Shown: positions 1 through 64,000 of the stretch, piece after piece
How the letters are laid out: each line of letters begins with the position of its first letter
Numbering within the stretch: position 1 is the first letter of the stretch
Assembly: GCF_014822185.1 (NCBI RefSeq)
Contig: NZ_QVLR01000028.1
Coordinates: 1 to 64,000 of the forward strand
DNA length: 64,000 nt
Direction: 5' to 3'
From: Azoarcus sp. Aa7
GTDB lineage: Bacteria > Pseudomonadota > Gammaproteobacteria > Burkholderiales > Rhodocyclaceae
Program-made: the position numbers and the translations under genes
The notes under the pieces: generated by a model
Seen by the model: the letters and a program-made list of their open reading frames with translations, nothing else
Database searches by the model: none
Told to the model about the DNA's origin: nothing

Positions 1-186
1 GCACCCACACTTATCGGTTGTCCAATTTTTTAAAGAACCGCCGCCGAAGCAGCGAGAAAGAGATTCTGACAAACTTAACTGCTTTCGTCAAGCACCGCAG
101 CAAACTTATTTGAATCCGCCGCCGCACTGCCTACCTCTTTCCTGCCCTCCACCGCCGCCGCACACTCCGCTGCAGCGCTGAAGAGG
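1..186 (-). other. rRNA operon leader (5' external transcribed spacer, partial)
   Basis: Read on the minus strand, the first 60 bases contain TTCTTTAAAAAATTGGACAA followed by CCGATAAGTGTGGGTGC. This arrangement is typical of the 16S rRNA leader of betaproteobacteria, including a boxA-like TTCTTTAAAA antitermination element. The 16S gene itself would lie to the left, outside the window. A strong promoter sits just upstream at 192-219. No coding frame on either strand is convincing here. The identification rests on recognised leader sequence and promoter context, since no rRNA gene sequence is included. Confidence 0.75.
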
Positions 187-191
187 CGCGA

Positions 192-219
192 ATTATATAG
201 ACCTCAATTCAACCGTCAA
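192..219 (-). promoter_or_regulatory. sigma-70 promoter of the rRNA operon
   Basis: On the minus strand there is TTGACG (214-219), a 16-base spacer and a perfect TATAAT (192-197). The bases right after the -10 box are GC-rich (TCGCGCC), the kind of discriminator found at growth-rate and ppGpp-controlled rRNA promoters. It faces the rRNA leader at 1-186. Confidence 0.8.
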
Positions 220-328
220 GCCGTTTGCGGAAAATGTTTTATGGGAGCGCGCCGCGACGACACTGCATGGACGACTCCGTCTGATACTCGGCCCGTGCGT
301 CATGGGGCTATGGGCACCAGGGAGCAGG

Positions 329-3292
329 TTATTCCTTGCCCGCCCTGCACCCGAGGGCGAACAGTCGGAACTCGTCCGCCGGCAGAGGCTTACTCACTTG
401 GTAACCCTGCAGGTAATCGCAATGGCGCGCGCAGAGGAACTCGCGCTGCGATTCGGTTTCGACCCCTTCCGCCGTGACCTTGAGTCCGAGGCTGTGCGCC
501 ATGTTGATGATTGCCTCGACAAGGAGGGCATCGTTCTTGTCGTCGAGACAGTCGCTGACGAAGCTACGATCGATCTTGACCTGATCGACGGGAAAGCGCT
601 TCAGGTATGACAGCGATGAATAGCCGGTTCCGAAGTCATCGAGCGAGTAACGGACGCCTAGCTGACCGATTTCGCGCATGAGGGCTTCCGTGGCATCGCT
701 GCTCTGCATGAGCACGGACTCGGTGATTTCCAGGACAAGTTCGATCCTGTCGAATCCGGATTTCCGGCTGGCCTGCGCGATCATTTCGAGCAGCCCCTGC
801 TCCCGGAACTGGACGCCCGAAACGTTGACCGCCATCCGGAGAGGGGACAATCCCTGCACCAGCCATTCGTTCGCCTGCCGCAAGGCTTCGTCGAGCACCC
901 ACGCGCCGATCGGGAGAATCATTCCTGTATCTTCGGCGATGGCGATGAATTCGTCGGGGGCGACGAGACCGCGCGAGGGATGCTGCCAACGCACGAGCGC
1001 TTCGGCGCCGCTCACGCAGCCGCTTCCTGCGTCGATGATGGGCTGGTAATAAAGGACGAACTGGCGGCGCTCGATGGCCACACGCAGCTCGGCCTCCAAC
1101 TGCACCCGCAGACGGGCGGCCTCCTGCATGTCCTGCGAATAAAACTGACAGCGATTTTTGCCCAGTTGTTTGGACTGGTACATCGCGATGTCGGCGTTGC
1201 GCAGCAGGGTCTGCACGTTATCGCCGTCGTCGGGGAACACCGTGATTCCCAAACTGCCCGAGACGTAACGGTTCGCTCCGGCAAGCAGGAACGGGTCGCG
1301 TATGACGCGCAAGACCTTGTCACCGACGGTCTGGAGATTTTCGACATCTTCAATGTCATCGACGACGAGGGTGAATTCGTCCCCCCCGAGCCGTGCGACC
1401 GTATCCTGCTGACGGACGCAGTCCTTGAGCCGGACGGCGACCTCGATGAGCATCTCGTCACCGACGTCGTGACCCAGAGTGTCGTTGATCCACTTGAACC
1501 CGTCGAGATCGAGGAACACCAGACCGGCTTTCTTGCCCGTGCGGCGGCTGTGCGCCAGAGCGCGCTCGAGTCGATCGTTCAGCAGGTTCCGGTTGGCGAG
1601 GCCGGTGAGGGCATCGAAATTCGCCTGCCGCCAGATAACCTCCTCGCGCTGCTTGCGCCGCGTCATGTCGCTGAAGATCGATACATACTTGATGAGCTTT
1701 CCCGACTCGTCGCGCACGGCAGAGATGGTCAGCCACTGGGGATAGACGTCACCAGCCTTCCTCCGATTCCAGACCTCGCCCTCCCAGCGGCCGGTCGTCT
1801 CGAGGGTTGCCCACATGTTTTTGTAGAAGACCGTATCGTGGCGCCCGGACTTGAACATAGCCGGTGTCTGCCCGATAACCTCATCCGCCGAGTAGCCCGT
1901 GATGGAGCAGAAGGCGGGGTTCACGGAGGTTATGATGCCCGCGGCATCCGCGGTCATGATCCCCTGACTGGAGGCGTCGAAGACCACCATCGCCTCACGC
2001 ATCTTTTCTTCGGCCAGTTTGCGTTCGGAAACGTCCCGCACGAGCGCGATGAAACCAGCCGGCGCTCCGTCGCTGCGCGAGAGCTGACTCATCGAAGCGC
2101 TGAACTGCCGGGCCCCGCCCGGGAGGTCCAGCGCATACTCGAATTCGTGCCGCAGCCCATCCTTGCGGATGGCCTCCAGCGCCTCGCTGACCGCGCGCGC
2201 GACGGGTTTCGGGAAGACCTCGTCGTATGCGCGGCCCGGCAGTTCGTGCGGAACCATCGGAAGAAGCGCAGGATCAGGCGAATGAACCTCGACGATCCGC
2301 CCCGGTTCATCGAGCACGAACAACTGGTCGGGTAGCGAACCGATCAGCGCCCCCAGCTTGGATTCACGCGCCGCCAGCGCGGACGTGCGCTCGTCGACCA
2401 AGGTCTGCAGCCGGTAACGGTGAAGTCTCAGCTCCCCCATCTGTTTCGCCAGCCAGCCGACGAGCGCGCTGAAGATGAATCCCAGGAGCAGCTTGAGCGA
2501 CAGCGCTGATTTGTACGTCCAGCCGTCGATCGGCGCGACGCTGAGCGTCCATGTGCCGTTCGGCATCATGAGCGCACGGTCCACCGGATCGATGAGCGAC
2601 TCCTCGGAAGACGCCGCAATAACCTGCTTAAGCCCGGTATCGGGGTGCACGCGCCAAAGCTCATAGTGCAACCCGCGCTTGACGAGCTGGGGCAGCTGGG
2701 CCTTGCCAAGGACCTGGGGAAAACGGATCAGTACGGTGGTAAATCCCCAGAACCGCGGCCGCCCGCTCTCGTCGTCGAGGAACACCGGCAGGCGGCCGAC
2801 CGCACCGATACCGCCCTGCATCAGCTCGAACGGCCCGGCGAGGGTGAGTTCGCCGGTATCCCGGGCGCGGAAAGCTTCCTTGTTGCGGGCGGGATCCGCA
2901 AGTAGATCGTGGCCTATCGCCCGTGCGTTCTCGGCGAGCGGAACGACGTGCCGAATGACTCCGCCCGGCGCAAGCTGGAGGGAATCGGCACCGGGGTAGT
3001 AGCGGAGCATCTCGGTCGCCACTGCATCGAAATCGGGGACGACCCCCCTCCCCTGCCTCACAAGGGCTGCGAGCGCAAAAGTCGCAGTCAGGCCGTGGCG
3101 CACCGCACTCTCTATTTCGTGCGCCTTGTCACCGCTCTGATCGGCGATCTCGGCACGTCGGACACGCAGGCTCTCACGCTCGGACTGCGCGACAAACAGG
3201 GCAGCGACCCCGAGGGCAACCACGAAAACGATTGCACCCAGGGAGCCGGGGCGCAAGGTGGCGCCCGTACCGAACAATGACCGGAACTTCAT
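329..3292 (-). CDS. CHASE-PAS-PAS-GGDEF-EAL membrane sensor, cyclic-di-GMP turnover
   Basis: This 987-residue inner-membrane protein makes and/or degrades cyclic-di-GMP. Order of parts: a membrane segment near residues 17-38, a periplasmic CHASE-type sensor region, a second membrane segment near 265-287, two PAS domains (about 310-430 and 440-555), GGDEF and EAL. The GGDEF motif near residue 634 is intact, and RQQD five residues before it matches the RxxD inhibitory site. The EAL domain keeps EALVRW (near 764), the NVS, EITES and DDFGTGYSSL motifs, KIDRSFV and AEGVET, so both catalytic domains look competent. Which activity dominates cannot be told from sequence. It lies downstream of tyrS with about 190 bases between, and probably has its own promoter. 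A PilZ receptor is encoded at 17808-18173. Confidence 0.93.
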   Translation of the reverse strand: MKFRSLFGTGATLRPGSLGAIVFVVALGVAALFVAQSERESLRVRRAEIADQSGDKAHEIESAVRHGLTATFALAALVRQGRGVVPDFDAVATEMLRYYPGADSLQLAPGGVIRHVVPLAENARAIGHDLLADPARNKEAFRARDTGELTLAGPFELMQGGIGAVGRLPVFLDDESGRPRFWGFTTVLIRFPQVLGKAQLPQLVKRGLHYELWRVHPDTGLKQVIAASSEESLIDPVDRALMMPNGTWTLSVAPIDGWTYKSALSLKLLLGFIFSALVGWLAKQMGELRLHRYRLQTLVDERTSALAARESKLGALIGSLPDQLFVLDEPGRIVEVHSPDPALLPMVPHELPGRAYDEVFPKPVARAVSEALEAIRKDGLRHEFEYALDLPGGARQFSASMSQLSRSDGAPAGFIALVRDVSERKLAEEKMREAMVVFDASSQGIMTADAAGIITSVNPAFCSITGYSADEVIGQTPAMFKSGRHDTVFYKNMWATLETTGRWEGEVWNRRKAGDVYPQWLTISAVRDESGKLIKYVSIFSDMTRRKQREEVIWRQANFDALTGLANRNLLNDRLERALAHSRRTGKKAGLVFLDLDGFKWINDTLGHDVGDEMLIEVAVRLKDCVRQQDTVARLGGDEFTLVVDDIEDVENLQTVGDKVLRVIRDPFLLAGANRYVSGSLGITVFPDDGDNVQTLLRNADIAMYQSKQLGKNRCQFYSQDMQEAARLRVQLEAELRVAIERRQFVLYYQPIIDAGSGCVSGAEALVRWQHPSRGLVAPDEFIAIAEDTGMILPIGAWVLDEALRQANEWLVQGLSPLRMAVNVSGVQFREQGLLEMIAQASRKSGFDRIELVLEITESVLMQSSDATEALMREIGQLGVRYSLDDFGTGYSSLSYLKRFPVDQVKIDRSFVSDCLDDKNDALLVEAIINMAHSLGLKVTAEGVETESQREFLCARHCDYLQGYQVSKPLPADEFRLFALGCRAGKE

Positions 3293-3483
3293 GGTCTCGT
3301 AACCCTGCCTTCAAGAACGGGCGCAATAAGGCTCGCGCGGGAAGCCGGTGGCGCGCGAGCAATGAGCCGGGCAAGGATCATTCTCCGCCACCCGGTCCGA
3401 AACATGTTCACACTATTTTACACATGACATTCGCGCAGGCACGGACCGACCGCCGTCGCACGTCGGCGAAACGCTGCCAGCCG

Positions 3484-4683
3484 TCAGCCCAGATGCACGG
3501 TCGCGAACTTGCGCTTGCCCACCTGTAGCACCACGGTTGTCCCTGCCTGCAGCACCAGCCCCTTGTCCTCGACGCGCTCCCCGTCGAGTCGCACCGCACC
3601 CTGTTCGATCATGCGCATCGCCTCCGACGTCGTCCCGGTCAGGCCGGCCTGCCTGATGACCTGGAAGACGGGCATCCCTTCGGCCCCGACGGCCACATTC
3701 ACCTCGGGCATGTCCTCGGGAAGCACGCCGCGCTGGAAGCGTGCCTCGAATTCCGCGCGTGCATCCTCGGCCGCCGCTTCGTCATGGAAGCGGGCAACCA
3801 GTTCCATCGCCAGCATGACCTTGATGTCGCGCGGATTGCGCCCCGCCGCTGCGTCGCCGCGCAAACCGGCGATCTCGCTGATCGATCGGAAGGACAGCAA
3901 CTCGTAGTAGCGCCACATGAGGTCGTCCGAGATCGACATCAGCTTGCCGAAGATCTCGCGCGGACCTTCGGCGATTCCGATGTAATTGCCGAGCGACTTG
4001 GACATCTTGTTCACTCCGTCCAGCCCCTCGAGGAGCGGCATCATCAGAACACACTGGGGCACCTGCCCCTCGTGCTTCTGCAGTTCGCGCCCCATCAGCA
4101 GATTGAACTTCTGGTCGGTGCCGCCGAGTTCGATGTCCGCACGCATCGCGACCGAGTCGTAGCCCTGACACAGCGGATACAGGAATTCGTGGATGGAGAT
4201 CGGCTGGTTGGCGGTGTAGCGCTTGGCGAAGTCGTCGCGCTCGAGCATGCGCGCGACGGTGCTGCGCGAGGCGAGGCGGATCATCCCGGCCGACCCGAGG
4301 GATTCCATCCACGCCGAGTTGAAGCAGATCTCGGTCTTTTCCGGATCGAGGATCTTGAACACCTGGTCCTGGTAGGTGCGCGCGTTCTCCATGATCTGCT
4401 CGCGCGACAGGGGCGGACGGGTGGCGTTCTTGCCCGATGGGTCGCCGATCATGCCGGTGAAATCGCCGATGAGGAACATCACCTGATGCCCCAAATCCTG
4501 GAAGTGACGCAGCTTGTTGATGAGGACCGTGTGACCGAGGTGCAGATCGGGCGCGGTAGGGTCGAAGCCGGCCTTCACCCGGAGCGGGCGGCCGGATTTC
4601 AGCTTGTCGACCAGCTCGGCCTCTATCAGCAACTCGTCGGCACCCCGCTTGATCAGTTCGAGGGCTCCCTGTACGTCAGTCAT
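3484..4683 (-). CDS. tyrS: tyrosyl-tRNA synthetase
   Basis: Charges tRNA-Tyr with tyrosine in the cytoplasm. The 399-residue product has the class I signature HLGH (residues 48-51), the KMSKS loop (about 226-230) and a C-terminal S4-type RNA-binding domain. The KMSKS sequence and overall layout fit the TyrZ-like subgroup of bacterial TyrRS rather than the E. coli TyrS type. The start at 4683 is chosen because GGAGAG lies six bases upstream. A second ATG at 4695 has no such site. It is divergent from the M23 peptidase gene, with about 55 bases between the starts, so the two share a promoter region. This divergent pairing is common in betaproteobacteria. Confidence 0.96.
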
Positions 4684-4738
4684 GCAACTCTCCATTCAAC
4701 GGGACGACAAGAAACTTTGCTAAACTCGCGGAAGTTTT

Positions 4739-6076
4739 TTGTCCGAAAATCCCATGCAGGCACGAAAAGTCAGGATTCTAGCCGAACTCAACGCCCTCCT
4801 CCCCACCGGACGCAAGCGGTGGGCCGTCGGCGTGCTGGTCGGAACGTCGCTGCTGGGCGTCGTTGCCGCCACCGCCGTCCCCCCGGGGGCGCCTCAAGCG
4901 TCGATCGTCACCCAGTCGGTCGTGGAACGTCTTGGGACGATTGCATTGCCCGTCGCCGACTCCACTGCGCTGCCGTTCGTCTTCGACGAGCGCGTGCGCC
5001 CCGGTGACACGATACAGGCGATCCTGCGGCGAGTCGGCGCCAACGATCAGGAAGTCCTCGACTACCTGAACCAGCCGGAAGGGGTGCAGGCGCAGAGACA
5101 GTTGCGGGCCGGCCGATCCGTCCTCGCGACCGTGCAGGCGGACGGCAGGATTGCATTCCTGAGCCTGCCGGTCGCGGGCGGCGACGAGCGCTACACGGTG
5201 GAGCGCACGGCTGCCGGCCTCGAATCCCGCGCACGCACCGCCGCAACCCTGGGCGTAAACGTCGAGATGCGGTCCGGAACGATCCGCCAGACGCTGTTCG
5301 GCGCAACCGACGCGGCGGGAATCCCCGATAGCGTCGCGACGAAGCTTGCGGAAATCTTTGGCACCGAAATCGACTTCAGCAGCGACCTGCGGCGCGGGGA
5401 CCGCTTCAGCGTCGTATATGAGTCGCTGCACGATCGCGGCATGCCGGCGGGAGCCGGCCGCATCCTGGCGGCCGAATTCGTCAATGACGGCAAGCGCCAC
5501 ACGGTCGTACTGCATCGGGACGAAGACGGTTCCGACGCGTATTTCACCCCCGACGGACGAGGGCTTAACCAGGCTTTCCTGCGCTATCCGCTCGAGTTCT
5601 CGCGCATTTCCTCCAACTTCGGGGGCCGCATGCACCCGATCCACAAACGCTGGAAGGCGCACAAGGGCACGGATTTCGCGGCAGCGACGGGAACCCCGGT
5701 CAAGGCGGCATCGAACGGAGTCGTCGAATTCGCGGGCAGCCAGGGCGGCTATGGAAACACCGTCGTGATCCAGCACCGGGACGGCTATGAAAGCGCCTAT
5801 GCACACCTGAACGGCTTCGCGAAGGGGCTGCGCAAGGGCCAGCGCGTCCGCCAGGGCGATGTGATCGGCTATGTCGGATCGACCGGGTGGTCGACGGGTG
5901 CTCACCTGCACTTCGAGATCCGCGTGAACGGCGTCGCGCGCGATCCGATGAAGATCGCGCTGCCGACCACCCAGCCGCTCGGGAGCGGCGCGCTTGCAAG
6001 CTTCCGTCGCGAAACTGCACCGATGCTCGAGCGCCTGGCTCTGCTCGATCGTACGACGGTGGCGCGAGCGGACTGA
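4739..6076 (+). CDS. M23-family cell-wall endopeptidase (OapA/MepM-like)
   Basis: Probable periplasmic peptidoglycan endopeptidase of about 445 residues. An N-terminal membrane anchor (near residues 27-45) is followed by an OapA/LysM-like region (PGDTIQAIL) and a C-terminal M23 domain. The zinc-binding pattern is complete: HKGTD with H308 and D312, then HLH near 389-391. Coding appears to start at TTG 4739, with GGAAG four bases upstream. An ATG at 4754 is the alternative and would remove five residues. The gene diverges from tyrS and ends at a strong bidirectional terminator. Its likely role is cross-link cleavage during wall growth, inferred from the family. Confidence 0.9.
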   Translation: MSENPMQARKVRILAELNALLPTGRKRWAVGVLVGTSLLGVVAATAVPPGAPQASIVTQSVVERLGTIALPVADSTALPFVFDERVRPGDTIQAILRRVGANDQEVLDYLNQPEGVQAQRQLRAGRSVLATVQADGRIAFLSLPVAGGDERYTVERTAAGLESRARTAATLGVNVEMRSGTIRQTLFGATDAAGIPDSVATKLAEIFGTEIDFSSDLRRGDRFSVVYESLHDRGMPAGAGRILAAEFVNDGKRHTVVLHRDEDGSDAYFTPDGRGLNQAFLRYPLEFSRISSNFGGRMHPIHKRWKAHKGTDFAAATGTPVKAASNGVVEFAGSQGGYGNTVVIQHRDGYESAYAHLNGFAKGLRKGQRVRQGDVIGYVGSTGWSTGAHLHFEIRVNGVARDPMKIALPTTQPLGSGALASFRRETAPMLERLALLDRTTVARAD

Positions 6077-6090
6077 CCGACGGCACGGAT

Positions 6091-6142
6091 TGCCCATCAA
6101 ACAAAACGGGAGGCCTCGGCCTCCCGTTTTGTTTGATGGGCA
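6091..6142. terminator. bidirectional terminator, 24-bp perfect stem
   Basis: Arms 6091-6114 and 6119-6142 are perfect reverse complements with a four-base loop (CTCG). A-rich and T-rich segments inside the arms give a U-rich 3' side in both directions. It separates the converging M23 peptidase gene (stop 6076) and erpA (stop 6150). Confidence 0.92.
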
Positions 6143-6149
6143 GCGCGCT

Positions 6150-6500
6150 TCAGGCGGAGAAGGAAGACCCGCAGCCGCAGGTGCTCGTCGCGTTCGGATT
6201 GCGGATGACGAACTGGGACCCTTCGAGTCCTTCCGTATAGTCGATCTCGGCGCCGACCAGATACTGGTAGCTCATCGAGTCGATCAGCAGGGTCACGCCG
6301 TTCTTCTCGAACGCCGTGTCGTCCTCGTTCACTTCCTCGTCAAAAGTGAAACCGTACTGGAAGCCCGAGCAGCCACCACCGCTGACGAAAACGCGCAGCT
6401 TGAGTTCGGGGTTACCCTCTTCCTCGATCAGTTCCTTGACCTTGCCCGCCGCGCTGTCCGTAAAGACGAGCAGTTCGGGCGTTTCGACTGCAGTATTCAT
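6150..6500 (-). CDS. erpA: A-type iron-sulfur carrier ErpA
   Basis: Carries Fe-S clusters to apoproteins, in E. coli to isoprenoid-synthesis enzymes among others. The 116-residue product keeps the three cluster-ligand cysteines C44, C108 and C110 (CSGFQYGF and the C-terminal TCGCGSSF). The start at 6500 has AGGAG six bases upstream. An in-frame upstream extension lacks a ribosome-binding site and family support. It is the last gene of the leftward argC-erpA block and is stopped by the hairpin at 6091-6142. Confidence 0.95.
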
Positions 6501-6591
6501 GTTATCTCCTGAAGGGGTGTGCACCTTCAAATAATGCGTCACCCGAGGCGTTTCGTCAAAATGAGAGTGGCTATCGCCGCGATTGGTTCCG

Positions 6592-7620
6592 TCAGGGGCT
6601 GACGGGTACGATATCGAGCCCCTGGGTCTCATCGAAACCGAACATGATGTTCATGTTCTGCACGGCCTGACCGGCTGCCCCCTTGACGAGGTTGTCGATG
6701 ACCGACAGGACGACGACGACATCGCCGCCCTGCGGGCGGTGGACCGCGATGCGGCACATGTTGCTCGCGCGCACCGAGCGGGTCTCGGGGTGGCTGCCCG
6801 CCGGCATCACGTCGACGAACGGCTCGGTGCGATAGCGCGATTCGAACAGGCCTTGCACGTCCACGTCCTGCGTCAGCCTGACATACAGGGTCGCATGAAT
6901 GCCGCGGATCATCGGCGTGAGATGCGGCACGAAGGTCAGGCCGACCGCCTTGCCGGCCATGCCGACGAGCCCCTGGCGGATCTCCGGCAGATGACGATGA
7001 CCGGGGACGCCATAGGCCTTGAAGCTGTCGGCAGCCTCGGCGAACAGCGTATGCACTTCCGCCTTGCGCCCGGCGCCCGAGACGCCCGACTTGGCGTCGG
7101 CGACCAGATGCGAGAGGTCCGCCACACCGGCCTCGATCAGCGGCAGGAAGCCGAGTTGCACGGCCGTGGGGTAGCAGCCGGGATTGGCAAGCACGCGGGC
7201 CGAACGGATCTGCTCGCGGTTGCGCTCGGGCAACCCGTACACGGCTTCGGCGACAAGCTCGGGGGCGGCGTGCGTCATGCCGTACCACTTCTGCCATTCG
7301 GCAACGTCGCGGATACGGAAGTCGGCAGCGAGATCGATGACGCGTACGCCCTTGTCGACGAGTTCGCGCGCCTGCTGCATCGCGATGCCGTTGGGCGTGG
7401 CAAAGAAGACGACGTCGCAGCGGTCAAGCTCGGCCTCGGCGGGCGTGACGAAGCGCAGGTCGATGCGGCCGCGAAGGCTCGGGAACATCTCGGACACGGC
7501 CATGCCCGCATCGCCACGCGAAGTGATCGCGTGCAATTGAACGCCGGGATGACGAGCAAGCAACCGGAGCAGTTCAACACCCGTGTAACCCGTACCGCCG
7601 ACGACACCAACCTTGATCAT
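6592..7620 (-). CDS. argC: N-acetyl-gamma-glutamyl-phosphate reductase
   Basis: Third step of arginine synthesis: NADPH-dependent reduction of N-acetylglutamyl phosphate to the semialdehyde. The 342-residue product begins with the nucleotide-binding [10 protein letters not shown] and has the catalytic cysteine C149 in NPGCYPT, as in the long-chain (type 1) ArgC group. The start at 7620 is supported by AAGGAG. It lies between rpsI and erpA, an order conserved in betaproteobacteria. A terminator at 7702-7728 separates it from the ribosomal genes, so argC probably has its own promoter. Confidence 0.97.
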
Positions 7621-7701
7621 GCTTTCTCCTTGGCGGGGCAATCCCCGATGCAGCTTTTGATTATCTCATCCCTCGCCCGCCGGTTTTACGGGCAGAAAAG
7701 C

Positions 7702-7728
7702 AAAAAGCCGCCCAGCGGGCGGCTTTTT
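7702..7728 (-). terminator. terminator after rplM-rpsI
   Basis: Arms 7702-7713 and 7717-7728 (AAAAAGCCGCCC / GGGCGGCTTTTT) with a three-base loop. It follows the rpsI stop on the minus strand and could work in both directions. Confidence 0.9.
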
Positions 7729-7754
7729 GTTCCAGCGGATACCGGGAAAAGGTA

Positions 7755-8147
7755 TCAGCGCTTGGAGAACTGCTTGCGGCGACGGGCCTTGCGGAAACCG
7801 ACCTTCTTCCGTTCGACTTCGCGAGCGTCGCGGGTCACGAAACCGGCCTTGCGCAGCACTGGCTTCAGTTCGGCATCGTATTCGATCAGCGCACGGGTGA
7901 TGCCGTGACGAACGGCACCCGCCTGACCGGACTCGCCACCACCGGTGACGTTCACCATGATGTCGAAGCGGTTTTCGTTCTCGGTCAGCGTGAGCGGCTG
8001 GCGCACGATCATGCGGCCGGTTTCACGCGAAAAGAACTCGTCCAGCGGCTTGCCGTTGACGACGATGTTGCCGGAACCCGGCTTGATGAAAACACGGGCA
8101 ACCGCAGTCTTGCGGCGGCCAGTGCCGTAGTTGTAAGTCACAGCCAT
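7755..8147 (-). CDS. rpsI: 30S ribosomal protein S9
   Basis: Structural protein of the small ribosomal subunit. The 130-residue product has the family N-terminus [15 protein letters not shown] and the basic tail ending in [17 protein letters not shown], which reaches the P site. Start 8147 (MAVTYNYG) matches the usual family length. It sits 13 bases after the rplM stop in the conserved rplM-rpsI operon. Confidence 0.98.
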
Positions 8148-8160
8148 TGATCGGCTCCTG

Positions 8161-8589
8161 TCAGATCTCGAGAACTTTGGGCTGCTGAGCGGCATGCGGA
8201 TGCTCGGCACCCGCGTAGCACTTCAGCTTCTTCAGCATGGCGTAACCCAGCGGCCCCTTCGGCAGCATGCCCTTCACCGCTTTTTCGAGCACGCGTTCCG
8301 GGAAGCGCTGCTGCAGCTTGGTGAAGTTGGTTTCGTAGATTCCGCCCGGAAAACCGGTATGGCGGTAGTACTTCTTGTCTTGCGCCTTGTTACCGGTGAC
8401 ACGCAGCTTCTCGACGTTGACCACGACGATGAAGTCGCCGGTATCGACGTGCGGCGTGTAAATGGGTTTGTGCTTGCCACGCAGACGGCGGGCTACCTCG
8501 GCGGCGACCCGGCCAAGCACCTTGTCCGCAGCGTCGACAACAAACCAGTCGCGCTTGACTTCGTGCGGCTTGGCAGAAAACGTTTTCAT
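8161..8589 (-). CDS. rplM: 50S ribosomal protein L13
   Basis: Structural protein of the large ribosomal subunit and an early assembly protein. The 142-residue product starts [11 protein letters not shown] and ends with the [10 protein letters not shown] tail usual for the family. The start at 8589 has GAGGA upstream. A longer in-frame extension to 8964 is not supported by family length. It is the first gene of the rplM-rpsI operon. A candidate promoter is at 8649-8675. Confidence 0.98.
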
Positions 8590-8648
8590 TCGAATCCTCG
8601 ATCTTGTCCGGCCTGGGGCAGAGGCCAATAAACGGAAAGCTCGTGATG

Positions 8649-8675
8649 GTAATAGGAAGCACACCCGAAAGTCAA
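8649..8675 (-). promoter_or_regulatory. candidate promoter for rplM-rpsI
   Basis: On the minus strand TTGACT (8670-8675) and TATTAC (8649-8654) are separated by 15 bases, slightly short for sigma-70. It lies about 60 bases upstream of the rplM start. Confidence 0.45.
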
Positions 8676-8704
8676 ATCGGGATGCGTCACGATGCTTGAA
8701 CATC

Positions 8705-8743
8705 GGGACAGGGGCGGTCAGGCATCCTGACCGCCCCTGTCCC
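8705..8743. repeat. 18-bp perfect inverted repeat
   Basis: Arms 8705-8722 and 8726-8743 are perfect complements with a three-base loop (CAT). There is no T-tract on either side, so it is not a standard terminator. It lies upstream of the rplM promoter, at the edge of a stretch without genes. Its function is unknown. Confidence 0.7.
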
Positions 8744-9110
8744 ACGCCACCCGGCATGCGGGTCCGCACCGGGCAGTGGGAATCGTTGAGGTCGGCGGTG
8801 CGCTTTGAGATCCCCGACACACCGCCTGAGCCTGCTTGTTCTCGATCCGCCCGGCTTGGTTTCTCGCTGCCAGCGCCTGCGCGGGCTTCACCCTCGCCGG
8901 CCAGATGGCGAGCTTCGTCGAAGCGAACATCCGAGACTCTCCACTCCAGAGAATCGAGCGGCACACCCTCCGACTCCTTCGGCTCGAAGCTTATGCTCCA
9001 CGCTTCCCCCCACGCTCGGTCACCCTCACGCAGTTGCGCTTCACTTCGTTCGCTGCGATCAACTTACGGCGGAACTTGCACCCGCAGGAGTGTGCCCTAC
9101 CGGCCGCACC
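8744..9110. other. stretch without recognisable genes
   Basis: About 370 bases with open frames on both strands but no ribosome-binding site, family resemblance or normal codon pattern. It may be decayed coding or mobile-element DNA. I could not match it to any known element by eye. Confidence 0.4.
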
Positions 9111-9141
9111 AAAAAAAACGCAGCCCCTGCGGGACTGCGTT
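9111..9141 (-). terminator. orphan intrinsic terminator
   Basis: On the minus strand, arms 9131-9141 and 9117-9127 form an 11-bp stem with one G-U pair and loop GCA, followed by a run of Ts (9111-9118 are all A on the plus strand). No coding gene ends before it. Confidence 0.8.
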
Positions 9142-9283
9142 GAATCCACACCAAAGGAGGAGGGTGGAGGAGACACCGGTTTGGATCACGAAGCTCGATT
9201 GATCCGACTGGTTCCCATTATCCGTAGCCGAACTTGGCGTGGCAAGGCTTTTTTGTGCGTTGCACTACAAATGTTTTAATCGA
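9111..9283 (-). ncRNA. candidate small RNA, FNR-linked
   Basis: Inferred transcript of about 170 bases on the minus strand. It would end at the strong terminator 9111-9140, which no minus-strand gene explains: the next minus-strand gene upstream is coq7, with the plus-strand OsmC gene in between. The AT-rich start region (9258-9345) carries an FNR-like site (9316-9329) and a weak -10 candidate TATCTT (9284-9289). Just before the terminator the RNA would hold a C-rich stretch (9154-9174) containing CUCCUCC and CCCUCCUCC, able to pair with GGAGG Shine-Dalgarno sequences. C-rich anti-SD motifs are a known sRNA feature, and FNR-induced sRNAs are known (FnrS in E. coli, AniS in Neisseria). Existence, start point and targets are unproven. 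Confidence 0.45.
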
Positions 9284-9286
9284 AAG

Positions 9287-9301
9287 ATAAGCTTTGCTTA
9301 T
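9287..9301. promoter_or_regulatory. small palindrome, possible LysR-type operator
   Basis: ATAAGC-TTT-GCTTAT is a perfect 6-bp dyad and contains T-N11-A, the loose LysR-type signature. It lies between the FNR-like site and the candidate sRNA start. It could be an operator or simply part of the promoter. Confidence 0.3.
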
Positions 9302-9315
9302 GAAATTACAACTCA

Positions 9316-9329
9316 TTGACCTATATCAA
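9316..9329. promoter_or_regulatory. FNR/ANR-like binding site
   Basis: TTGACCTATATCAA differs from the FNR consensus TTGAT-N4-ATCAA at one base. It sits in an unusually AT-rich patch. On the minus strand it would lie near -45 of the candidate sRNA promoter. On the plus strand it is about 190 bases before the OsmC gene with no clear -10 box. Confidence 0.55.
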
Positions 9330-9514
9330 TATACCTGGCTGCGCCAAGACAAAACCGGAGTAGCGCCGATCCGCGCTGGACAGTCAGGCAGACCATTTTG
9401 CTGCAGTGCCGCAATTCGACATGACGAGGCCGGGCGGACGCGCGCGGCATTCCGGTAAAATCGCCACCCGGTCGACCAATGGCGACCCCAATCCAGCCGA
9501 CAACGGAGTCAAAG

Positions 9515-9934
9515 ATGGAATGCACGATCAAATGGGTCGACGGGATGACCTTCCTTGCCGAAACCGGCACCGGTCACGTCGTTGCGATGGACGGAGCCCC
9601 GGAGGCGGGCGGACGCAACCTCGCGCCGCGGCCGATGGAGATGATGCTGGCGGGGGCCGGCGGCTGCACGGCGTTCGATGTGGTGCTGATCCTGCAGCGC
9701 GGCCGTCACGATGTACGCAACTGCGAGGTGAAGCTCGTGGCGGAACGGGCCGAGACAGATCCCAAGGTGTTCACGCGCATCACCTTCCAGTTCACGGTGA
9801 CCGGCAAGGGGCTGAAGCGCGAAACGGTGGAACGCGCGGTTCACCTGTCGGCGGAGAAATACTGCTCCGCCTCGATCATGCTGGCCAAGACGGCCGAGAT
9901 GATCCACGAAGTGACGATCGTCGACGTAGACTAG
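9515..9934 (+). CDS. OsmC family protein (YhfA-like)
   Basis: OsmC/Ohr-fold protein of 139 residues. Members with studied function reduce organic hydroperoxides through a cysteine pair. The YhfA-type branch is poorly characterised. The product has the family helix LAGAGGCTAFDVVLILQRGRH with one cysteine there and another in EKYCSASIML, the two positions expected for the redox pair. The start at 9515 is chosen for GGAG upstream. An earlier in-frame ATG at 9479 has no such site. It stands alone, convergent with coq7. Confidence 0.88.
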   Translation: MECTIKWVDGMTFLAETGTGHVVAMDGAPEAGGRNLAPRPMEMMLAGAGGCTAFDVVLILQRGRHDVRNCEVKLVAERAETDPKVFTRITFQFTVTGKGLKRETVERAVHLSAEKYCSASIMLAKTAEMIHEVTIVDVD

Positions 9935-9962
9935 TAAGGCGCCCCCGCAGCCGGAGGTGTCC

Positions 9963-9991
9963 GGGCAGGGGGGGGGGCGGTCGAGCCCTGC
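9963..9991. terminator. possible bidirectional terminator
   Basis: Arms GGGCAGGG (9963-9970) and CCCTGCCC (9984-9991) lie between the converging OsmC and coq7 genes. The stem is short and there is no clear T-tract. Confidence 0.4.
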
Positions 9992-10003
9992 CCTGTCTTC
10001 GGG

Positions 10004-10621
10004 TCAGACGCGGTACGCGGTGGTCGTCATGACCCGGGCCATGAGCTTCATCGCGGCCTTGACAGGGCCGGGAAGCTCCTGCGCGCCGAGGCCGATGGCG
10101 GTGTCGGCGTGGCGCGCTTCGTCGATCTTCATCTGCCCGATGATCTCGCGCGATTTCTGGTCCTCGGCCGGCAGCTGATCGAGGTGCCCGCCGAGATGGG
10201 CCTCCACCTGGCGCTCGGTTTCCGCGAGGAATCCGAGATTCCAGCGGTCGCCGAGCCGCCCCGCCAGCATTCCCAACGCCAGCGACCCGCCGTACCACAG
10301 GGGGTTTAGCAGGCTCGTGCGTCCGCCGAGTTCGGCGATGCGCTGTTCGGTCCAGGCGAGATGTTCGGTCTCTTCATTCGAGGCCTGCTCGAGTTCGCGC
10401 CGCACACTGGCGTCGCGGGACATGATGGCCTGCCCTTGGTAGAGGGCCTGGGCGCAGATCTCGCCGCAGTGATTGACGCGCATGAGACCGGCGACGTGTT
10501 CGCGCTGGGCGTCGCTGAACAGGGTATCCGGCATGTCGCCGCCGGGTATGGGGCGCACCGAGCGCGCGGGGGCGAACAGGGTACGCAAGGCCTTGTCGAA
10601 TTCGACGATGAGATGATCCAT
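10004..10621 (-). CDS. coq7: 2-polyprenyl-3-methyl-6-methoxy-1,4-benzoquinol hydroxylase (Coq7)
   Basis: Diiron hydroxylase of ubiquinone synthesis that hydroxylates demethoxyubiquinol, used by many betaproteobacteria in place of UbiF. The 205-residue product has the ferritin-like four-helix iron ligands: [37 protein letters not shown] and KIDEARHAD supply the two E-(x)-ExxH sets. It indicates aerobic respiration with ubiquinone. It is followed by OsmC in the opposite direction, and the CNP1-like gene lies 23 bases upstream on the same strand. Confidence 0.95.
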
Positions 10622-10644
10622 GGGGGTTTCCTCGGTCGGCAGGC

Positions 10645-11187
10645 TTATTTTCCCGACTTCATGAAGGTGCTGGCTTCGCCACGCAGCCGCCGCAGGACTT
10701 CGTTGCGGTCGCGCGGCGGCACCGGGCCGTCGCAGATGTGGTCTTCCGAAAGCGCCGCGCGGGGGCGGTTATAGGCGTTGTCTACGATCGGCTTCCATTC
10801 CTCGTCGCGCACGGCGGACCATTGTCCGCCGGCGCGACCGGTCGCGTACAGGCGCCAGGTGCCGCTGGCGCAGCGGATGCCTTCGTGCGTGACGTTCATT
10901 GCGCCCCCGGCAGTGCGGATCACCAGGGTGTAGCGGACGACACCGTCGTCGCCGACCATGATGCTGTCCTCGTCGACGTAGAAGTGGTTGGGCGACGCGC
11001 TGCTGACGAAAAATTCGCGCAGATCGCCTTCGCGCGGCGGCGCCGGCAGCGTGTGCTCGCCCTCCTTCCACTCGGGATCGAGGTCGGTGAGGAGCCCGGC
11101 AATTGCCGGGGCCGAAAAACAGACGAGGGCCACGAGGCCCCCGCGGATGATGGGTTGCAGCAGCGTCAAACTCGCAGGTCTCCACAC
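10645..11187 (-). CDS. CNP1-like family secreted protein
   Basis: Protein of about 180 residues resembling the CNP1-like family, whose function is not established. An N-terminal hydrophobic stretch ([16 protein letters not shown]) looks like a signal peptide, so it is probably periplasmic. Two cysteines (GIRCASG and DHICDGP) could form a disulfide. Start choice: GTG at 11187, overlapping the end of the DUF3501 gene by 22 bases, or TTG at 11169, which overlaps its stop codon and has GGAG upstream. Either way it is translationally close to the DUF3501 gene and likely in the same transcript. Confidence 0.75.
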
Positions 11188-11753
11188 AAGGATTGCCGGA
11201 TCGCGTCGGGTACGGGTTCCACGACCGCCGTCAAGGCGGGGTGATCGACACCGATCGCGAGCGCGGCACCTGCATGCAGGGCGCGGGTCTGCGCGGGCGG
11301 CAGTTCGAAGCGGAGGAAGTGCACCGCGGACGTCTTCTCGCCATTGTCGCGTTCCAGGTCCTCGTCCGCAATCGCGAAGATCGGTTCGCCACCGCCGACG
11401 CGCACCCAGACACGGCGCTCGATCCCGATCAGGCGGGCGAGCCAGAGTCGCCGCTGATCCTCTGCGGAGAACTCGATCATCATCGTCGCCTTCCAGTTGC
11501 CGCCGTCAGGAACGAGCGGATTGTAGGCGTCGAGCTCGTCCCGGATGCCGGCCTCCTCGAAGGTGCGCTCGATGCGCAGCATTTCCTGGATCTGGTAGCG
11601 GATCGTGAGTTCGTCCTCGAAGATCAGCGTGACGTGTTCGCCGAGATGCAGCGTGCGCGCCTTCTTGTGCGCGATGACGCGACTGCGGAAGGCGGTGCGC
11701 TGGCGGGCGTAGGCTTCGAGGCTGAGAAGGCTGTCGCGGGAAATTGCGTTCAT
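11166..11753 (-). CDS. DUF3501 family protein
   Basis: Cytoplasmic protein of 195 residues matching the DUF3501 family, of unknown function. No signal peptide, membrane segment or metal motif is obvious. It begins 12 bases after the Fe-S oxidoreductase stop, so the two are almost certainly co-transcribed. From general knowledge this gene commonly neighbours a rubrerythrin and a CCG-domain Fe-S protein, as here, which points to a shared redox or stress role. Confidence 0.85.
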   Translation of the reverse strand: MNAISRDSLLSLEAYARQRTAFRSRVIAHKKARTLHLGEHVTLIFEDELTIRYQIQEMLRIERTFEEAGIRDELDAYNPLVPDGGNWKATMMIEFSAEDQRRLWLARLIGIERRVWVRVGGGEPIFAIADEDLERDNGEKTSAVHFLRFELPPAQTRALHAGAALAIGVDHPALTAVVEPVPDAIRQSLCGDLRV

Positions 11754-11765
11754 CGGCTCGGATCC

Positions 11766-13106
11766 TCACAGTCCGTAGGCCCTGCGCAGCAGGGCAAGGG
11801 GGTGGGCCTTCTCTGCCGCGAGCTCGGTGCCGGCGTCGCGGATGCCCTGCCGGATGTGACGGGCGGCGATGGGGCAGTCGGAGCTGATGAAGTCAGGGGC
11901 TGCCTGCGCCATCTGACGGAACACGGGGCGCCCGATCTTCATCGACTGTTCGAAGTACTCTTCCTTGACCCCCCATGTGCCGTCGTGACCGGCGCAGCGT
12001 TCGACGGTGGTGACGTCGGTGCCCGGGACGAGCTGCAGCATCTCGCGCGTCTTCTGTCCGATGTTCTGCACGCGGCTGTGGCAGGGAATGTGGTAGGAAA
12101 CCTTGCCGAGCGGCTGCTTGAAGTCGGTCTTCAGCAGGCCGTCGCGGTGGCGGAGGATGAAGTACTCGAAGGGGTCGAACATCGCGTTGGCGACGGCCTT
12201 GATGTCTGCGTCATCCGGGAAGAGCAGCGGGAGCTCCTGCTTGAACATCAGTGCACACGAAGGCACTGCGGCGAGGATCGCGTAGCCGTCGCGCGCGAGT
12301 TCCGCGAGCGGGGGGATGTTCACGTCCTTCAGGCGCCGCACGCCCTCGAGGTCGCCGAGTTCGAGCTTGGGCATGCCGCAACAGGCTTCCTGACGGGCGA
12401 GGACGGCGGGGATCTCGTTGTGCGCGAGCACGGCGACGAGGTCGTGGCCGATGCCGGGCTCGTTGTAGTTGATGTAGCAGGTCGAGAAGATCGCGACCTT
12501 GCCCGGCGTGCGTTCGCCATCGCGCACGGGCCACTCTGCCCGGACGTCGGCGGCGCTACGGAAGCGGGTCGGGGCGTAAGGCGGCAGCTCCCGCCGCTTG
12601 TCGACGCCGAGCACGGACTGCAGGACGGCGCGCGCGGCGCCGTTGCGGTTGGCGGCGTTGACGGTCTGGGCGACGACCGGAATCGCGGCGAGCTTGCCGA
12701 GCGCATCCGTGCTGGTGAGCACCTTGTCGCGCAGGCGCACTTCGCCCTTGCGGAACTTGACCGCCTTGGCCCGCAGCATGAGGTGCGGGAAATCGACGTT
12801 CCACGGATGCGGCGGAACGTAAGGACACTTCGTCATAAAGCACAGGTCGCACAGGTAGCACTGATCGACGACCTTGACGAAGTCCTTCTTCGCAACGCCG
12901 TCGACTTCGCCGGTGCTGCCCTCGTCGACGAGGTCGAAGAGGGTCGGGAACGCGTTGCACAGGTTCACGCAGCGCCGGCATCCATGACAGATGTCGAATA
13001 CGCGCTCGAGCTCGTGGTCGAGCCTGGCTTGGTCGTAGTAATCGGGCCGATGCCACGCGATCGGGTGGCGCGTGGGGGCTTCGAGACTGCCTTCCCGCTT
13101 GGACAT
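11766..13106 (-). CDS. iron-sulfur oxidoreductase with CCG domains (GlpC/HdrD-like)
   Basis: 446-residue protein with two [4Fe-4S] ferredoxin-type motifs: [11 protein letters not shown] followed by [14 protein letters not shown] pair of CCG-type regions follows. The first is canonical ([10 protein letters not shown]). The second reads ERCAGHDG, so the middle cysteine of CCG is alanine, and upstream cysteines are at STCYINY and HIPCHSR. Proteins of this build pass electrons to or from quinones or partner dehydrogenases (GlpC, glycolate oxidase GlcF, HdrD). No dehydrogenase gene is adjacent, so the partner is unknown. The start at 13106 has GGAGG upstream. It is co-transcribed with DUF3501 and lies 96 bases after the rubrerythrin gene. 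Confidence 0.88.
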
Positions 13107-13202
13107 GCGACCTCCCTTTGCGCGCGACCCGCCGGCGCGCGGCATTCGAGAAGGGGTCAGGGCGGCCCGCGCGGCTGCCCGCTGCCGGATCCGCCTCCGG
13201 AC

Positions 13203-13622
13203 TCAGTCCTGCAGTGCGTCCAGTGCTTTCTGGAAACGGTTGGCGTGCGAACGCTCCGCCTTGGCGAGCGTCTCGAACCAGTCGGCGATCTCGTCGAAGC
13301 CTTCATCGCGCGCGACTTTCGACATGCCCGGGTACATGTCGGTGTACTCGTGGGTTTCGCCCGCGATGGCAGCGCCGAGGTTGGCGCGCGTGGCGCCGAT
13401 CGGCAGGCCGGTGGCCGGGTCGCCACAGGCTTCGAGATATTCGAGGTGGCCGTGCGCATGCCCGGTTTCGCCTTCCGCCGTCGAGCGGAACACGGCTGCG
13501 ACGTCGTTCTGGCCTTCGACGTCGGCCTTCGCCGCGAAGTACAGGTAGCGGCGGTTGGCTTGCGATTCGCCCGCAAACGCGGCCTTCAGGTTAGTTTCGG
13601 TCCTGGATCCCTTGAGTTCCAT
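13203..13622 (-). CDS. rubrerythrin family protein (erythrin, no rubredoxin domain)
   Basis: Diiron ferritin-like protein of 139 residues. Rubrerythrins reduce hydrogen peroxide in anaerobes and microaerophiles. The iron ligands are visible in the order [25 protein letters not shown] and [10 protein letters not shown]. The C-terminal rubredoxin domain of classic rubrerythrins is absent, so electrons must come from another protein. The adjacent Fe-S oxidoreductase is the obvious candidate, though this is inference. The start at 13622 follows GAGGAGACG. Confidence 0.93.
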
Positions 13623-13766
13623 GGTCGTCTCCTCGTTCGGTGTTTCGAAGATCCGCCCCGGTCTGCCGCCGGGGATGCTTGAAGCCTAGAAGGCGCGAGC
13701 GCCAAGCGAAAATTGAATGGGACTATGTTTTCGATGGCGCCCGGCTATGGGGAGGATTTCCGCAAT

Positions 13767-14360
13767 TCAGGCCGCGATCGCGGCCTCGATCTCGGCGAAG
13801 GTGCGCGCGATCTCCGTGATCATCGGCTGCGGTTCGCCGAGTTGGCGTGCGATCTGCGATGCGGAGAAGATGCCGCGGATGAGGCCGCGACCGCCCTCCT
13901 CGCGCTCCAGCACCAGCGCATGCTGACGGCCGGAACGCCGCAAGGTGGCGACGATGTGACCCACGTCGGCACGCATGACCTCGCCGAGTTCGACGGCCTC
14001 GGTCTTCTCGAGCGGCGTCATGACGCTATCGACGGTCAGTTCGCCGAGCGGCACGCCGCGTTCGCGCGCGGTATGGACGGGACGCTCGCCGAGCAGGTCG
14101 GCGACGGAGAGGACGCCGCGCACGAGGTGGCGCGCATCGGTCACGAGGAGCAGCCGGACACCGCGCAGGAGCATCGCGCGGTTGGCGTCGTCGAGCAGCG
14201 TTTCGCCGGAAATGGTCGCGGCGGGCACTCGAGTGAAGTCGGTCATGACTTCGACCGCGGGAGACGAGGCGGATACCTTGCGGCTTTCATCCGTTCTGGC
14301 GACTTCGCAGTGCAAGCCTGCCAGCCGGGCTTGCGGAAGCGGTTCGAATTCCCGGTTCAT
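13767..14360 (-). CDS. CBS-domain protein
   Basis: 197-residue protein with two CBS repeats (about residues 38-100 and 112-175; motifs VEVMTDFTRVP and VDSVMTPLEKTEAV). CBS pairs bind adenine nucleotides and act as energy or ligand sensors. No catalytic domain is fused. The start at 14360 has GGAGG. The gene is upstream of rubrerythrin on the same strand with 144 bases between, so co-transcription is possible but not clear. Confidence 0.85.
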   Translation of the reverse strand: MNREFEPLPQARLAGLHCEVARTDESRKVSASSPAVEVMTDFTRVPAATISGETLLDDANRAMLLRGVRLLLVTDARHLVRGVLSVADLLGERPVHTARERGVPLGELTVDSVMTPLEKTEAVELGEVMRADVGHIVATLRRSGRQHALVLEREEGGRGLIRGIFSASQIARQLGEPQPMITEIARTFAEIEAAIAA

Positions 14361-14550
14361 GAGCACCTCCCATTGCAGACGATGGCGTGGAGGGGCGCAT
14401 GCTTGCCTTGCGGACATCGCATCGAGACACTTCACGCGCGCCCCGCGAACGGCGCTGTCGATGCGCGCGCCGCGGCCGGTCGGAAACCGGCATAAGCAGT
14501 TCGACCGGCCACCCGTTCAACGGTTCAGCAGCAGGCGGGCGGGCATGAAG

Positions 14551-14603
14551 AAAAAAACGCCGCCGCGACACGCCCGGAAGATCCGGCAGCGCCGCGGCGG
14601 CGT
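14551..14603 (-). terminator. terminator after rppH
   Basis: Arms 14593-14603 and 14557-14567 (CGCGGCGGCGT type, 11 bp), followed on the minus strand by a run of seven Ts (A run at 14551-14557 on the plus strand). It is placed 11 bases after the rppH stop. Confidence 0.82.
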
Positions 14604-14614
14604 CGATGCCGCGC

Positions 14615-15145
14615 TCAGGGCTCGCGCGCTTCCGCGGCGGCCCGGTAGGCTTCAGGCAGCTCTCCGGGACGGACCCGGAACAGGTTTTTCGCCAGCTCCA
14701 GCAGTGCCTGCTGGTACACCTGCCGCTTGAACTCTATGACAGCTTCCAGCGGCACCCAATACTCGCTCCAGCGCCAGGCATCGAACTCCGGATGATTGCT
14801 GGCTCGCAGGCAGACGTCGGAATCACGGCCTACCAGCCGCAGGAGAAACCAGATCTGTTTCTGCCCGCGGTAGGTGTTGCGCCATTCCCTCTTTATCCAG
14901 TGTTTCGGAACGTCATACCTCAACCAGCCGCGCGTGCGGCCAAGAATCTTCACATGCTCGGGGCGCAGACCCACTTCTTCGAAGAGTTCCCGGAACATCG
15001 CCTGCTCGGGAGATTCCCCGTGCTTGATGCCCCCCTGCGGGAACTGCCAGGAATGTTCGCGAATCCGTTTGCCCCAGAACACCTCGTTGCGCGCGTTGAC
15101 CAGAACGATGCCGACGTTCGGGCGATAGCCTTCACGGTCGAGCAT
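14615..15145 (-). CDS. rppH: RNA pyrophosphohydrolase RppH (Nudix)
   Basis: Removes pyrophosphate from the 5' end of triphosphorylated mRNA, which starts RNase E-dependent decay. The 176-residue product has the full Nudix box [22 protein letters not shown] and the RppH N-terminus [14 protein letters not shown]. The start at 15145 is preceded by GAAGG. It ends at a good terminator and is divergent from proS, which begins about 220 bases away. Confidence 0.95.
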
Positions 15146-15363
15146 GATCAAACCTTCAATTCATGAGAGTTGTAGCAATTTTTTCACACTTACCCTGCCT
15201 TGGAAAGGCGCGACCCGTGGCATGTTCCCGTTTCCGCAGTGCTTTTTGCCGCGCGGGGGCCGGAAATTGCGCCAGCCCCGAATGTGCAGCACGGCGCGTA
15301 CCCGACGCGCACGCGACCGGCTAAAATCCATGGTTTGCCCAACCGACTACCGCGGACTCAAGA

Positions 15364-17112
15364 ATGCGTGCCAGCCAGTATTTCATCTCCACCCTCAAGG
15401 AAGCCCCCGCCGATGCCGAGGTCGTCAGCCAGAAGCTGATGCTGCGTGCGGGCTTCATCCGCAAGGTTGCCGCCGGCATCTACAGCTACCTGCCGATCGG
15501 CCTGCGCGTGATCCGCAAGGTCGAGGAGATCGTGCGCGAGGAGATGAACCGCGCCGGCGCCCTCGAACTGATGATGCCGATGGTGCAACCCTCCGAGCTG
15601 TGGGCCGAGACCGGCCGCTGGGAGAAGATGGGCGAGGAGATGCTGCGCTTCAAGGATCGTCACGAGCGCGACTTCGCGCTGCAGCCGACCTCCGAGGAGG
15701 TGGTGACCGACATCGCGCGCCAGGAGCTGAAGAGCTACCGCCAGCTGCCGAAGAATTTCTACCAGATCCAGACCAAGTTCCGCGACGAGCGACGTCCGCG
15801 ATTCGGCGTGATGCGCGGGCGCGAATTCACGATGAAGGACGCCTACTCCTTCGACCGCAACATGGACGCCGCGGGCCGCAGCTACGACGCGATGTTCGCG
15901 GCGTACTGCCGCATCTTCGACCGCCTGGGCCTGACCTACCGTGCCGTAGCGGCCGACACCGGCGCGATCGGCGGCGACCGCTCGCACGAGTTCCAGGTGA
16001 TCGCGGACACCGGCGAGGACGCGATCGTCTATTGCCCGGATTCGGACTACGCCGCGAACATCGAGCTGGCCGAGGCGCTGCCGCTGCTGGCGTCGCGCGC
16101 GGCGCCGACCCACGGACTCGAGAAGACGCCGACCCCGGGCGCGGCGACTTGCGCCGACGTCGCGAAGCTGCTCGGCCTGTCGCTGGCGACGACGGTGAAG
16201 TCGCTGGTGCTTGCGACCGACGACGTCGATGACAAGGGGCAACCTGCAGGTGTGACGGTGTGGCTGCTGCTGGTACGCGGCGACCACGGGCTGAACGAAG
16301 TCAAGGCGAGCAAGGTCGAGGGCCTCAAGGCAGGCTTCCGCTTCGCGACCGAGGCCGAGATCCACGAGCACTTCGGCTGCAAGCCCGGCTACCTCGGGCC
16401 GATCGGCATGAAGAAGGCGGTTAAGGTGATCGCCGACCGCACGGTGGCGAACATGTCGGACTTCATCTGCGGCGCCAACGACGAGGACTACCACTACACG
16501 GGCGCCAACTGGGGCCGCGACCTGCCCGAGCCGGACGTCGTCGCCGACTTGCGCAACGTGGTCGAGGGCGACCCGAGCCCGGACGGCAAGGGGCGCCTCG
16601 CGATCCAGCGCGGCATCGAGGTGGGCCATGTGTTCTACCTCGGCACGAAGTACTCGAAGGCGATGAACGCGACCTTCCTCGACGAGGACGGCAAGCCCAA
16701 GCACTTCGAGATGGGCTGCTACGGCATCGGCGTGACGCGCATCCTGGGCGCGGCGATCGAGCAGAACAACGACGCGCGCGGCATCATCTGGCCGGACGCG
16801 CTCGCGCCCTTCCGCATCGTCGTGTGCCCGGTGGGCTGGGGCAAGTCGGACGCGGTGCGCAGCGAGGCGCTGAAGCTCTATGAAGGACTGCTCGCCGCAG
16901 GCGTGGATGCGATCCTCGACGACCGCGACGAGCGCCCGGGCGTGATGTTCGCCGACTGGGAGCTGATCGGCGTGCCGCATCGCGTGGTGATCGGCGAGCG
17001 CGGGCTGAAGGAAGGCATGGCCGAATACCAGGGCCGGCGCGAGGCGGAGGCGACCAAGGTGGCGATCGGCGATCTTGCCGGTTTCGTTGCCGCGAAGCTG
17101 CGGGGCCAATGA
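15364..17112 (+). CDS. proS: prolyl-tRNA synthetase
   Basis: Charges tRNA-Pro. The 582-residue enzyme is the bacterial form with class II motifs ([13 protein letters not shown], then [18 protein letters not shown]) and an inserted YbaK-like editing domain at about 225-400 that clears alanyl-tRNA-Pro. The C-terminal anticodon-binding domain ([28 protein letters not shown]) is complete. It overlaps the next gene by four bases (ATGA), implying coupled translation. Confidence 0.97.
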
Positions 17113-17777
17113 CTTTCGGCTATAACGGACGCATGACACGCACGCTCCGAACACTGCTGCGCGCCGCGCTGATGGCCGCCCTTGCCGTCAGCGGCGGGGC
17201 ATCGGCCGGCAACCAGATCTACGAGCCGATGGCGGCGAGCGTGCGGGCCGCGCTGCATGCGGCGGTGAGCGATGCCGGGGCGCCGGAGCTGCTGATCGCC
17301 GACGCGGGCGAGCGTGCGCGCTGGCTGGGCGAGATGTCGCGCCGCCTGGAGAAGCGCATCCCGGATCGCGCCTATCGGGAGGATCTGCTGACCTCGGTGC
17401 ATTACGAGGCGACCCGCGCAGGACTCGATCCGCAGCTTGTCCTCGGCCTGATCCAGGTCGAGAGCGGTTTCCGCAAGTACGCGGTATCGAGCGCCGGCGC
17501 GCGCGGCTACATGCAGGTGATGCCGTTCTGGGTCAGGACGATAGGCGGGGCGGACGACAACCTCTTCCATCTGCGCACGAACCTGCGCTACGGCTGCACG
17601 ATCCTGCGCCACTACCTCGACGTCGAGAAGGGCGACCTGTTCCGGGCGCTGGGGCGCTACAACGGGAGCCTCGGCCGCCCCGAATATCCGAACATGGTGC
17701 GCGCGGCGTGGGAGCGTCACTGGAGCTATCAGCCGCTGACGCTCGCCGTGACAGAGGCACGCGGCCAGACGAACTGA
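17109..17777 (+). CDS. lytic transglycosylase (SLT domain)
   Basis: Periplasmic muramidase-like enzyme that cleaves peptidoglycan to 1,6-anhydro products. The protein has about 222 residues with a signal peptide ([14 protein letters not shown]) and an SLT domain: the catalytic glutamate is in IQVESGF, followed by [15 protein letters not shown] and GRYNGSLG. Start at ATG 17109 overlapping the proS stop, or at ATG 17133. The proS-transglycosylase pair is common in betaproteobacteria. Confidence 0.9.
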
Positions 17778-17807
17778 GCCGCCCAATCTTCAGACTCGGG
17801 AATCGAC

Positions 17808-18173
17808 ATGGAACACCGACTGTTTCGCCGCCGATCGATCTCGATTTCGTTTCGCGTGTACGACGCGGAAACGGGCAAATTCATCGGGCGCATCGGCGAC
17901 ATCAGCAAGAGCGGCCTGCTCGTATACGGCCCCGCCAAACTGCTGACGGGCCAACTGTACCGCCTGCGCATCGACCTGCCCGACGATCACGGCAAAGGCC
18001 GCAGCGTCGTATTGCCGGCCAAGGCAATGTGGTCGGGCTATGACACCAACCCGGAGTTCTGCAGCACGGGGTTCCGCCTGTTCGAACTGGACCGCCCGGA
18101 AAACGAGGCGGCATTGAAGTCGATGCTGTCGCGCTTCACGGTCGGCTTCGACGACGAAGACGGCGACAGTTGA
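17808..18173 (+). CDS. PilZ-domain protein
   Basis: Predicted cyclic-di-GMP receptor of 121 residues consisting of one PilZ domain. Both binding motifs are present: the arginine run in HRLFRRRSISISFRV and GDISKSGLLV, corresponding to (D/N)xSxxG. No output domain is fused, so it must act on a partner. It follows the lytic transglycosylase by 30 bases and may belong to the proS transcript. Confidence 0.9.
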   Translation: MEHRLFRRRSISISFRVYDAETGKFIGRIGDISKSGLLVYGPAKLLTGQLYRLRIDLPDDHGKGRSVVLPAKAMWSGYDTNPEFCSTGFRLFELDRPENEAALKSMLSRFTVGFDDEDGDS

Positions 18174-18179
18174 AGAACG

Positions 18180-18215
18180 ACCGGCAACCGGCCTCGTTGG
18201 AGGTCGGCTGCCGGT
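18180..18215. terminator. hairpin between converging pilZ and bactofilin genes
   Basis: Arms ACCGGCA (18180-18186) and TGCCGGT (18209-18215) with further pairing inside. The T-tract is poor, so termination strength is uncertain. Confidence 0.45.
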
Positions 18216-18237
18216 TCACGGACTGCAGAAAAGCCGC

Positions 18238-18882
18238 TCAGGCGCCGACGGCGACCTTCACGTTCGGCTCGTCGCGCCCGACTGCGCGCACGGTTTCGCG
18301 CCCGGTATCCTTGGCGTCCTTGGCATTGGCCAGCGACTGGACGTCGCCGGAAATCTCGCCGCCTTCCTCGATCAGGATCTTGCCGTAGCGGATCTTGCCG
18401 CTGACCCGGCCGGTCGAGTGGATGATCAGCTGGCTGCGGGCGGTCAGCTCGCCTTCGAAACGGCCGCGCACTTCCGCGACGTCGATGCCGACGGTGCCGG
18501 CGAACGAGCCGTTCTCGGCAATGCGGATCACGCGGCTGTCCATCGTCGCCTCGACACGACCTTCGACGACCAGGGTGTCGCAGTCGAGGATCTCGGCGCC
18601 CTTCAGCTTGACGTCCGGCCCGACGATCAGGCTGCTACCGGAGTCCTGGGGGGAGTCGTCGATCGCCGCGGCCGCGAGGCTCGCGGACGCAAGCGCCTTG
18701 TCGTCGGCGGCCGGAGAGGAGTCGCTGGACGATGCGGGCAGTTCGGTCGAGCTGCGCGACAGGCTTGCACCAGAGGACGCCGCCCCCGCGGTCAGACTGC
18801 CCGACGGAGACCGCATTGTGCCGTTGTTGCGCGAAGCCGGGGTATCTGGAACCTTGGGGAACAGGGCGGGTTTGTTGAACAT
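18238..18882 (-). CDS. bactofilin
   Basis: Polymer-forming cytoskeletal protein of 214 residues. A disordered Ser/Ala/Pro-rich N-terminus (about 1-85) precedes the bactofilin beta-helix core (about 86-185: IVGPDVKLKGAEIL, VEGRVEATM, GKIRYGKILIEEGGEISGDV). Bactofilins scaffold cell-wall enzymes, stalks or polar structures. The start at 18882 has AAGGAGAG upstream. A sigma-54-type promoter at 18945-18960 faces it, with two GlrR-type sites further upstream, so it is a probable target of the neighbouring GlrK/GlrR system. Confidence 0.93.
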   Translation of the reverse strand: MFNKPALFPKVPDTPASRNNGTMRSPSGSLTAGAASSGASLSRSSTELPASSSDSSPAADDKALASASLAAAAIDDSPQDSGSSLIVGPDVKLKGAEILDCDTLVVEGRVEATMDSRVIRIAENGSFAGTVGIDVAEVRGRFEGELTARSQLIIHSTGRVSGKIRYGKILIEEGGEISGDVQSLANAKDAKDTGRETVRAVGRDEPNVKVAVGA

Positions 18883-18944
18883 GGTCTCTCCTTGAATCCA
18901 TAAACGTTTCCGGGCCGACGATCATCGCCCCCGTGGCCCGCCAA

Positions 18945-18960
18945 AGCACGTGCCATGCCA
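18945..18960 (-). promoter_or_regulatory. sigma-54 promoter candidate for bactofilin
   Basis: On the minus strand TGGCATGGCACGTGCT has the GG-N10-GC spacing and fits TGGCAC-N5-TTGCT with small changes. It lies about 63 bases before the bactofilin start. The two GlrR-type sites are centred about 108 and 175 bases upstream of the predicted transcription start. Confidence 0.65.
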
Positions 18961-19032
18961 TGAATCTAAGACCATGAATTTTAGGAATTTATTTTCTGGA
19001 AAAGGGAAACCCGGGGAAACAGGGGCAAATTC

Positions 19033-19050
19033 TGTCGCCTGATGGCGACA
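19033..19050. promoter_or_regulatory. GlrR-type binding site 1
   Basis: TGTCGCCTGATGGCGACA matches the E. coli GlrR consensus TGTC-N10-GACA exactly and is a 7-bp dyad around a 4-base centre. It is in the glrK/bactofilin intergenic region. Confidence 0.72.
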
Positions 19051-19099
19051 GCCGAGACACGCAAAAAGCTCATCTTGCTGTTTTGATTGATGTTTGATG

Positions 19100-19117
19100 T
19101 GTCGCCCGGAGGCGACA
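19100..19117. promoter_or_regulatory. GlrR-type binding site 2
   Basis: TGTCGCCCGGAGGCGACA, again TGTC-N10-GACA, centred 67 bases from site 1 and ending 97 bases before glrK. Confidence 0.72.
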
Positions 19118-19214
19118 CGGAAAACGTTCAGAAACACCGCCTTGCACTTGCTTACGACGCTGGCGTCCGCTCGCCACCTACACTCTCGCGCTGGTTTACG
19201 AAGATCCTCCAGCC

Positions 19215-20618
19215 ATGTCGCGCCTTTCCTTCAGTCATTCGCTGCTTGCCAGCTTCCTGCTCGTTGCGGCGATCCTGGGCGCCACCGCGCTGGGAGGACT
19301 GATCACGCTGGAGGAATTCGCGACGCGACACCGCGAGAGTGTCGGCGACGCGCTGAAGTATTCCAGCGCAGTGCAGCAGCTGGGCGAGCGCAGCGTCGAC
19401 ATGGAGCGCAGCGCGCGCCAGTTCCTCGTGCTGAAGGATCCGCTGCTGCGCGAGCGCTTCGAGCAGGCGCGGGACGAGTCGCTGGTGGCGCTGCAGACAA
19501 TCGCCGCGCTGCGCGCGCCGAGCGTGAGTGCGCTGGTCGAAGAATGGCGCGCCGCAGCCGACGCGGCCGGAACCACCCTTGCGGAGGGAGGTCCGGCGGA
19601 ATCGGCCACCGTCGCGCTGAGCCGGATGCCGCCGCTGAACGAACAGCTCGCCGGCGAGGTGCAGGCGCAACTCGGCCAGCAGAGCCAGGCCTTGCTCGAA
19701 CAGCTCGACGCGAACCGCGGGCGGCTGGCCTGGCATGTGCTCGCGGCGATCATCGCCGCCTGCACCTTCGCGGCGCTCACGGGCTGGTGGCTGCTGCGCC
19801 CGATCAACCGCCTCGAGGCCGCGATCGAGGCGCTGGGCGAGAGCCGCTTCGACGAGCAGGTGGCGATTCCCGGCCCCGCCGACCTGCGCCGCGTGGGCCG
19901 CCGTCTGGACTGGTTGCGCCTGCGGCTGGCGGATTTCGAGGCGAACCGCAGCCGCGTGCTGCGTCATGTATCGCATGAACTGAAGACGCCGCTCGCGTCG
20001 GTGCGCGAAGGGATTGCGCTGCTGGAAGACGGCGTGGTCGGAGAGTTGAGCAGCGAACAGCGCGAGGTGGTTGCGATCCTGCAACACAACACGCATGCGC
20101 TGCAGGAGCGCATCGAGGATCTGCTGGGTTATAACGCCGCGGTGTTCTACGCGCGCAATCTGCGCCGGCGCCCGGTGCTGCTGCGCGCGCTGGCCGAATC
20201 GGTGATCGCCGAGCAGCAGCTGCCGATCCAGACCCGCAACCTGAAGGTCGTGCTGCACGGCGATCCGCCACCGTTCAGTGCGGACCCCGACAAACTGCGC
20301 ATCGTGCTGGCGAACCTGCTCGCGAACGCGGTGTCCTTCAGCCCGCGCGACGGCGAGATCCGCGTGACGCTGAGCACGCACCCGGGCTGGGTGCGCATCG
20401 ACTGCCTCGACCAGGGGCCGGGCGCCGCAGCGGAGGAGGCCGAACGCATCTTCGACCCCTTCTTCCAGGGCTCCCGGCAACCGGAGGAGCCACGCCACGG
20501 CAGCGGACTCGGCCTGTCGATCGTGCGCGAGTTCGTCGTCGCCCACGGCGGACGCGTCGGGCTGCAGCCGTCGGCAAGAGGTGCCTATTTCAGGATCGAA
20601 CTTCCGAATGAGAGCTGA
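19215..20618 (+). CDS. glrK: sensor histidine kinase GlrK/QseE
   Basis: Membrane kinase of 467 residues. It has two membrane segments (about 11-35 and 173-195) flanking a periplasmic sensor region, a HAMP region, the phosphoacceptor box HVSHELKTPLA with its histidine near residue 254, and an ATPase domain with NLLANAVSFSPRDG, DQGPG and GSGLGLSIV. In E. coli GlrK phosphorylates GlrR, with the lipoprotein QseG acting on the sensor. Here the kinase, lipoprotein and regulator genes overlap by a few bases in that order. The upstream region contains two GlrR-type sites. Confidence 0.92.
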   Translation: MSRLSFSHSLLASFLLVAAILGATALGGLITLEEFATRHRESVGDALKYSSAVQQLGERSVDMERSARQFLVLKDPLLRERFEQARDESLVALQTIAALRAPSVSALVEEWRAAADAAGTTLAEGGPAESATVALSRMPPLNEQLAGEVQAQLGQQSQALLEQLDANRGRLAWHVLAAIIAACTFAALTGWWLLRPINRLEAAIEALGESRFDEQVAIPGPADLRRVGRRLDWLRLRLADFEANRSRVLRHVSHELKTPLASVREGIALLEDGVVGELSSEQREVVAILQHNTHALQERIEDLLGYNAAVFYARNLRRRPVLLRALAESVIAEQQLPIQTRNLKVVLHGDPPPFSADPDKLRIVLANLLANAVSFSPRDGEIRVTLSTHPGWVRIDCLDQGPGAAAEEAERIFDPFFQGSRQPEEPRHGSGLGLSIVREFVVAHGGRVGLQPSARGAYFRIELPNES

Positions 20619-21252
20619 CTTCACCCACGACCGGCCGCCCGTCTGCATCGCCGCGTCGCGCTGCGAACGCTGGGCCGTCGCAGGCATTGCGCTGGCGCTT
20701 GCAGCGGCCCTGGCCGGCTGCGCGACCGTGCGCAGCGCAACGGCGGAGCTGCCGCAGATGCCGCCCCTGCTCGGCAACGGCAATGCGCCGGTGCGCAACG
20801 CCCTCGCCTACCACGAAACGATTCGCGGCATGAACGCTGCCGAACTCGCGCGCGAACGCTCGGCGCTGTCCGGCGCCGGCAATGTCCCGCTGGCGCAGAT
20901 GAAGCAGGCCATGCTGCTGAGTCATCCGCAGGGGAACAACAACCTGCAGCGCGCGCAGTCCTTGCTGGAGGCGATCAACGCTTCCGAAAAACCGGACGCC
21001 GTGGCGCTGCAAGCGCTCGCCCGCCTGCTGGCCGAGCAGTTGCAGGAACGCGTGCGACTGGAAAACACCGCGGAACGCCTTACGCAGCAGCTCGAACGAA
21101 CGGGACAGCAGCTCAAGGATGCCCAGAAACAGAGCGACCAGCTTCAGGAGAAGCTCGACGCATTGACCGAAATCGAACGCACGCTGCCGGCGCGCCCGTC
21201 CACGCCGACGCCGCCGCTGCCGTCATCGCGGGAAAGGAGAAGCGAAAAATGA
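20608..21252 (+). CDS. qseG: QseG-like lipoprotein of the GlrK/GlrR system
   Basis: 214-residue predicted lipoprotein. The signal sequence ends in the lipobox LAGC, with the lipidated cysteine at about residue 38. The C-terminal half (about 130-195) is a coiled coil (LEERV-, TQQLERTGQQLKDAQKQ-type heptads), and the tail is proline-rich. It overlaps glrK by 11 bases and glrR by four (ATGA). In enteric bacteria QseG is an outer-membrane lipoprotein that interacts with GlrK/QseE. The assignment here rests on position and architecture more than on sequence. Confidence 0.78.
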   Translation: MRADFTHDRPPVCIAASRCERWAVAGIALALAAALAGCATVRSATAELPQMPPLLGNGNAPVRNALAYHETIRGMNAAELARERSALSGAGNVPLAQMKQAMLLSHPQGNNNLQRAQSLLEAINASEKPDAVALQALARLLAEQLQERVRLENTAERLTQQLERTGQQLKDAQKQSDQLQEKLDALTEIERTLPARPSTPTPPLPSSRERRSEK

Positions 21253-22682
21253 GGACGAGCCCTTCCACCACAGGCGAGACGAAGACGGCGCAGGACGGCG
21301 CCCACCTGCTGCTCGTCGACGACGATGCCGATCTGTTGCGGCTGCTGTCGATGCGCCTGCGCGCGAGCGGTTATCGCGTCAGTACGGCCGAAAGCGCCGA
21401 GGTCGCGCTGGCCTGCCTGGCCGTCGAACGCTTCGGTCTGGTGTTGAGCGACGTACGCCTGCCCGATCGCGACGGGCTGGTGCTGTTCGAGGAGATCCGC
21501 CAGACCTGGCCGGCGCTGCCGGTGATCCTGTTGACTGCACATGGCACGATCCCGGACGCGGTGGAGGCCACCTCGCGCGGCGTGTTCGGATATCTGACCA
21601 AGCCGTTCGACAGCAAGGCCCTGCTCGGCAAGATCGCGCAGGCGCTGCAGATCGGGGGTACGCCCCACGTCTGCGAGGAGGGCACGGCGGCCACCGGCTG
21701 GCGCGACGCGATCATCAGCCACAGCAGCCGCATGGCGACGGTGCTGGACGAGGCCCAGCTTGTTGCCGCTTCGGATGCGAGCGTGCTGATACGCGGCGAC
21801 AGCGGCACCGGCAAGGAGCTGCTGGCGCGCGCGATCCACGATGCCAGCCCGCGCGCGGCCCGTCCCTTCATCGCGATCAACTGCGGCGCGATTCCCGAAA
21901 CACTGCTCGAATCGGAACTCTTCGGCCATGTGAAGGGGGCCTTCACCGGCGCAGCGAGCTCGCACACGGGCCTGTTCCAGGCCGCGGATGGCGGCACGGT
22001 GTTCCTCGACGAGATCGGCGACATGCCGCTCGCGCTGCAGGTGAAGTTGCTGCGGGTACTGCAGGAGCGCGCAGTGCGTCCGGTCGGCGCGAGCCGCGCG
22101 CAGGAGATCGATGTGCGCATCCTGTCTGCGACCCATCGCGACCTCGAAGCGGCGCTGGTCGCCGGAACCTTCCGCGAGGACCTGTTCTATCGCCTGAACG
22201 TCGTCGGCCTGAACCTGCCGACGCTGGACGAACGGCGCGAGGACATCCCGCTGCTGGCGAACCACTTCCTGCGGGGGCTCGCACGCAAGTACCAGAAGCG
22301 GCTGCGCGGCTTCGCGCCGGAGGCGCTCGAGGCGCTGACCACCGCGGCCTGGCCGGGCAACATCCGCCAGCTGCAGAACGTCGTGGAACAGGCCAGCGCA
22401 CTTGCGACGACGCCGTTGATCCCGCTTGCACTGGTCGAGCGCGCGCTGCGCGGGCCGAGCCTGGAGGCGTTGAGCTACGCCGAGGCGAAAATGCGCTTCG
22501 AGCGCAACTACCTGATCCAGCTGCTGAAGCTCACCGATGGCAACGTGTCCGACGCGGCCCGCCTCGCGGACCGCAACCGCACCGAGTTCTACCGCCTGCT
22601 GCAGCGGCACTCGCTGACACCCAGCCTGTTCCGCGGCGACAGCGCCGATGTCGCCCGCGAGCGACAGCAGGAATTCAACTGA
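21249..22682 (+). CDS. glrR: sigma-54-dependent response regulator GlrR/QseF
   Basis: 477-residue NtrC-type activator. The receiver domain has the acidic pocket VDDDADL and the phosphorylatable aspartate in LSDVRLPD, near residue 68. The AAA+ domain has Walker A GDSGTGKE, the sigma-54 contact loop GAFTGA (near 229) and the arginine-finger region FREDLFYRLNV. A helix-turn-helix (GNVSDAARLADRNRTEFYRLLQRH) is at the C-terminus. It should bind TGTC-N10-GACA sites, and three such sites are found at 19033, 19100 and 22713, flanking its own operon. Confidence 0.93.
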   Translation: MRTSPSTTGETKTAQDGAHLLLVDDDADLLRLLSMRLRASGYRVSTAESAEVALACLAVERFGLVLSDVRLPDRDGLVLFEEIRQTWPALPVILLTAHGTIPDAVEATSRGVFGYLTKPFDSKALLGKIAQALQIGGTPHVCEEGTAATGWRDAIISHSSRMATVLDEAQLVAASDASVLIRGDSGTGKELLARAIHDASPRAARPFIAINCGAIPETLLESELFGHVKGAFTGAASSHTGLFQAADGGTVFLDEIGDMPLALQVKLLRVLQERAVRPVGASRAQEIDVRILSATHRDLEAALVAGTFREDLFYRLNVVGLNLPTLDERREDIPLLANHFLRGLARKYQKRLRGFAPEALEALTTAAWPGNIRQLQNVVEQASALATTPLIPLALVERALRGPSLEALSYAEAKMRFERNYLIQLLKLTDGNVSDAARLADRNRTEFYRLLQRHSLTPSLFRGDSADVARERQQEFN

Positions 22683-22712
22683 ATCAGAGACTTGTGCCAG
22701 ACCGCGGATTAC

Positions 22713-22730
22713 TGTCGGGGAATAACGACA
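22713..22730. promoter_or_regulatory. GlrR-type binding site 3
   Basis: TGTCGGGGAATAACGACA, an exact TGTC-N10-GACA, lies about 130 bases upstream of the predicted start of transcription of the BON-domain gene. That is a normal distance for a sigma-54 enhancer site. Confidence 0.7.
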
Positions 22731-22826
22731 CTTTTCGGCGGCGATCGGCATTCCGGACCCCGCGCGGACGCGGAAATACGCCGGAAACCCCTCCAGCCCC
22801 GCGTCCGCAAAGGCCTTGACGGGAAC

Positions 22827-22842
22827 TGGCACGCCACCTGCT
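22827..22842 (+). promoter_or_regulatory. sigma-54 promoter candidate for the BON-domain gene
   Basis: TGGCACGCCACCTGCT has a perfect -24 element (TGGCAC), GG-N10-GC spacing and CTGCT at -12. It is about 70 bases upstream of the GTG start at 22912. Confidence 0.75.
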
Positions 22843-22911
22843 GTAAGAAGAGCGAAGCGCGTCCCCAACCGCGCATGCAGCTACATGACTCTTCGCAGAA
22901 GGAGCCCCGAC

Positions 22912-23253
22912 GTGATCACCCGCAAGAACATCGTTTCCTTACTCACCACCACCGCAATCGCATTTTGTATCGGCGCGCCGGCACGGGCGGACAGCCTCGT
23001 GGCGGTGGCGCAGGCTACGGCTGCCGTGGCGCGCGACGAACACGATCACAACCTCCAGCGCGAGATCAAGACGGCGATCGGCGCAGACCCCGAGCTGAAC
23101 ACCGCGCACATCGCGGTGTCGGCGCACGCGGGGCGCGTGACGCTGGCCGGCGTCGTGGTCAACGAGGAGCAGCGCACCCGCGCGCAGCGTACCGTGCTGA
23201 ACGTGCGCGGCGTGCGTCTGGTCGAGAACGCGCTGGAACTGACAGAACGCTGA
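22912..23253 (+). CDS. BON-domain periplasmic protein
   Basis: 113-residue secreted protein with a signal peptide (ITRKNIVSLLTTTAIAFCIGAPARA) and one BON domain (about 45-110: LQREIKTAIGADPELNTAHIAVSAHAGRVTLAG). BON domains, as in OsmY, bind phospholipid and help envelope stability under stress. Start GTG 22912 is chosen for AAGGAG seven bases upstream. An ATG at 22885 would place extra basic residues before the signal peptide. The upstream sigma-54 promoter and GlrR-type site make it a likely member of the GlrR regulon. Confidence 0.85.
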   Translation: MITRKNIVSLLTTTAIAFCIGAPARADSLVAVAQATAAVARDEHDHNLQREIKTAIGADPELNTAHIAVSAHAGRVTLAGVVVNEEQRTRAQRTVLNVRGVRLVENALELTER

Positions 23254-23293
23254 ACCGTCGGCGCGCCGCCGGTGCCGGGTTCCCCCCGCCCGG

Positions 23294-24739
23294 TCAGGCG
23301 GTGCCGCCGACGGTCAGCCCGTCGAGGCGCAGCGTGGGTTGGCCGACGCCGACCGGGACGCTCTGGCCGTCCTTGCCGCAGGTGCCGACACCGGGATCGA
23401 GCGCCATGTCGTTGCCGATCATCGACACGCGCGTGAGCGCATCCGGGCCGTTGCCGATCAGCGTCGCACCCTTCACCGGGCGGGTGACCTTGCCGTTCTC
23501 GATCAGGTAGGCCTCGGCGGTCGAGAACACGAACTTGCCGGAGGTGATGTCGACCTGGCCGCCGCCGAAGTTCACCGCGTACAGACCCTTCTTCACCGAC
23601 TTGATGATCTCCTCGGGCGCCTTGTCGCCGTTCAGCATGTAGGTGTTGGTCATGCGCGGCAGCGGCAGGTGGGCGAAGGATTCGCGCCGGCCGTTGCCGG
23701 TGGGCTTCACGCCCATGAGGCGGGCGTTCATCGTGTCCTGCATGTAGCCGGTGAGGATGCCGTCCTCAATGAGCACCGTGCGTTCGGTCGGATTGCCCTC
23801 GTCGTCGATGGTCAGCGACCCGCGACGGTCCGGCAGCGTGCCGTCGTCGACGACCGTGACGCCCTTCGCCGCGACCTGCTGGCCCATGCGTCCGGAGAAG
23901 GCCGAGCTGCCCTTGCGGTTGAAGTCACCCTCGAGGCCGTGGCCGATCGCCTCGTGCAGCAGGATGCCGGGCCAGCCCGGTCCCAGCACGACGCTCATTG
24001 TGCCGGCCGGCGCAGGACCGGCGGCGAGGTTGGTGCGCGCCTGATGCACCGCCGCGCGCGCGTATTCCTGCAGGCGATCGTCGTCGAAGTAGCTGTAGTC
24101 GAAGCGCCCGCCACCGCCGGCGCTGCCCTGCTCGCGGTGGCCCTTGTCTTCCATGATCACGGTGACCGACACGCGCACGAGCGGCCGCACGTCGGCTGCC
24201 ATATGGCCGTCGCTGCGCGCGACGAGCACGACTTCCCACGAGCCGGCGATGTGCGCCATGACCTGCGCGACGCGCGGATCCTCGCCGCGCGCGAAGCCTT
24301 CGAGGCGCTCGAGGAGCTTCACCTTGGCGGTGTCGTCGAGCGAGGCGAGCGGGTCCTCGCCGCGGTACAGGCGCGACTTGCCGGCATGCGGGGCGATCGC
24401 GACGCTGCGCCGGCCGCCGGCCTCGGCGATCGCGCGCGTCGCTTCGGCGGCCGCGGTGAGGGCGGGCAGCGAGATGTCGTCGGAGTAGGCGAAGGCGGTC
24501 TTCTCGCCGCTGATCGCGCGCACGCCGACGCCTTGCTCGATGTTGAAGCTGCCCGACTTGACGATGCCTTCCTCGAGGCTCCAGCCCTCCGAACGGTGGT
24601 ACTGGAAATACAGGTCGGCGTAGTCGAGGCGATGGCGCATCAGCTTGCGGAACACCTTCTCGAGTTCCGCCTCGCCCAGATCGTAGGGGTTGAGGAGGTA
24701 ACGGTCGGCGACCTTGAGGGGGTTCTGTGCTCGGCTCAT
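23294..24739 (-). CDS. tldD: metalloprotease subunit TldD
   Basis: 481-residue TldD, the catalytic half of the TldD/TldE (PmbA) heterodimer that degrades unfolded peptides and matures some ribosomal peptides such as microcin B17 in E. coli. The zinc motif [11 protein letters not shown] (near residue 261) is present. The partner PmbA is encoded in this same window at 52729-54069 but in a separate operon. It is the last gene of the leftward yhdP-nitrilase-tldD operon, with 75 bases after the nitrilase gene. Confidence 0.96.
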
Positions 24740-24814
24740 TGTTGGTCCAGGTTGGGGAGGTCCGGTCCGTTCGACACGGACAACACGAATAAGGTCAAAA
24801 GGTCGGTGCCGTCG

Positions 24815-25668
<854 letters not shown>

Positions 25669-25672
<4 letters not shown>

Positions 25673-28600
25673 TCCTGCTTCGATGACTCCGCCGTGCCGG
25701 GGTTCGCGGCGGAGAGTTTCTCGACTTTCGGGTCGGCCCAGTTGCCGGTGATCGAATAACTGAACGCGAACATCCTCTCGATCGGATCGCTCAACGCCTT
25801 CTGCGCGACGTAGGCGACCACGCCCGCGACCGGGTTGATGAGTCCGGCTGCGGCGCCCAGCGCGACCGATTCGGCCAGCGTCGGCTGCACCGTCACGCGC
25901 AGGTCCTGCGTCTCGTCCTCGAGGTCGACCGAGCCGCTCATCCGCACCCGTGCCGAGGGGCCGCGAATCTGCAGATCGTCGGTGCGCAACTGCCCCGAAG
26001 CCGCCTTGATGCTACCGGAAATGCTGTCGAAGGCGAATCCTTCGCTGAACACGTCGCGGAAGTCGAGCGTGAGGCGCCGCGGCAGGGACTGCAGGCTGAG
26101 CACGCCGAGCAGGCGCCCCATCCCCGGATTGAGCTTGCGGAACTGCCCGTCCTCGGCCTCGACCATCATCGTTCCGGTCAGCGAGGGATAGTGGATGCGC
26201 GTCGGGGCGCCGCGCCAGGCGATCTTGCCCGCCAGCACCGCCTTGCCGCCGCGCACGACCTCGCCGTAGCCGAGCCGGCTCGCGAGCTGACCGATGTCGC
26301 GCGCCTCGAGGCGGAAATCGAGGTCCGTCTGCGGCCGCGTGCCGGGGCGCCACAGGCCGGAACCGCCCAGCTTGCCGTCCGGATTCGCGAGGGACACGGA
26401 ATCGAGGTGCCACATCCCGCCGCGGTTGCGCGCCTGCAGCTCTAGCCGGCCGAAATCGATGCCGCGCAGCGAGAAGCGATCGACGACGACGTCGAGCGCA
26501 GGCAGGCGGCGTGGCGGCTCTTCCGGGTCCGCAGCACTCTCGGCCGCGTCGGGCGCCTCCGTGGCGGCATCATGGTTCCCGGCCAAAACGAGGCGCTTCA
26601 GACGTGCACGCAGGGTGCCGTCGCCGCCTTCGCGCCAGTCGAAATCCCCCTCGGCCTCGCGGCTTTCGATACGCCCCTTCCAGCCGCCGTCGTCGGCACG
26701 GGCGCTGACGTGCGCGTCGCCCAGCTCCTGGCCGAAGCCGGTCAGGCGCTTCGCCCGCAGGTCCACCCCGGCGACGGCGATCGAGCGCCCCGCCTGCGCG
26801 TCCTTGCGCTCGCCCGCAGTGGCCGCATCGAGCACCTTGCGCCATGCATCGATGTCGAGTTCGTCGAGCTTCGCCGCGATCGCGAAGCCCGACTCCGCAG
26901 CAGGAATCCCGGCATGCACGCCGACCCCGCCGCGCACCGCGCCCCAGGTATCGCCTTCGCGGCGGCGCTCCAGCAGCAGTTCGCCGCGCCCCTCCAGCGC
27001 GACGCTCAGGCTTTCCGACTTGCCGTTCGCGGGAAAATCCAGCGTCACGTGCAGCGGCCACGCGGCGGTGGCGCTCTTGTTCAGCGGCTCGGGCAGACTG
27101 GACGCGACGCCAGCCAAGGCGGAATCGACCGCCACGCGCGTGCCCTGCGAGCGCACGTCGATGTTGGCCTGCCACTCGGCGCCGCCGGAGAGGTGATCGA
27201 GGCCGGGCCAATCGTGCGCCTCGCGCACGGCCTGCACCTTGAGCGCTCCACGGGCGTCGAAGACCACGCCCCCGTCCTTCGCGGTGTGCGCCGCAAGTTG
27301 CATCGGTTCGCCGTACAGGCGCGCGCGCGCCTCGGGAATCTCCAGATCGTTCTCGGTGAAGCGCACCACCCCTGCCGCCTCGGTCAACGGCGGCAGGCCG
27401 TCGACCACGGTGAGGCGATTGGCCGCGAACCGGTATTCGCCCTTCACCGTGCTGGTATCGATGGCGCGCAGCGGCAGCACCAGCTTCAGGTCGAGCGCGC
27501 CCGTGCCCTCGGCGCGCATCGCGTCGGTGAACCCGTCGATGCGCCGCGATACCGGGCTCTCGGAGACGAAGCGCAGGAAATCCGCCGTCGCCCCCGCCGC
27601 ACGGCCATGGATGCTCATGATCTCGCCGCCCGGCGCGTCCAGGTCGGGCACGTCGGCGACGACGTTCGCGAGCGCGACGCCGAAGATGCGCGCGCGATCG
27701 GCAGTGATGCGCATGCCCGGCCCGTCGAAACGCACCTCACCGTCGATATTGGTGATCGACGGCCACCCTTCCGCGTAGTCCAGCCGCGCGCCGAACACGC
27801 GCGTGGTCACGAGGAACTCGCCCGACTTGCGGTCGCGGAAGGGGAAATCGTCGAGCTTGCCCTTCAGGCGCAGGCGAGCATCCGGCACCCGCCCGCCGAC
27901 GATGCCGTGCCGCAGCCAGGTCCGCGTTTCGTCATTCACGACGTGCGGCAGGTAACGCCACACCGCACCGCTCTCCGCGCGCGTCAGGCGGGCGGTCAGG
28001 TCGATCTCGCCGGCCCCCTCGGCGGCGGGCCAATAGCGCCCGGAAGCCGTGCCGGTCGCATCGGGATTCTCGAAATTCGCGCTGTCGAGCGCGATCTCGA
28101 GGCGGCCGGCGGACTGCGTCCAGCGCCCGTCGGCACGCAGGCTCGAAAAACCGATGTGCGATTCGGGGAAGACCGCCGGCAAATCCAGCGCGGCATTCCG
28201 GCCGGCGATGCGGAAGCGTCCGCCGCGTTCGTCGCCCTCGATCTCGCCCGACATGCCCGCGAGGCCCGGAAGAACCCCCTGCGGATTGAGCCCGATGCCT
28301 TCGAAGCGCGCGCGGATCTTCCACGTCTCCAGCCGCTCGGGCGGCCCGCGCCACTCGAGACGCAGGTCGTCGAGCGTGCCCTGGGGCGCGAACGCGCCGA
28401 TGCGCTCGCGCGCGGCCGGATCGAAAGGCAGGTGCGCCGCCAGATTACTGAGCACCCGGAAATCGAGGCGCCCGCTGGTGAACTTTCCCCCGTCCGGCGT
28501 GCCGTCGCCGCTGCCATGCAGTACCAGATCCAGATCCGTCGGGGCGATCGCGAGGCCATCGACGGTCGCGAGCTCCAGCCCGCGCGCGGAGAACTCCATG

Positions 28601-29568
28601 CCATCCTGAGTGCGCCGCCCGGAAAGGCGGCCGCGCACGCCCGCAAGTTCGAGCACCGGCAGGTCGTCGCCCAGGCGCGTGTTCACATCGTCGAGCGCGA
28701 GATCGACCGCCAGCGCATTGACGGCCCCGTCCCCGAGACCGACCCAGGCGCGCACCCCGCCCTCGCCCGCGAGCGCGATCGGATAGTCGATCCAGGTACG
28801 CCAGCCGCCCAGACTCGCCTCGTCCGCCGCAAGATACACCTGCCCCAGCCAGGACGAGGGATCGGCCGGCGTCCGGCTCGCCAGGTCACCGCGCACCTCC
28901 ACCATCGGCGCGAGTTCGGCCGGCGCGTGCGCCTGCAGCGCGAACTGGTAGCGCGGGCCGCTGCGCAGCAGGCGGAACTGCACCCCCGCGAGGTTCAGCT
29001 CGGGGGCGCCGCGCAGCGCGTCGGTCCAGCCCAGGCTCGCATTGCGCACGACGATCTCGCGTTGCGCGAACAGCCAGTCGGCCAGCGTCCCGCCGGAGGT
29101 CTCCTCCGGGTCGATGCGCACGCCGGCGATGTAGATCGCGCCATCGACCTCACGCCGCATGGCGAGCACGGGACTCTTCAGCTCGATGCGATGGAAGTGC
29201 GGCTCGGCGCGCAGCAGCGACGACCAGGACAGGGTCGCGTCGATGCTTTCCAGGCGCAGCGCGGGACGCCCGGCGCTGTCCTTGAGTTCGAATCCGGCGA
29301 GGTGCAGGCGCGGGCGCAGGCCCGACAGGTCGGCGGACAGGCCCTCGATCGACACGGGCAGCCCGGCCGCGGCCGAAATCGCACCGGCCACTTCCTCGCG
29401 GAACTCGCCCACGCGGGGCACCAGCACCTCGCGCACGAACAGGAAGCCCGCCCCGGCCACGAACCACGCCACCAGCAGCACGACCGACAGCACGCGCCAC
29501 AGCCGACCGCGACGCGCGGTGGACACCAGGGAACGGACGTCAGGAAGGTGGGCGTGGGGAGCGTTCAT
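25669..29568 (-). CDS. yhdP: YhdP family AsmA-like envelope protein
   Basis: Very large (1299 residues) AsmA-like protein with a single N-terminal membrane anchor (VLSVVLLVAWFVAGAGFLFV, about 25-45) and a long periplasmic beta-rich body. The C-terminal region (SGSIKAASGQLRTDDLQIRGPSARVRMSGSVDLEDE, then the glycine-rich segment before FSYSITGNWADP) is the characteristic AsmA/YhdP end. YhdP, TamB and YdbH are thought to bridge the periplasm and carry phospholipid to the outer membrane in E. coli. The start at 29568 (ATG) is preferred over a TTG at 29574. It is divergent from glnE. Confidence 0.93.
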
Positions 29569-29710
29569 CGGCAATAAGGCGGAAGTGGCGCCGGGGTGCG
29601 ACTGAATGCGGACGGGGTTCGATACAATCCAGTCTGCATCCTGAGCGTCGGCACCAGCTCAAGCGTCCGGGGAACCGCGCATTCTATCAACGATCCTGAG
29701 CTCGCCTCCC

Positions 29711-32395
29711 ATGTCCGAAACACCGAAGCAGGCCTCCGAAGCAATTTGTTACGCCGCCACGCTGTCGCGCTACCTGCAGCGCGTGCTCGACAGCCGCGCC
29801 TGGCTCGCCGAACGGCTCGCTGCCTCGCTCGACCGGCCGCTCGACGCCGCGGCGATGCAGGCCTTCATGGCCGGCTCCGGGCTCGACGAGGCCCGCCTGC
29901 GCGGGACGCTGCGCGACCTGCGCACCTGGGTCATGTGCCACCTCATCGTGCGCGACCTCAACGGCACGGCCGACCTCGCCGAAGTCACCGAAACGATGAC
30001 CGTGCTCGCCGAAGTCACGATCCGCGCCGCCCACGACGTGCTGCGCGAGGCCATGGTGCAACGCTACGGCGCCCCGGTGTCGCAGACCGGCTGGGAACAG
30101 GAGCTGCTCGTCGTCGGCATGGGCAAGCTCGGCGGACGCGAACTCAACGTCTCTTCTGACATCGACCTGATCTTCATCTATCCCGAGGACGGTGAAACCG
30201 GCGGGGCGAAGGTCATCAGCAACTTCGAGTTCTTCGAACGCCTCGGCAAGCAGCTGATCCAGGCGCTGGCCGAGATCACCGAGCACGGCCAGGTCTTCCG
30301 CGTCGACATGCGCCTGCGTCCGAACGGCGACTCGGGGCCGCTGGTGTGTTCCTTCGATATGCTGGAGAACTACTTCATCACCCAGGGGCGCGAATGGGAG
30401 CGCTACGCGTGGATCAAGGCGCGCGTGCTCGCCGGCGAACGCTTCGAGGAACTGGAGAAGATCGCCCGCCCCTTCGTCTTCCGCAAGTACCTCGACTTCG
30501 GCGCGATCAACGCGATGCGCGACCTGCACGCGCAGATCCGCCGCGAAGTCGCGCGTCGCGACCGCGCCAACAACATCAAGCTGGGGCCCGGCGGCATCCG
30601 CGAGATCGAGTTCATCGCCCAGGTCTTCCAGATCATCCGCGGCGGGCGCGAGACCCAGCTGCAGATCCGCCCGACGCTCAAGGTGCTCGCCCGCCTGGCC
30701 GAACGCGGCTTCCTTGCCCCGGAGGCGGTTGCCGAACTCGGCGAGGCCTACGAATTCCTGCGCCGCCTCGAGCACCGCCTGCAGTACCTCGACGACGCGC
30801 AGACGCACGACCTGCCCGGCAACGACGAGGACCGGGCGCGCGTCGCCCGCGCGATGGGCTTCCCCGACTTCGCCGCCTTGCTCGAAGTCCTCGACCGCTA
30901 CCGTGCGATGGTGAGTCGGCACTTCGAGCACGTCTTCGGCGACCCCGCGGAGGAAGGCCACACCCTCGACAGCATGTGGGCCTCGGCCGGCGACTCCGGG
31001 CAGGTCGAAGCCACCCTCGCCAAGCTGGGCTACCGCGACCCGCCCGCCGCGGCGCGCCGCCTGGCGGCGATCCGCACCGGCAACCGCTACCAGCAGCTGC
31101 CCAACCACATCCGCAGCCGCCTCGATGCGCTGATCCCGCGCGTCGTCGAAGCCGCCGCCAGCACCTCGGGCGCCGACGAGACGCTCGGGCGCTGCCTCGA
31201 CCTCCTCGAATCGATCAGCCGCCGCGGCGCCTACCTCGCGCTGCTGCAGCAATACCCGCAGGCGCTGCGCCGCGTCGCCGACCTCATGAACGCCTCGCGC
31301 TGGGCCGCGCAGTTCCTCATCCGCCACCCCATCCTGCTCGACGAACTGCTCGACGCGCGCGTGCTGCAGACGGCCCCCGACTGGGCCGCGCTGCGCCGGC
31401 AGATCGCCGAGGGCGTGGACGCCGCCGAACCCGACATGGAGCGGCAGATGGACTTGATGCGCGAACAGCACCATGCGCTCGTGTTCCGGCTGCTGATGCA
31501 GGACATCGCCGGCATGCTCACGGTCGAAAAGCTCGCCGACCACCTCTCGGCACTCGCCGACATGATGCTGGAACTGAGCATCCCGACGATCTGGCGCAAG
31601 ATCAAGATCCGCCACCGCGACGAGCCGAAGTTCGCCGTGATCGCCTACGGCAAGCTCGGCGGCAAGGAACTCGGCTATGCGAGCGACCTCGACCTCGTGT
31701 ACCTGCACGACGACGACGCGCCCGAAGCGCCCGAGGTGTACGCCCGCCTCGGCCAGCGCCTGAACACCTGGCTGTCGAGCCAGACGGCCGCGGGCATCCT
31801 GTTCGAGACCGACCTGCGCCTGCGCCCCAACGGCGAATCCGGCATGCTCGTATGCTCGCTCGACTCCTTCCGCAAGTACCAGCTCGAGTCCGCTTGGGTG
31901 TGGGAGCACCAGGCGCTCACGCGCGCGCGCTTCGCCGCCGGCGACCCGGTGCTCGGCGAAGCCTTCGAGCGCATCCGCTGCGAGGTCCTGCGCCAACCGC
32001 GCGACCTCGACAAGCTGCACGCCGACGTGCTGGAGATGCGCCACAAGATGCGCGATGCGCACTCGGGCAAGAGCGAACTCTTCGATCTCAAGCACGATCT
32101 CGGCGGACTCATCGACGTCGAGTTCCTCGTCCAGTACCTCGTGCTCGGTCATGCCCACCAGTACCCGGAACTCACCGGCAACCTCGGCAACATCGCCCTG
32201 CTGCGCATCGCCGGCGACCTCGGCCTGATCCCGGCCGGCCTCGCGGGCCGCTGCGGCGACAGCTACCGCATGTTCCGCCACCTGCAGCACCGCCAGCGCC
32301 TCAACGACCTGCCCTCCCGCGTCCAGCCGCTGGAAGTCGCGTTCGCGCGCGAATCGGTGCGCCGGTTGTGGCAGCTGGTGTTCGGCGAGGACTGA
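29711..32395 (+). CDS. glnE: bifunctional glutamine synthetase adenylyltransferase/deadenylase
   Basis: 894-residue GlnE, which adenylylates glutamine synthetase (C-terminal domain) and removes the group (N-terminal domain) under PII control. Both nucleotidyltransferase signatures are present: GMGKLGGRELNVSSDIDLIF near residue 136, and YGKLGGKELGYASDLDLVY near residue 645. The length is near the usual 900-950. It is transcribed alone, divergent from yhdP. Confidence 0.96.
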   Translation: MSETPKQASEAICYAATLSRYLQRVLDSRAWLAERLAASLDRPLDAAAMQAFMAGSGLDEARLRGTLRDLRTWVMCHLIVRDLNGTADLAEVTETMTVLAEVTIRAAHDVLREAMVQRYGAPVSQTGWEQELLVVGMGKLGGRELNVSSDIDLIFIYPEDGETGGAKVISNFEFFERLGKQLIQALAEITEHGQVFRVDMRLRPNGDSGPLVCSFDMLENYFITQGREWERYAWIKARVLAGERFEELEKIARPFVFRKYLDFGAINAMRDLHAQIRREVARRDRANNIKLGPGGIREIEFIAQVFQIIRGGRETQLQIRPTLKVLARLAERGFLAPEAVAELGEAYEFLRRLEHRLQYLDDAQTHDLPGNDEDRARVARAMGFPDFAALLEVLDRYRAMVSRHFEHVFGDPAEEGHTLDSMWASAGDSGQVEATLAKLGYRDPPAAARRLAAIRTGNRYQQLPNHIRSRLDALIPRVVEAAASTSGADETLGRCLDLLESISRRGAYLALLQQYPQALRRVADLMNASRWAAQFLIRHPILLDELLDARVLQTAPDWAALRRQIAEGVDAAEPDMERQMDLMREQHHALVFRLLMQDIAGMLTVEKLADHLSALADMMLELSIPTIWRKIKIRHRDEPKFAVIAYGKLGGKELGYASDLDLVYLHDDDAPEAPEVYARLGQRLNTWLSSQTAAGILFETDLRLRPNGESGMLVCSLDSFRKYQLESAWVWEHQALTRARFAAGDPVLGEAFERIRCEVLRQPRDLDKLHADVLEMRHKMRDAHSGKSELFDLKHDLGGLIDVEFLVQYLVLGHAHQYPELTGNLGNIALLRIAGDLGLIPAGLAGRCGDSYRMFRHLQHRQRLNDLPSRVQPLEVAFARESVRRLWQLVFGED

Positions 32396-32516
32396 CGCAG
32401 CGCATGCCAGACGGGCGCGGAAACGCCGGCTGTAATATTTCAGTTCAAATTCCGCGCATGACGCGAAGGTAGTCCGCGACTAGAATCAGGCTCCTTCCAA
32501 CGGGTGATCGAGCCTT

Positions 32517-34043
32517 ATGAGCCAGGAAATCGAACTCAAACTCGCGCTACCCCCCAAGGCCATCGCGGCACTGCGCCGCCACCCGCTGGTGGCCGGTGCC
32601 GCCCGCCAGGGCAGCGCGAAAACGCTCGACAACACCTACTTCGACACGCCGGACCTGCGGCTCAAGGACCGCAAGATCGCCCTGCGCACCCGCAGGCACG
32701 GGCGCGTCGAACTGCAGACGGTGAAGTGCGCGGCCGAATCCACGGCCGGCCTCACGAGCCGGCCCGAGTGGGAACAGCCTTTTTCCGGCACTTTCGACTT
32801 CACCGCGGTCGATGCCTCCAAGGTGCGCAAGCTCCTCACCCGCCATGCATCCTCGCTCGTACCCGTCTTCTCGACCCGCTTCCGGCGCGAAACGCGCCTG
32901 TATGCGCCCGACGACAAGGTGCGCATCCTGATGATGATCGACACGGGGGAAGTCGTCGCCGGCAGTCAGCGCGCGCCGATCAGCGAACTCGAGCTCGAAC
33001 TCGTCGCCGGCGAGCCGCTCGACCTGCTCGTGCTCGCCTGTCGCCTCGCCGCCGACAACCCGCTGATGCCCAGCGACATCAGCAAGGCCGAACGCGGCTA
33101 CGCGCTCCACCTCGGCACACGGCACGAACCCGCACGCGCCGAACCGTCCGCAATCCGCAGCAACGATTCGCCGCTCGCGGCCTTCCGCGCCCTCGCCTAT
33201 TCCTGCCTGCGCCAATGGCAGGCCAACGCTGTCGGCGCGACCGAGAACGGCGCGCCCGAATTCATCCACCAGCTGCGCGTCGCCTTGCGGCGCTTGCGCA
33301 CCCTGTTGAGCCTCTTCGCCCCGATCCTGCCGCCCGAATTCGTCGAGCACTGGCGCGCACGCCTCGGCGAAAACGCACGCACCTTCGCCGAGGCGCGCGA
33401 TCTGGACGTCCTGTACGAAGAGATCCTTGCGCCGGTGGCGACCGACGAAGCCGACCACAGCGGCAGCGAGGCCGACTCCGTCATCGCCCTCGCCGAGCGC
33501 ATCCGCGGCGAACGCGAGCGTGCGCGCGGCGAGTCCGTGCATGCGCTCGACCCGGCAGCCCAAGGCCGCCTCATGATCGAGCTGACCGCGGCACTGCATG
33601 CCCTGCCGGACGACGGCGCCCATGCCGGCCTCGCCATCGCCGACTTCGCGGTGCGCGAACTCGAGCGCCTGCGCAGGAAGGTCCGGCGCCGCCATGCCGC
33701 GGCAGCCGACCGCAGCCGCACCCACCTGCACGCGCTGCGCATCGCCCTCAAGCGCCTGCGCTATGCGATCGAGTTCTTCGCACCGCTGTTGCCGGCGAAG
33801 CCCGCCCGCCGCTACGTGGCGACCATCGTCCGCGCCCAGAACGCCCTGGGCTTCGTGCACGACGTCGATGTCGCGCGCATCCGCCTCGCGCACTACGCCG
33901 GCGAGGACGCGCAGCTACGCGCCGCGGCGGCCTTCGTGTGCGGCTGGCACGGGCCCGGCTACGCCCGCCTCGGCCGCCGCGCGCTGCGCGACGTCACGCG
34001 CCTGCTGCGCGAAGACGCCCCGTGGGCCGCGGCGCGCGGTTGA
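32517..34043 (+). CDS. CYTH and CHAD domain triphosphatase (YgiF-like)
   Basis: 508-residue cytoplasmic protein. The N-terminal CYTH domain (about 1-205) has the ExExK metal/phosphate motif (EIELKL) and a YFDTPDLRL signature, as in inorganic triphosphatase YgiF. The C-terminal CHAD domain (about 215-500) is helical with conserved histidines (FIHQLRVALRRLRTLL; HLHALRIALKRLRYAIEFF) that bind polyphosphate. A role in polyphosphate or triphosphate metabolism is likely. It is followed 62 bases later by sixA. Confidence 0.9.
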   Translation: MSQEIELKLALPPKAIAALRRHPLVAGAARQGSAKTLDNTYFDTPDLRLKDRKIALRTRRHGRVELQTVKCAAESTAGLTSRPEWEQPFSGTFDFTAVDASKVRKLLTRHASSLVPVFSTRFRRETRLYAPDDKVRILMMIDTGEVVAGSQRAPISELELELVAGEPLDLLVLACRLAADNPLMPSDISKAERGYALHLGTRHEPARAEPSAIRSNDSPLAAFRALAYSCLRQWQANAVGATENGAPEFIHQLRVALRRLRTLLSLFAPILPPEFVEHWRARLGENARTFAEARDLDVLYEEILAPVATDEADHSGSEADSVIALAERIRGERERARGESVHALDPAAQGRLMIELTAALHALPDDGAHAGLAIADFAVRELERLRRKVRRRHAAAADRSRTHLHALRIALKRLRYAIEFFAPLLPAKPARRYVATIVRAQNALGFVHDVDVARIRLAHYAGEDAQLRAAAAFVCGWHGPGYARLGRRALRDVTRLLREDAPWAAARG

Positions 34044-34105
34044 GCCGTCATCGCGTGGCAACACTCGCCCCATAGGCTGTCGCACCTTTGGACACGGAGG
34101 ACACG

Positions 34106-34558
34106 ATGGACCTGTTGCTGTGGCGCCATGCCGAAGCGGTCGACGGCAGTCCCGACCACACACGCGAACTCACCGAACGCGGCCTGCGCCAGGCGCAGCG
34201 CATGGCCGCCTGGCTGGAAGAGCGCCGCCCCAAGCGCCTGCGCGTGCTCGTCAGCCCGACCGCGCGCACCCGCCAGACCGTCGCCGCCTTCACCGACCGC
34301 TTCGAGATCGTCCCCTCCCTGGGCCCCGAAGGCAACGTCGCCGACCTGCTCGCCGCCACCGGCTGGCCGGACTCCGCCGGCCCTTGCCTCGTCGTCGGCC
34401 ATCAGCCCGCACTCGGCCGCATGGCCGCCCTGCTGCTCGCAGGCGCGGAAGCCGACTGGACGATCAAGAAGGGCGCGCTGTGGTGGTTCAGCAACCGCGT
34501 GCGCGACGGCGAAACCCAGACCGTGCTGCGCGCCGTCGTTCCGCCCGACCTCGCCTGA
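34106..34558 (+). CDS. sixA: SixA-type phosphohistidine phosphatase
   Basis: 150-residue histidine phosphatase. The N-terminal LLLWRHAEA carries the catalytic RH and a second active histidine lies in VVGHQPALG. E. coli SixA dephosphorylates phosphohistidine on phosphotransferase-system proteins (first reported for ArcB). The start at 34106 is supported by GGAGG five bases upstream. Its position next to the CYTH-CHAD gene is frequent in proteobacteria. Confidence 0.9.
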   Translation: MDLLLWRHAEAVDGSPDHTRELTERGLRQAQRMAAWLEERRPKRLRVLVSPTARTRQTVAAFTDRFEIVPSLGPEGNVADLLAATGWPDSAGPCLVVGHQPALGRMAALLLAGAEADWTIKKGALWWFSNRVRDGETQTVLRAVVPPDLA

Positions 34559-34730
34559 CGCCGAGGGCATTGTGGCCGGGTTGCAGCCGTCGCGGCGCCC
34601 CTTTGCGCAGCGCAAAAAATGTCCGCGAATCGACATCGCTGACGCGGCGCTTGCCGTAAGATTCGCCCTGCGACAAGGGCGCCGTTCGCCCGCCCGCTCC
34701 TTCCGCTCAACTCGTCCGGGCCTTCCACAG

Positions 34731-35663
34731 ATGAATACTACCGTCACCGCCAACGGCACCAAGCGCGTCATCGACGGCGTGGAACGCGTGTTCTACGACG
34801 GCTACTGGATCAAGGCCTACGAACCGCCGGCCGACTCGCTGCGCATGAAGCGACAGCTGATCGAGGGGCTCACGCGACGCCTGTTCAACCATGTCGAGCA
34901 CGGCATCAACATTCCCGGCAAACGCCTCGCCGAGGCGCGCGCGTCCTACAATGCCGAGCAGGACCCCGAACGCAAGCGCGTGAAGGGTGCGATGCTCGCC
35001 GGCGCGCTGTTCAACCGCGCCACCGACATCTTCACCAAGCTGATGGAGATGCAGGAACTCGGCATCGAGATCCAGACCGACAACGCGCTGATGCGCGAAT
35101 GCGGTTTCTGCCTGCAGGAAGCACTCAACCTCGGCAAGCTCGTGCGCCACCGCAGCGGCGAGGAAGGCATCGACGAACTGTGGGGCGAACCCTTCCGCGC
35201 GTTCTCGATCCCCATCGAAGCCTTCTACGACAGCCGCTACATCAAGATCTCCCAGACCCTGCGCGACATCGACCGCATCGGCGGGGTGATGGTCGAGACC
35301 TTCGCCGGCTCGCGCTTCTTCGAAGGCATCGAGGACCCGACCCTGCGCTTCACCGACGCCGCCAAAGTGAAATGCGAGACGTTGCGCACCGACCCGGCGA
35401 TCTTCGATGTGTGGTCCGACTTCGCCGTCGCGGCGGAAAGGCTTGCCAGCGTCACGCCGCGCCTGGCCGGCGCGACCACGCCGGAAGACCTGCAGCTCGC
35501 CGTCGACGGCATGAACCTGATCGTGCAGGGGCGCGACCTCGTGAGCTACATCACCCGCGCCCGGGTGCCCATGCCCAAGAGCACGCGCGAATACGTCGAA
35601 CGCTGCGAACACTGGCGCCGCGGCCTCTGTCTGCGCCTGCACCCCTCGCCGGTCGCCCCCTGA
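34731..35663 (+). CDS. conserved hypothetical protein, 310 residues
   Basis: I do not recognise this family. The product is soluble, largely helical by composition, and has no signal peptide or membrane segment. Noticeable stretches are RVFYDGYWIKAYEPP near the start and, later, FYDSRYIKISQTLRDIDRIGG and RARVPMPKSTREYVERCEHWRRGLCLRL at the C-terminus. Start ATG 34731 gives an N-terminus MNTTVTANGTKRVIDG. The upstream Shine-Dalgarno is weak. Codon use matches the neighbours, so it looks native. It is followed after 59 bases by a 58-residue gene on the same strand. Confidence 0.75.
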   Translation: MNTTVTANGTKRVIDGVERVFYDGYWIKAYEPPADSLRMKRQLIEGLTRRLFNHVEHGINIPGKRLAEARASYNAEQDPERKRVKGAMLAGALFNRATDIFTKLMEMQELGIEIQTDNALMRECGFCLQEALNLGKLVRHRSGEEGIDELWGEPFRAFSIPIEAFYDSRYIKISQTLRDIDRIGGVMVETFAGSRFFEGIEDPTLRFTDAAKVKCETLRTDPAIFDVWSDFAVAAERLASVTPRLAGATTPEDLQLAVDGMNLIVQGRDLVSYITRARVPMPKSTREYVERCEHWRRGLCLRLHPSPVAP

Positions 35664-35722
35664 GCGCACCCGGCACAACCGCCCTCCACAACGCCCCGCA
35701 CGACGGCAAAGATCGACACGCC

Positions 35723-35899
35723 ATGAAAAAGACCGACCTCGAGAAACTCAACGGCCTCAAGATCCGAAGCCGCATGAAGAACACCGACACCCCCGACCGC
35801 TTCGCGAAGGCGTCGGGCGCAGCCAATGCCGCATCCGGCGTCAATCCCCTCGTTGCCAAGCTCCTGAAGAAGGGCCTCGACGACAAGGGCAACGCGTAA
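35723..35899 (+). CDS. small basic hypothetical protein, 58 residues
   Basis: Short Lys-rich protein (begins MKKTDLEKLNGLKIRSRMK, ends LLKKGLDDKGNA) without signal or membrane segment. The upstream site is weak (GGCAAAGA). It has native codon use and lies before a good convergent terminator, which supports a real gene. Function unknown. Confidence 0.6.
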   Translation: MKKTDLEKLNGLKIRSRMKNTDTPDRFAKASGAANAASGVNPLVAKLLKKGLDDKGNA

Positions 35900-35904
35900 A
35901 CGGC

Positions 35905-35939
35905 GACGCCCGGACGGCGACCAGCGCCGCCCGGGCGTC
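35905..35939. terminator. bidirectional terminator between the 58-residue gene and mnmA
   Basis: Arms 35905-35913 and 35931-35939 (GACGCCCGG / CCGGGCGTC) continue into a 5-bp inner stem (35915-35919 / 35925-35929) with one mismatch. The converging genes stop at 35899 and 35964. Confidence 0.65.
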
Positions 35940-35963
35940 CGCAAACTGCCGCCGGGCGCCGGC

Positions 35964-37112
35964 TCAGACGATCACACCGCCGCCCAGGCACACCCGCGAT
36001 TCGTACACCACCACGCTCTGCCCCGGTGTCAACGCCCACTGCGGCTGGGCGAACACGATCTCGGCACGGCGGTCGCCCGGCACGTCACTCAGTGCGTCGC
36101 TCAGCGCATCAATTTCGCACGGCATGTCCGGGGTGCGGTAGCGCGGCTTGGCCGTATACACCCAATGGGTGTGCGGATCGCGCCCCGAAATCCAGTTGAG
36201 TTCCGTCGCCGTCAGGCTGTTCTTCAGCAGCGCCGGATGTTCGTGTCCCTGCACGACGTAGAGCACGTTCGCCTTCACGTCCTTCGCGGCGACATACCAC
36301 GCGTCGTGCTCGCCCGCCTCGTCCTGCTTGCCCTTGATGCCGCCGATGTGCAGGCCCTTCCTCTGGCCGATGGTGTGGTACATCAACCCCTGATGCTCGC
36401 CGAGCACGCGCCCGTCGTCCAGGTTACGGATCTCGCCCGGCTTCGTCGGCAGATAGCGCATCAGGAACTCGCGGAACGGCCGCTCGCCGATGAAGCAGAT
36501 GCCCGTCGAATCCTTCTTCTCGGCGACGTGCAGGCCCGCATCGGCCGCGATCCTGCGCACCTCGCGCTTGTACAGGCTGCCCAGCGGGAACAGCGTTTTC
36601 GCGAGTTGCGCCTGCGTCAGGCGGTAGAGGAAGTAGCTCTGGTCCTTGGTGCCGTCCTCGGCCTTCAGCAGCTGGTATTCGGTGCGCCCGTCATTGGCCC
36701 ATTCGCGCACGCCCGCATAGTGCCCGGTCGCGATCTTGTCCGCCCCGAGCTGCATCGCATGATCGAGGAAGCAACGGAACTTGATCTCCGAGTTGCACAG
36801 GATGTCCGGGTTCGGCGTGCGCCCCGCCTCGTATTCGCGCAGGAAATCGGCGAACACGCGGTCCTTGTACTCGGCCGAGAAATTCACGACCTCGAGATCG
36901 ATGCCGATCACGTCGCACACCGACGCGACGTCGACGAGATCCTGACGCGTCGAGCAGTACTCGTCGTCGTCATCGTCCTCCCAGTTCTTCATGAACAGGC
37001 CGGTGACCTGATAGCCCTGCTGTTTCAGCAGCAGCGCGGTCACCGAGGAATCCACGCCGCCGGACATGCCGACGACCACCTTCATCCCGTTCGGGTCCTT
37101 CTTACTGGACAT
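35964..37112 (-). CDS. mnmA: tRNA-specific 2-thiouridylase MnmA
   Basis: Adds sulfur to U34 of tRNA-Lys, -Glu and -Gln. The 382-residue product has the PP-loop [10 protein letters not shown], the catalytic cysteines in [12 protein letters not shown] and [11 protein letters not shown], and GHYAG. The start at 37112 has a GGAGAAGG site. The in-frame ATG at 37127 lies within that site and is unlikely. It overlaps the end of the upstream secreted-protein gene by 11 bases. Confidence 0.96.
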
Positions 37113-37785
37113 TCGGTCCTTCTCCATTCAGCCATTCCGCCAGCGGCAGCACCACCGCAGGCTCGCCATGATCCACGAACCAGCTGTCGACCGCAAAGCG
37201 TGCGCCGGGACTGTGCCCCGTCTCAGGATGCGCCACGACGGCCGGCGCGATGTCGGCCAGCACTTCACCACAGTCGCACATCGCCAGCATGGGGGCGACG
37301 TAGTCGGGCACCGCCATGGGAGCGATCGGCTGCGGCGCAGGGGCGTCCGTTTCCTCGATCATGGCGGAATAGTGCTGCAGCACCACATACGGCGCCCGCC
37401 GCTCGACCGCCAGCACGCGATGAAAGCGCAGCCAGCCGCGCGCGGCCATCAGCTCGAGAAAATGCGTCGTCGTGGTCGAGTGGTCGATGCAGTCCATGCG
37501 ACCCTCGACGCCATCATCGCGATAATTGCCGCCGCGGTCAGCCGCGATCGGGGCCTGCCCGGCGGAGAGGCGCTGCATCATGCCTACCGCCCTGGCAATC
37601 GCGGCGCGTTCCGAGTCTGCATCCGTGGCCTGCGCCAGCACGTCCGCGACATCGGCGAGCCTGTCCTCGGCCAGCACGACCTCGACCCGGTTCGCGCAAC
37701 CGTAGTTGAAACAGACCTCGACCGCGGCCGCCTCCTGCACCAACGGCCCCCAGGCAAACAGGCAGGCGAAGAGCGCGACACGCAT
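37102..37785 (-). CDS. secreted hypothetical protein with conserved-looking Cys/His
   Basis: 227 residues with a signal peptide ([19 protein letters not shown]), so probably periplasmic. Six cysteines include VCFNYGCAN near the mature start, [14 protein letters not shown] and MCDCGEV. The last part has [11 protein letters not shown]. The Cys-Ile-Asp-His cluster could be a catalytic or metal site, but I cannot assign a family. It sits seven bases after the nudJ stop and overlaps mnmA, so the three are likely one operon: nudJ, this gene, mnmA. Confidence 0.75.
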
Positions 37786-37792
37786 CGGGCAC

Positions 37793-38248
37793 TCAGCCAG
37801 GATAATGCCGGATCAGGTCGAGCGCGTAGCGGCGTCCTGCGACCCAGTCATCGACGCACTGCAGCACCAGCGGGTTGCGGTGCCGATCGCGGCAGTCCAG
37901 CAGTTCATCGCGCGTCATCCACAGCGCCCGCAGGATGCCGGCATCGAGCGCGCGCCCCGTCTCCTCCGCACCGACCGTGCCGCCGAAAGTGAAACGCAGG
38001 TAGGTGATTTCACCCCGAGGCACCGGCCACTGATAGATCCCGACCACATACTCGGGCACGAAGCGGTGCGCCGTTTCCTCCAGCGTCTCGCGCGCCGCCG
38101 CTTCCACCAGCGACTCGCCCGCCTCGAGGTGGCCGGCCGGCTGATTGAAGCGCAGTCCGTCGGCCGTTTCCTCCTCGACCACCAGGAAACGTCCCTCGCG
38201 CTCGATTACCGATGCCACGGTGACATTCGGCTTCCACACTCTTTCCAT
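37793..38248 (-). CDS. nudJ: Nudix hydrolase, NudJ-like
   Basis: Predicted nucleoside tri/diphosphatase of about 151 residues; E. coli NudJ acts on thiamine pyrophosphate precursors. The Nudix box is GHLEAGESLVEAAARETLEETAH, with the usual glycine after EE replaced by alanine. The metal-binding REx2EE core is intact. The start ATG 38248 (MERVWKPNVTVASV) matches the family N-terminus, but the ribosome-binding site is weak and ATG 38257 is possible. NudJ is often linked to mnmA, as here. Confidence 0.88.
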   Translation of the reverse strand: MERVWKPNVTVASVIEREGRFLVVEEETADGLRFNQPAGHLEAGESLVEAAARETLEETAHRFVPEYVVGIYQWPVPRGEITYLRFTFGGTVGAEETGRALDAGILRALWMTRDELLDCRDRHRNPLVLQCVDDWVAGRRYALDLIRHYPG

Positions 38249-38443
38249 TGCAGCCATCGCAGGCAAAAGCGCGATCTTAACGCGCCGCGCCGGCCGCGAC
38301 GCGCGAAAGTGCAAGCGGAAGCGTCCCGCGCGACGCGCACAAGAGGCGGAGAGGCATTATCATTCAGGGCTCTCCACGTCAAACCAAGAAAAAGATCGTG
38401 CGGAGGAGACAGCTCGTCCGAACAAGACCAACTCACAACGATC

Positions 38444-39649
38444 ATGACACCCTCACTCGCTGGCATTCCCCTCGATTTCATCCTGTTCGCGTTCACGCTG
38501 CTCGGCGTGGCACTGTTCCACCACTACACCCTGTACGTCGCGCTGACCGGCTTCACCGTCATCAGCCTGTACAAGATCGTGTTCACCGGTTTCGCGACCG
38601 GCGCCGGCTTCGCCGGCTGGTTCGCCCACCTCGGCCACGAATGGGTGACGTTCGCCAACCTGTTCTGCCTGCTGATGGGCTTCGCGATCCTCGCGCGGCA
38701 CTTCGAGAAGAGCCACGTGCCGGTGATCCTGCCGAAGTTCCTGCCGCACGACTGGAAAGGCCCGTTCGCCCTGCTGGTGATGATCTTCTTCATCTCGGCG
38801 ATCCTCGACAACATCGCCGCGGCGCTCATCGGCGGCGCGATGGCGCACCAACTCTTCCGCGCCAAGGTGCATATCGGCTACCTCGCGGCCATCGTCGCCG
38901 CGTCCAACGCCGGCGGCGCCGGCTCCGTCGTCGGCGACACCACGACGACGATGATGTGGATCGCCGGCATCTCGCCGCTCGCCGTGCTCGAAGCCGCCCT
39001 CGGCGCCGCCGTCGCGCTGTGCATCTTCGGCACCATCGCCGCGAAGCAGCAGCACGCCTGGTCGCCGATCAACAAACACTCCCATGAGCACACCCGCATC
39101 GACTGGGGCCGCATCGCCATCGTCGGGCTGATGCTGGGCCTCGCGATCGGCACCAACGTCACGGTGAACATCGCCGCTCCCAGCATCGCCAGCAGCTTCC
39201 CCTTCATCGGCGTCGCCGTGTGGGTCGCGATCCTGATCACCGCGAAGCTGCGCCGCCACGACTGGGAGATCTTGCCGGAAACCGCCAAGGGCTCGATCTT
39301 CCTGCTCGCGCTGGTGGGCTGCGCATCGATGATGCCGGTGAACGAGCTGCCGCCCGCCTCGTGGATGAGCGCGCTCGCGCTGGGCTTCGTCTCTGCGGTA
39401 TTCGACAACATCCCGCTCACCGCGCTGGCGATCCGCCAGGGCGGCTACGACTGGGGCTTCCTCGCCTATGCCGTCGGCTTCGGCGGCTCGATGCTGTGGT
39501 TCGGCTCCTCGGCCGGCGTCGCGCTGTCGAACATGTATCCGGAAGCCCGTTCGGCCGTCCTGTGGCTGCGCAAGGGCTGGCACATCCCCGTCGCCTATGT
39601 CGCCGGCTTCATCGCCATGATGGTCTTCGTCGGCTGGCATCCGCAGTAA
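38444..39649 (+). CDS. ion transporter, NhaD/ArsB-like superfamily (probable Na+/H+ antiporter)
   Basis: 401-residue inner-membrane protein with about 11 hydrophobic segments. Two repeated signature regions, SAILDNIAAALIGG and SAVFDNIPLTALAI, carry the conserved aspartate-asparagine pair of the ion-transporter superfamily. A central glycine/threonine-rich segment (SNAGGAGSVVGDTTTTMMW) is also typical. Sodium/proton exchange is the most likely role, but citrate or other anion transport cannot be excluded. The start at 38444 follows a 5' region with GGAGGAGAC at 38402-38410. It is divergent from nudJ. Confidence 0.85.
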   Translation: MTPSLAGIPLDFILFAFTLLGVALFHHYTLYVALTGFTVISLYKIVFTGFATGAGFAGWFAHLGHEWVTFANLFCLLMGFAILARHFEKSHVPVILPKFLPHDWKGPFALLVMIFFISAILDNIAAALIGGAMAHQLFRAKVHIGYLAAIVAASNAGGAGSVVGDTTTTMMWIAGISPLAVLEAALGAAVALCIFGTIAAKQQHAWSPINKHSHEHTRIDWGRIAIVGLMLGLAIGTNVTVNIAAPSIASSFPFIGVAVWVAILITAKLRRHDWEILPETAKGSIFLLALVGCASMMPVNELPPASWMSALALGFVSAVFDNIPLTALAIRQGGYDWGFLAYAVGFGGSMLWFGSSAGVALSNMYPEARSAVLWLRKGWHIPVAYVAGFIAMMVFVGWHPQ

Positions 39650-39762
39650 GCCGCGACCGGCCTGCATCCCGGCAAACCCGCCGGGATTGCGCTAAAATCG
39701 CGAATTCGTTCCGCCCTCCGGGGCGGATCCCCCTGAATACAATTCCGCTGGAGAATCCCACC

Positions 39763-40683
39763 ATGTCCATGGCTGACCGCGACGGTTTCATCTGGCAGGA
39801 CGGAAAACTCGTGCCGTGGCGCGAGGCGACGACGCACGTCCTGACCCACTCCCTGCACTACGGCCTGTCCGTATTCGAGGGCGTGCGCGCGTACAAGACC
39901 GCCAAGGGCACCGCGATTTTCCGCCTCCCCGAGCACACCCAGCGCCTGATCAACTCCGGCAAGATCTACATGATGGACATTCCTTTCTCCAAGGAACAAC
40001 TCATGGAAGCCCAGCTGGAAGTGGTGCGCGCGAACAAGCTCGAATCCTGCTACCTGCGCCCGATCGCCTTCTACGGCTCGGAAAAGATGGGCATCTCGAC
40101 CCGCGGCGCGCGCGTGCACGTCGCCATCGCCGCCTGGCCGTGGGGCGCTTACCTCGGCGAGGAAGGCCTCGAGAAGGGCATCCGCGTGAAGACCTCGTCC
40201 TTCGCACGCCAGCACGTCAACGTCACCATGGCGCGCGCCAAGCTCGCCAGCACCTACGCCAACTCCATCCTCGCGAACCTCGAAGTCACGCAGGACGGCT
40301 ATGACGAGGCGCTGCTGCTCGACACCCAGGGCTTCGTTGCCGAAGGCGCGGGCGAAAACCTCTTCGTCATCAAGGACGGCGTGGTCTATGAACCCGAAAT
40401 CGCCTCCGCGCTGACCGGCATCACGCGCGACTCGGTGATCAACATCGTGCGCGAACTGGGCCTGCGCTTCGAATCGCGCCGCATGACGCGCGACGACATC
40501 TACATCGCCGACGAAGCCTTCTTCACCGGTACCGCAGCCGAAGTCACCCCGATCCGCGAACTCGACAACCGCACGATCGGCGCCGGCAAGCGCGGCCCGA
40601 TCACCGAGAAGATCCAGGCGCGCTTCTTCGACATCGTCAACGGTCGCGCCCCCGAATACGAGCGCTGGCTCTCTTTCATCTGA
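39763..40683 (+). CDS. ilvE: branched-chain amino acid aminotransferase
   Basis: PLP enzyme of 306 residues for the last step of valine, leucine and isoleucine synthesis. It is a fold-type IV aminotransferase with LHYGLSVFEGVRAY, YLRPIAFYG, the PLP lysine in MARAKLASTYANS, and EGAGENLFVI. The start at 39763 has GGAG nine bases upstream (ATG 39769 is possible). Fourteen bases separate it from the zinc-finger gene, suggesting one transcript. Confidence 0.95.
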   Translation: MSMADRDGFIWQDGKLVPWREATTHVLTHSLHYGLSVFEGVRAYKTAKGTAIFRLPEHTQRLINSGKIYMMDIPFSKEQLMEAQLEVVRANKLESCYLRPIAFYGSEKMGISTRGARVHVAIAAWPWGAYLGEEGLEKGIRVKTSSFARQHVNVTMARAKLASTYANSILANLEVTQDGYDEALLLDTQGFVAEGAGENLFVIKDGVVYEPEIASALTGITRDSVINIVRELGLRFESRRMTRDDIYIADEAFFTGTAAEVTPIRELDNRTIGAGKRGPITEKIQARFFDIVNGRAPEYERWLSFI

Positions 40684-40696
40684 GGATTCCTCCGCC

Positions 40697-40897
40697 ATGG
40701 CCGAAAACCAGGACAAGACCCAAACGATCGCCGTCACCGCACACGACCTGCCGCTGCACTGCCCGCGCCCGGACGCGCCCCTGTGGGCCCGCCACCCGCG
40801 CGTCTTCCTCGACGTGCTGGCCGAAGGCGAAGCCGTCTGCCCGTATTGCAGCGCCAAGTACGTGTTCACCGGCGAGCGCCCGAAGGGTCACCACTGA
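40697..40897 (+). CDS. zinc-finger domain protein (zf-CHCC)
   Basis: 66-residue protein with the CHCC zinc finger related to the C-terminus of complex I accessory subunit NDUFS6. Ligand candidates are C22 (LHCPRP), H33 (ARHPRVF), and C48 and C51 (CPYC). It follows ilvE and is found next to ilvE in many betaproteobacteria. Its function is unproven. Confidence 0.85.
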   Translation: MAENQDKTQTIAVTAHDLPLHCPRPDAPLWARHPRVFLDVLAEGEAVCPYCSAKYVFTGERPKGHH

Positions 40898-40921
40898 TCG
40901 GGCGGAACGCACGAACCGACA

Positions 40922-40943
40922 ATGGGGGCAGCAATGCCCCCAT
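40922..40943 (+). terminator. terminator after ilvE and zinc-finger gene
   Basis: Arms ATGGGGGCA (40922-40930) and TGCCCCCAT (40935-40943) with a GCAA loop, followed by CGCATTT. Confidence 0.6.
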
Positions 40944-40992
40944 CGCATTTCCGGACCCGTTCCTTCGTTCACGTCAGCCCTGATCAGCCCAA

Positions 40993-41424
40993 ATGACCAG
41001 CCCCGTCTTCACCACCGCCCTGGAGGCCGAGGCCGCCTTCTACGACGCGCTCGCGCGCTCCGACCTGGACGCGATGATGCAGGTGTGGTCCGAACACGAC
41101 GAGGTCGTGTGCATCCACCCGGACGGCACCCGCCTCGTCGGGCTGCGCGCCGTACACGAATCCTGGCGCCAGCTGTTTTCCGGCGGCACCCGCCTCACGG
41201 TCAGTGTTTCCCGGCGGGTCACCGCGGGCAACTCCCTGCTCACGACGCACAACGTCATCGAACAGTTTGCCCTCCCGGGCGACGACAGCGTTCCCCCGCC
41301 GATGATCGCGACCAACGTCTACGCGAGCGGCCCGCACGGATGGAAGATGATCATGCACCACGCCTCGCCGGCCCCCGAAATGCACCACGCCGGCATGCAC
41401 GACGGACCACGCATCGTCCACTGA
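40993..41424 (+). CDS. SnoaL/NTF2-like protein
   Basis: 143-residue protein of the nuclear transport factor 2 fold (SnoaL_3-like: AEAAFYDALARSDLDAMMQVWSEHDEVVCIHPDG). The fold is used by small enzymes, ligand binders and dimerisation modules, so the function is open. The C-terminus is rich in His and Met (HHASPAPEMHHAGMH), which could bind metal. It lies between the ilvE terminator and manB. Confidence 0.82.
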   Translation: MTSPVFTTALEAEAAFYDALARSDLDAMMQVWSEHDEVVCIHPDGTRLVGLRAVHESWRQLFSGGTRLTVSVSRRVTAGNSLLTTHNVIEQFALPGDDSVPPPMIATNVYASGPHGWKMIMHHASPAPEMHHAGMHDGPRIVH

Positions 41425-41584
41425 CACCCACGATGCGGCGCCGCAACATGCCCTTATGCTTTTTCCGCCGCCCCGCCACACCCGATTCACGCATCTGCGC
41501 TATCCTGCGCACCTCGGCGGACCCGACGCGCGCGAGCGTCGGGTCCGGCCCCGAATCCGAACTCTGCACAAGAACACGCCGAAC

Positions 41585-42976
41585 ATGACATCGACCTCCT
41601 ACGCCGTCCCGGCAGCTGAAATCTTCAAGGCCTACGATATCCGCGGCATCGTCGACCGCACCCTCACCGCGGACGCCGTGCGCGCCATCGGCCACGCCCT
41701 CGGCTCCGAAGCCGTGGCGCGCGGCCAGCGCGCCATCGCCGTCGGCCGCGACGGCCGCCTCTCCGGCCCCGAGCTCGCGGGTGCGCTGTCCGACGGCATC
41801 CGCGCCGCGGGCGTCGATGTCGTCGACATCGGCTGCGTGCCCACCCCGCTCACCTATTTCGCCGCCTACCAGCTCGGCACCGACTCCTGCGTCAGCGTCA
41901 CCGGCAGCCACAACCCGCCCGACTACAACGGCCTGAAGATGGTACTCGGCGGCCAGACGCTGTACGGCCCCCTGATCCAGGACCTGCGCCGCCGCATCGC
42001 CGACAACGACCTCGCGCACGGCGCCGGCCAGCTGCGCCAGGAGGACGTCGTCGACGCCTACCTCGAACGCATCGTCTCCGACGTCAAGCTCGCCCGCCCG
42101 ATGAAGATCGTCGTCGACTGCGGCAACGGCGTCGCCGGCGCCATCGCCCCCGAACTCTTCCGCCGCCTCGGCTGCGACGTCGTCGAACTCTTCTGCGAGG
42201 TCGACGGCACCTTCCCGAACCACCACCCCGACCCGTCCAAGCCCGAGAACCTGCAGGACGTGATCCGCGCCCTGAAGGAAACCGATGCCGAACTGGGCCT
42301 CGCCTTCGACGGCGACGGCGACCGCCTCGGCGTCGTCACCAAGGACGGCGAGATCATCTTCCCCGACCGCCAGCTCATGCTGTTCGCGGCCGACGTGCTG
42401 TCGCGCGTTCCGGGCGGCGAGATCATCTACGACGTCAAATGCACCCGCAACCTCGCCGGCTGGGTACGCCAGCACGGCGGCAAGCCGACGATGTGGCAGA
42501 CCGGTCACGCCCTCGTGAAAGCCAAGCTCAAGGAAACCGGCGCCCCGCTCGCCGGCGAGATGAGCGGCCACGTGTTCTTCAAGGAGCGCTGGTTCGGCTT
42601 CGACGACGGCCTCTACGCCGGCGCCCGCCTGCTCGAGATCCTGTCGCGCCACGCCGACCCCAGCGCCGTGCTGAAGGGCCTGCCCGACGCGGTCAGCACG
42701 CCGGAGCTCAACATCAAGATGGCCGAGGGCGAGCCCTTCGAACTCGTACGCCGCCTCAAGGAAGCCGCCCGCTTCGACGGCGCCACCGAAATCATCACCC
42801 TCGACGGCGTGCGTGTCGAATACGCCGATGGCTTCGGACTCGCACGTCCGTCGAACACGACGCCGGTCGTCGTGCTACGATTCGAAGCTGACAACGAGGC
42901 CGCGATCGCCCGCATCCAGCACGCCTTCCGCAGCGCGATCGACCAGATCTGGCCCGGCCTCAAACTGCCGTTCTAA
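41585..42976 (+). CDS. manB: phosphomannomutase/phosphoglucomutase
   Basis: Interconverts mannose (or glucose) 6- and 1-phosphate for polysaccharide and LPS sugar synthesis. It has 463 residues, the same length as Pseudomonas AlgC. Key motifs are KAYDIRG, the phosphoserine loop VTGSHNPPDYNG (serine near residue 108), the metal-binding DGDGDRLG, and GEMSGHVFF. The start at 41585 follows GAAC with no strong Shine-Dalgarno. It ends at a strong terminator. Confidence 0.94.
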   Translation: MTSTSYAVPAAEIFKAYDIRGIVDRTLTADAVRAIGHALGSEAVARGQRAIAVGRDGRLSGPELAGALSDGIRAAGVDVVDIGCVPTPLTYFAAYQLGTDSCVSVTGSHNPPDYNGLKMVLGGQTLYGPLIQDLRRRIADNDLAHGAGQLRQEDVVDAYLERIVSDVKLARPMKIVVDCGNGVAGAIAPELFRRLGCDVVELFCEVDGTFPNHHPDPSKPENLQDVIRALKETDAELGLAFDGDGDRLGVVTKDGEIIFPDRQLMLFAADVLSRVPGGEIIYDVKCTRNLAGWVRQHGGKPTMWQTGHALVKAKLKETGAPLAGEMSGHVFFKERWFGFDDGLYAGARLLEILSRHADPSAVLKGLPDAVSTPELNIKMAEGEPFELVRRLKEAARFDGATEIITLDGVRVEYADGFGLARPSNTTPVVVLRFEADNEAAIARIQHAFRSAIDQIWPGLKLPF

Positions 42977-43008
42977 GAACATCCGATAACAACAATAACA
43001 ACAAACAC

Positions 43009-43040
43009 AAGGCCCCGATCCGCAAGGATCGGGGCCTTTT
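43009..43040 (+). terminator. terminator after manB
   Basis: Arms 43009-43021 and 43026-43038 form a perfect 13-bp stem with a GCAA loop, ending in TTTT. Confidence 0.9.
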
Positions 43041-43151
43041 CCTTGCCCGCGCTTCAAGGGGAGGTACAAGTCGTCCGAGCAGATTTCATCTATTGATTGG
43101 CGCATTGATAGCGACAAGACAAACACAGCATCAATCCCCTGCACCACGCCA

Positions 43152-43337
43152 GGCGTCGTCGCCTTCCCCCGCAGGGCTGTCGAGAGCGCCGTCGGCCGGG
43201 CCGTTGCGGGGGAAGAACGGCGGCGCATGTCTGAGGGCGCACAGCGCCCGAGTTTGCGCCGACGCCCCCGCAACGGCCTGGCCGACGGGAAGCCGAAGGC
43301 CGCGAACGCCTGCCCGGAGGGGGAAGGCGACGACGCC
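43152..43337. repeat. 186-bp nested palindrome
   Basis: Four nested inverted repeats share one centre. The outer arms 43152-43170 / 43319-43337 are 19 of 19 complementary. The second arms 43191-43212 / 43265-43286 match at 21 of 22. Inner arms are 43221-43227 / 43255-43261 and 43235-43240 / 43244-43249. The whole could fold as one long branched hairpin. It lies in the 464-base gap between manB and alaS, between their terminators, and has no credible gene. It may be a non-autonomous mobile or REP-like element. Confidence 0.75.
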
Positions 43338-43381
43338 GACCACGGAGTCCCCCACGCAAACAAGCCCCCCTGAAAACACAA

Positions 43382-43412
43382 GAGCCCCGCCGGCCATAGA
43401 CCGACAGGGCTC
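43382..43412 (-). terminator. terminator after alaS
   Basis: Arms 43401-43412 and 43382-43393 form a 12-bp stem with two G-U pairs, followed on the minus strand by TTGTGTTTTC. Confidence 0.65.
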
Positions 43413-43440
43413 CTTCAAGCCTTCGCGAAGAGCCGGACGC

Positions 43441-46062
<2,622 letters not shown>

Positions 46063-46153
46063 GGCTGGAATTCGGTTGGGCGGCGCCGCATCGGCGGCCG
46101 CGTCGTTCGGAAACGACGATTCTAACCGATGCCCGCCCGCTTGCGCCCGCGCG

Positions 46154-46312
46154 TCAGCCCGCCAACGACGCCATCAGCGCGGTTCCCGTGTAGCCCGCCT
46201 GCGGCGAGAGCGACAAGGGAATCTGGATGAATGCGTAAGTCATGACAAGCAGGAACAGCCCGGACACGACCGCGACGAACTGCCTGAAGAATTCCGTTTC
46301 GCTGAGTTTCAT
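46154..46312 (-). CDS. small single-pass membrane protein, 52 residues
   Basis: Starts [15 protein letters not shown] with GGGAG upstream, then one hydrophobic segment (about 13-33) and a short tail. No family is recognised. Its size, clean ribosome-binding site and position upstream of alaS suggest a real small protein, but the evidence is limited. Confidence 0.5.
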
Positions 46313-46386
46313 TGCACGCTCCCGTGGGCCCGCAAGCAGGCCGTCTTGAACACGGGTCGATGCTAGGGCGATACCCGTCCCCGCCC

Positions 46387-46422
46387 GGTAAGCCGATGAA
46401 ACCCTTGGTAAGCCGATGAAAC
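46387..46422. repeat. two direct repeats at 20-bp spacing
   Basis: GGTAAGCCGATGAAAC occurs at 46387-46402 and again at 46407-46422. Two helical turns separate the copies. They lie between the small membrane-protein gene and the divergent adenosyltransferase gene, a possible paired operator. Confidence 0.6.
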
Positions 46423-46508
46423 GGTCGCAGGCGACGCCGGGCCCCGTGCGCAGCGCAGCCATCGCCTATAATTTCAGCCTTTCCAGCTCAAAATAACGGA
46501 TCAACCCC

Positions 46509-47060
46509 ATGGGACATCGACTTTCGAAGATTTACACCCGCACCGGCGACGCCGGCACCACCGGACTGGGCGACGGCAAGCGCGTGTCGAAAAACAGCCT
46601 GCGCATCCATGCCCTCGGGGAAGTCGATGAGCTCAATGCCGCCATCGGCGTGCTGCTGTGCGAGGAACTGCCCGAAGACGTGCGCACGCTGCTGACCGAC
46701 GCGCAGCATGACCTCTTCGACCTCGGCGGCGAAGTGTGCATCCCGGGCATGAGCATGATCACCGCGAAGCAGGTCGAGAAGCTCGAACAGGAACTGGACC
46801 GCCTCAACGAACCGCTGGAGCCGCTCAAGGACTTCATCCTGCCCGGCGGCACGCGCCCCGCCGCGCTCGCGCATCACGCACGCACGGTGTGCCGGCGCGC
46901 CGAACGCTCGCTGGTCGCGCTGGCGCTCGAGGAGGCGGTGAACGACGGCCCGCGCCAGTACCTCAACCGTCTCTCGGACCTGCTGTTCGTGCTCGGCCGC
47001 GTGCTCAACCGCGCGGGCGGCCGCGGCGACGTGCTGTGGCAGAAGCGCAAGAACGCCTGA
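46509..47060 (+). CDS. ATP:cob(I)alamin adenosyltransferase (PduO/MMAB type)
   Basis: Makes adenosylcobalamin from cob(I)alamin and ATP. The 183-residue product has the N-terminal nucleotide motif KIYTRTGDAGTTGLGDG, FILPGGTRPAALAHHARTVCRRAER and the C-terminal YLNRLSDLLFVLGRVLN. It stands alone and is convergent with the DAHP synthase gene. Confidence 0.95.
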   Translation: MGHRLSKIYTRTGDAGTTGLGDGKRVSKNSLRIHALGEVDELNAAIGVLLCEELPEDVRTLLTDAQHDLFDLGGEVCIPGMSMITAKQVEKLEQELDRLNEPLEPLKDFILPGGTRPAALAHHARTVCRRAERSLVALALEEAVNDGPRQYLNRLSDLLFVLGRVLNRAGGRGDVLWQKRKNA

Positions 47061-47095
47061 TCCGGACGGACCGGCGGGAGAGACCGGAACATTTA

Positions 47096-47121
47096 TCCGC
47101 GCCGGAACGCTCCGGCGCGGA
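47096..47121. terminator. bidirectional terminator
   Basis: Perfect 11-bp arms 47096-47106 and 47111-47121 with loop ACGC, between the converging adenosyltransferase (stop 47060) and aroG (stop 47130). Confidence 0.7.
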
Positions 47122-47129
47122 AACCCGCC

Positions 47130-48215
47130 TTACTCCAGATCCGCGCCGTGGCTCACGCGCCGCTGGCGCACCGCTTCGGCAAGGATCTCGAGAACGGTCA
47201 CGCTGTCCTCCCAGCCGATGCACGCATCGGTGATGCTCTTGCCGTACTCGAGTTCCTTCCCCGGCACCAGATCCTGGCGCCCGTCCTTCAGGTGCGACTC
47301 CACCATGACGCCGATGATGCGATCCTCGCCCGCCGCCATCTGCGCGCCGACATCGCGCGCGACGTCGATCTGCAGGCGGTGCTGCTTGCGGCTATTGGCA
47401 TGCGAGAAGTCGATCATGACCTTGCCCGGCACTCCCGACGCCGCCAGTTCCTTGCATGCCGCGTCGACACTCGCCGCATCGTAGTTCGGCGCCTTGCCGC
47501 CACGCAGGATCACGTGGCAGTCCTCGTTACCCATCGTGGACACGATCGCCGAATGCCCGGCCTTGGTCACCGACAGGAAATGGTGCGGCGACTGCGCGGC
47601 CTTGATCGCATCGACGGCGATCTTCACGTTGCCGTCGGTACCGTTCTTGAAGCCGACCGGGCACGACAGCCCCGACGCGAGCTCGCGGTGCACCTGGCTC
47701 TCGGTCGTGCGCGCGCCGATCGCCCCCCACGAGATCAGGTCGCCGATGTACTGGGGCGTGATCATGTCGAGGAACTCGGTCCCGGCAGGCAGGCCCATCT
47801 CGTTGATTTCCCACAGCAGCTTGCGCGCGATGCGCACACCTTCATTGATGCGGAAGCTGTTGTCGAGATAGGGATCGTTGATCAACCCCTTCCAGCCGAC
47901 CGTGGTGCGCGGCTTCTCGAAATACACGCGCATCACGACGAGGAGCTCGTCCTTGAAGCGGGCCGCCTCGGCCTTCAGCTTGCGCCCGTATTCGAGCGCC
48001 GCGTCGAGATCATGGATCGAACACGGTCCGATCACGACCAGCAGGCGGTCGTCTGCGCCGAAGAGGATACGGTGGATCGCCTGACGCGCCTCGAACGCCA
48101 CTTCCGCAGACTTCGGGGTCGCCGGAAACTCGCGCAGCACATGCGCGGGCGGCACCAGCTCCTTGATTTCCTTGATGCGGACGTCGTCGATGTGGATCTT
48201 GACTGAAGCGGACAT
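47130..48215 (-). CDS. aroG: 3-deoxy-7-phosphoheptulonate synthase (AroG/AroF type)
   Basis: First enzyme of the shikimate pathway, condensing phosphoenolpyruvate and erythrose 4-phosphate. The 361-residue class I enzyme has VVIGPCSIHD, the KPRTTVGWKGL motif, GARTTESQVHRE and DFSHANSRKQH. It matches the feedback-regulated E. coli AroF/G/H type. Which amino acid inhibits it cannot be read from sequence with confidence. The start at 48215 (MSASVKIHID) has a poor Shine-Dalgarno. Confidence 0.93.
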   Translation of the reverse strand: MSASVKIHIDDVRIKEIKELVPPAHVLREFPATPKSAEVAFEARQAIHRILFGADDRLLVVIGPCSIHDLDAALEYGRKLKAEAARFKDELLVVMRVYFEKPRTTVGWKGLINDPYLDNSFRINEGVRIARKLLWEINEMGLPAGTEFLDMITPQYIGDLISWGAIGARTTESQVHRELASGLSCPVGFKNGTDGNVKIAVDAIKAAQSPHHFLSVTKAGHSAIVSTMGNEDCHVILRGGKAPNYDAASVDAACKELAASGVPGKVMIDFSHANSRKQHRLQIDVARDVGAQMAAGEDRIIGVMVESHLKDGRQDLVPGKELEYGKSITDACIGWEDSVTVLEILAEAVRQRRVSHGADLE

Positions 48216-48389
48216 GGCGAAAACTCTGCAGAGTGGCGTTGGCAAGCGTTCGATTCTAGCCGAAGATTGGCGTCCGCCGTGGCTCCGCACCATGTGACAC
48301 GCCTTGACCGCGGACGACCAAGCCACGGCGGAATAAACCCCGCGGCAGATCTGTTCATGCATTACCAACCACCATCGAGGAACCCGATC

Positions 48390-48452
48390 ATGAACACGCG
48401 CCGCCTGACCGGCGACGGCGTCAACAGCGTGCGGCACACCGCCCGCCCCTGA
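48390..48452 (+). CDS. possible 20-residue leader peptide
   Basis: Short frame MNTRRLTGDGVNSVRHTARP with GAGG nine bases upstream, ending 12 bases before the ECF sigma gene. It may be a translated leader or chance. No conserved motif is seen. Confidence 0.25.
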   Translation: MNTRRLTGDGVNSVRHTARP

Positions 48453-48464
48453 CCGCCGCCCCGC

Positions 48465-48968
48465 ATGTTCTCCGACGACGCCCTTCTCGCCGAAATCCCG
48501 CGCCTGCGCCGCTACGCGCGCGGCCTGACGGGCGACGCCGCACGTGCCGACGACCTCGTGCAGGACACGCTGGAACGCGCCCTGCTGAAAGGGCGCCTGT
48601 GGCGCCCCGGCAACCTGCGCGCCTGGCTGCTGACGATGATGCACAACGTGTTCGTGAACCAGTACCGCGCCGCGGGCGCCATGGACTTCCGCCCCCCCGA
48701 AGACCTGCCCGAGGTCGCGGTACGCCCCCAACAACAGGACGGTATCGAGCTGCGCGAACTGGAACGCGCGCTGCAGCAGCTGTCCCCCGAGCAGCGTGAA
48801 GTGCTGCTGCTCGTCGCGCTGGAAGACATGAGCTACGAGGACACCGCCCGCATCCTGGGCACGCCCATCGGCACTGTCATGTCACGCCTGTCGCGCGCGC
48901 GCGAGCGCCTGCGTCAGGTGCTCGCCGGACAATCCGCAGTACCCGATTATCTGAAGGTTGTGAAATAG
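48465..48968 (+). CDS. ECF-type RNA polymerase sigma factor
   Basis: 167 residues with sigma region 2 (AEIPRLRRYARGLTGDAARADDLVQDTLERAL) and region 4 (LEDMSYEDTARILGTPIGTVMSRLSRARERL). Such factors direct stress or envelope responses and are held by an anti-sigma factor. The next gene, two bases later, encodes that partner. The msrPQ genes follow and may be its targets. Confidence 0.9.
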   Translation: MFSDDALLAEIPRLRRYARGLTGDAARADDLVQDTLERALLKGRLWRPGNLRAWLLTMMHNVFVNQYRAAGAMDFRPPEDLPEVAVRPQQQDGIELRELERALQQLSPEQREVLLLVALEDMSYEDTARILGTPIGTVMSRLSRARERLRQVLAGQSAVPDYLKVVK

Positions 48969-48970
48969 CC

Positions 48971-49738
48971 ATGCCACGCCCGATCTGCGAAGACGATCTG
49001 CACGCCTGGGTCGACCGGCGACTCGACGCCGCCCGCCGCACCGAGGTCGACGCCTGGCTGGCCGAGGATCCTGCACGCGCCGCGCGCATCGAGGAGTGGC
49101 GTGCAAACAGCGAAGCGCTGCGCAGCGCCTACGAACCGCTCCTCGCCGAGCCCGTCCCCTCACGCTTGCGCGCCTCGATCGAACAGCGCCGGTCTGCGCG
49201 GACCTTCCGGTTCGCCGCCGTTGCCGCATGGATGACCGTCGGCGCGCTTGCGGGCGCGGGTATCGGCTACAACTTGGGTCAGTCCTCCGGCCCCGGTGGC
49301 GACACCCTCGCATCCCTGCCGCAGCGCGCCGCGGTCGCCCACGCGGTGTATTCGCCCGAAGTCCGCCATCCCGTCGAGGTCGGCGCGGACCAGGAACAGC
49401 ATCTCGTCGCCTGGCTGACGAAGCGCCTCGGCGCGCCCGTGAAGCTGCCCGACCTGCGCGAGCAGGGCTTCGCGCTGCTCGGCGGGCGCCTGCTGCCTGC
49501 TGCCGACGGCCCGAGCGCCCAGTTCATGTACGAGAACGACGGCGGCCGCCGCCTCACGCTGTACCTCAGCGTGCGCGACGACGGCGCCGGCACGACCGCG
49601 TTCCGCTACGCGCAGCAGGGCGACGTGGGCGTGTTCTACTGGGTGGACGGCCGCTTCGCCTATGCCCTGTCCGGCCAGTTCGGCCGCGACACGCTGCTGC
49701 CGCTCGCGAACAGCGTCTATCACCAGATCGCTCCCTGA
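48971..49738 (+). CDS. anti-sigma factor, single-pass membrane
   Basis: 255-residue protein with an N-terminal cytoplasmic region (1-78), one membrane segment at about 81-101 (FAAVAAWMTVGALAGAGIGYN) and a C-terminal periplasmic sensor domain. The N-terminus (ICEDDLHAWVDRRLDAARR) resembles anti-sigma domains. It is not the six-helix NrsF type known from the hypochlorite response of Azospira. It begins two bases after the sigma gene stop. Confidence 0.85.
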   Translation: MPRPICEDDLHAWVDRRLDAARRTEVDAWLAEDPARAARIEEWRANSEALRSAYEPLLAEPVPSRLRASIEQRRSARTFRFAAVAAWMTVGALAGAGIGYNLGQSSGPGGDTLASLPQRAAVAHAVYSPEVRHPVEVGADQEQHLVAWLTKRLGAPVKLPDLREQGFALLGGRLLPAADGPSAQFMYENDGGRRLTLYLSVRDDGAGTTAFRYAQQGDVGVFYWVDGRFAYALSGQFGRDTLLPLANSVYHQIAP

Positions 49739-49743
49739 CGGTC

Positions 49744-49761
49744 GCCCCGCATCGAACGGGG
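49744..49761 (+). terminator. weak hairpin after the anti-sigma gene
   Basis: GCCCCG (49744-49749) and CGGGGC (49756-49761) form a short stem with no T run. It may be a weak terminator that separates the sigma operon from msrPQ. Confidence 0.35.
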
Positions 49762-49779
49762 CAAATTCCCCAATCACCC

Positions 49780-49808
49780 GGAACTTCGGCATCGTGCGGA
49801 TGCCGAAC
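49780..49808 (+). promoter_or_regulatory. candidate ECF promoter overlapping a palindrome, before msrP
   Basis: GGAACTT (49780-49786), the usual -35 of sigma-E-type ECF factors, is followed 16 bases later by CCGAAC (49803-49808). The same stretch holds a perfect 9-bp dyad: TTCGGCATC (49785-49793) and GATGCCGAA (49799-49807). It lies 31 bases before msrP. Either ECF-driven transcription or an operator/hairpin is possible. Confidence 0.4.
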
Positions 49809-49838
49809 GAGCAATCCTTCAACCCGTGACGTGACGCG

Positions 49839-50783
<945 letters not shown>

Positions 50784-50791
50784 ACCGCCCG

Positions 50792-51472
50792 ATGACAAAG
50801 ACCCCGTCCGCCGCCCAGCTCGCCGCGATCAAGGCCTTGCTGTTCGCACTGTGCCTCGTGCCGTTCGCGCTGTACATGCAGCGCTGGTTCGACGATGCGC
50901 TCGGCGCCAACCCGATCGAGGCGATCACGCGCGGCAGCGGCGACTGGACGCTGCGCTTCCTGCTCATCACGCTCGCCGTCACGCCGCTGCGCAAGCTCAC
51001 CGGGCTCAACTGGCTGCTGCGCCTGCGCCGCATGCTGGGCCTGTTCGCGTTCTTCTACGCCAGCCTGCACTTCACGACGTATTTCTGGCTCGACCAGTTC
51101 TTCGACCTGCAATCGATCGCGCACGACATCATGAAGCGGCCCTTCATCACCGTAGGCTTTTCGGCCTTCGTGCTGCTAGTCCCGCTCGCCGTCACGTCGA
51201 ACAACTACGCTATCCGGCGCCTGGGCGGACGCCGCTGGCAGTCCCTGCACCGCTCGGTGTACGCGATCGGCATCCTCGCGATCGTGCATTACTGGTGGCT
51301 GGTGAAGGCCGACATCCTCGAACCGATGATCTACGGCCTGATCCTCGCCGCCCTGCTCGGCATGCGCGGCTGGTGGCGCGAACAGGAACGCCGCCGTCAG
51401 CTCGCCGCGAGCATGCCGCGCCCGATGCCGGGCGGGAAGGTCATCCCGCTCGTCGCGAAGTCGTCGCGCTAG
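50792..51472 (+). CDS. msrQ: heme-binding membrane subunit MsrQ
   Basis: 226-residue inner-membrane b-type cytochrome of the FRD family that passes quinol electrons to MsrP. Five to six hydrophobic segments and histidines (ASLHFTTYFW, LHRSVYAIG, VHYWWL) suited to heme binding are present. The start ATG 50792 follows the msrP stop by eight bases. It converges on mog, nine bases away. Confidence 0.93.
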   Translation: MTKTPSAAQLAAIKALLFALCLVPFALYMQRWFDDALGANPIEAITRGSGDWTLRFLLITLAVTPLRKLTGLNWLLRLRRMLGLFAFFYASLHFTTYFWLDQFFDLQSIAHDIMKRPFITVGFSAFVLLVPLAVTSNNYAIRRLGGRRWQSLHRSVYAIGILAIVHYWWLVKADILEPMIYGLILAALLGMRGWWREQERRRQLAASMPRPMPGGKVIPLVAKSSR

Positions 51473-51481
51473 GGATGTGGC

Positions 51482-52072
51482 TCAGCCCTGCTTCGGCCGG
51501 ATCGCGTTCTTCGGCCGGAAAGCCTTGATCACCGCCTCGTCGGTCTCGACGTACGGTCCGCCGATGAGGTCGATGCAGTAGGGAATTGCCGCGAAAATGC
51601 CGACATGCGCGACCGAGCCGTCGGCCGCGCGCAGGCCTTCCAGCGTCTCGCGGATCGACTTCGGCTGCCCGGGCAGGTTCACGATCAGCGACTTGCCGCG
51701 GATCACCGCGACCTGGCGCGACAGGATCGCCGTCGGCACGAAGTTCAGGCTGATGCGGCGCATCTCCTCGCCGAAGCCGGGCATCTCCTTCTCGCCCACC
51801 GCCAGCGTCGCCTCCGGCGTCACGTCGCGCACCGCCGGACCGGTCCCCCCGGTCGTCAGGATCAGCGAGCACCCCACGGTGTCGACCAGATCGACCAGCG
51901 TGCGCTCGATCATCGGCCGTTCGTCGGGAATCAGCCGCGTCGCCGCGCGCCACGGCGAAGTCAGCGCCTTCGAGAGCCAGTCCTGCAGCGCCGGGATGCC
52001 CTGATCCTCGTAGGTCCCGTCGGAAGCCCGGTCGCTGATCGAGACCAGGCCGATGGTGATTTCGTCGCTCAT
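51482..52072 (-). CDS. mog: molybdopterin adenylyltransferase Mog
   Basis: Adenylylates molybdopterin before molybdenum insertion. The 196-residue product has the SxDRxSDGTYEDQG N-terminus and the TTGGTGPAVRDVTPEAT motif. The start MSDEITIGLV is at 52072, 16 bases after the darP stop. Its product is needed to mature molybdoenzymes such as the neighbouring MsrP, a functional link, although the genes converge. Confidence 0.95.
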   Translation of the reverse strand: MSDEITIGLVSISDRASDGTYEDQGIPALQDWLSKALTSPWRAATRLIPDERPMIERTLVDLVDTVGCSLILTTGGTGPAVRDVTPEATLAVGEKEMPGFGEEMRRISLNFVPTAILSRQVAVIRGKSLIVNLPGQPKSIRETLEGLRAADGSVAHVGIFAAIPYCIDLIGGPYVETDEAVIKAFRPKNAIRPKQG

Positions 52073-52088
52073 TGCGTTTCCCTGTCGA

Positions 52089-52667
52089 TCATTCGTCGGC
52101 GGCATCGTCGACCGCGGAGTCCTCTCCGCCACCTTTGCCCGCCCCCGCGTCGAGGTCGCGCAGGATGCGGAAAATCTCGCGGAACGCGCGCGGCGGCTTG
52201 TTCAGCTCGCGCTCCTTGAGCGCGTTGCGGCGCAGCGTGCGCAGCTGCTGGAAGTCGGCCTCCGGCCACAGCTCGCCGATCGCCTGCAGCGTCTTCTCGT
52301 CTTCGAGCAACTCGACGCGCAGACGCTCCAGCCGGTGCTGGCGTGCGATCTCCGCCTTCGAGATGCCGTTGAAGACATCCAGCTGCGCCTGGATCGGCGC
52401 AGGATCGGCGTTGCGCATCAGCTTGCCGACGTACTGCATCTGGCGCCGGCGTCCCTCGTGGCTGGTGATGCGCTTCGCCTCGCGCACCGCATCGGCGAGC
52501 GACTCGGGCATCGGCACCTTCTTCAGCTGGTCCAGCGACAGCGCCACCAGCTGCTCGCCCAGATCCTGCAGCGCATGCATGTCGCGTTTGCGCTGGCTCT
52601 TGCTCGGCGGCTCCGGAACGCCCGAATCGTCGTCCGGCAGCATCTCGTCGTGGTGGGCGTGGCTCAT
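52089..52667 (-). CDS. darP: ribosome-associated protein DarP (YjgA, DUF615)
   Basis: 192-residue basic helical protein of the DUF615 family, a factor in 50S subunit assembly in E. coli. Motifs include KSQRKRDMHALQDLGEQLV and GRRRQMQYVGKLMR. The start is at 52667, since a longer frame to 52730 lacks family support. It is divergent from pmbA, with about 60 bases between starts, the same arrangement as in E. coli. Confidence 0.92.
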   Translation of the reverse strand: MSHAHHDEMLPDDDSGVPEPPSKSQRKRDMHALQDLGEQLVALSLDQLKKVPMPESLADAVREAKRITSHEGRRRQMQYVGKLMRNADPAPIQAQLDVFNGISKAEIARQHRLERLRVELLEDEKTLQAIGELWPEADFQQLRTLRRNALKERELNKPPRAFREIFRILRDLDAGAGKGGGEDSAVDDAADE

Positions 52668-52728
52668 GAAAAGTACAGTCGGTAGGAACGGGGTAAGATT
52701 ATAGCCTTTGCTCAACGGTCTCCCGCCC

Positions 52729-54069
52729 ATGTCCGATCAAGGCTTCTCCTTTCCCTCCGACCGCCTGCAGGAAATCGCCAGCGACATCCTCAAGTTCGCA
52801 AAGAAGCGCGGCGCGTCGGCCTGCGAAACCGACGTCTCGGAAGGCTTCGGCCAATCCGCGACGGTGCGCAAGGGCGAAGTCGATACGATCGAGTACAACC
52901 GCGACAAGGGCATCGGCGTCACCGTCTACCTCGGGCAGCAGCGCGGCCACGCGAGCACGTCGGACTTCTCGAAGGCGGCCCTCAAGGCGACCGTCGACGC
53001 GGCGGTCTCGATCGCGCGCTTCACTGCGCCCGACCCCTGCGCCGGACTCGCCGATGCCGCGCTGATGGCCACAGACTGCCCCGACCTCGACCTGCACCAC
53101 CCGTGGCGCCCGAGCGTCGAAGAGGCCATCGCCGCCGCGCGCCACTGCGAGGACGCGGCTTTCGCGGTGAGCCCGAAGATCACCAATTCCGAAGGCGCCA
53201 GCGTCTCGACGCAGGAATCGCACTTCGTTTCCGCCAACAGCAACGGCTTCATGGGCGGCTACGCCAGCTCGCGCCACAGCCTGTCGTGTTCGGTCATCGC
53301 CGGCGAAGGCGACGCCATGCAGCGCGAATACTGGTACGACACGCGCCGCGACGCCGCCGAGCTGATGTCCGCAGAATCGGTCGGCCAGCGCGCCGCCGAA
53401 CGTGCGCTCGCGCGCCTCGGTGCGAAGAAGATCAAGACCTGCGAAGTGCCCGTGCTGTTCGACGCGCAGCTCGCCGTCTCGCTGATCGGCAACTTCGTGT
53501 ATGCGGTGAGCGGCGGCTCGCTGTACCGCAAGTCGTCCTTCCTGCTCGACAGCCTCGGCCAGCCCGTGTTCTCGCCGCTCGTGAATATCTCCGAGCGCCC
53601 GCACCTGCCCAAGGGCTTCGGTTCCAGCGCCTTCGACAGCGACGGCGTGGCCACGCACGACCGCGAAGTCGTCACCGACGGCGTGCTGCAGGGCTACTTC
53701 CTGTCGACCTACTCGGCGCGCAAGCTCGGCCTGCAGACCACCGGCAACGCCGGCGGCTCGCACAACCTCATCGTCAAGCCGGGCGACATGGACTTCGCCG
53801 CGCTGGTCAAGCACATGGACCGCGGCCTCGTCGTCACCGAACTCCTCGGCCAGGGCGTCAATTACGTCACCGGCGATTACTCGCGCGGCGCGGCGGGCTT
53901 CTGGGTCGAGAAGGGCAAGATCAAGCACGCGGTGGAAGAAATCACCATCGCCGGCAACCTGCGCGACATCTTCCGCAACATCGTCGCCATCGGTAACGAC
54001 GCGCTGCCGCGCGGCTCCAAACTGTGCGGCTCGATCCTCATCGAACGCATGAAGGTCGCCGGACGCTGA
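52729..54069 (+). CDS. pmbA: metalloprotease regulatory subunit PmbA (TldE)
   Basis: Partner of TldD (23294-24739). 446 residues. It lacks the HExxxH zinc motif, as expected, and shows the family signatures GFGQSATVRKGEVDTIEYNRDKG, GNAGGSHNL and GQGVNYVTGDYSRGAAGFWVE. The start at 52729 (MSDQGFSF) has only a weak Shine-Dalgarno. The pmbA-darP divergent pair is conserved in proteobacteria. Confidence 0.94.
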   Translation: MSDQGFSFPSDRLQEIASDILKFAKKRGASACETDVSEGFGQSATVRKGEVDTIEYNRDKGIGVTVYLGQQRGHASTSDFSKAALKATVDAAVSIARFTAPDPCAGLADAALMATDCPDLDLHHPWRPSVEEAIAAARHCEDAAFAVSPKITNSEGASVSTQESHFVSANSNGFMGGYASSRHSLSCSVIAGEGDAMQREYWYDTRRDAAELMSAESVGQRAAERALARLGAKKIKTCEVPVLFDAQLAVSLIGNFVYAVSGGSLYRKSSFLLDSLGQPVFSPLVNISERPHLPKGFGSSAFDSDGVATHDREVVTDGVLQGYFLSTYSARKLGLQTTGNAGGSHNLIVKPGDMDFAALVKHMDRGLVVTELLGQGVNYVTGDYSRGAAGFWVEKGKIKHAVEEITIAGNLRDIFRNIVAIGNDALPRGSKLCGSILIERMKVAGR

Positions 54070-54217
54070 GCGCCTCCGGCGCGTGACCGCCACCGCAGTC
54101 GTGGCAATTCCATCGTGCTGGGCTATGATTCGGCGCGCGATCCGGCGCGACTGCGTCGCATCCCGGATCATCTCAGCGTCATTGTCTCGGTTCCAGCACG
54201 CATAACAAGGAGAGATC

Positions 54218-55300
54218 GTGGAACGTCGCAAGTTTCTTAAAGGGGCCGGCCTCGCCGGCGTGCTCGCCAGCGGCACCGCACCGGCAATCGTCCATGCGCA
54301 GGAAAACATCCGCTGGCGCCTCGCCTCGAGCTTCCCGAAATCGCTCGACACCCTGATCGGCGCGGCCGAAGTGTTCGCGAAGAGCGTTTCCGACATGACT
54401 GGCGGGAAGTTTCAGGTCACCGTGCACGCCGCCGGCGAGCTCGTCCCTGCGTTCGGCGTCGTCGACGCGATCCAGCAGGGCACGATCGAGTGCGCCAACA
54501 CCGCCCCCTACTACTTCTTCGGCAAGGACGAGGCCTTCGCGTTCGACTGTGCAATCCCCTTCGGCATGAATGAACGCCAGCTCAACGCCTGGATGTTCGA
54601 CGGCAACGGCATGAAGCTGCTGCGCGAGTTCTACGCGCCATACAACATCATGAGCTTCCCGATGGGCAACACCGGCGCGCAGATGGGCGGCTGGTTCCGC
54701 AAGGAGATCAAGTCGGTCGCCGACTTCAACGGCCTGAAGTTCCGTGTCGGCGGCTTCGGCGGGCGCGTGCTCGCGAAGCTCGGCGTGATCTCGCAGAACA
54801 TCCCCGCCGGCGAAATCTACTCGGCGCTGGAAAAAGGCGCGCTCGACGCGACCGAATTCGTCGGCCCGCACGACGACCTCAAACTCGGCCTGTACCGGGT
54901 CGCGCCCTACTACTACTACCCGGCATGGTGGGAAGGCAGCGCCCAGACCACCCTGTACGTCAGCGCCAAGGCCTACAACGCGCTGTCGAAGGAATACCAG
55001 TCCATCGTGCGCAGCGCCGCTGCCGAGTCGCACGTCATCACCCAGGCGCGCTACGACGCACGCAACCCGCCCGCGCTCAAGCAGCTGATCTCCGAAGGCG
55101 CGAAACTCCGCCGCCTGCCGAAGGACGTAATGGACGCGGCATTCAAGGCGTCGCGCGAGGTCTATGCTGAACTCAACGACAAGAACCCGAACTGGAAGAA
55201 GATCTACGACGACTACTCCCGCTTCATGAAGGAGCAGTACCAGTGGTCCGCGATCGCCGAGAGCAGCTACGACCAGTACATGGCGGCGCAGAAGCTCTGA
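54218..55300 (+). CDS. TRAP transporter solute-binding protein DctP, copy 1
   Basis: 360-residue periplasmic binding protein of the DctP family with a twin-arginine-like signal (ERRKFLKGAGLAGVLASGTAPAIVHAQ). The motifs resemble the TakP group (PYYYYPAWWEGSAQ), which binds 2-oxo or monocarboxylic acids, so this is a guess at the substrate. The GTG start at 54218 has AAGGAG upstream. It is closely similar to copy 2 downstream (same length, no gaps by eye). Confidence 0.92.
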   Translation: MERRKFLKGAGLAGVLASGTAPAIVHAQENIRWRLASSFPKSLDTLIGAAEVFAKSVSDMTGGKFQVTVHAAGELVPAFGVVDAIQQGTIECANTAPYYFFGKDEAFAFDCAIPFGMNERQLNAWMFDGNGMKLLREFYAPYNIMSFPMGNTGAQMGGWFRKEIKSVADFNGLKFRVGGFGGRVLAKLGVISQNIPAGEIYSALEKGALDATEFVGPHDDLKLGLYRVAPYYYYPAWWEGSAQTTLYVSAKAYNALSKEYQSIVRSAAAESHVITQARYDARNPPALKQLISEGAKLRRLPKDVMDAAFKASREVYAELNDKNPNWKKIYDDYSRFMKEQYQWSAIAESSYDQYMAAQKL

Positions 55301-55504
55301 GTCGCCGGCCTCGGACGGGGGGCGGACCGCACCGGAACCCGCCCCGGGCGCGCGCGCGGTGACGGCGCGCAACCACTGCTGCGACGCAGTTCGCGCACGC
55401 CCCGCCGCCGTTTATTAGGGTTTTCCGCGGCTTTTTCGACCTACTCCGAACGAAGTACTCTCGGTGCCATTACAACCAGCAACAAACCTGAGAGGAGATA
55501 TCTC

Positions 55505-56587
55505 GTGGAACGTCGCAAATTCCTGAAGAACGCCGGTCTCGCCGGAATCATCGCTGCGGGCACGGCTCCTGCGATCGTCGGCGCACAACAGGCCATCCGC
55601 TGGCGTCTGGCGTCGAGCTTCCCGAAATCGCTCGAAACCCTCTTCGGCGGCGCAGAGACCTTCGCCAAGAACGTCACCGAAGCGACGGGCGGCAAGTTCA
55701 CCGTCAGCGTGCACGCCGCCGGCGAGCTCGTCCCGGCCTTCGGCGTCGTCGACGCGCTGCAGCAGGACACCATCGAGTGCGCGCATACCGCGCCCTACTA
55801 TTTCTTCGGCAAGGACGAGACCTTCGCGCTCGACTGCGCCATCCCCTTCGGCATGAACGCGCGCCAGATGGCCGCGTGGATGAACGAAGGCAACGGCATG
55901 AAGCTGCTGCGCGAGTTCTATGCCCAGTTCAACATCGTGAACTTCATGATGGGCAACTCGGGCGCGCAGATGGGCGGCTGGTACCGCAAGGAGATCAAGT
56001 CGGTCGCCGACATCAACGGCCTCAAGATCCGCATCGGCGGCTTCGCCGGCCGCGTGATCACCAAGCTCGGTGCCGTACCCCAGAACATCCCGGCTGGCGA
56101 GATCTACCAGGCGCTGGAAAAAGGCACCGTGGACGCCGCCGAGTGGATCGGCCCCTATGACGATCTGCGCCTCGGCCTGCACAAGGTTGCGAAGAACTAC
56201 TACTACCCGGCCTGGTGGGAAGGCAGCACGCAATTCTCGCTATTGGTCAACGCCAAGGCCTACAACGGCCTGTCGAAGGAATACCAGTCCATCGTGCGCC
56301 AGGCCGCCTCCGACGCCCACATCGAGGTACTCGCTCGCTACGACGCGCGCAACCCGACCGCCCTCAAGCAGCTCATCGCCGAAGGCGCCAAGCTGCAGCG
56401 CCTGCCGAAGGACGTCATGGACGCCGCCTTCAAGGCCTCGCGCGAAGTCTATGCCGAGCTGAACAGCAAGAATCCGAGTTGGAAGAAGGTCTACGCCGAC
56501 TACTCGCGCTTCCTCGCCGACGCCTACCAGTGGCAGGGCATCGCCGAAGGCAGCTTCGACCAGTACATGGCCGCACAGAAGCTCTGA
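55505..56587 (+). CDS. TRAP transporter solute-binding protein DctP, copy 2
   Basis: Tandem paralogue of copy 1, also 360 residues with a GTG start and the same MERRKFLK beginning. The ribosome-binding context AGGAGATATCTC is similar to that of copy 1. Roughly three quarters of residues look identical by eye. Differences fall in the ligand pocket region (PHDDLKLGLYRVAPYY versus PYDDLRLGLHKVAKNY). A hairpin at 56599-56623 follows before the membrane subunits. Confidence 0.92.
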   Translation: MERRKFLKNAGLAGIIAAGTAPAIVGAQQAIRWRLASSFPKSLETLFGGAETFAKNVTEATGGKFTVSVHAAGELVPAFGVVDALQQDTIECAHTAPYYFFGKDETFALDCAIPFGMNARQMAAWMNEGNGMKLLREFYAQFNIVNFMMGNSGAQMGGWYRKEIKSVADINGLKIRIGGFAGRVITKLGAVPQNIPAGEIYQALEKGTVDAAEWIGPYDDLRLGLHKVAKNYYYPAWWEGSTQFSLLVNAKAYNGLSKEYQSIVRQAASDAHIEVLARYDARNPTALKQLIAEGAKLQRLPKDVMDAAFKASREVYAELNSKNPSWKKVYADYSRFLADAYQWQGIAEGSFDQYMAAQKL

Positions 56588-56598
56588 TCTGTACCCGG

Positions 56599-56623
56599 AC
56601 GGCCCGCTTCGGCGGGCCGTTTG
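56599..56623 (+). terminator. intercistronic hairpin between dctP copy 2 and dctQ
   Basis: Perfect 9-bp stem 56599-56607 / 56612-56620 with a TTCG tetraloop, followed by TT. It probably limits read-through so that binding protein exceeds permease. Confidence 0.6.
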
Positions 56624-56721
56624 CACTTCCGCCGCAGGCTGCAGCACGGTAGCATCCGATCCCCGGCGAGCCCGGCCCAATGGCCGACGCTGTCGTCCCA
56701 CACGTTTCAGGCGAATACCCG

Positions 56722-57330
56722 ATGGGAACTCTGCTCAATTTGTCGAAATCGATTGACGCACTCAGCCGGCTCATCGGCAGGATCGTCATCTGGTTCATCT
56801 TTGCCACGGCGACCATCAGCGCATTGAACGCCGTCGCGCGCAAGGCATTCAACATCGGCTCGAACGCCTTTCTCGAAATCCAGTGGTATCTGTTCGCCGC
56901 CGTGTTCATGCTTGGCGCGGGCTATGCCTTCCTGCAAAACGCCCACGTGCGGATCGACGTCGTCGCGAACAAGCTCAGCCCCCGCGTGCGCAACTGTATC
57001 GACATCATCGGCATCATCGTCTTCCTGCTGCCGCTGTGTTACTTCATGATCAGCTTCTCGTGGCCTGTCGTGCACGCCGCCTATGTGTCGGGCGAAATGT
57101 CGTCGAACGCCGGCGGCCTGATCCGGTGGCCCGTTTACGCGATGGTGCCGGCCGGCTTCGGCCTCCTCGGCCTGCAGGCGATATCCGAACTGATCAAGCG
57201 CATCGCGTTCCTGACGGGCACGGGCCCCGACTGCCTCGCGCACAGCGGAACTGACGACACCGAAGATCACATTCACGCCGCAGTCGGCGATGCCCCCCCG
57301 AACAACGCTGCCGGCGAGTCCCAAAAATGA
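56722..57330 (+). CDS. TRAP transporter small permease DctQ
   Basis: 202-residue inner-membrane protein with four hydrophobic segments (WFIFATATISALNAV; FAAVFMLGAGYAFL; IIGIIVFLLPLCYFM; YAMVPAGFGLLGLQ). FLEIQWYLFAA is the DctQ signature. The start is at 56722 (MGTLLNLSKS) or at 56680. Neither has a strong Shine-Dalgarno. It overlaps dctM by four bases (ATGA). Confidence 0.9.
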   Translation: MGTLLNLSKSIDALSRLIGRIVIWFIFATATISALNAVARKAFNIGSNAFLEIQWYLFAAVFMLGAGYAFLQNAHVRIDVVANKLSPRVRNCIDIIGIIVFLLPLCYFMISFSWPVVHAAYVSGEMSSNAGGLIRWPVYAMVPAGFGLLGLQAISELIKRIAFLTGTGPDCLAHSGTDDTEDHIHAAVGDAPPNNAAGESQK

Positions 57331-59012
57331 TCGAATTCGTCTCCGCCAACATCGCCCCGATCATGTTCGGGGTGATCATCTTCTTCCTCCTGTCCGGCTT
57401 CCCGGTCGCCTTCTCGCTCTCGGCCTGCGGCCTGTTCTTCGGCTTCGTCGGCCTCGAACTGGACCTGATCCCTTCGACGCTGTTCCAGGCGCTGCCGCTG
57501 CGCGTGTTCGGCATCATGCAGAACGACACCCTGTTGGCGATCCCGTTCTTCACGCTGATGGGACTAGTCCTCGAACGAAGCGGCATGGCCGAGGATCTGC
57601 TTGAAACGGTCGGACAGGTGTTCGGCCCGGTCCGCGGCGGCCTCGCGCTCGCGGTGATCTTCGTCGGCGCCCTGCTCGCCGCGACGACCGGCGTCGTCGC
57701 CGCCTCCGTGATCTCGATGGGTCTGATCTCGCTGCCCATCATGCTGCGCTACGGCTACAGCCGCCCCATCGCCGCCGGCGTCATCACCGCGTCGGGCACC
57801 CTCGCGCAGGCGATCCCGCCTTCGCTGGTGCTGATCGTCATGGCCGACCAGCTCGGCCGCAGCGTCGGCGACATGTACAAGGGCGCGATGATCCCGGCCC
57901 TCGCGCTCGTCGCTCTCTATGCGCTGTTCGTCATCGGCCTCGCGATCTTCAGGCCCAAGATGGTGCCGGCCCTGCCCCCCGAGGCGCTCGCGTATCGCGA
58001 AGCCGACGGCAGCTCCGGGCTGCGCTCGCTCGGCGTCCTTTTCGCCGTCGTCACCGCGGTCTCCGTCGCCCTCGGCCAGAACTACGGCGCGGTACTCACC
58101 TGGATCGAAGGCAAGGAGGTCCTGCCGCCTGCGCTCGACGAATCCATCGTCGTCGCACTCACCTTCGGCACGATCTTCGCGCTGGTTCTCGCCCTCATCA
58201 ACAAGGGGCTCAGGCTGGGCCTGCTGTCGCGCATCGCCGAACGCGTCACCTTCGTGCTGATCCCGCCGCTGATCCTGATCTTCCTCGTCCTCGGTACCAT
58301 CTTCCTCGGCGTCGCGACGCCGACCGAAGGCGGCGCAATGGGCGCGGTCGGCGCGATGATCATGGCCGTGTCGCGCGGCCGCCTCGATTTCAAGACCCTG
58401 GTCCAGGCGCTCGAGTCGACCTCGCGGCTGTCGATCTTCGTGCTCTTCATCCTCGTCGGCTCGACGATCTTCAGCTTCGTGTTCACAGCGGTGGACGGCC
58501 AGATCTGGGTCGAGCACCTGTTCGATCGCCTGCCCGGCGGCCAGCTCGGTTTCCTGCTGTTCGTGAACACGGTGATCTTCTTCCTCGGCTGCTTCATCGA
58601 CTTCTTCGAGATCGCGTTCATCCTGATGCCGCTGCTCGGACCGGTCGCCGACAAGATGGGGATCGACCTGATCTGGTTCGGCGTGATCATCGCGCTGAAC
58701 CTGCAGACTTCCTTCCTGACGCCCCCCTTCGGCTTTGCGCTGTTCTACCTGCGCAGCGTCGCGCCGGCTAACGCCTACCTCGACCGCATCACGAACAAGC
58801 GCATCGAAGGGTTCAAGACCGGCGACATCTATCGCGGCTCGGTCGCCTTCGTGATCATCCAGATCTTCATGGTCGGCCTGGTCATTGCCTTCCCCGAACT
58901 CGTGACGGGTGGTCTCGACGAGAAGACCAAGGTCGACCTCGACACCATCCAGATCCAGCAGCCCGCTAGCGAGGGCGGCTGGGGTGAGAGCGGTGGGGGC
59001 GCATGGAAGTGA
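57327..59012 (+). CDS. TRAP transporter large permease DctM
   Basis: 561-residue membrane permease with ATTGVVAASVISMGLISLP, ASGTLAQAIPPSLVLIVM and the C-terminal LLFVNTVIFFLGCFIDFFEIAFILMP and TPPFGFALFYLRSVAP motifs. It is longer than the usual 425-450 because of an insertion of about 90 residues in the middle (near 200-300) that includes hydrophobic stretches. It overlaps the next gene by 10 bases. Confidence 0.93.
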   Translation: MIEFVSANIAPIMFGVIIFFLLSGFPVAFSLSACGLFFGFVGLELDLIPSTLFQALPLRVFGIMQNDTLLAIPFFTLMGLVLERSGMAEDLLETVGQVFGPVRGGLALAVIFVGALLAATTGVVAASVISMGLISLPIMLRYGYSRPIAAGVITASGTLAQAIPPSLVLIVMADQLGRSVGDMYKGAMIPALALVALYALFVIGLAIFRPKMVPALPPEALAYREADGSSGLRSLGVLFAVVTAVSVALGQNYGAVLTWIEGKEVLPPALDESIVVALTFGTIFALVLALINKGLRLGLLSRIAERVTFVLIPPLILIFLVLGTIFLGVATPTEGGAMGAVGAMIMAVSRGRLDFKTLVQALESTSRLSIFVLFILVGSTIFSFVFTAVDGQIWVEHLFDRLPGGQLGFLLFVNTVIFFLGCFIDFFEIAFILMPLLGPVADKMGIDLIWFGVIIALNLQTSFLTPPFGFALFYLRSVAPANAYLDRITNKRIEGFKTGDIYRGSVAFVIIQIFMVGLVIAFPELVTGGLDEKTKVDLDTIQIQQPASEGGWGESGGGAWK

Positions 59013-59650
59013 GGCCCACCCGCCTGTGCCTCGTGCGGCACGGCGAAACCGCATGGAATGCGGAACTGCGGCTGCAGGGGCACCTCGACGTGCCCCTGAA
59101 CCGGACCGGCGAGGCTCAGGCCGCGGCCACCGCGGCCAGCCTCGCCACCGTGCACTTCGCCGCCGTCTACAGCAGCGACCTGCAGCGGGCGCGCCAGACC
59201 GCCGCAGCGATCACCCGCAATCGCGCAGCCGCAGTCGAATTCCATGACTGCCTGCGCGAGCGCAACTACGGAGCCTTCCAGGGGCTGACCTACGCCGAGG
59301 CCGAAGCCCGCTTTCCGGACGACTATCGCCGCTTCAAGCAGCGCGACCCGCATTTCACCTTCCCGGGGGGCGGCGAAAGCCTCTCCGAGTTCGCCGGCCG
59401 CGTCGAGAGCATGCTCGCCGACCTCGCTTCCAACCACCACGGAGAGCAGGTCCTGATCGTCACGCACGGCGGCGTGCTCGACATCGTGCATCGCATGGCA
59501 GCCGGCAAGGCGCTCGACGCGCCACGCGACTTCGCCATCCCGAACGCCGCCCTCAACTGGATCGAATACGACGGCACGCGCTGGCACCTCGTCAGCTGGG
59601 CCGACAAGCGCCACCTCGACGGCGCACGCGACGAACTGCCGAACGCCTGA
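59003..59650 (+). CDS. histidine phosphatase family protein (GpmB/CobC-like)
   Basis: 215-residue phosphatase with the active-site LVRHGETAWN and VTHGGVLDIVHR histidines and YSSDLQRARQTAAAI, as in cobalamin-pathway CobC or broad-specificity GpmB/PhoE. The substrate is unknown. It begins 10 bases before the dctM stop, so it belongs to the same transcript. Confidence 0.88.
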   Translation: MEVRPTRLCLVRHGETAWNAELRLQGHLDVPLNRTGEAQAAATAASLATVHFAAVYSSDLQRARQTAAAITRNRAAAVEFHDCLRERNYGAFQGLTYAEAEARFPDDYRRFKQRDPHFTFPGGGESLSEFAGRVESMLADLASNHHGEQVLIVTHGGVLDIVHRMAAGKALDAPRDFAIPNAALNWIEYDGTRWHLVSWADKRHLDGARDELPNA

Positions 59651-59766
59651 CGCCGCACCTCCCCTGCACCGGGCCCCAGCGATCATTGCGGGCCCCGGCC
59701 TGCGTTTCATCCGCATTCCCCGTGCGTGCTAATATCCGCCTTTAATCACCCCTTCGAGACCGTTTC

Positions 59767-61017
59767 ATGTTCTCTGCGCAAGACACCCTCGCCAAGGTCG
59801 ATCCGGAACTGTGGGCCGCCATCCAGGCCGAAAACCGCCGTCAGGAAGACCACATCGAACTCATCGCCTCGGAAAACTACGTTTCCCACGCCGTGATGGA
59901 AGCGCAGGGTTCCCAGCTGACCAACAAGTACGCCGAAGGCTATCCGGGCAAGCGCTATTACGGCGGCTGCGAGCACGTCGACGTTGCCGAGCAGATCGCG
60001 ATCGACCGTCTGAAGAAGCTCTTCGGCGCCGATGCCGCCAACGTGCAGCCGAACTCCGGTTCGCAGGCCAACCAGGCCGTGCTGATGGCCTTCGCCAAGC
60101 CCGGTGACACCATCATGGGCATGAGCCTCGCCGAAGGCGGCCACCTCACCCACGGCATGCCGCTGAACATGTCGGGCAAGTGGTTCAACGTCGTCGCCTA
60201 CGGCCTGGACGAGAAGGAAGAGATCGACTACGCGCAGATGGAGCGTCTGGCGCGCGAGCACAAGCCGCGCATCATCATCGCCGGTGCCTCCGCCTACTCG
60301 CTGCGCATCGACTTCGAACGCTTCGCGAAGGTCGCGAAGGAAGTCGGCGCGATCTTCTGGGTCGACATGGCCCACTACGCCGGCCTGATCGCAGCGGGCT
60401 ACTACCCGAACCCGGTACCGCACGCCGACGTCGTCACCTCGACCACGCACAAGACGCTGCGCGGCCCGCGCGGCGGCATCATCCTGATGAAGGCCGAGCA
60501 CGAGAAGGCCATCAACTCCGCGATCTTCCCCGGCCTGCAGGGCGGACCGCTGATGCACATCATCGCCGGCAAGGCCGTCGCCTTCAAGGAAGCGCTGACG
60601 CCGCAGTTCCGCAACTACCAGGAACAGGTCATCGCCAACGCCCGCGTCATGGCGCGCGTGCTCGGCGAGGAGCGCGGCCTGCGCATCGTCTCCGGCCGCA
60701 CCGAAAGCCACGTTTTCCTCGTCGACCTGCGCTCCAAGAACATCACCGGCAAGGCCGCCGAGGCCGCGCTCGGAGCAGCTCACATCACCGTGAACAAGAA
60801 TTCGATCCCGAAGGATCCGGAAAAGCCCTTCGTCACCTCCGGCATCCGCATCGGCTCGCCAGCGATGACCACTCGCGGTTTCACCGAGATCGAATCCGAA
60901 CAGATCGCCCACCTCATCGCCGATGTGCTCGACGCGCCCGCGGACGAAGTCGTCCTCACCCGCGTTCGCGGCAAGGTCGCGGAACTGTGTACCAAGCACC
61001 CGGTGTATGGGAAGTAA
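59767..61017 (+). CDS. glyA: serine hydroxymethyltransferase
   Basis: PLP enzyme linking serine, glycine and one-carbon folates. The 416-residue product has [11 protein letters not shown], the PLP lysine in [13 protein letters not shown] (K229 by count), and [10 protein letters not shown]. It is followed by a strong terminator and then nrdR-ribD, an order conserved across proteobacteria. Confidence 0.97.
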
Positions 61018-61047
61018 TCCGCGGACTGCGAGTCCTGCGTGAACAAC

Positions 61048-61086
61048 CGGGGTGTGCCGTCCTTGCACGGCACACCCCGTTTTTTT
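61048..61086 (+). terminator. terminator after glyA
   Basis: Perfect 13-bp stem 61048-61060 / 61067-61079 with a 6-base loop, followed by seven Ts (61080-61086). Confidence 0.93.
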
Positions 61087-61115
61087 GTGCCCGTTGAAAG
61101 AGGCCGACACACACC

Positions 61116-61631
61116 ATGAAGTGTCCGTTCTGCGGCGACCCGAATACCCAGGTCACCGACACACGCGAGAACGAAGACGGCGAGGTCGTCCGCCGCCGGC
61201 GCCGCTGCGCCCACTGCGACAAGCGCTTCACGACCTACGAGCGCATCGACCTCAAGATGCCGCACATCATCAAGCGCAACGGCATGCGCACCGAGTTCGA
61301 CCACGACAAGCTCACGAGCAGCCTCAAGCTCGCGCTGCGCAAGCGGCCGGTCACGCTCGAGGCGCTCGAGTCCTCGGTGGACCGCATCGAGGCCAAGCTC
61401 CTGTCGCTGGGCGAAACCGAAGTCCCGAGCGAGAAGATCGGCGAACTCGTGATGAAAGAGCTGAAGAAGCTCGACAAGGTCGCCTACATCCGCTTCGCCT
61501 CGGTCTATCGCAATTTCGCCGACGTCGACGAATTCTCCGAAGTGATCCGCGAAGTGCAGACGCGCCCGAAGCGCGGGCGCAAGGACAATCCCGACCCTGA
61601 GGGCGCCGAGAATGACCTTTTCGGCAACTGA
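61116..61631 (+). CDS. nrdR: transcriptional repressor NrdR
   Basis: Represses ribonucleotide reductase genes in response to ATP/dATP. 171 residues, a little longer than the usual 150. The zinc ribbon CPFCGD...CAHCDKRF is at 3-34, followed by an ATP-cone domain ([15 protein letters not shown]). The C-terminus has an added basic tail ([14 protein letters not shown]). It overlaps ribD by 20 bases. Confidence 0.95.
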
Positions 61632-62706
61632 CCACCGCGCAATGGCCCGCGCGCTGCAGCTCGCGGCACGCGGTCTGGAAACCACCACGCCCAACCCGCG
61701 CGTTGGCTGCGTGCTGATGCGCGACGGCCAAGTCGTCGGCGATGGCTGGCACCGACGCGCCGGCGAGGCACACGCCGAAATCGAGGCCCTCAAGGCAGCC
61801 GGCGACGCGGCACGCGGCGCAACGGCCTATGTGACGCTGGAACCCTGCGCCCACCACGGCCGCACGCCGCCCTGTGCCGAGGCGCTGATCCGCGCCGGCA
61901 TCACCCGCGTCGTCACGGCGATGGACGACCCCAACCCCCTCGTCGCCGGCCGCGGCATGGCGATCCTGCGCGAAGCGGGCATCGCTGCGAGCAGCGGCCT
62001 GATGGAAGGCGAGGCGCGCGAACTCAACATCGGCTTCATCTCGCGCATGACGCGCGGACGCCCGTGGCTGCGTCTCAAGGCAGCGAGCACGCTGGACGGC
62101 AAGACCGCCCTGAACAACGGCGTCAGCCAGTGGATCACCAGCGAGGCGGCACGCCGCGACGGCCATCGCTGGCGAGCGCGCGCGTGCGCCGTGCTCACCG
62201 GCATCGGCACGGTGCGCGGGGACGACCCGCAGCTCAACGTGCGCGCGGTGCCCTGCGAGCGCCAACCGCCGCGCGTCCTCGTCGACGCCCGCCTCGACGT
62301 CCCGCTCTCGGCCAAGCTGCTGCAGGGCGGGAAGTGCCTCGTCGCCGCCGCGGTCGCGGACGAAGGCAAGATCGCCGCGCTCGCCGAGCGCGGCGTCGAG
62401 GTTGTCGTGCTGCCCGACGCCGCGGGCAAGGTCGACCTGCCGGCCCTGATGCTGGAACTCGGACGCCGCGGCTTCAACGAAGTCCACGCCGAAGCCGGCT
62501 TCAAGCTCAACGGCTCGCTGCTGCGGGAAGGCTGCGTCGACGAGATCCTGCTCTACATGGCGCCCATGCTCGTGGGCGACGCCGCACAGGGGCTGTTCAA
62601 CCTGCCGGAGCTCGCCGCCCTCGACAAGGCAGTGCGGCTCGATCTGCGCGACGTGCGCCGCATCGGCGGCGACCTGCGGGTCATTGCCCGCCCCCTGCCG
62701 GCCTGA
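61612..62706 (+). CDS. ribD: riboflavin biosynthesis deaminase/reductase RibD
   Basis: Bifunctional enzyme of 364 residues. The N-terminal deaminase zinc site (HAEIEAL, then [16 protein letters not shown]) is followed by a C-terminal NADPH-dependent reductase (about 150-360; [27 protein letters not shown]). It works in flavin synthesis. The start at 61612 lies inside nrdR. It ends on a convergent hairpin shared with the MoeB/ThiF gene. Confidence 0.95.
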
Positions 62707-62724
62707 GGCGCTACGCGCTCAGGC
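62701..62724. terminator. hairpin spanning both convergent stops
   Basis: GCCTGAG (62701-62707) and CTCAGGC (62718-62724) pair across the 12-base gap. The stop codons of ribD and of the MoeB gene lie within the arms. Confidence 0.5.
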
Positions 62725-63477
62725 CTCGTCACGCCCCGCACACACCACGCAGCCGGGATCGCGCCCGAGCGTCACGCTGCGCCATTCCATGCCGAGACCG
62801 TCGAGCAGCAGCAGCCGCCCGTCCAGCGTCGTACCGCAGCCGACCAGCAGCTTCAGCGCCTCGGCGGCCTGGGTCGCGCCGATGATGCCGGTGAGCGGTG
62901 CGAACACCCCCATCACCGCACAGCGGATCTCCTCCACCTCCTGCCCCTCGGGGAACAGACAGTGGTAGCACGGGCTCTCGGCCTGACGCAGGTCGAAGAC
63001 CGAGACCTGGCCGTCGAAGCGGATCGCGGCTCCCGACACGAGCGGCTTGCGATGACGCACGCAGGCGCGGTTGATCGCGTGGCGCGTGGCGAAGTTGTCC
63101 GAGCAGTCGAGCACCACGTCGGCCGCCGCCACCTGCGCCTCGAGGGCATCCCCCTCCAGCCGCTCGGCCACCGTTTCAACACGGGCTAACGGATTCAGGC
63201 GCAACAGCGTATCGCGCCCCGATTCGACCTTCAGGCGCCCGACGCCCTCCGCGCTGTGCAGGATCTGGCGCTGCAGGTTGGTGAGATCCACCGTATCGCC
63301 GTCGCACAGGACCAGCGTCCCGACGCCCGCGGCAGCCAGATACATCGCCGCCGGCGAACCGAGACCGCCCGCCCCCACGATGAGTACGCGCGCGGCAAGA
63401 ATCGCCTCCTGGCCCTCGACACCGATTTCCGGGAGCAGGATATGGCGGCTGTAGCGGAGCAGCTGATCGTCATTCAT
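62719..63477 (-). CDS. moeB: MoeB/ThiF family adenylyltransferase
   Basis: E1-like enzyme that adenylylates the C-terminus of a sulfur-carrier protein such as MoaD or ThiS. The 252-residue product has the nucleotide loop GAGGLGSP, DGDTVDLTNLQRQIL, DCSDNFATRHAIN and two zinc-binding pairs (PCYHC and GCVVC). MoeB and ThiF cannot be separated by sequence alone. The start at 63477 (MNDDQLLRYSRHILL) is preferred. A longer frame to 63495 is possible. Confidence 0.93.
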   Translation of the reverse strand: MNDDQLLRYSRHILLPEIGVEGQEAILAARVLIVGAGGLGSPAAMYLAAAGVGTLVLCDGDTVDLTNLQRQILHSAEGVGRLKVESGRDTLLRLNPLARVETVAERLEGDALEAQVAAADVVLDCSDNFATRHAINRACVRHRKPLVSGAAIRFDGQVSVFDLRQAESPCYHCLFPEGQEVEEIRCAVMGVFAPLTGIIGATQAAEALKLLVGCGTTLDGRLLLLDGLGMEWRSVTLGRDPGCVVCAGRDEA

Positions 63478-63496
63478 CGGCACAAAGACCCACACG

Positions 63497-63540
63497 GTGC
63501 CGGCCGCAACGCCGGCACATCAACGCCCGGTCGGACCGGG
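63497..63540. terminator. two hairpins before the MoeB gene
   Basis: GTGCCGGC / GCCGGCAC (63497-63504 / 63511-63518) and a second GCCCGGT-type stem at about 63525-63540. No T-tract is clear. They may end the transcript of the gene at 63542-63994. Confidence 0.35.
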
Positions 63541-63541
63541 C

Positions 63542-63994
63542 TCATTTGTATTCGCGGAATTCCGGCGGCGTGTCGTCGTGGTCGCCGTGGAGGTGATGCT
63601 CGTACACCTTCACGTAGACCTCATTCGACTTCTTGAGCAGTCGCTCGGGCGACTCGACATTATGCCTCTGCGTTTCCTCGCAGAAGTACACCACGGCGCG
63701 CGTCAGCTTCACGTAGAGCGAGTTGTCGAGGTGGAATCCCGCGTCACGCAGCGCGTCCTCCAGCACCTCGAGCGAGAGCTCGAGCACCGAATAGGAAACG
63801 ATGATGGAATGCAGGCGCTCGCCGTGGGGCGCAGCATGCAGCCCCTTGAGCAGGCGCAGCGAGCGCAGCGCCTGCTCCGCCTGGCGCGGCGGGTACTCGG
63901 AGAAGCGGATCTCCCGCTCCTTGAACAGCCCTGCCGCCACCACGGGATGCTCGTGATGACGGCCGGCCAGTTTGTAGGCGGTTTCTCGGCGCAT
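63542..63994 (-). CDS. hypothetical protein, 150 residues (near window edge)
   Basis: I do not recognise the family. It is soluble and helical with many charged residues. One cysteine lies in AVVYFCEETQRHN, and the C-terminus is HLHGDHDDTPPEFREYK. The start ATG at 63994 is six bases from the window edge, so upstream in-frame sequence cannot be checked and the gene may be longer. Confidence 0.6.
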   Translation of the reverse strand: MRRETAYKLAGRHHEHPVVAAGLFKEREIRFSEYPPRQAEQALRSLRLLKGLHAAPHGERLHSIIVSYSVLELSLEVLEDALRDAGFHLDNSLYVKLTRAVVYFCEETQRHNVESPERLLKKSNEVYVKVYEHHLHGDHDDTPPEFREYK

Positions 63995-64000
63995 CCCAGC

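Follow-up and report, generated by a model that had tools for sequence, protein, structure and literature searches.

The GlrK-GlrR system of Escherichia coli turns on a small RNA. A stretch of 64,000 nucleotides from Azoarcus sp. Aa7 (contig NZ_QVLR01000028.1, positions 1 to 64,000; hereafter, the window) carries genes for a GlrK-like kinase, a QseG-like lipoprotein and a GlrR-like activator, in the order glrK-qseG-glrR; the gene divergent upstream of glrK codes for a bactofilin, a polymer-forming scaffold protein of the cell, and a gene for a BON-domain protein follows glrR. What, then, does GlrR control in this organism? An initial annotation had noticed two putative GlrR sites and a sigma-54 promoter directed at the bactofilin gene, and had proposed envelope-stress control of a wall scaffold. 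Here, we examine this proposal in the source genome and its relatives.

Two predicted modules flank glrK-qseG-glrR

The regulator encoded in the window looks like an orthologue of GlrR. In a pairwise comparison it shows 58% identity to E. coli GlrR, and its C-terminal helix-turn-helix stretch, GNVSDAARLADRNRTEFYRLLQRH, shares 18 of 24 residues, counted by hand, with that of E. coli, GNVTHAARMAGRNRTEFYKLLSRH. The receiver (PF00072) and sigma-54 AAA+ (PF00158) domains score above their cut-offs, the GAFTGA motif is present in the translation, and the Fis-type helix-turn-helix (PF02954) is matched below cut-off (E 4.9e-4, 20.2 bits against 22). Among 103 NCBIfam hits the GlrR model, PRK15115, is the best, with 616.7 bits under an equivalog cut-off of 763. 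The product of the gene between glrK and glrR matches QseG weakly, under the cut-offs of both libraries (PF13942, E 1.1e-5; NCBIfam QseG, E 3.8e-4). A gene for RpoN is present once in the source genome. The bactofilin, for which the start codon lies at 18882 and is preceded by AAGGAGAG, is well matched by its Pfam profile (PF04519; 64.8 bits, E 9e-18, cut-off 27.9) and weakly by the solved Bactofilin A (2n3d; E 4e-4); the bactofilin domain is common to both, whereas the window type forms a subfamily that 123 of 249 genomes of the family carry in a single copy. The BON-domain protein is probably periplasmic. A PilZ-domain gene (17808-18173) lies between a lytic transglycosylase gene and the bactofilin gene, and has a match in six of 120 relative loci (L157-L160, L174 and L273).

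Table 1. Coordinates of genes and predicted regulatory elements around glrK-qseG-glrR in the window
Feature	Position	Strand	Remarks
Bactofilin gene	18238..18882	-	214 aa; PF04519; predicted module target
Predicted sigma-54 promoter TGGCATGGCACGTGCT, facing bactofilin	18945..18960	-	10/12 consensus matches
Promoter-proximal predicted GlrR site TGTCGCCTGATGGCGACA	19033..19050	.	exact TGTC-N10-GACA; kept in relatives
Weak IHF-like sequence between sites, AATCAAAACAGCA	19076..19088	-	two mismatches to WATCARNNNNTTR, by eye
Promoter-distal predicted GlrR site TGTCGCCCGGAGGCGACA	19100..19117	.	exact; 67 bp from proximal site
Conserved element CTTGCACTTGCTTAC, upstream of glrK	19141..19155	+	15 bases; by-eye alignment
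glrK (qseE), sensor kinase	19215..20618	+	HAMP-HisKA-HATPase; 35% identity to E. coli GlrK
qseG-like lipoprotein gene	20608..21252	+	weak profile matches; between glrK and glrR
glrR (qseF), sigma-54 activator	21249..22682	+	NCBIfam GlrR PRK15115
Distal predicted GlrR site, within 3' end of glrR reading frame	22649..22666	.	exact
Exact IHF consensus AATCAGAGACTTG between sites	22682..22694	+	read by eye
Proximal predicted GlrR site	22713..22730	.	exact; spacing 64 bp
Predicted sigma-54 promoter TGGCACGCCACCTGCT, facing BON gene	22827..22842	+	11/12 consensus matches, near-consensus
BON-domain (OsmY-like) gene	22912..23253	+	PF04972, E 1.2e-15; NCBIfam OsmY, E 2.2e-7, below cut-off

Both sites ahead of the bactofilin gene, at 19033 and 19100, have the exact form TGTC-N10-GACA, as the initial annotation had it, and the promoter of GG-N10-GC form on the minus strand points to the bactofilin gene, its two deviations from consensus being a T for C after TGGCA and a G at the first T of TTGC. 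With C18946 taken as -12, the predicted start falls near 18934 and the site centres, by arithmetic, at about -108 and -175, the distances given before. Downstream of glrR we found a second, complete module, absent from that annotation, which spans 22649-22842 and faces the BON gene; its AATCAGAGACTTG occupies the same position in the gap between the sites as in most relatives. The IHF-like sequence is exact at the BON module and weak, by eye, at the bactofilin module, within a class of sequences that is enriched over the module set as a whole (see below). The element CTTGCACTTGCTTAC lies between the distal GlrR site and glrK; by eye, it is kept with changes in six of seven aligned sequences of the window's genus, and a similar element stands upstream of the bactofilin gene in L174 and L246, where no glrK was found.

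The sites could in principle be chance palindromes of GC-rich DNA, and the exact 18-mer TGTCG-N8-CGACA does occur at 30 places in the 5,394,175-base genome (nine for the reversed control pattern), including four in the window (19033, 19100, 22649 and 22713); a lone site therefore carries little weight. Pairs of sites, however, argue against chance. TGTC-N10-GACA pairs separated by a gap of 30-60 bp are found at only two places in the genome, the two that flank glrK-qseG-glrR, and the reversed control gave none. Dinucleotide-shuffled upstream regions yielded no pair in 2440 trials, and when seven intergenic regions from the window's genus are aligned (an eighth, L174, was left out), the site cores are conspicuous. 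Given the genome count, the shuffles and the conservation, we reject a chance origin of the pairs, the probability of which we regard as practically nil.

Conservation and anatomy of the module in the family

For the comparison with relatives, we counted as a module any two TGTC-N10-GACA sites that lie 62-71 bp apart and together carry no more than one mismatch, provided that a GG-N10-GC promoter with a score of 9/12 or higher follows 45-110 bp past the sites. The sample comprised 249 genomes of the same family, part of a larger group. From 127 GlrR places listed, 120 loci besides the window were fetched; of the six not taken, one was included later as L303. To these were added 50 loci of the window-like bactofilin (27 from genomes with GlrR, 23 from genomes without a GlrR hit) and, for comparison, ten loci of the other, higher-scoring PF04519 bactofilin.

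The 1,259,433 bases around glrR (121 loci, the window included) contain 100 modules: 47 directed at a divergent bactofilin gene, 47 downstream of glrR and pointing onward, three directed at glrK and three elsewhere. Where the bactofilin gene and glrK are divergent, a pair with at most one mismatch is present in 44 of 56 loci, the other 12 failing the strict test; conservation in relatives with the same gene order, the test put forward in the initial annotation, thus held. Divergent loci with a module include those of Dechloromonas denitrificans (L047), a Propionivibrio MAG (L052) and a MAG named 'Gammaproteobacteria' (L050). As the upstream pair sits between two divergent genes, it might serve autoregulation of glrK, the nearness of the bactofilin gene being incidental, and a sigma-54-like match toward glrK is indeed seen in three of the 44 pair-bearing loci. 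A promoter toward the bactofilin gene, however, is present in all 44 (1.1% in base-shuffled DNA); the module also stands downstream of glrR, pointing away from glrK, in the 47 cases above, and it precedes the bactofilin gene in 13 of 26 loci away from glrR, with no glrK on the fetched stretch. On the direction of the promoter and on these distant bactofilins, we reject glrK autoregulation as the purpose of the upstream pair and consider it very unlikely; control of the bactofilin gene is the reading followed below.

Site spacing is 64-70 bp over 120 modules (102 loci). In 51 of the 120 modules an IHF-like match with at most one mismatch occurs between the sites, against 4.7% in base-shuffled gaps; 72 of the 120 have such a match in the interval from the proximal site to the promoter, against 9.4%. 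Forward-strand matches between the sites number 49, and 46 of them lie at gap positions 15-17. Site-to-promoter distances cluster at 51-52, 62-66, 72-78, 84-87 and 93-97 bp, with one at 123 bp, which is suggestive only of helical phasing, the sequences being related and non-independent and the period poorly fixed.

A bactofilin hit is present in 72 of the glrR loci, the window among them, and 52 of the 72 pass the strict test for the module; in one of the 52, L251, the first gene behind the module codes for a glycine-zipper protein, which leaves 51 clear cases. The 20 failures are of several kinds. By eye, six (L172, L175, L184, L188, L193 and L203) have a degraded second site and TGGCACG-N4-TTGA promoters; five (L231, L252, L253, L260 and L262) lack a module specific to the bactofilin gene, which lies at least 1 kb past the end of glrR; in the remaining nine, one site or both carry additional mismatches. 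The TGGCACG-N4-TTGA sequence, with GA for GC at -12 ahead of the bactofilin gene in those six loci, is possibly an unusual type of sigma-54 promoter.

In L191 the module is kept at its usual place (near -2266 from glrR), and the frame behind it, of only 92 aa, is possibly a decayed bactofilin; the genome (G018) has no PF04519 match. In L039, L041 and L042, site pairs of TGTCCGGA/TGTCTGA type and sigma-54 promoters precede one type of gene, the product of which resembles, by eye, an ABC substrate-binding protein; these pairs are probably the site of another activator.

Association with GlrR and range of the predicted targets

Taking as a GlrR hit a match with E at most 1e-140, and as 'without GlrR' the lack of such a hit, we found GlrR in 120 of the 249 family genomes, site pairs in 73 (reversed control in three), the window-like bactofilin as single copies in the 123 mentioned above, and any PF04519 bactofilin in 204. 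GlrR and the pair occur together in 67 genomes, GlrR only in 53, the pair only in six and neither in 123 (Fisher p 2e-20, uncorrected for relatedness); the corresponding numbers for GlrR and the window-like bactofilin are 100, 20, 23 and 106 (Fisher p 1e-26, likewise uncorrected), this bactofilin being absent from 20 of 120 GlrR genomes and present in 23 of the 129 others. A tree of the bactofilins (121 of 122 loci, one short hit having been dropped) offers two supported independent contrasts of GlrR presence and absence, or six when all branches are counted; with two supported contrasts, the tree does not by itself establish correlated evolution of GlrR and the module.

Other gene orders also occur. 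Immediately past glrR, and behind the module, L230, L245, L257 and L261 have the bactofilin gene itself. Of the 27 loci from GlrR genomes in which it had been taken to be unlinked, 14 had the module; L303, with a GlrR-like gene adjacent, was set aside, which gives the 13 of 26 cited above, the other 13 failing the strict test. One of the 13 with the module, L289, lies on the same contig as glrR, about 10 kb away. Where a GlrR-type gene was seen, 69 of 105 bactofilins have the module; where none was seen, 15 of 16 are without it. Six loci (L304-L307, L314 and L315) have the bactofilin gene adjoining tldD, with no glrK-qseG-glrR between, and the module is absent from all six even under relaxed criteria; L302, from a genome with glrR on another contig, has the same bactofilin-tldD order and no module.

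Within the genomes without a GlrR hit, five of 23 bactofilin loci carry the module. In three of them (L310, L318 and L320) the bactofilin gene adjoins a GlrR-like one; in L321, glrK and qseG lie right where the contig begins; and L313 (genome G090, 86% complete) keeps the module with no GlrR-type gene on its 4.5 kb. Overall, a GlrR-like gene adjoins the bactofilin gene in five of these 23 loci (L310, L318, L320 at 69%, L323 at 57% and L316 at 55%), and glrK is found on the same stretch in two (L321 and L326). None of the ten loci sampled for the second PF04519 bactofilin, the one with the higher score, has a site pair within 4.3 kb.

Could a sigma-54 activator other than GlrR use the sites? 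The genomes carry several such activators, and genera g57 and g67 have a GlrR-like gene without glrK beside the bactofilin gene. The site sequence, however, is the QseF/GlrR consensus published in PMC8745638; the pairs flank glrR, track GlrR across genomes and stand at E. coli glmY; and the g57/g67 gene is itself GlrR-like. Use of the sites by a different activator is therefore highly improbable in our view, and GlrR is retained as the predicted regulator. The GlrR-like activator without glrK was seen beside the bactofilin gene in L246, L249, L273, L303, L310, L316, L318, L320 and L323; four genomes of this g57/g67 type carry glrK-qseG-glrR at a different place (L164-L167), and the stretch read there shows no bactofilin, a pattern that suggests duplication and division of roles.

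The claim that these elements control a bactofilin gene is supported by these comparisons, but its scope was too narrow: the module also precedes BON genes, downstream of glrR in the window and in several relatives, and genes for glycine-zipper proteins. Where GlrR is more distant (57-64% identical), four of the five first genes typed with Pfam code for glycine-zipper proteins (L226, L232, L251 and L237) and the fifth, in L247, has no Pfam family. BON or EF-hand-plus-BON proteins are encoded behind the module in other families, in Duganella (L053), L346 and L352; L025, a locus of a family genome away from glrR, has a first gene without a Pfam family. A stricter pair pattern, applied to an order-wide sample, was found in 25 of 399 genomes; among the 22 newly returned loci (L338-L359), a bactofilin gene behind the pair was seen in L353 alone, which belongs to the same family, and the first gene is unassigned in many of the others. 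The loci read in this search thus hold no bactofilin link beyond the family. Because the order-wide pairs, in the loci read, led a bactofilin only within the same family, the bactofilin link looks family-specific, and small exported proteins seem to be the wider theme.

A known enhancer design with a new predicted target

Scanned with the same motifs, E. coli K-12 has three exact sites ahead of glmY, which lie at -230, -197 and -134 relative to the first base of that gene, and a promoter, TGGCACAGTTACTGCA, at -27, which scores 10/12 and lies 89 bp past the last site; this arrangement fits the module definition, in line with the parallel drawn in the initial annotation. The last two glmY sites are 63 bp apart, against 64 and 67 bp in the two window modules. 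Common to both systems are a regulator of the GlrR family, TGTC-N10-GACA sites, of which two lie about 66 bp apart, a sigma-54 promoter and the position beside glrK. IHF-like sites also belong to the layout, the match between the sites being weak at the bactofilin module of the window; IHF is described as assisting glmY transcription (PMC6075780 and PMC8745638). The targets differ. glmY precedes glrK on the same strand, whereas the window target is protein-coding and divergent from glrK, and past glrR there is a further module, directed at a BON gene; an Rfam search of window positions 17000-24000 at E up to 1 found no GlmY-like RNA or any other match, and to the extent that Rfam can show this, the divergent neighbour is a bactofilin gene and not a small RNA, as first annotated. 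Another parallel is E. coli rpoE, which QseF controls from a sigma-54 promoter (PMC6075780): likewise a GlrR/QseF target of envelope relevance with a sigma-54 promoter, although the target is a different one.

A search of the open-access literature, a scope that excludes most subscription papers and all preprints, found no link between GlrR, or QseF, and a bactofilin. Among papers that mention a bactofilin together with RpoN or sigma-54, PMC9218911 presents it as a VemR-interacting protein and not as a GlrR target; term searches in two sigma-54 surveys (PMC3162934 and PMC12316311) met no named bactofilin or cytoskeletal protein; and the qseEGF paper of 2025 notes the cluster in Betaproteobacteria and names no bactofilin in its section 5 (PMC12691602). 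As far as the open-access literature goes, the proposed mechanism is known already and its predicted target is new.

The sites and promoters, with their specificity and conservation, are seen directly in the sequences; on these comparisons, GlrR and sigma-54 very probably activate transcription of the bactofilin and BON genes directly in this family. GlrK would phosphorylate GlrR under the control of QseG, and GlrR would occupy its pair of enhancer sites ahead of the bactofilin gene and the second pair ahead of the BON gene. IHF would bend the DNA between and after the GlrR sites, and because of this proposed bending the GlrR AAA+ assembly could contact the sigma-54 RNA polymerase and open the promoter. 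The signal would be the state of the envelope, sensed by GlrK and answered with extra bactofilin scaffold and BON protein; the bactofilin would then act as a wall scaffold under envelope-stress control, as had been proposed. Taken as a whole, control of the bactofilin and BON genes by GlrK-QseG-GlrR, IHF and sigma-54 is an explanation in which we have strong confidence.

These results describe a conserved predicted GlrR regulon outside the enterobacteria, for a system whose literature, in the parts available to us, centres on GlmY and rpoE. They provide a direct candidate transcriptional input for a bactofilin, which would be tied to the QseG-GlrK sensor, and they illustrate an enhancer design that is kept while the target differs, a small RNA in one case and a scaffold protein in the other. 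The envelope genes behind the module vary from genus to genus, and for this reason the module may be used to read what GlrK senses. A broader reading, plausible but in our judgement somewhat short of probable, is that GlrK-QseG-GlrR is in this family a structural envelope-maintenance switch with an inducible bactofilin scaffold and small exported proteins (BON, glycine zipper) as its conserved outputs; the enhancer module would then be the older element, acting directly on envelope proteins in other lineages, and the GlmY output of the enterobacteria would have come from its re-wiring in a single lineage.
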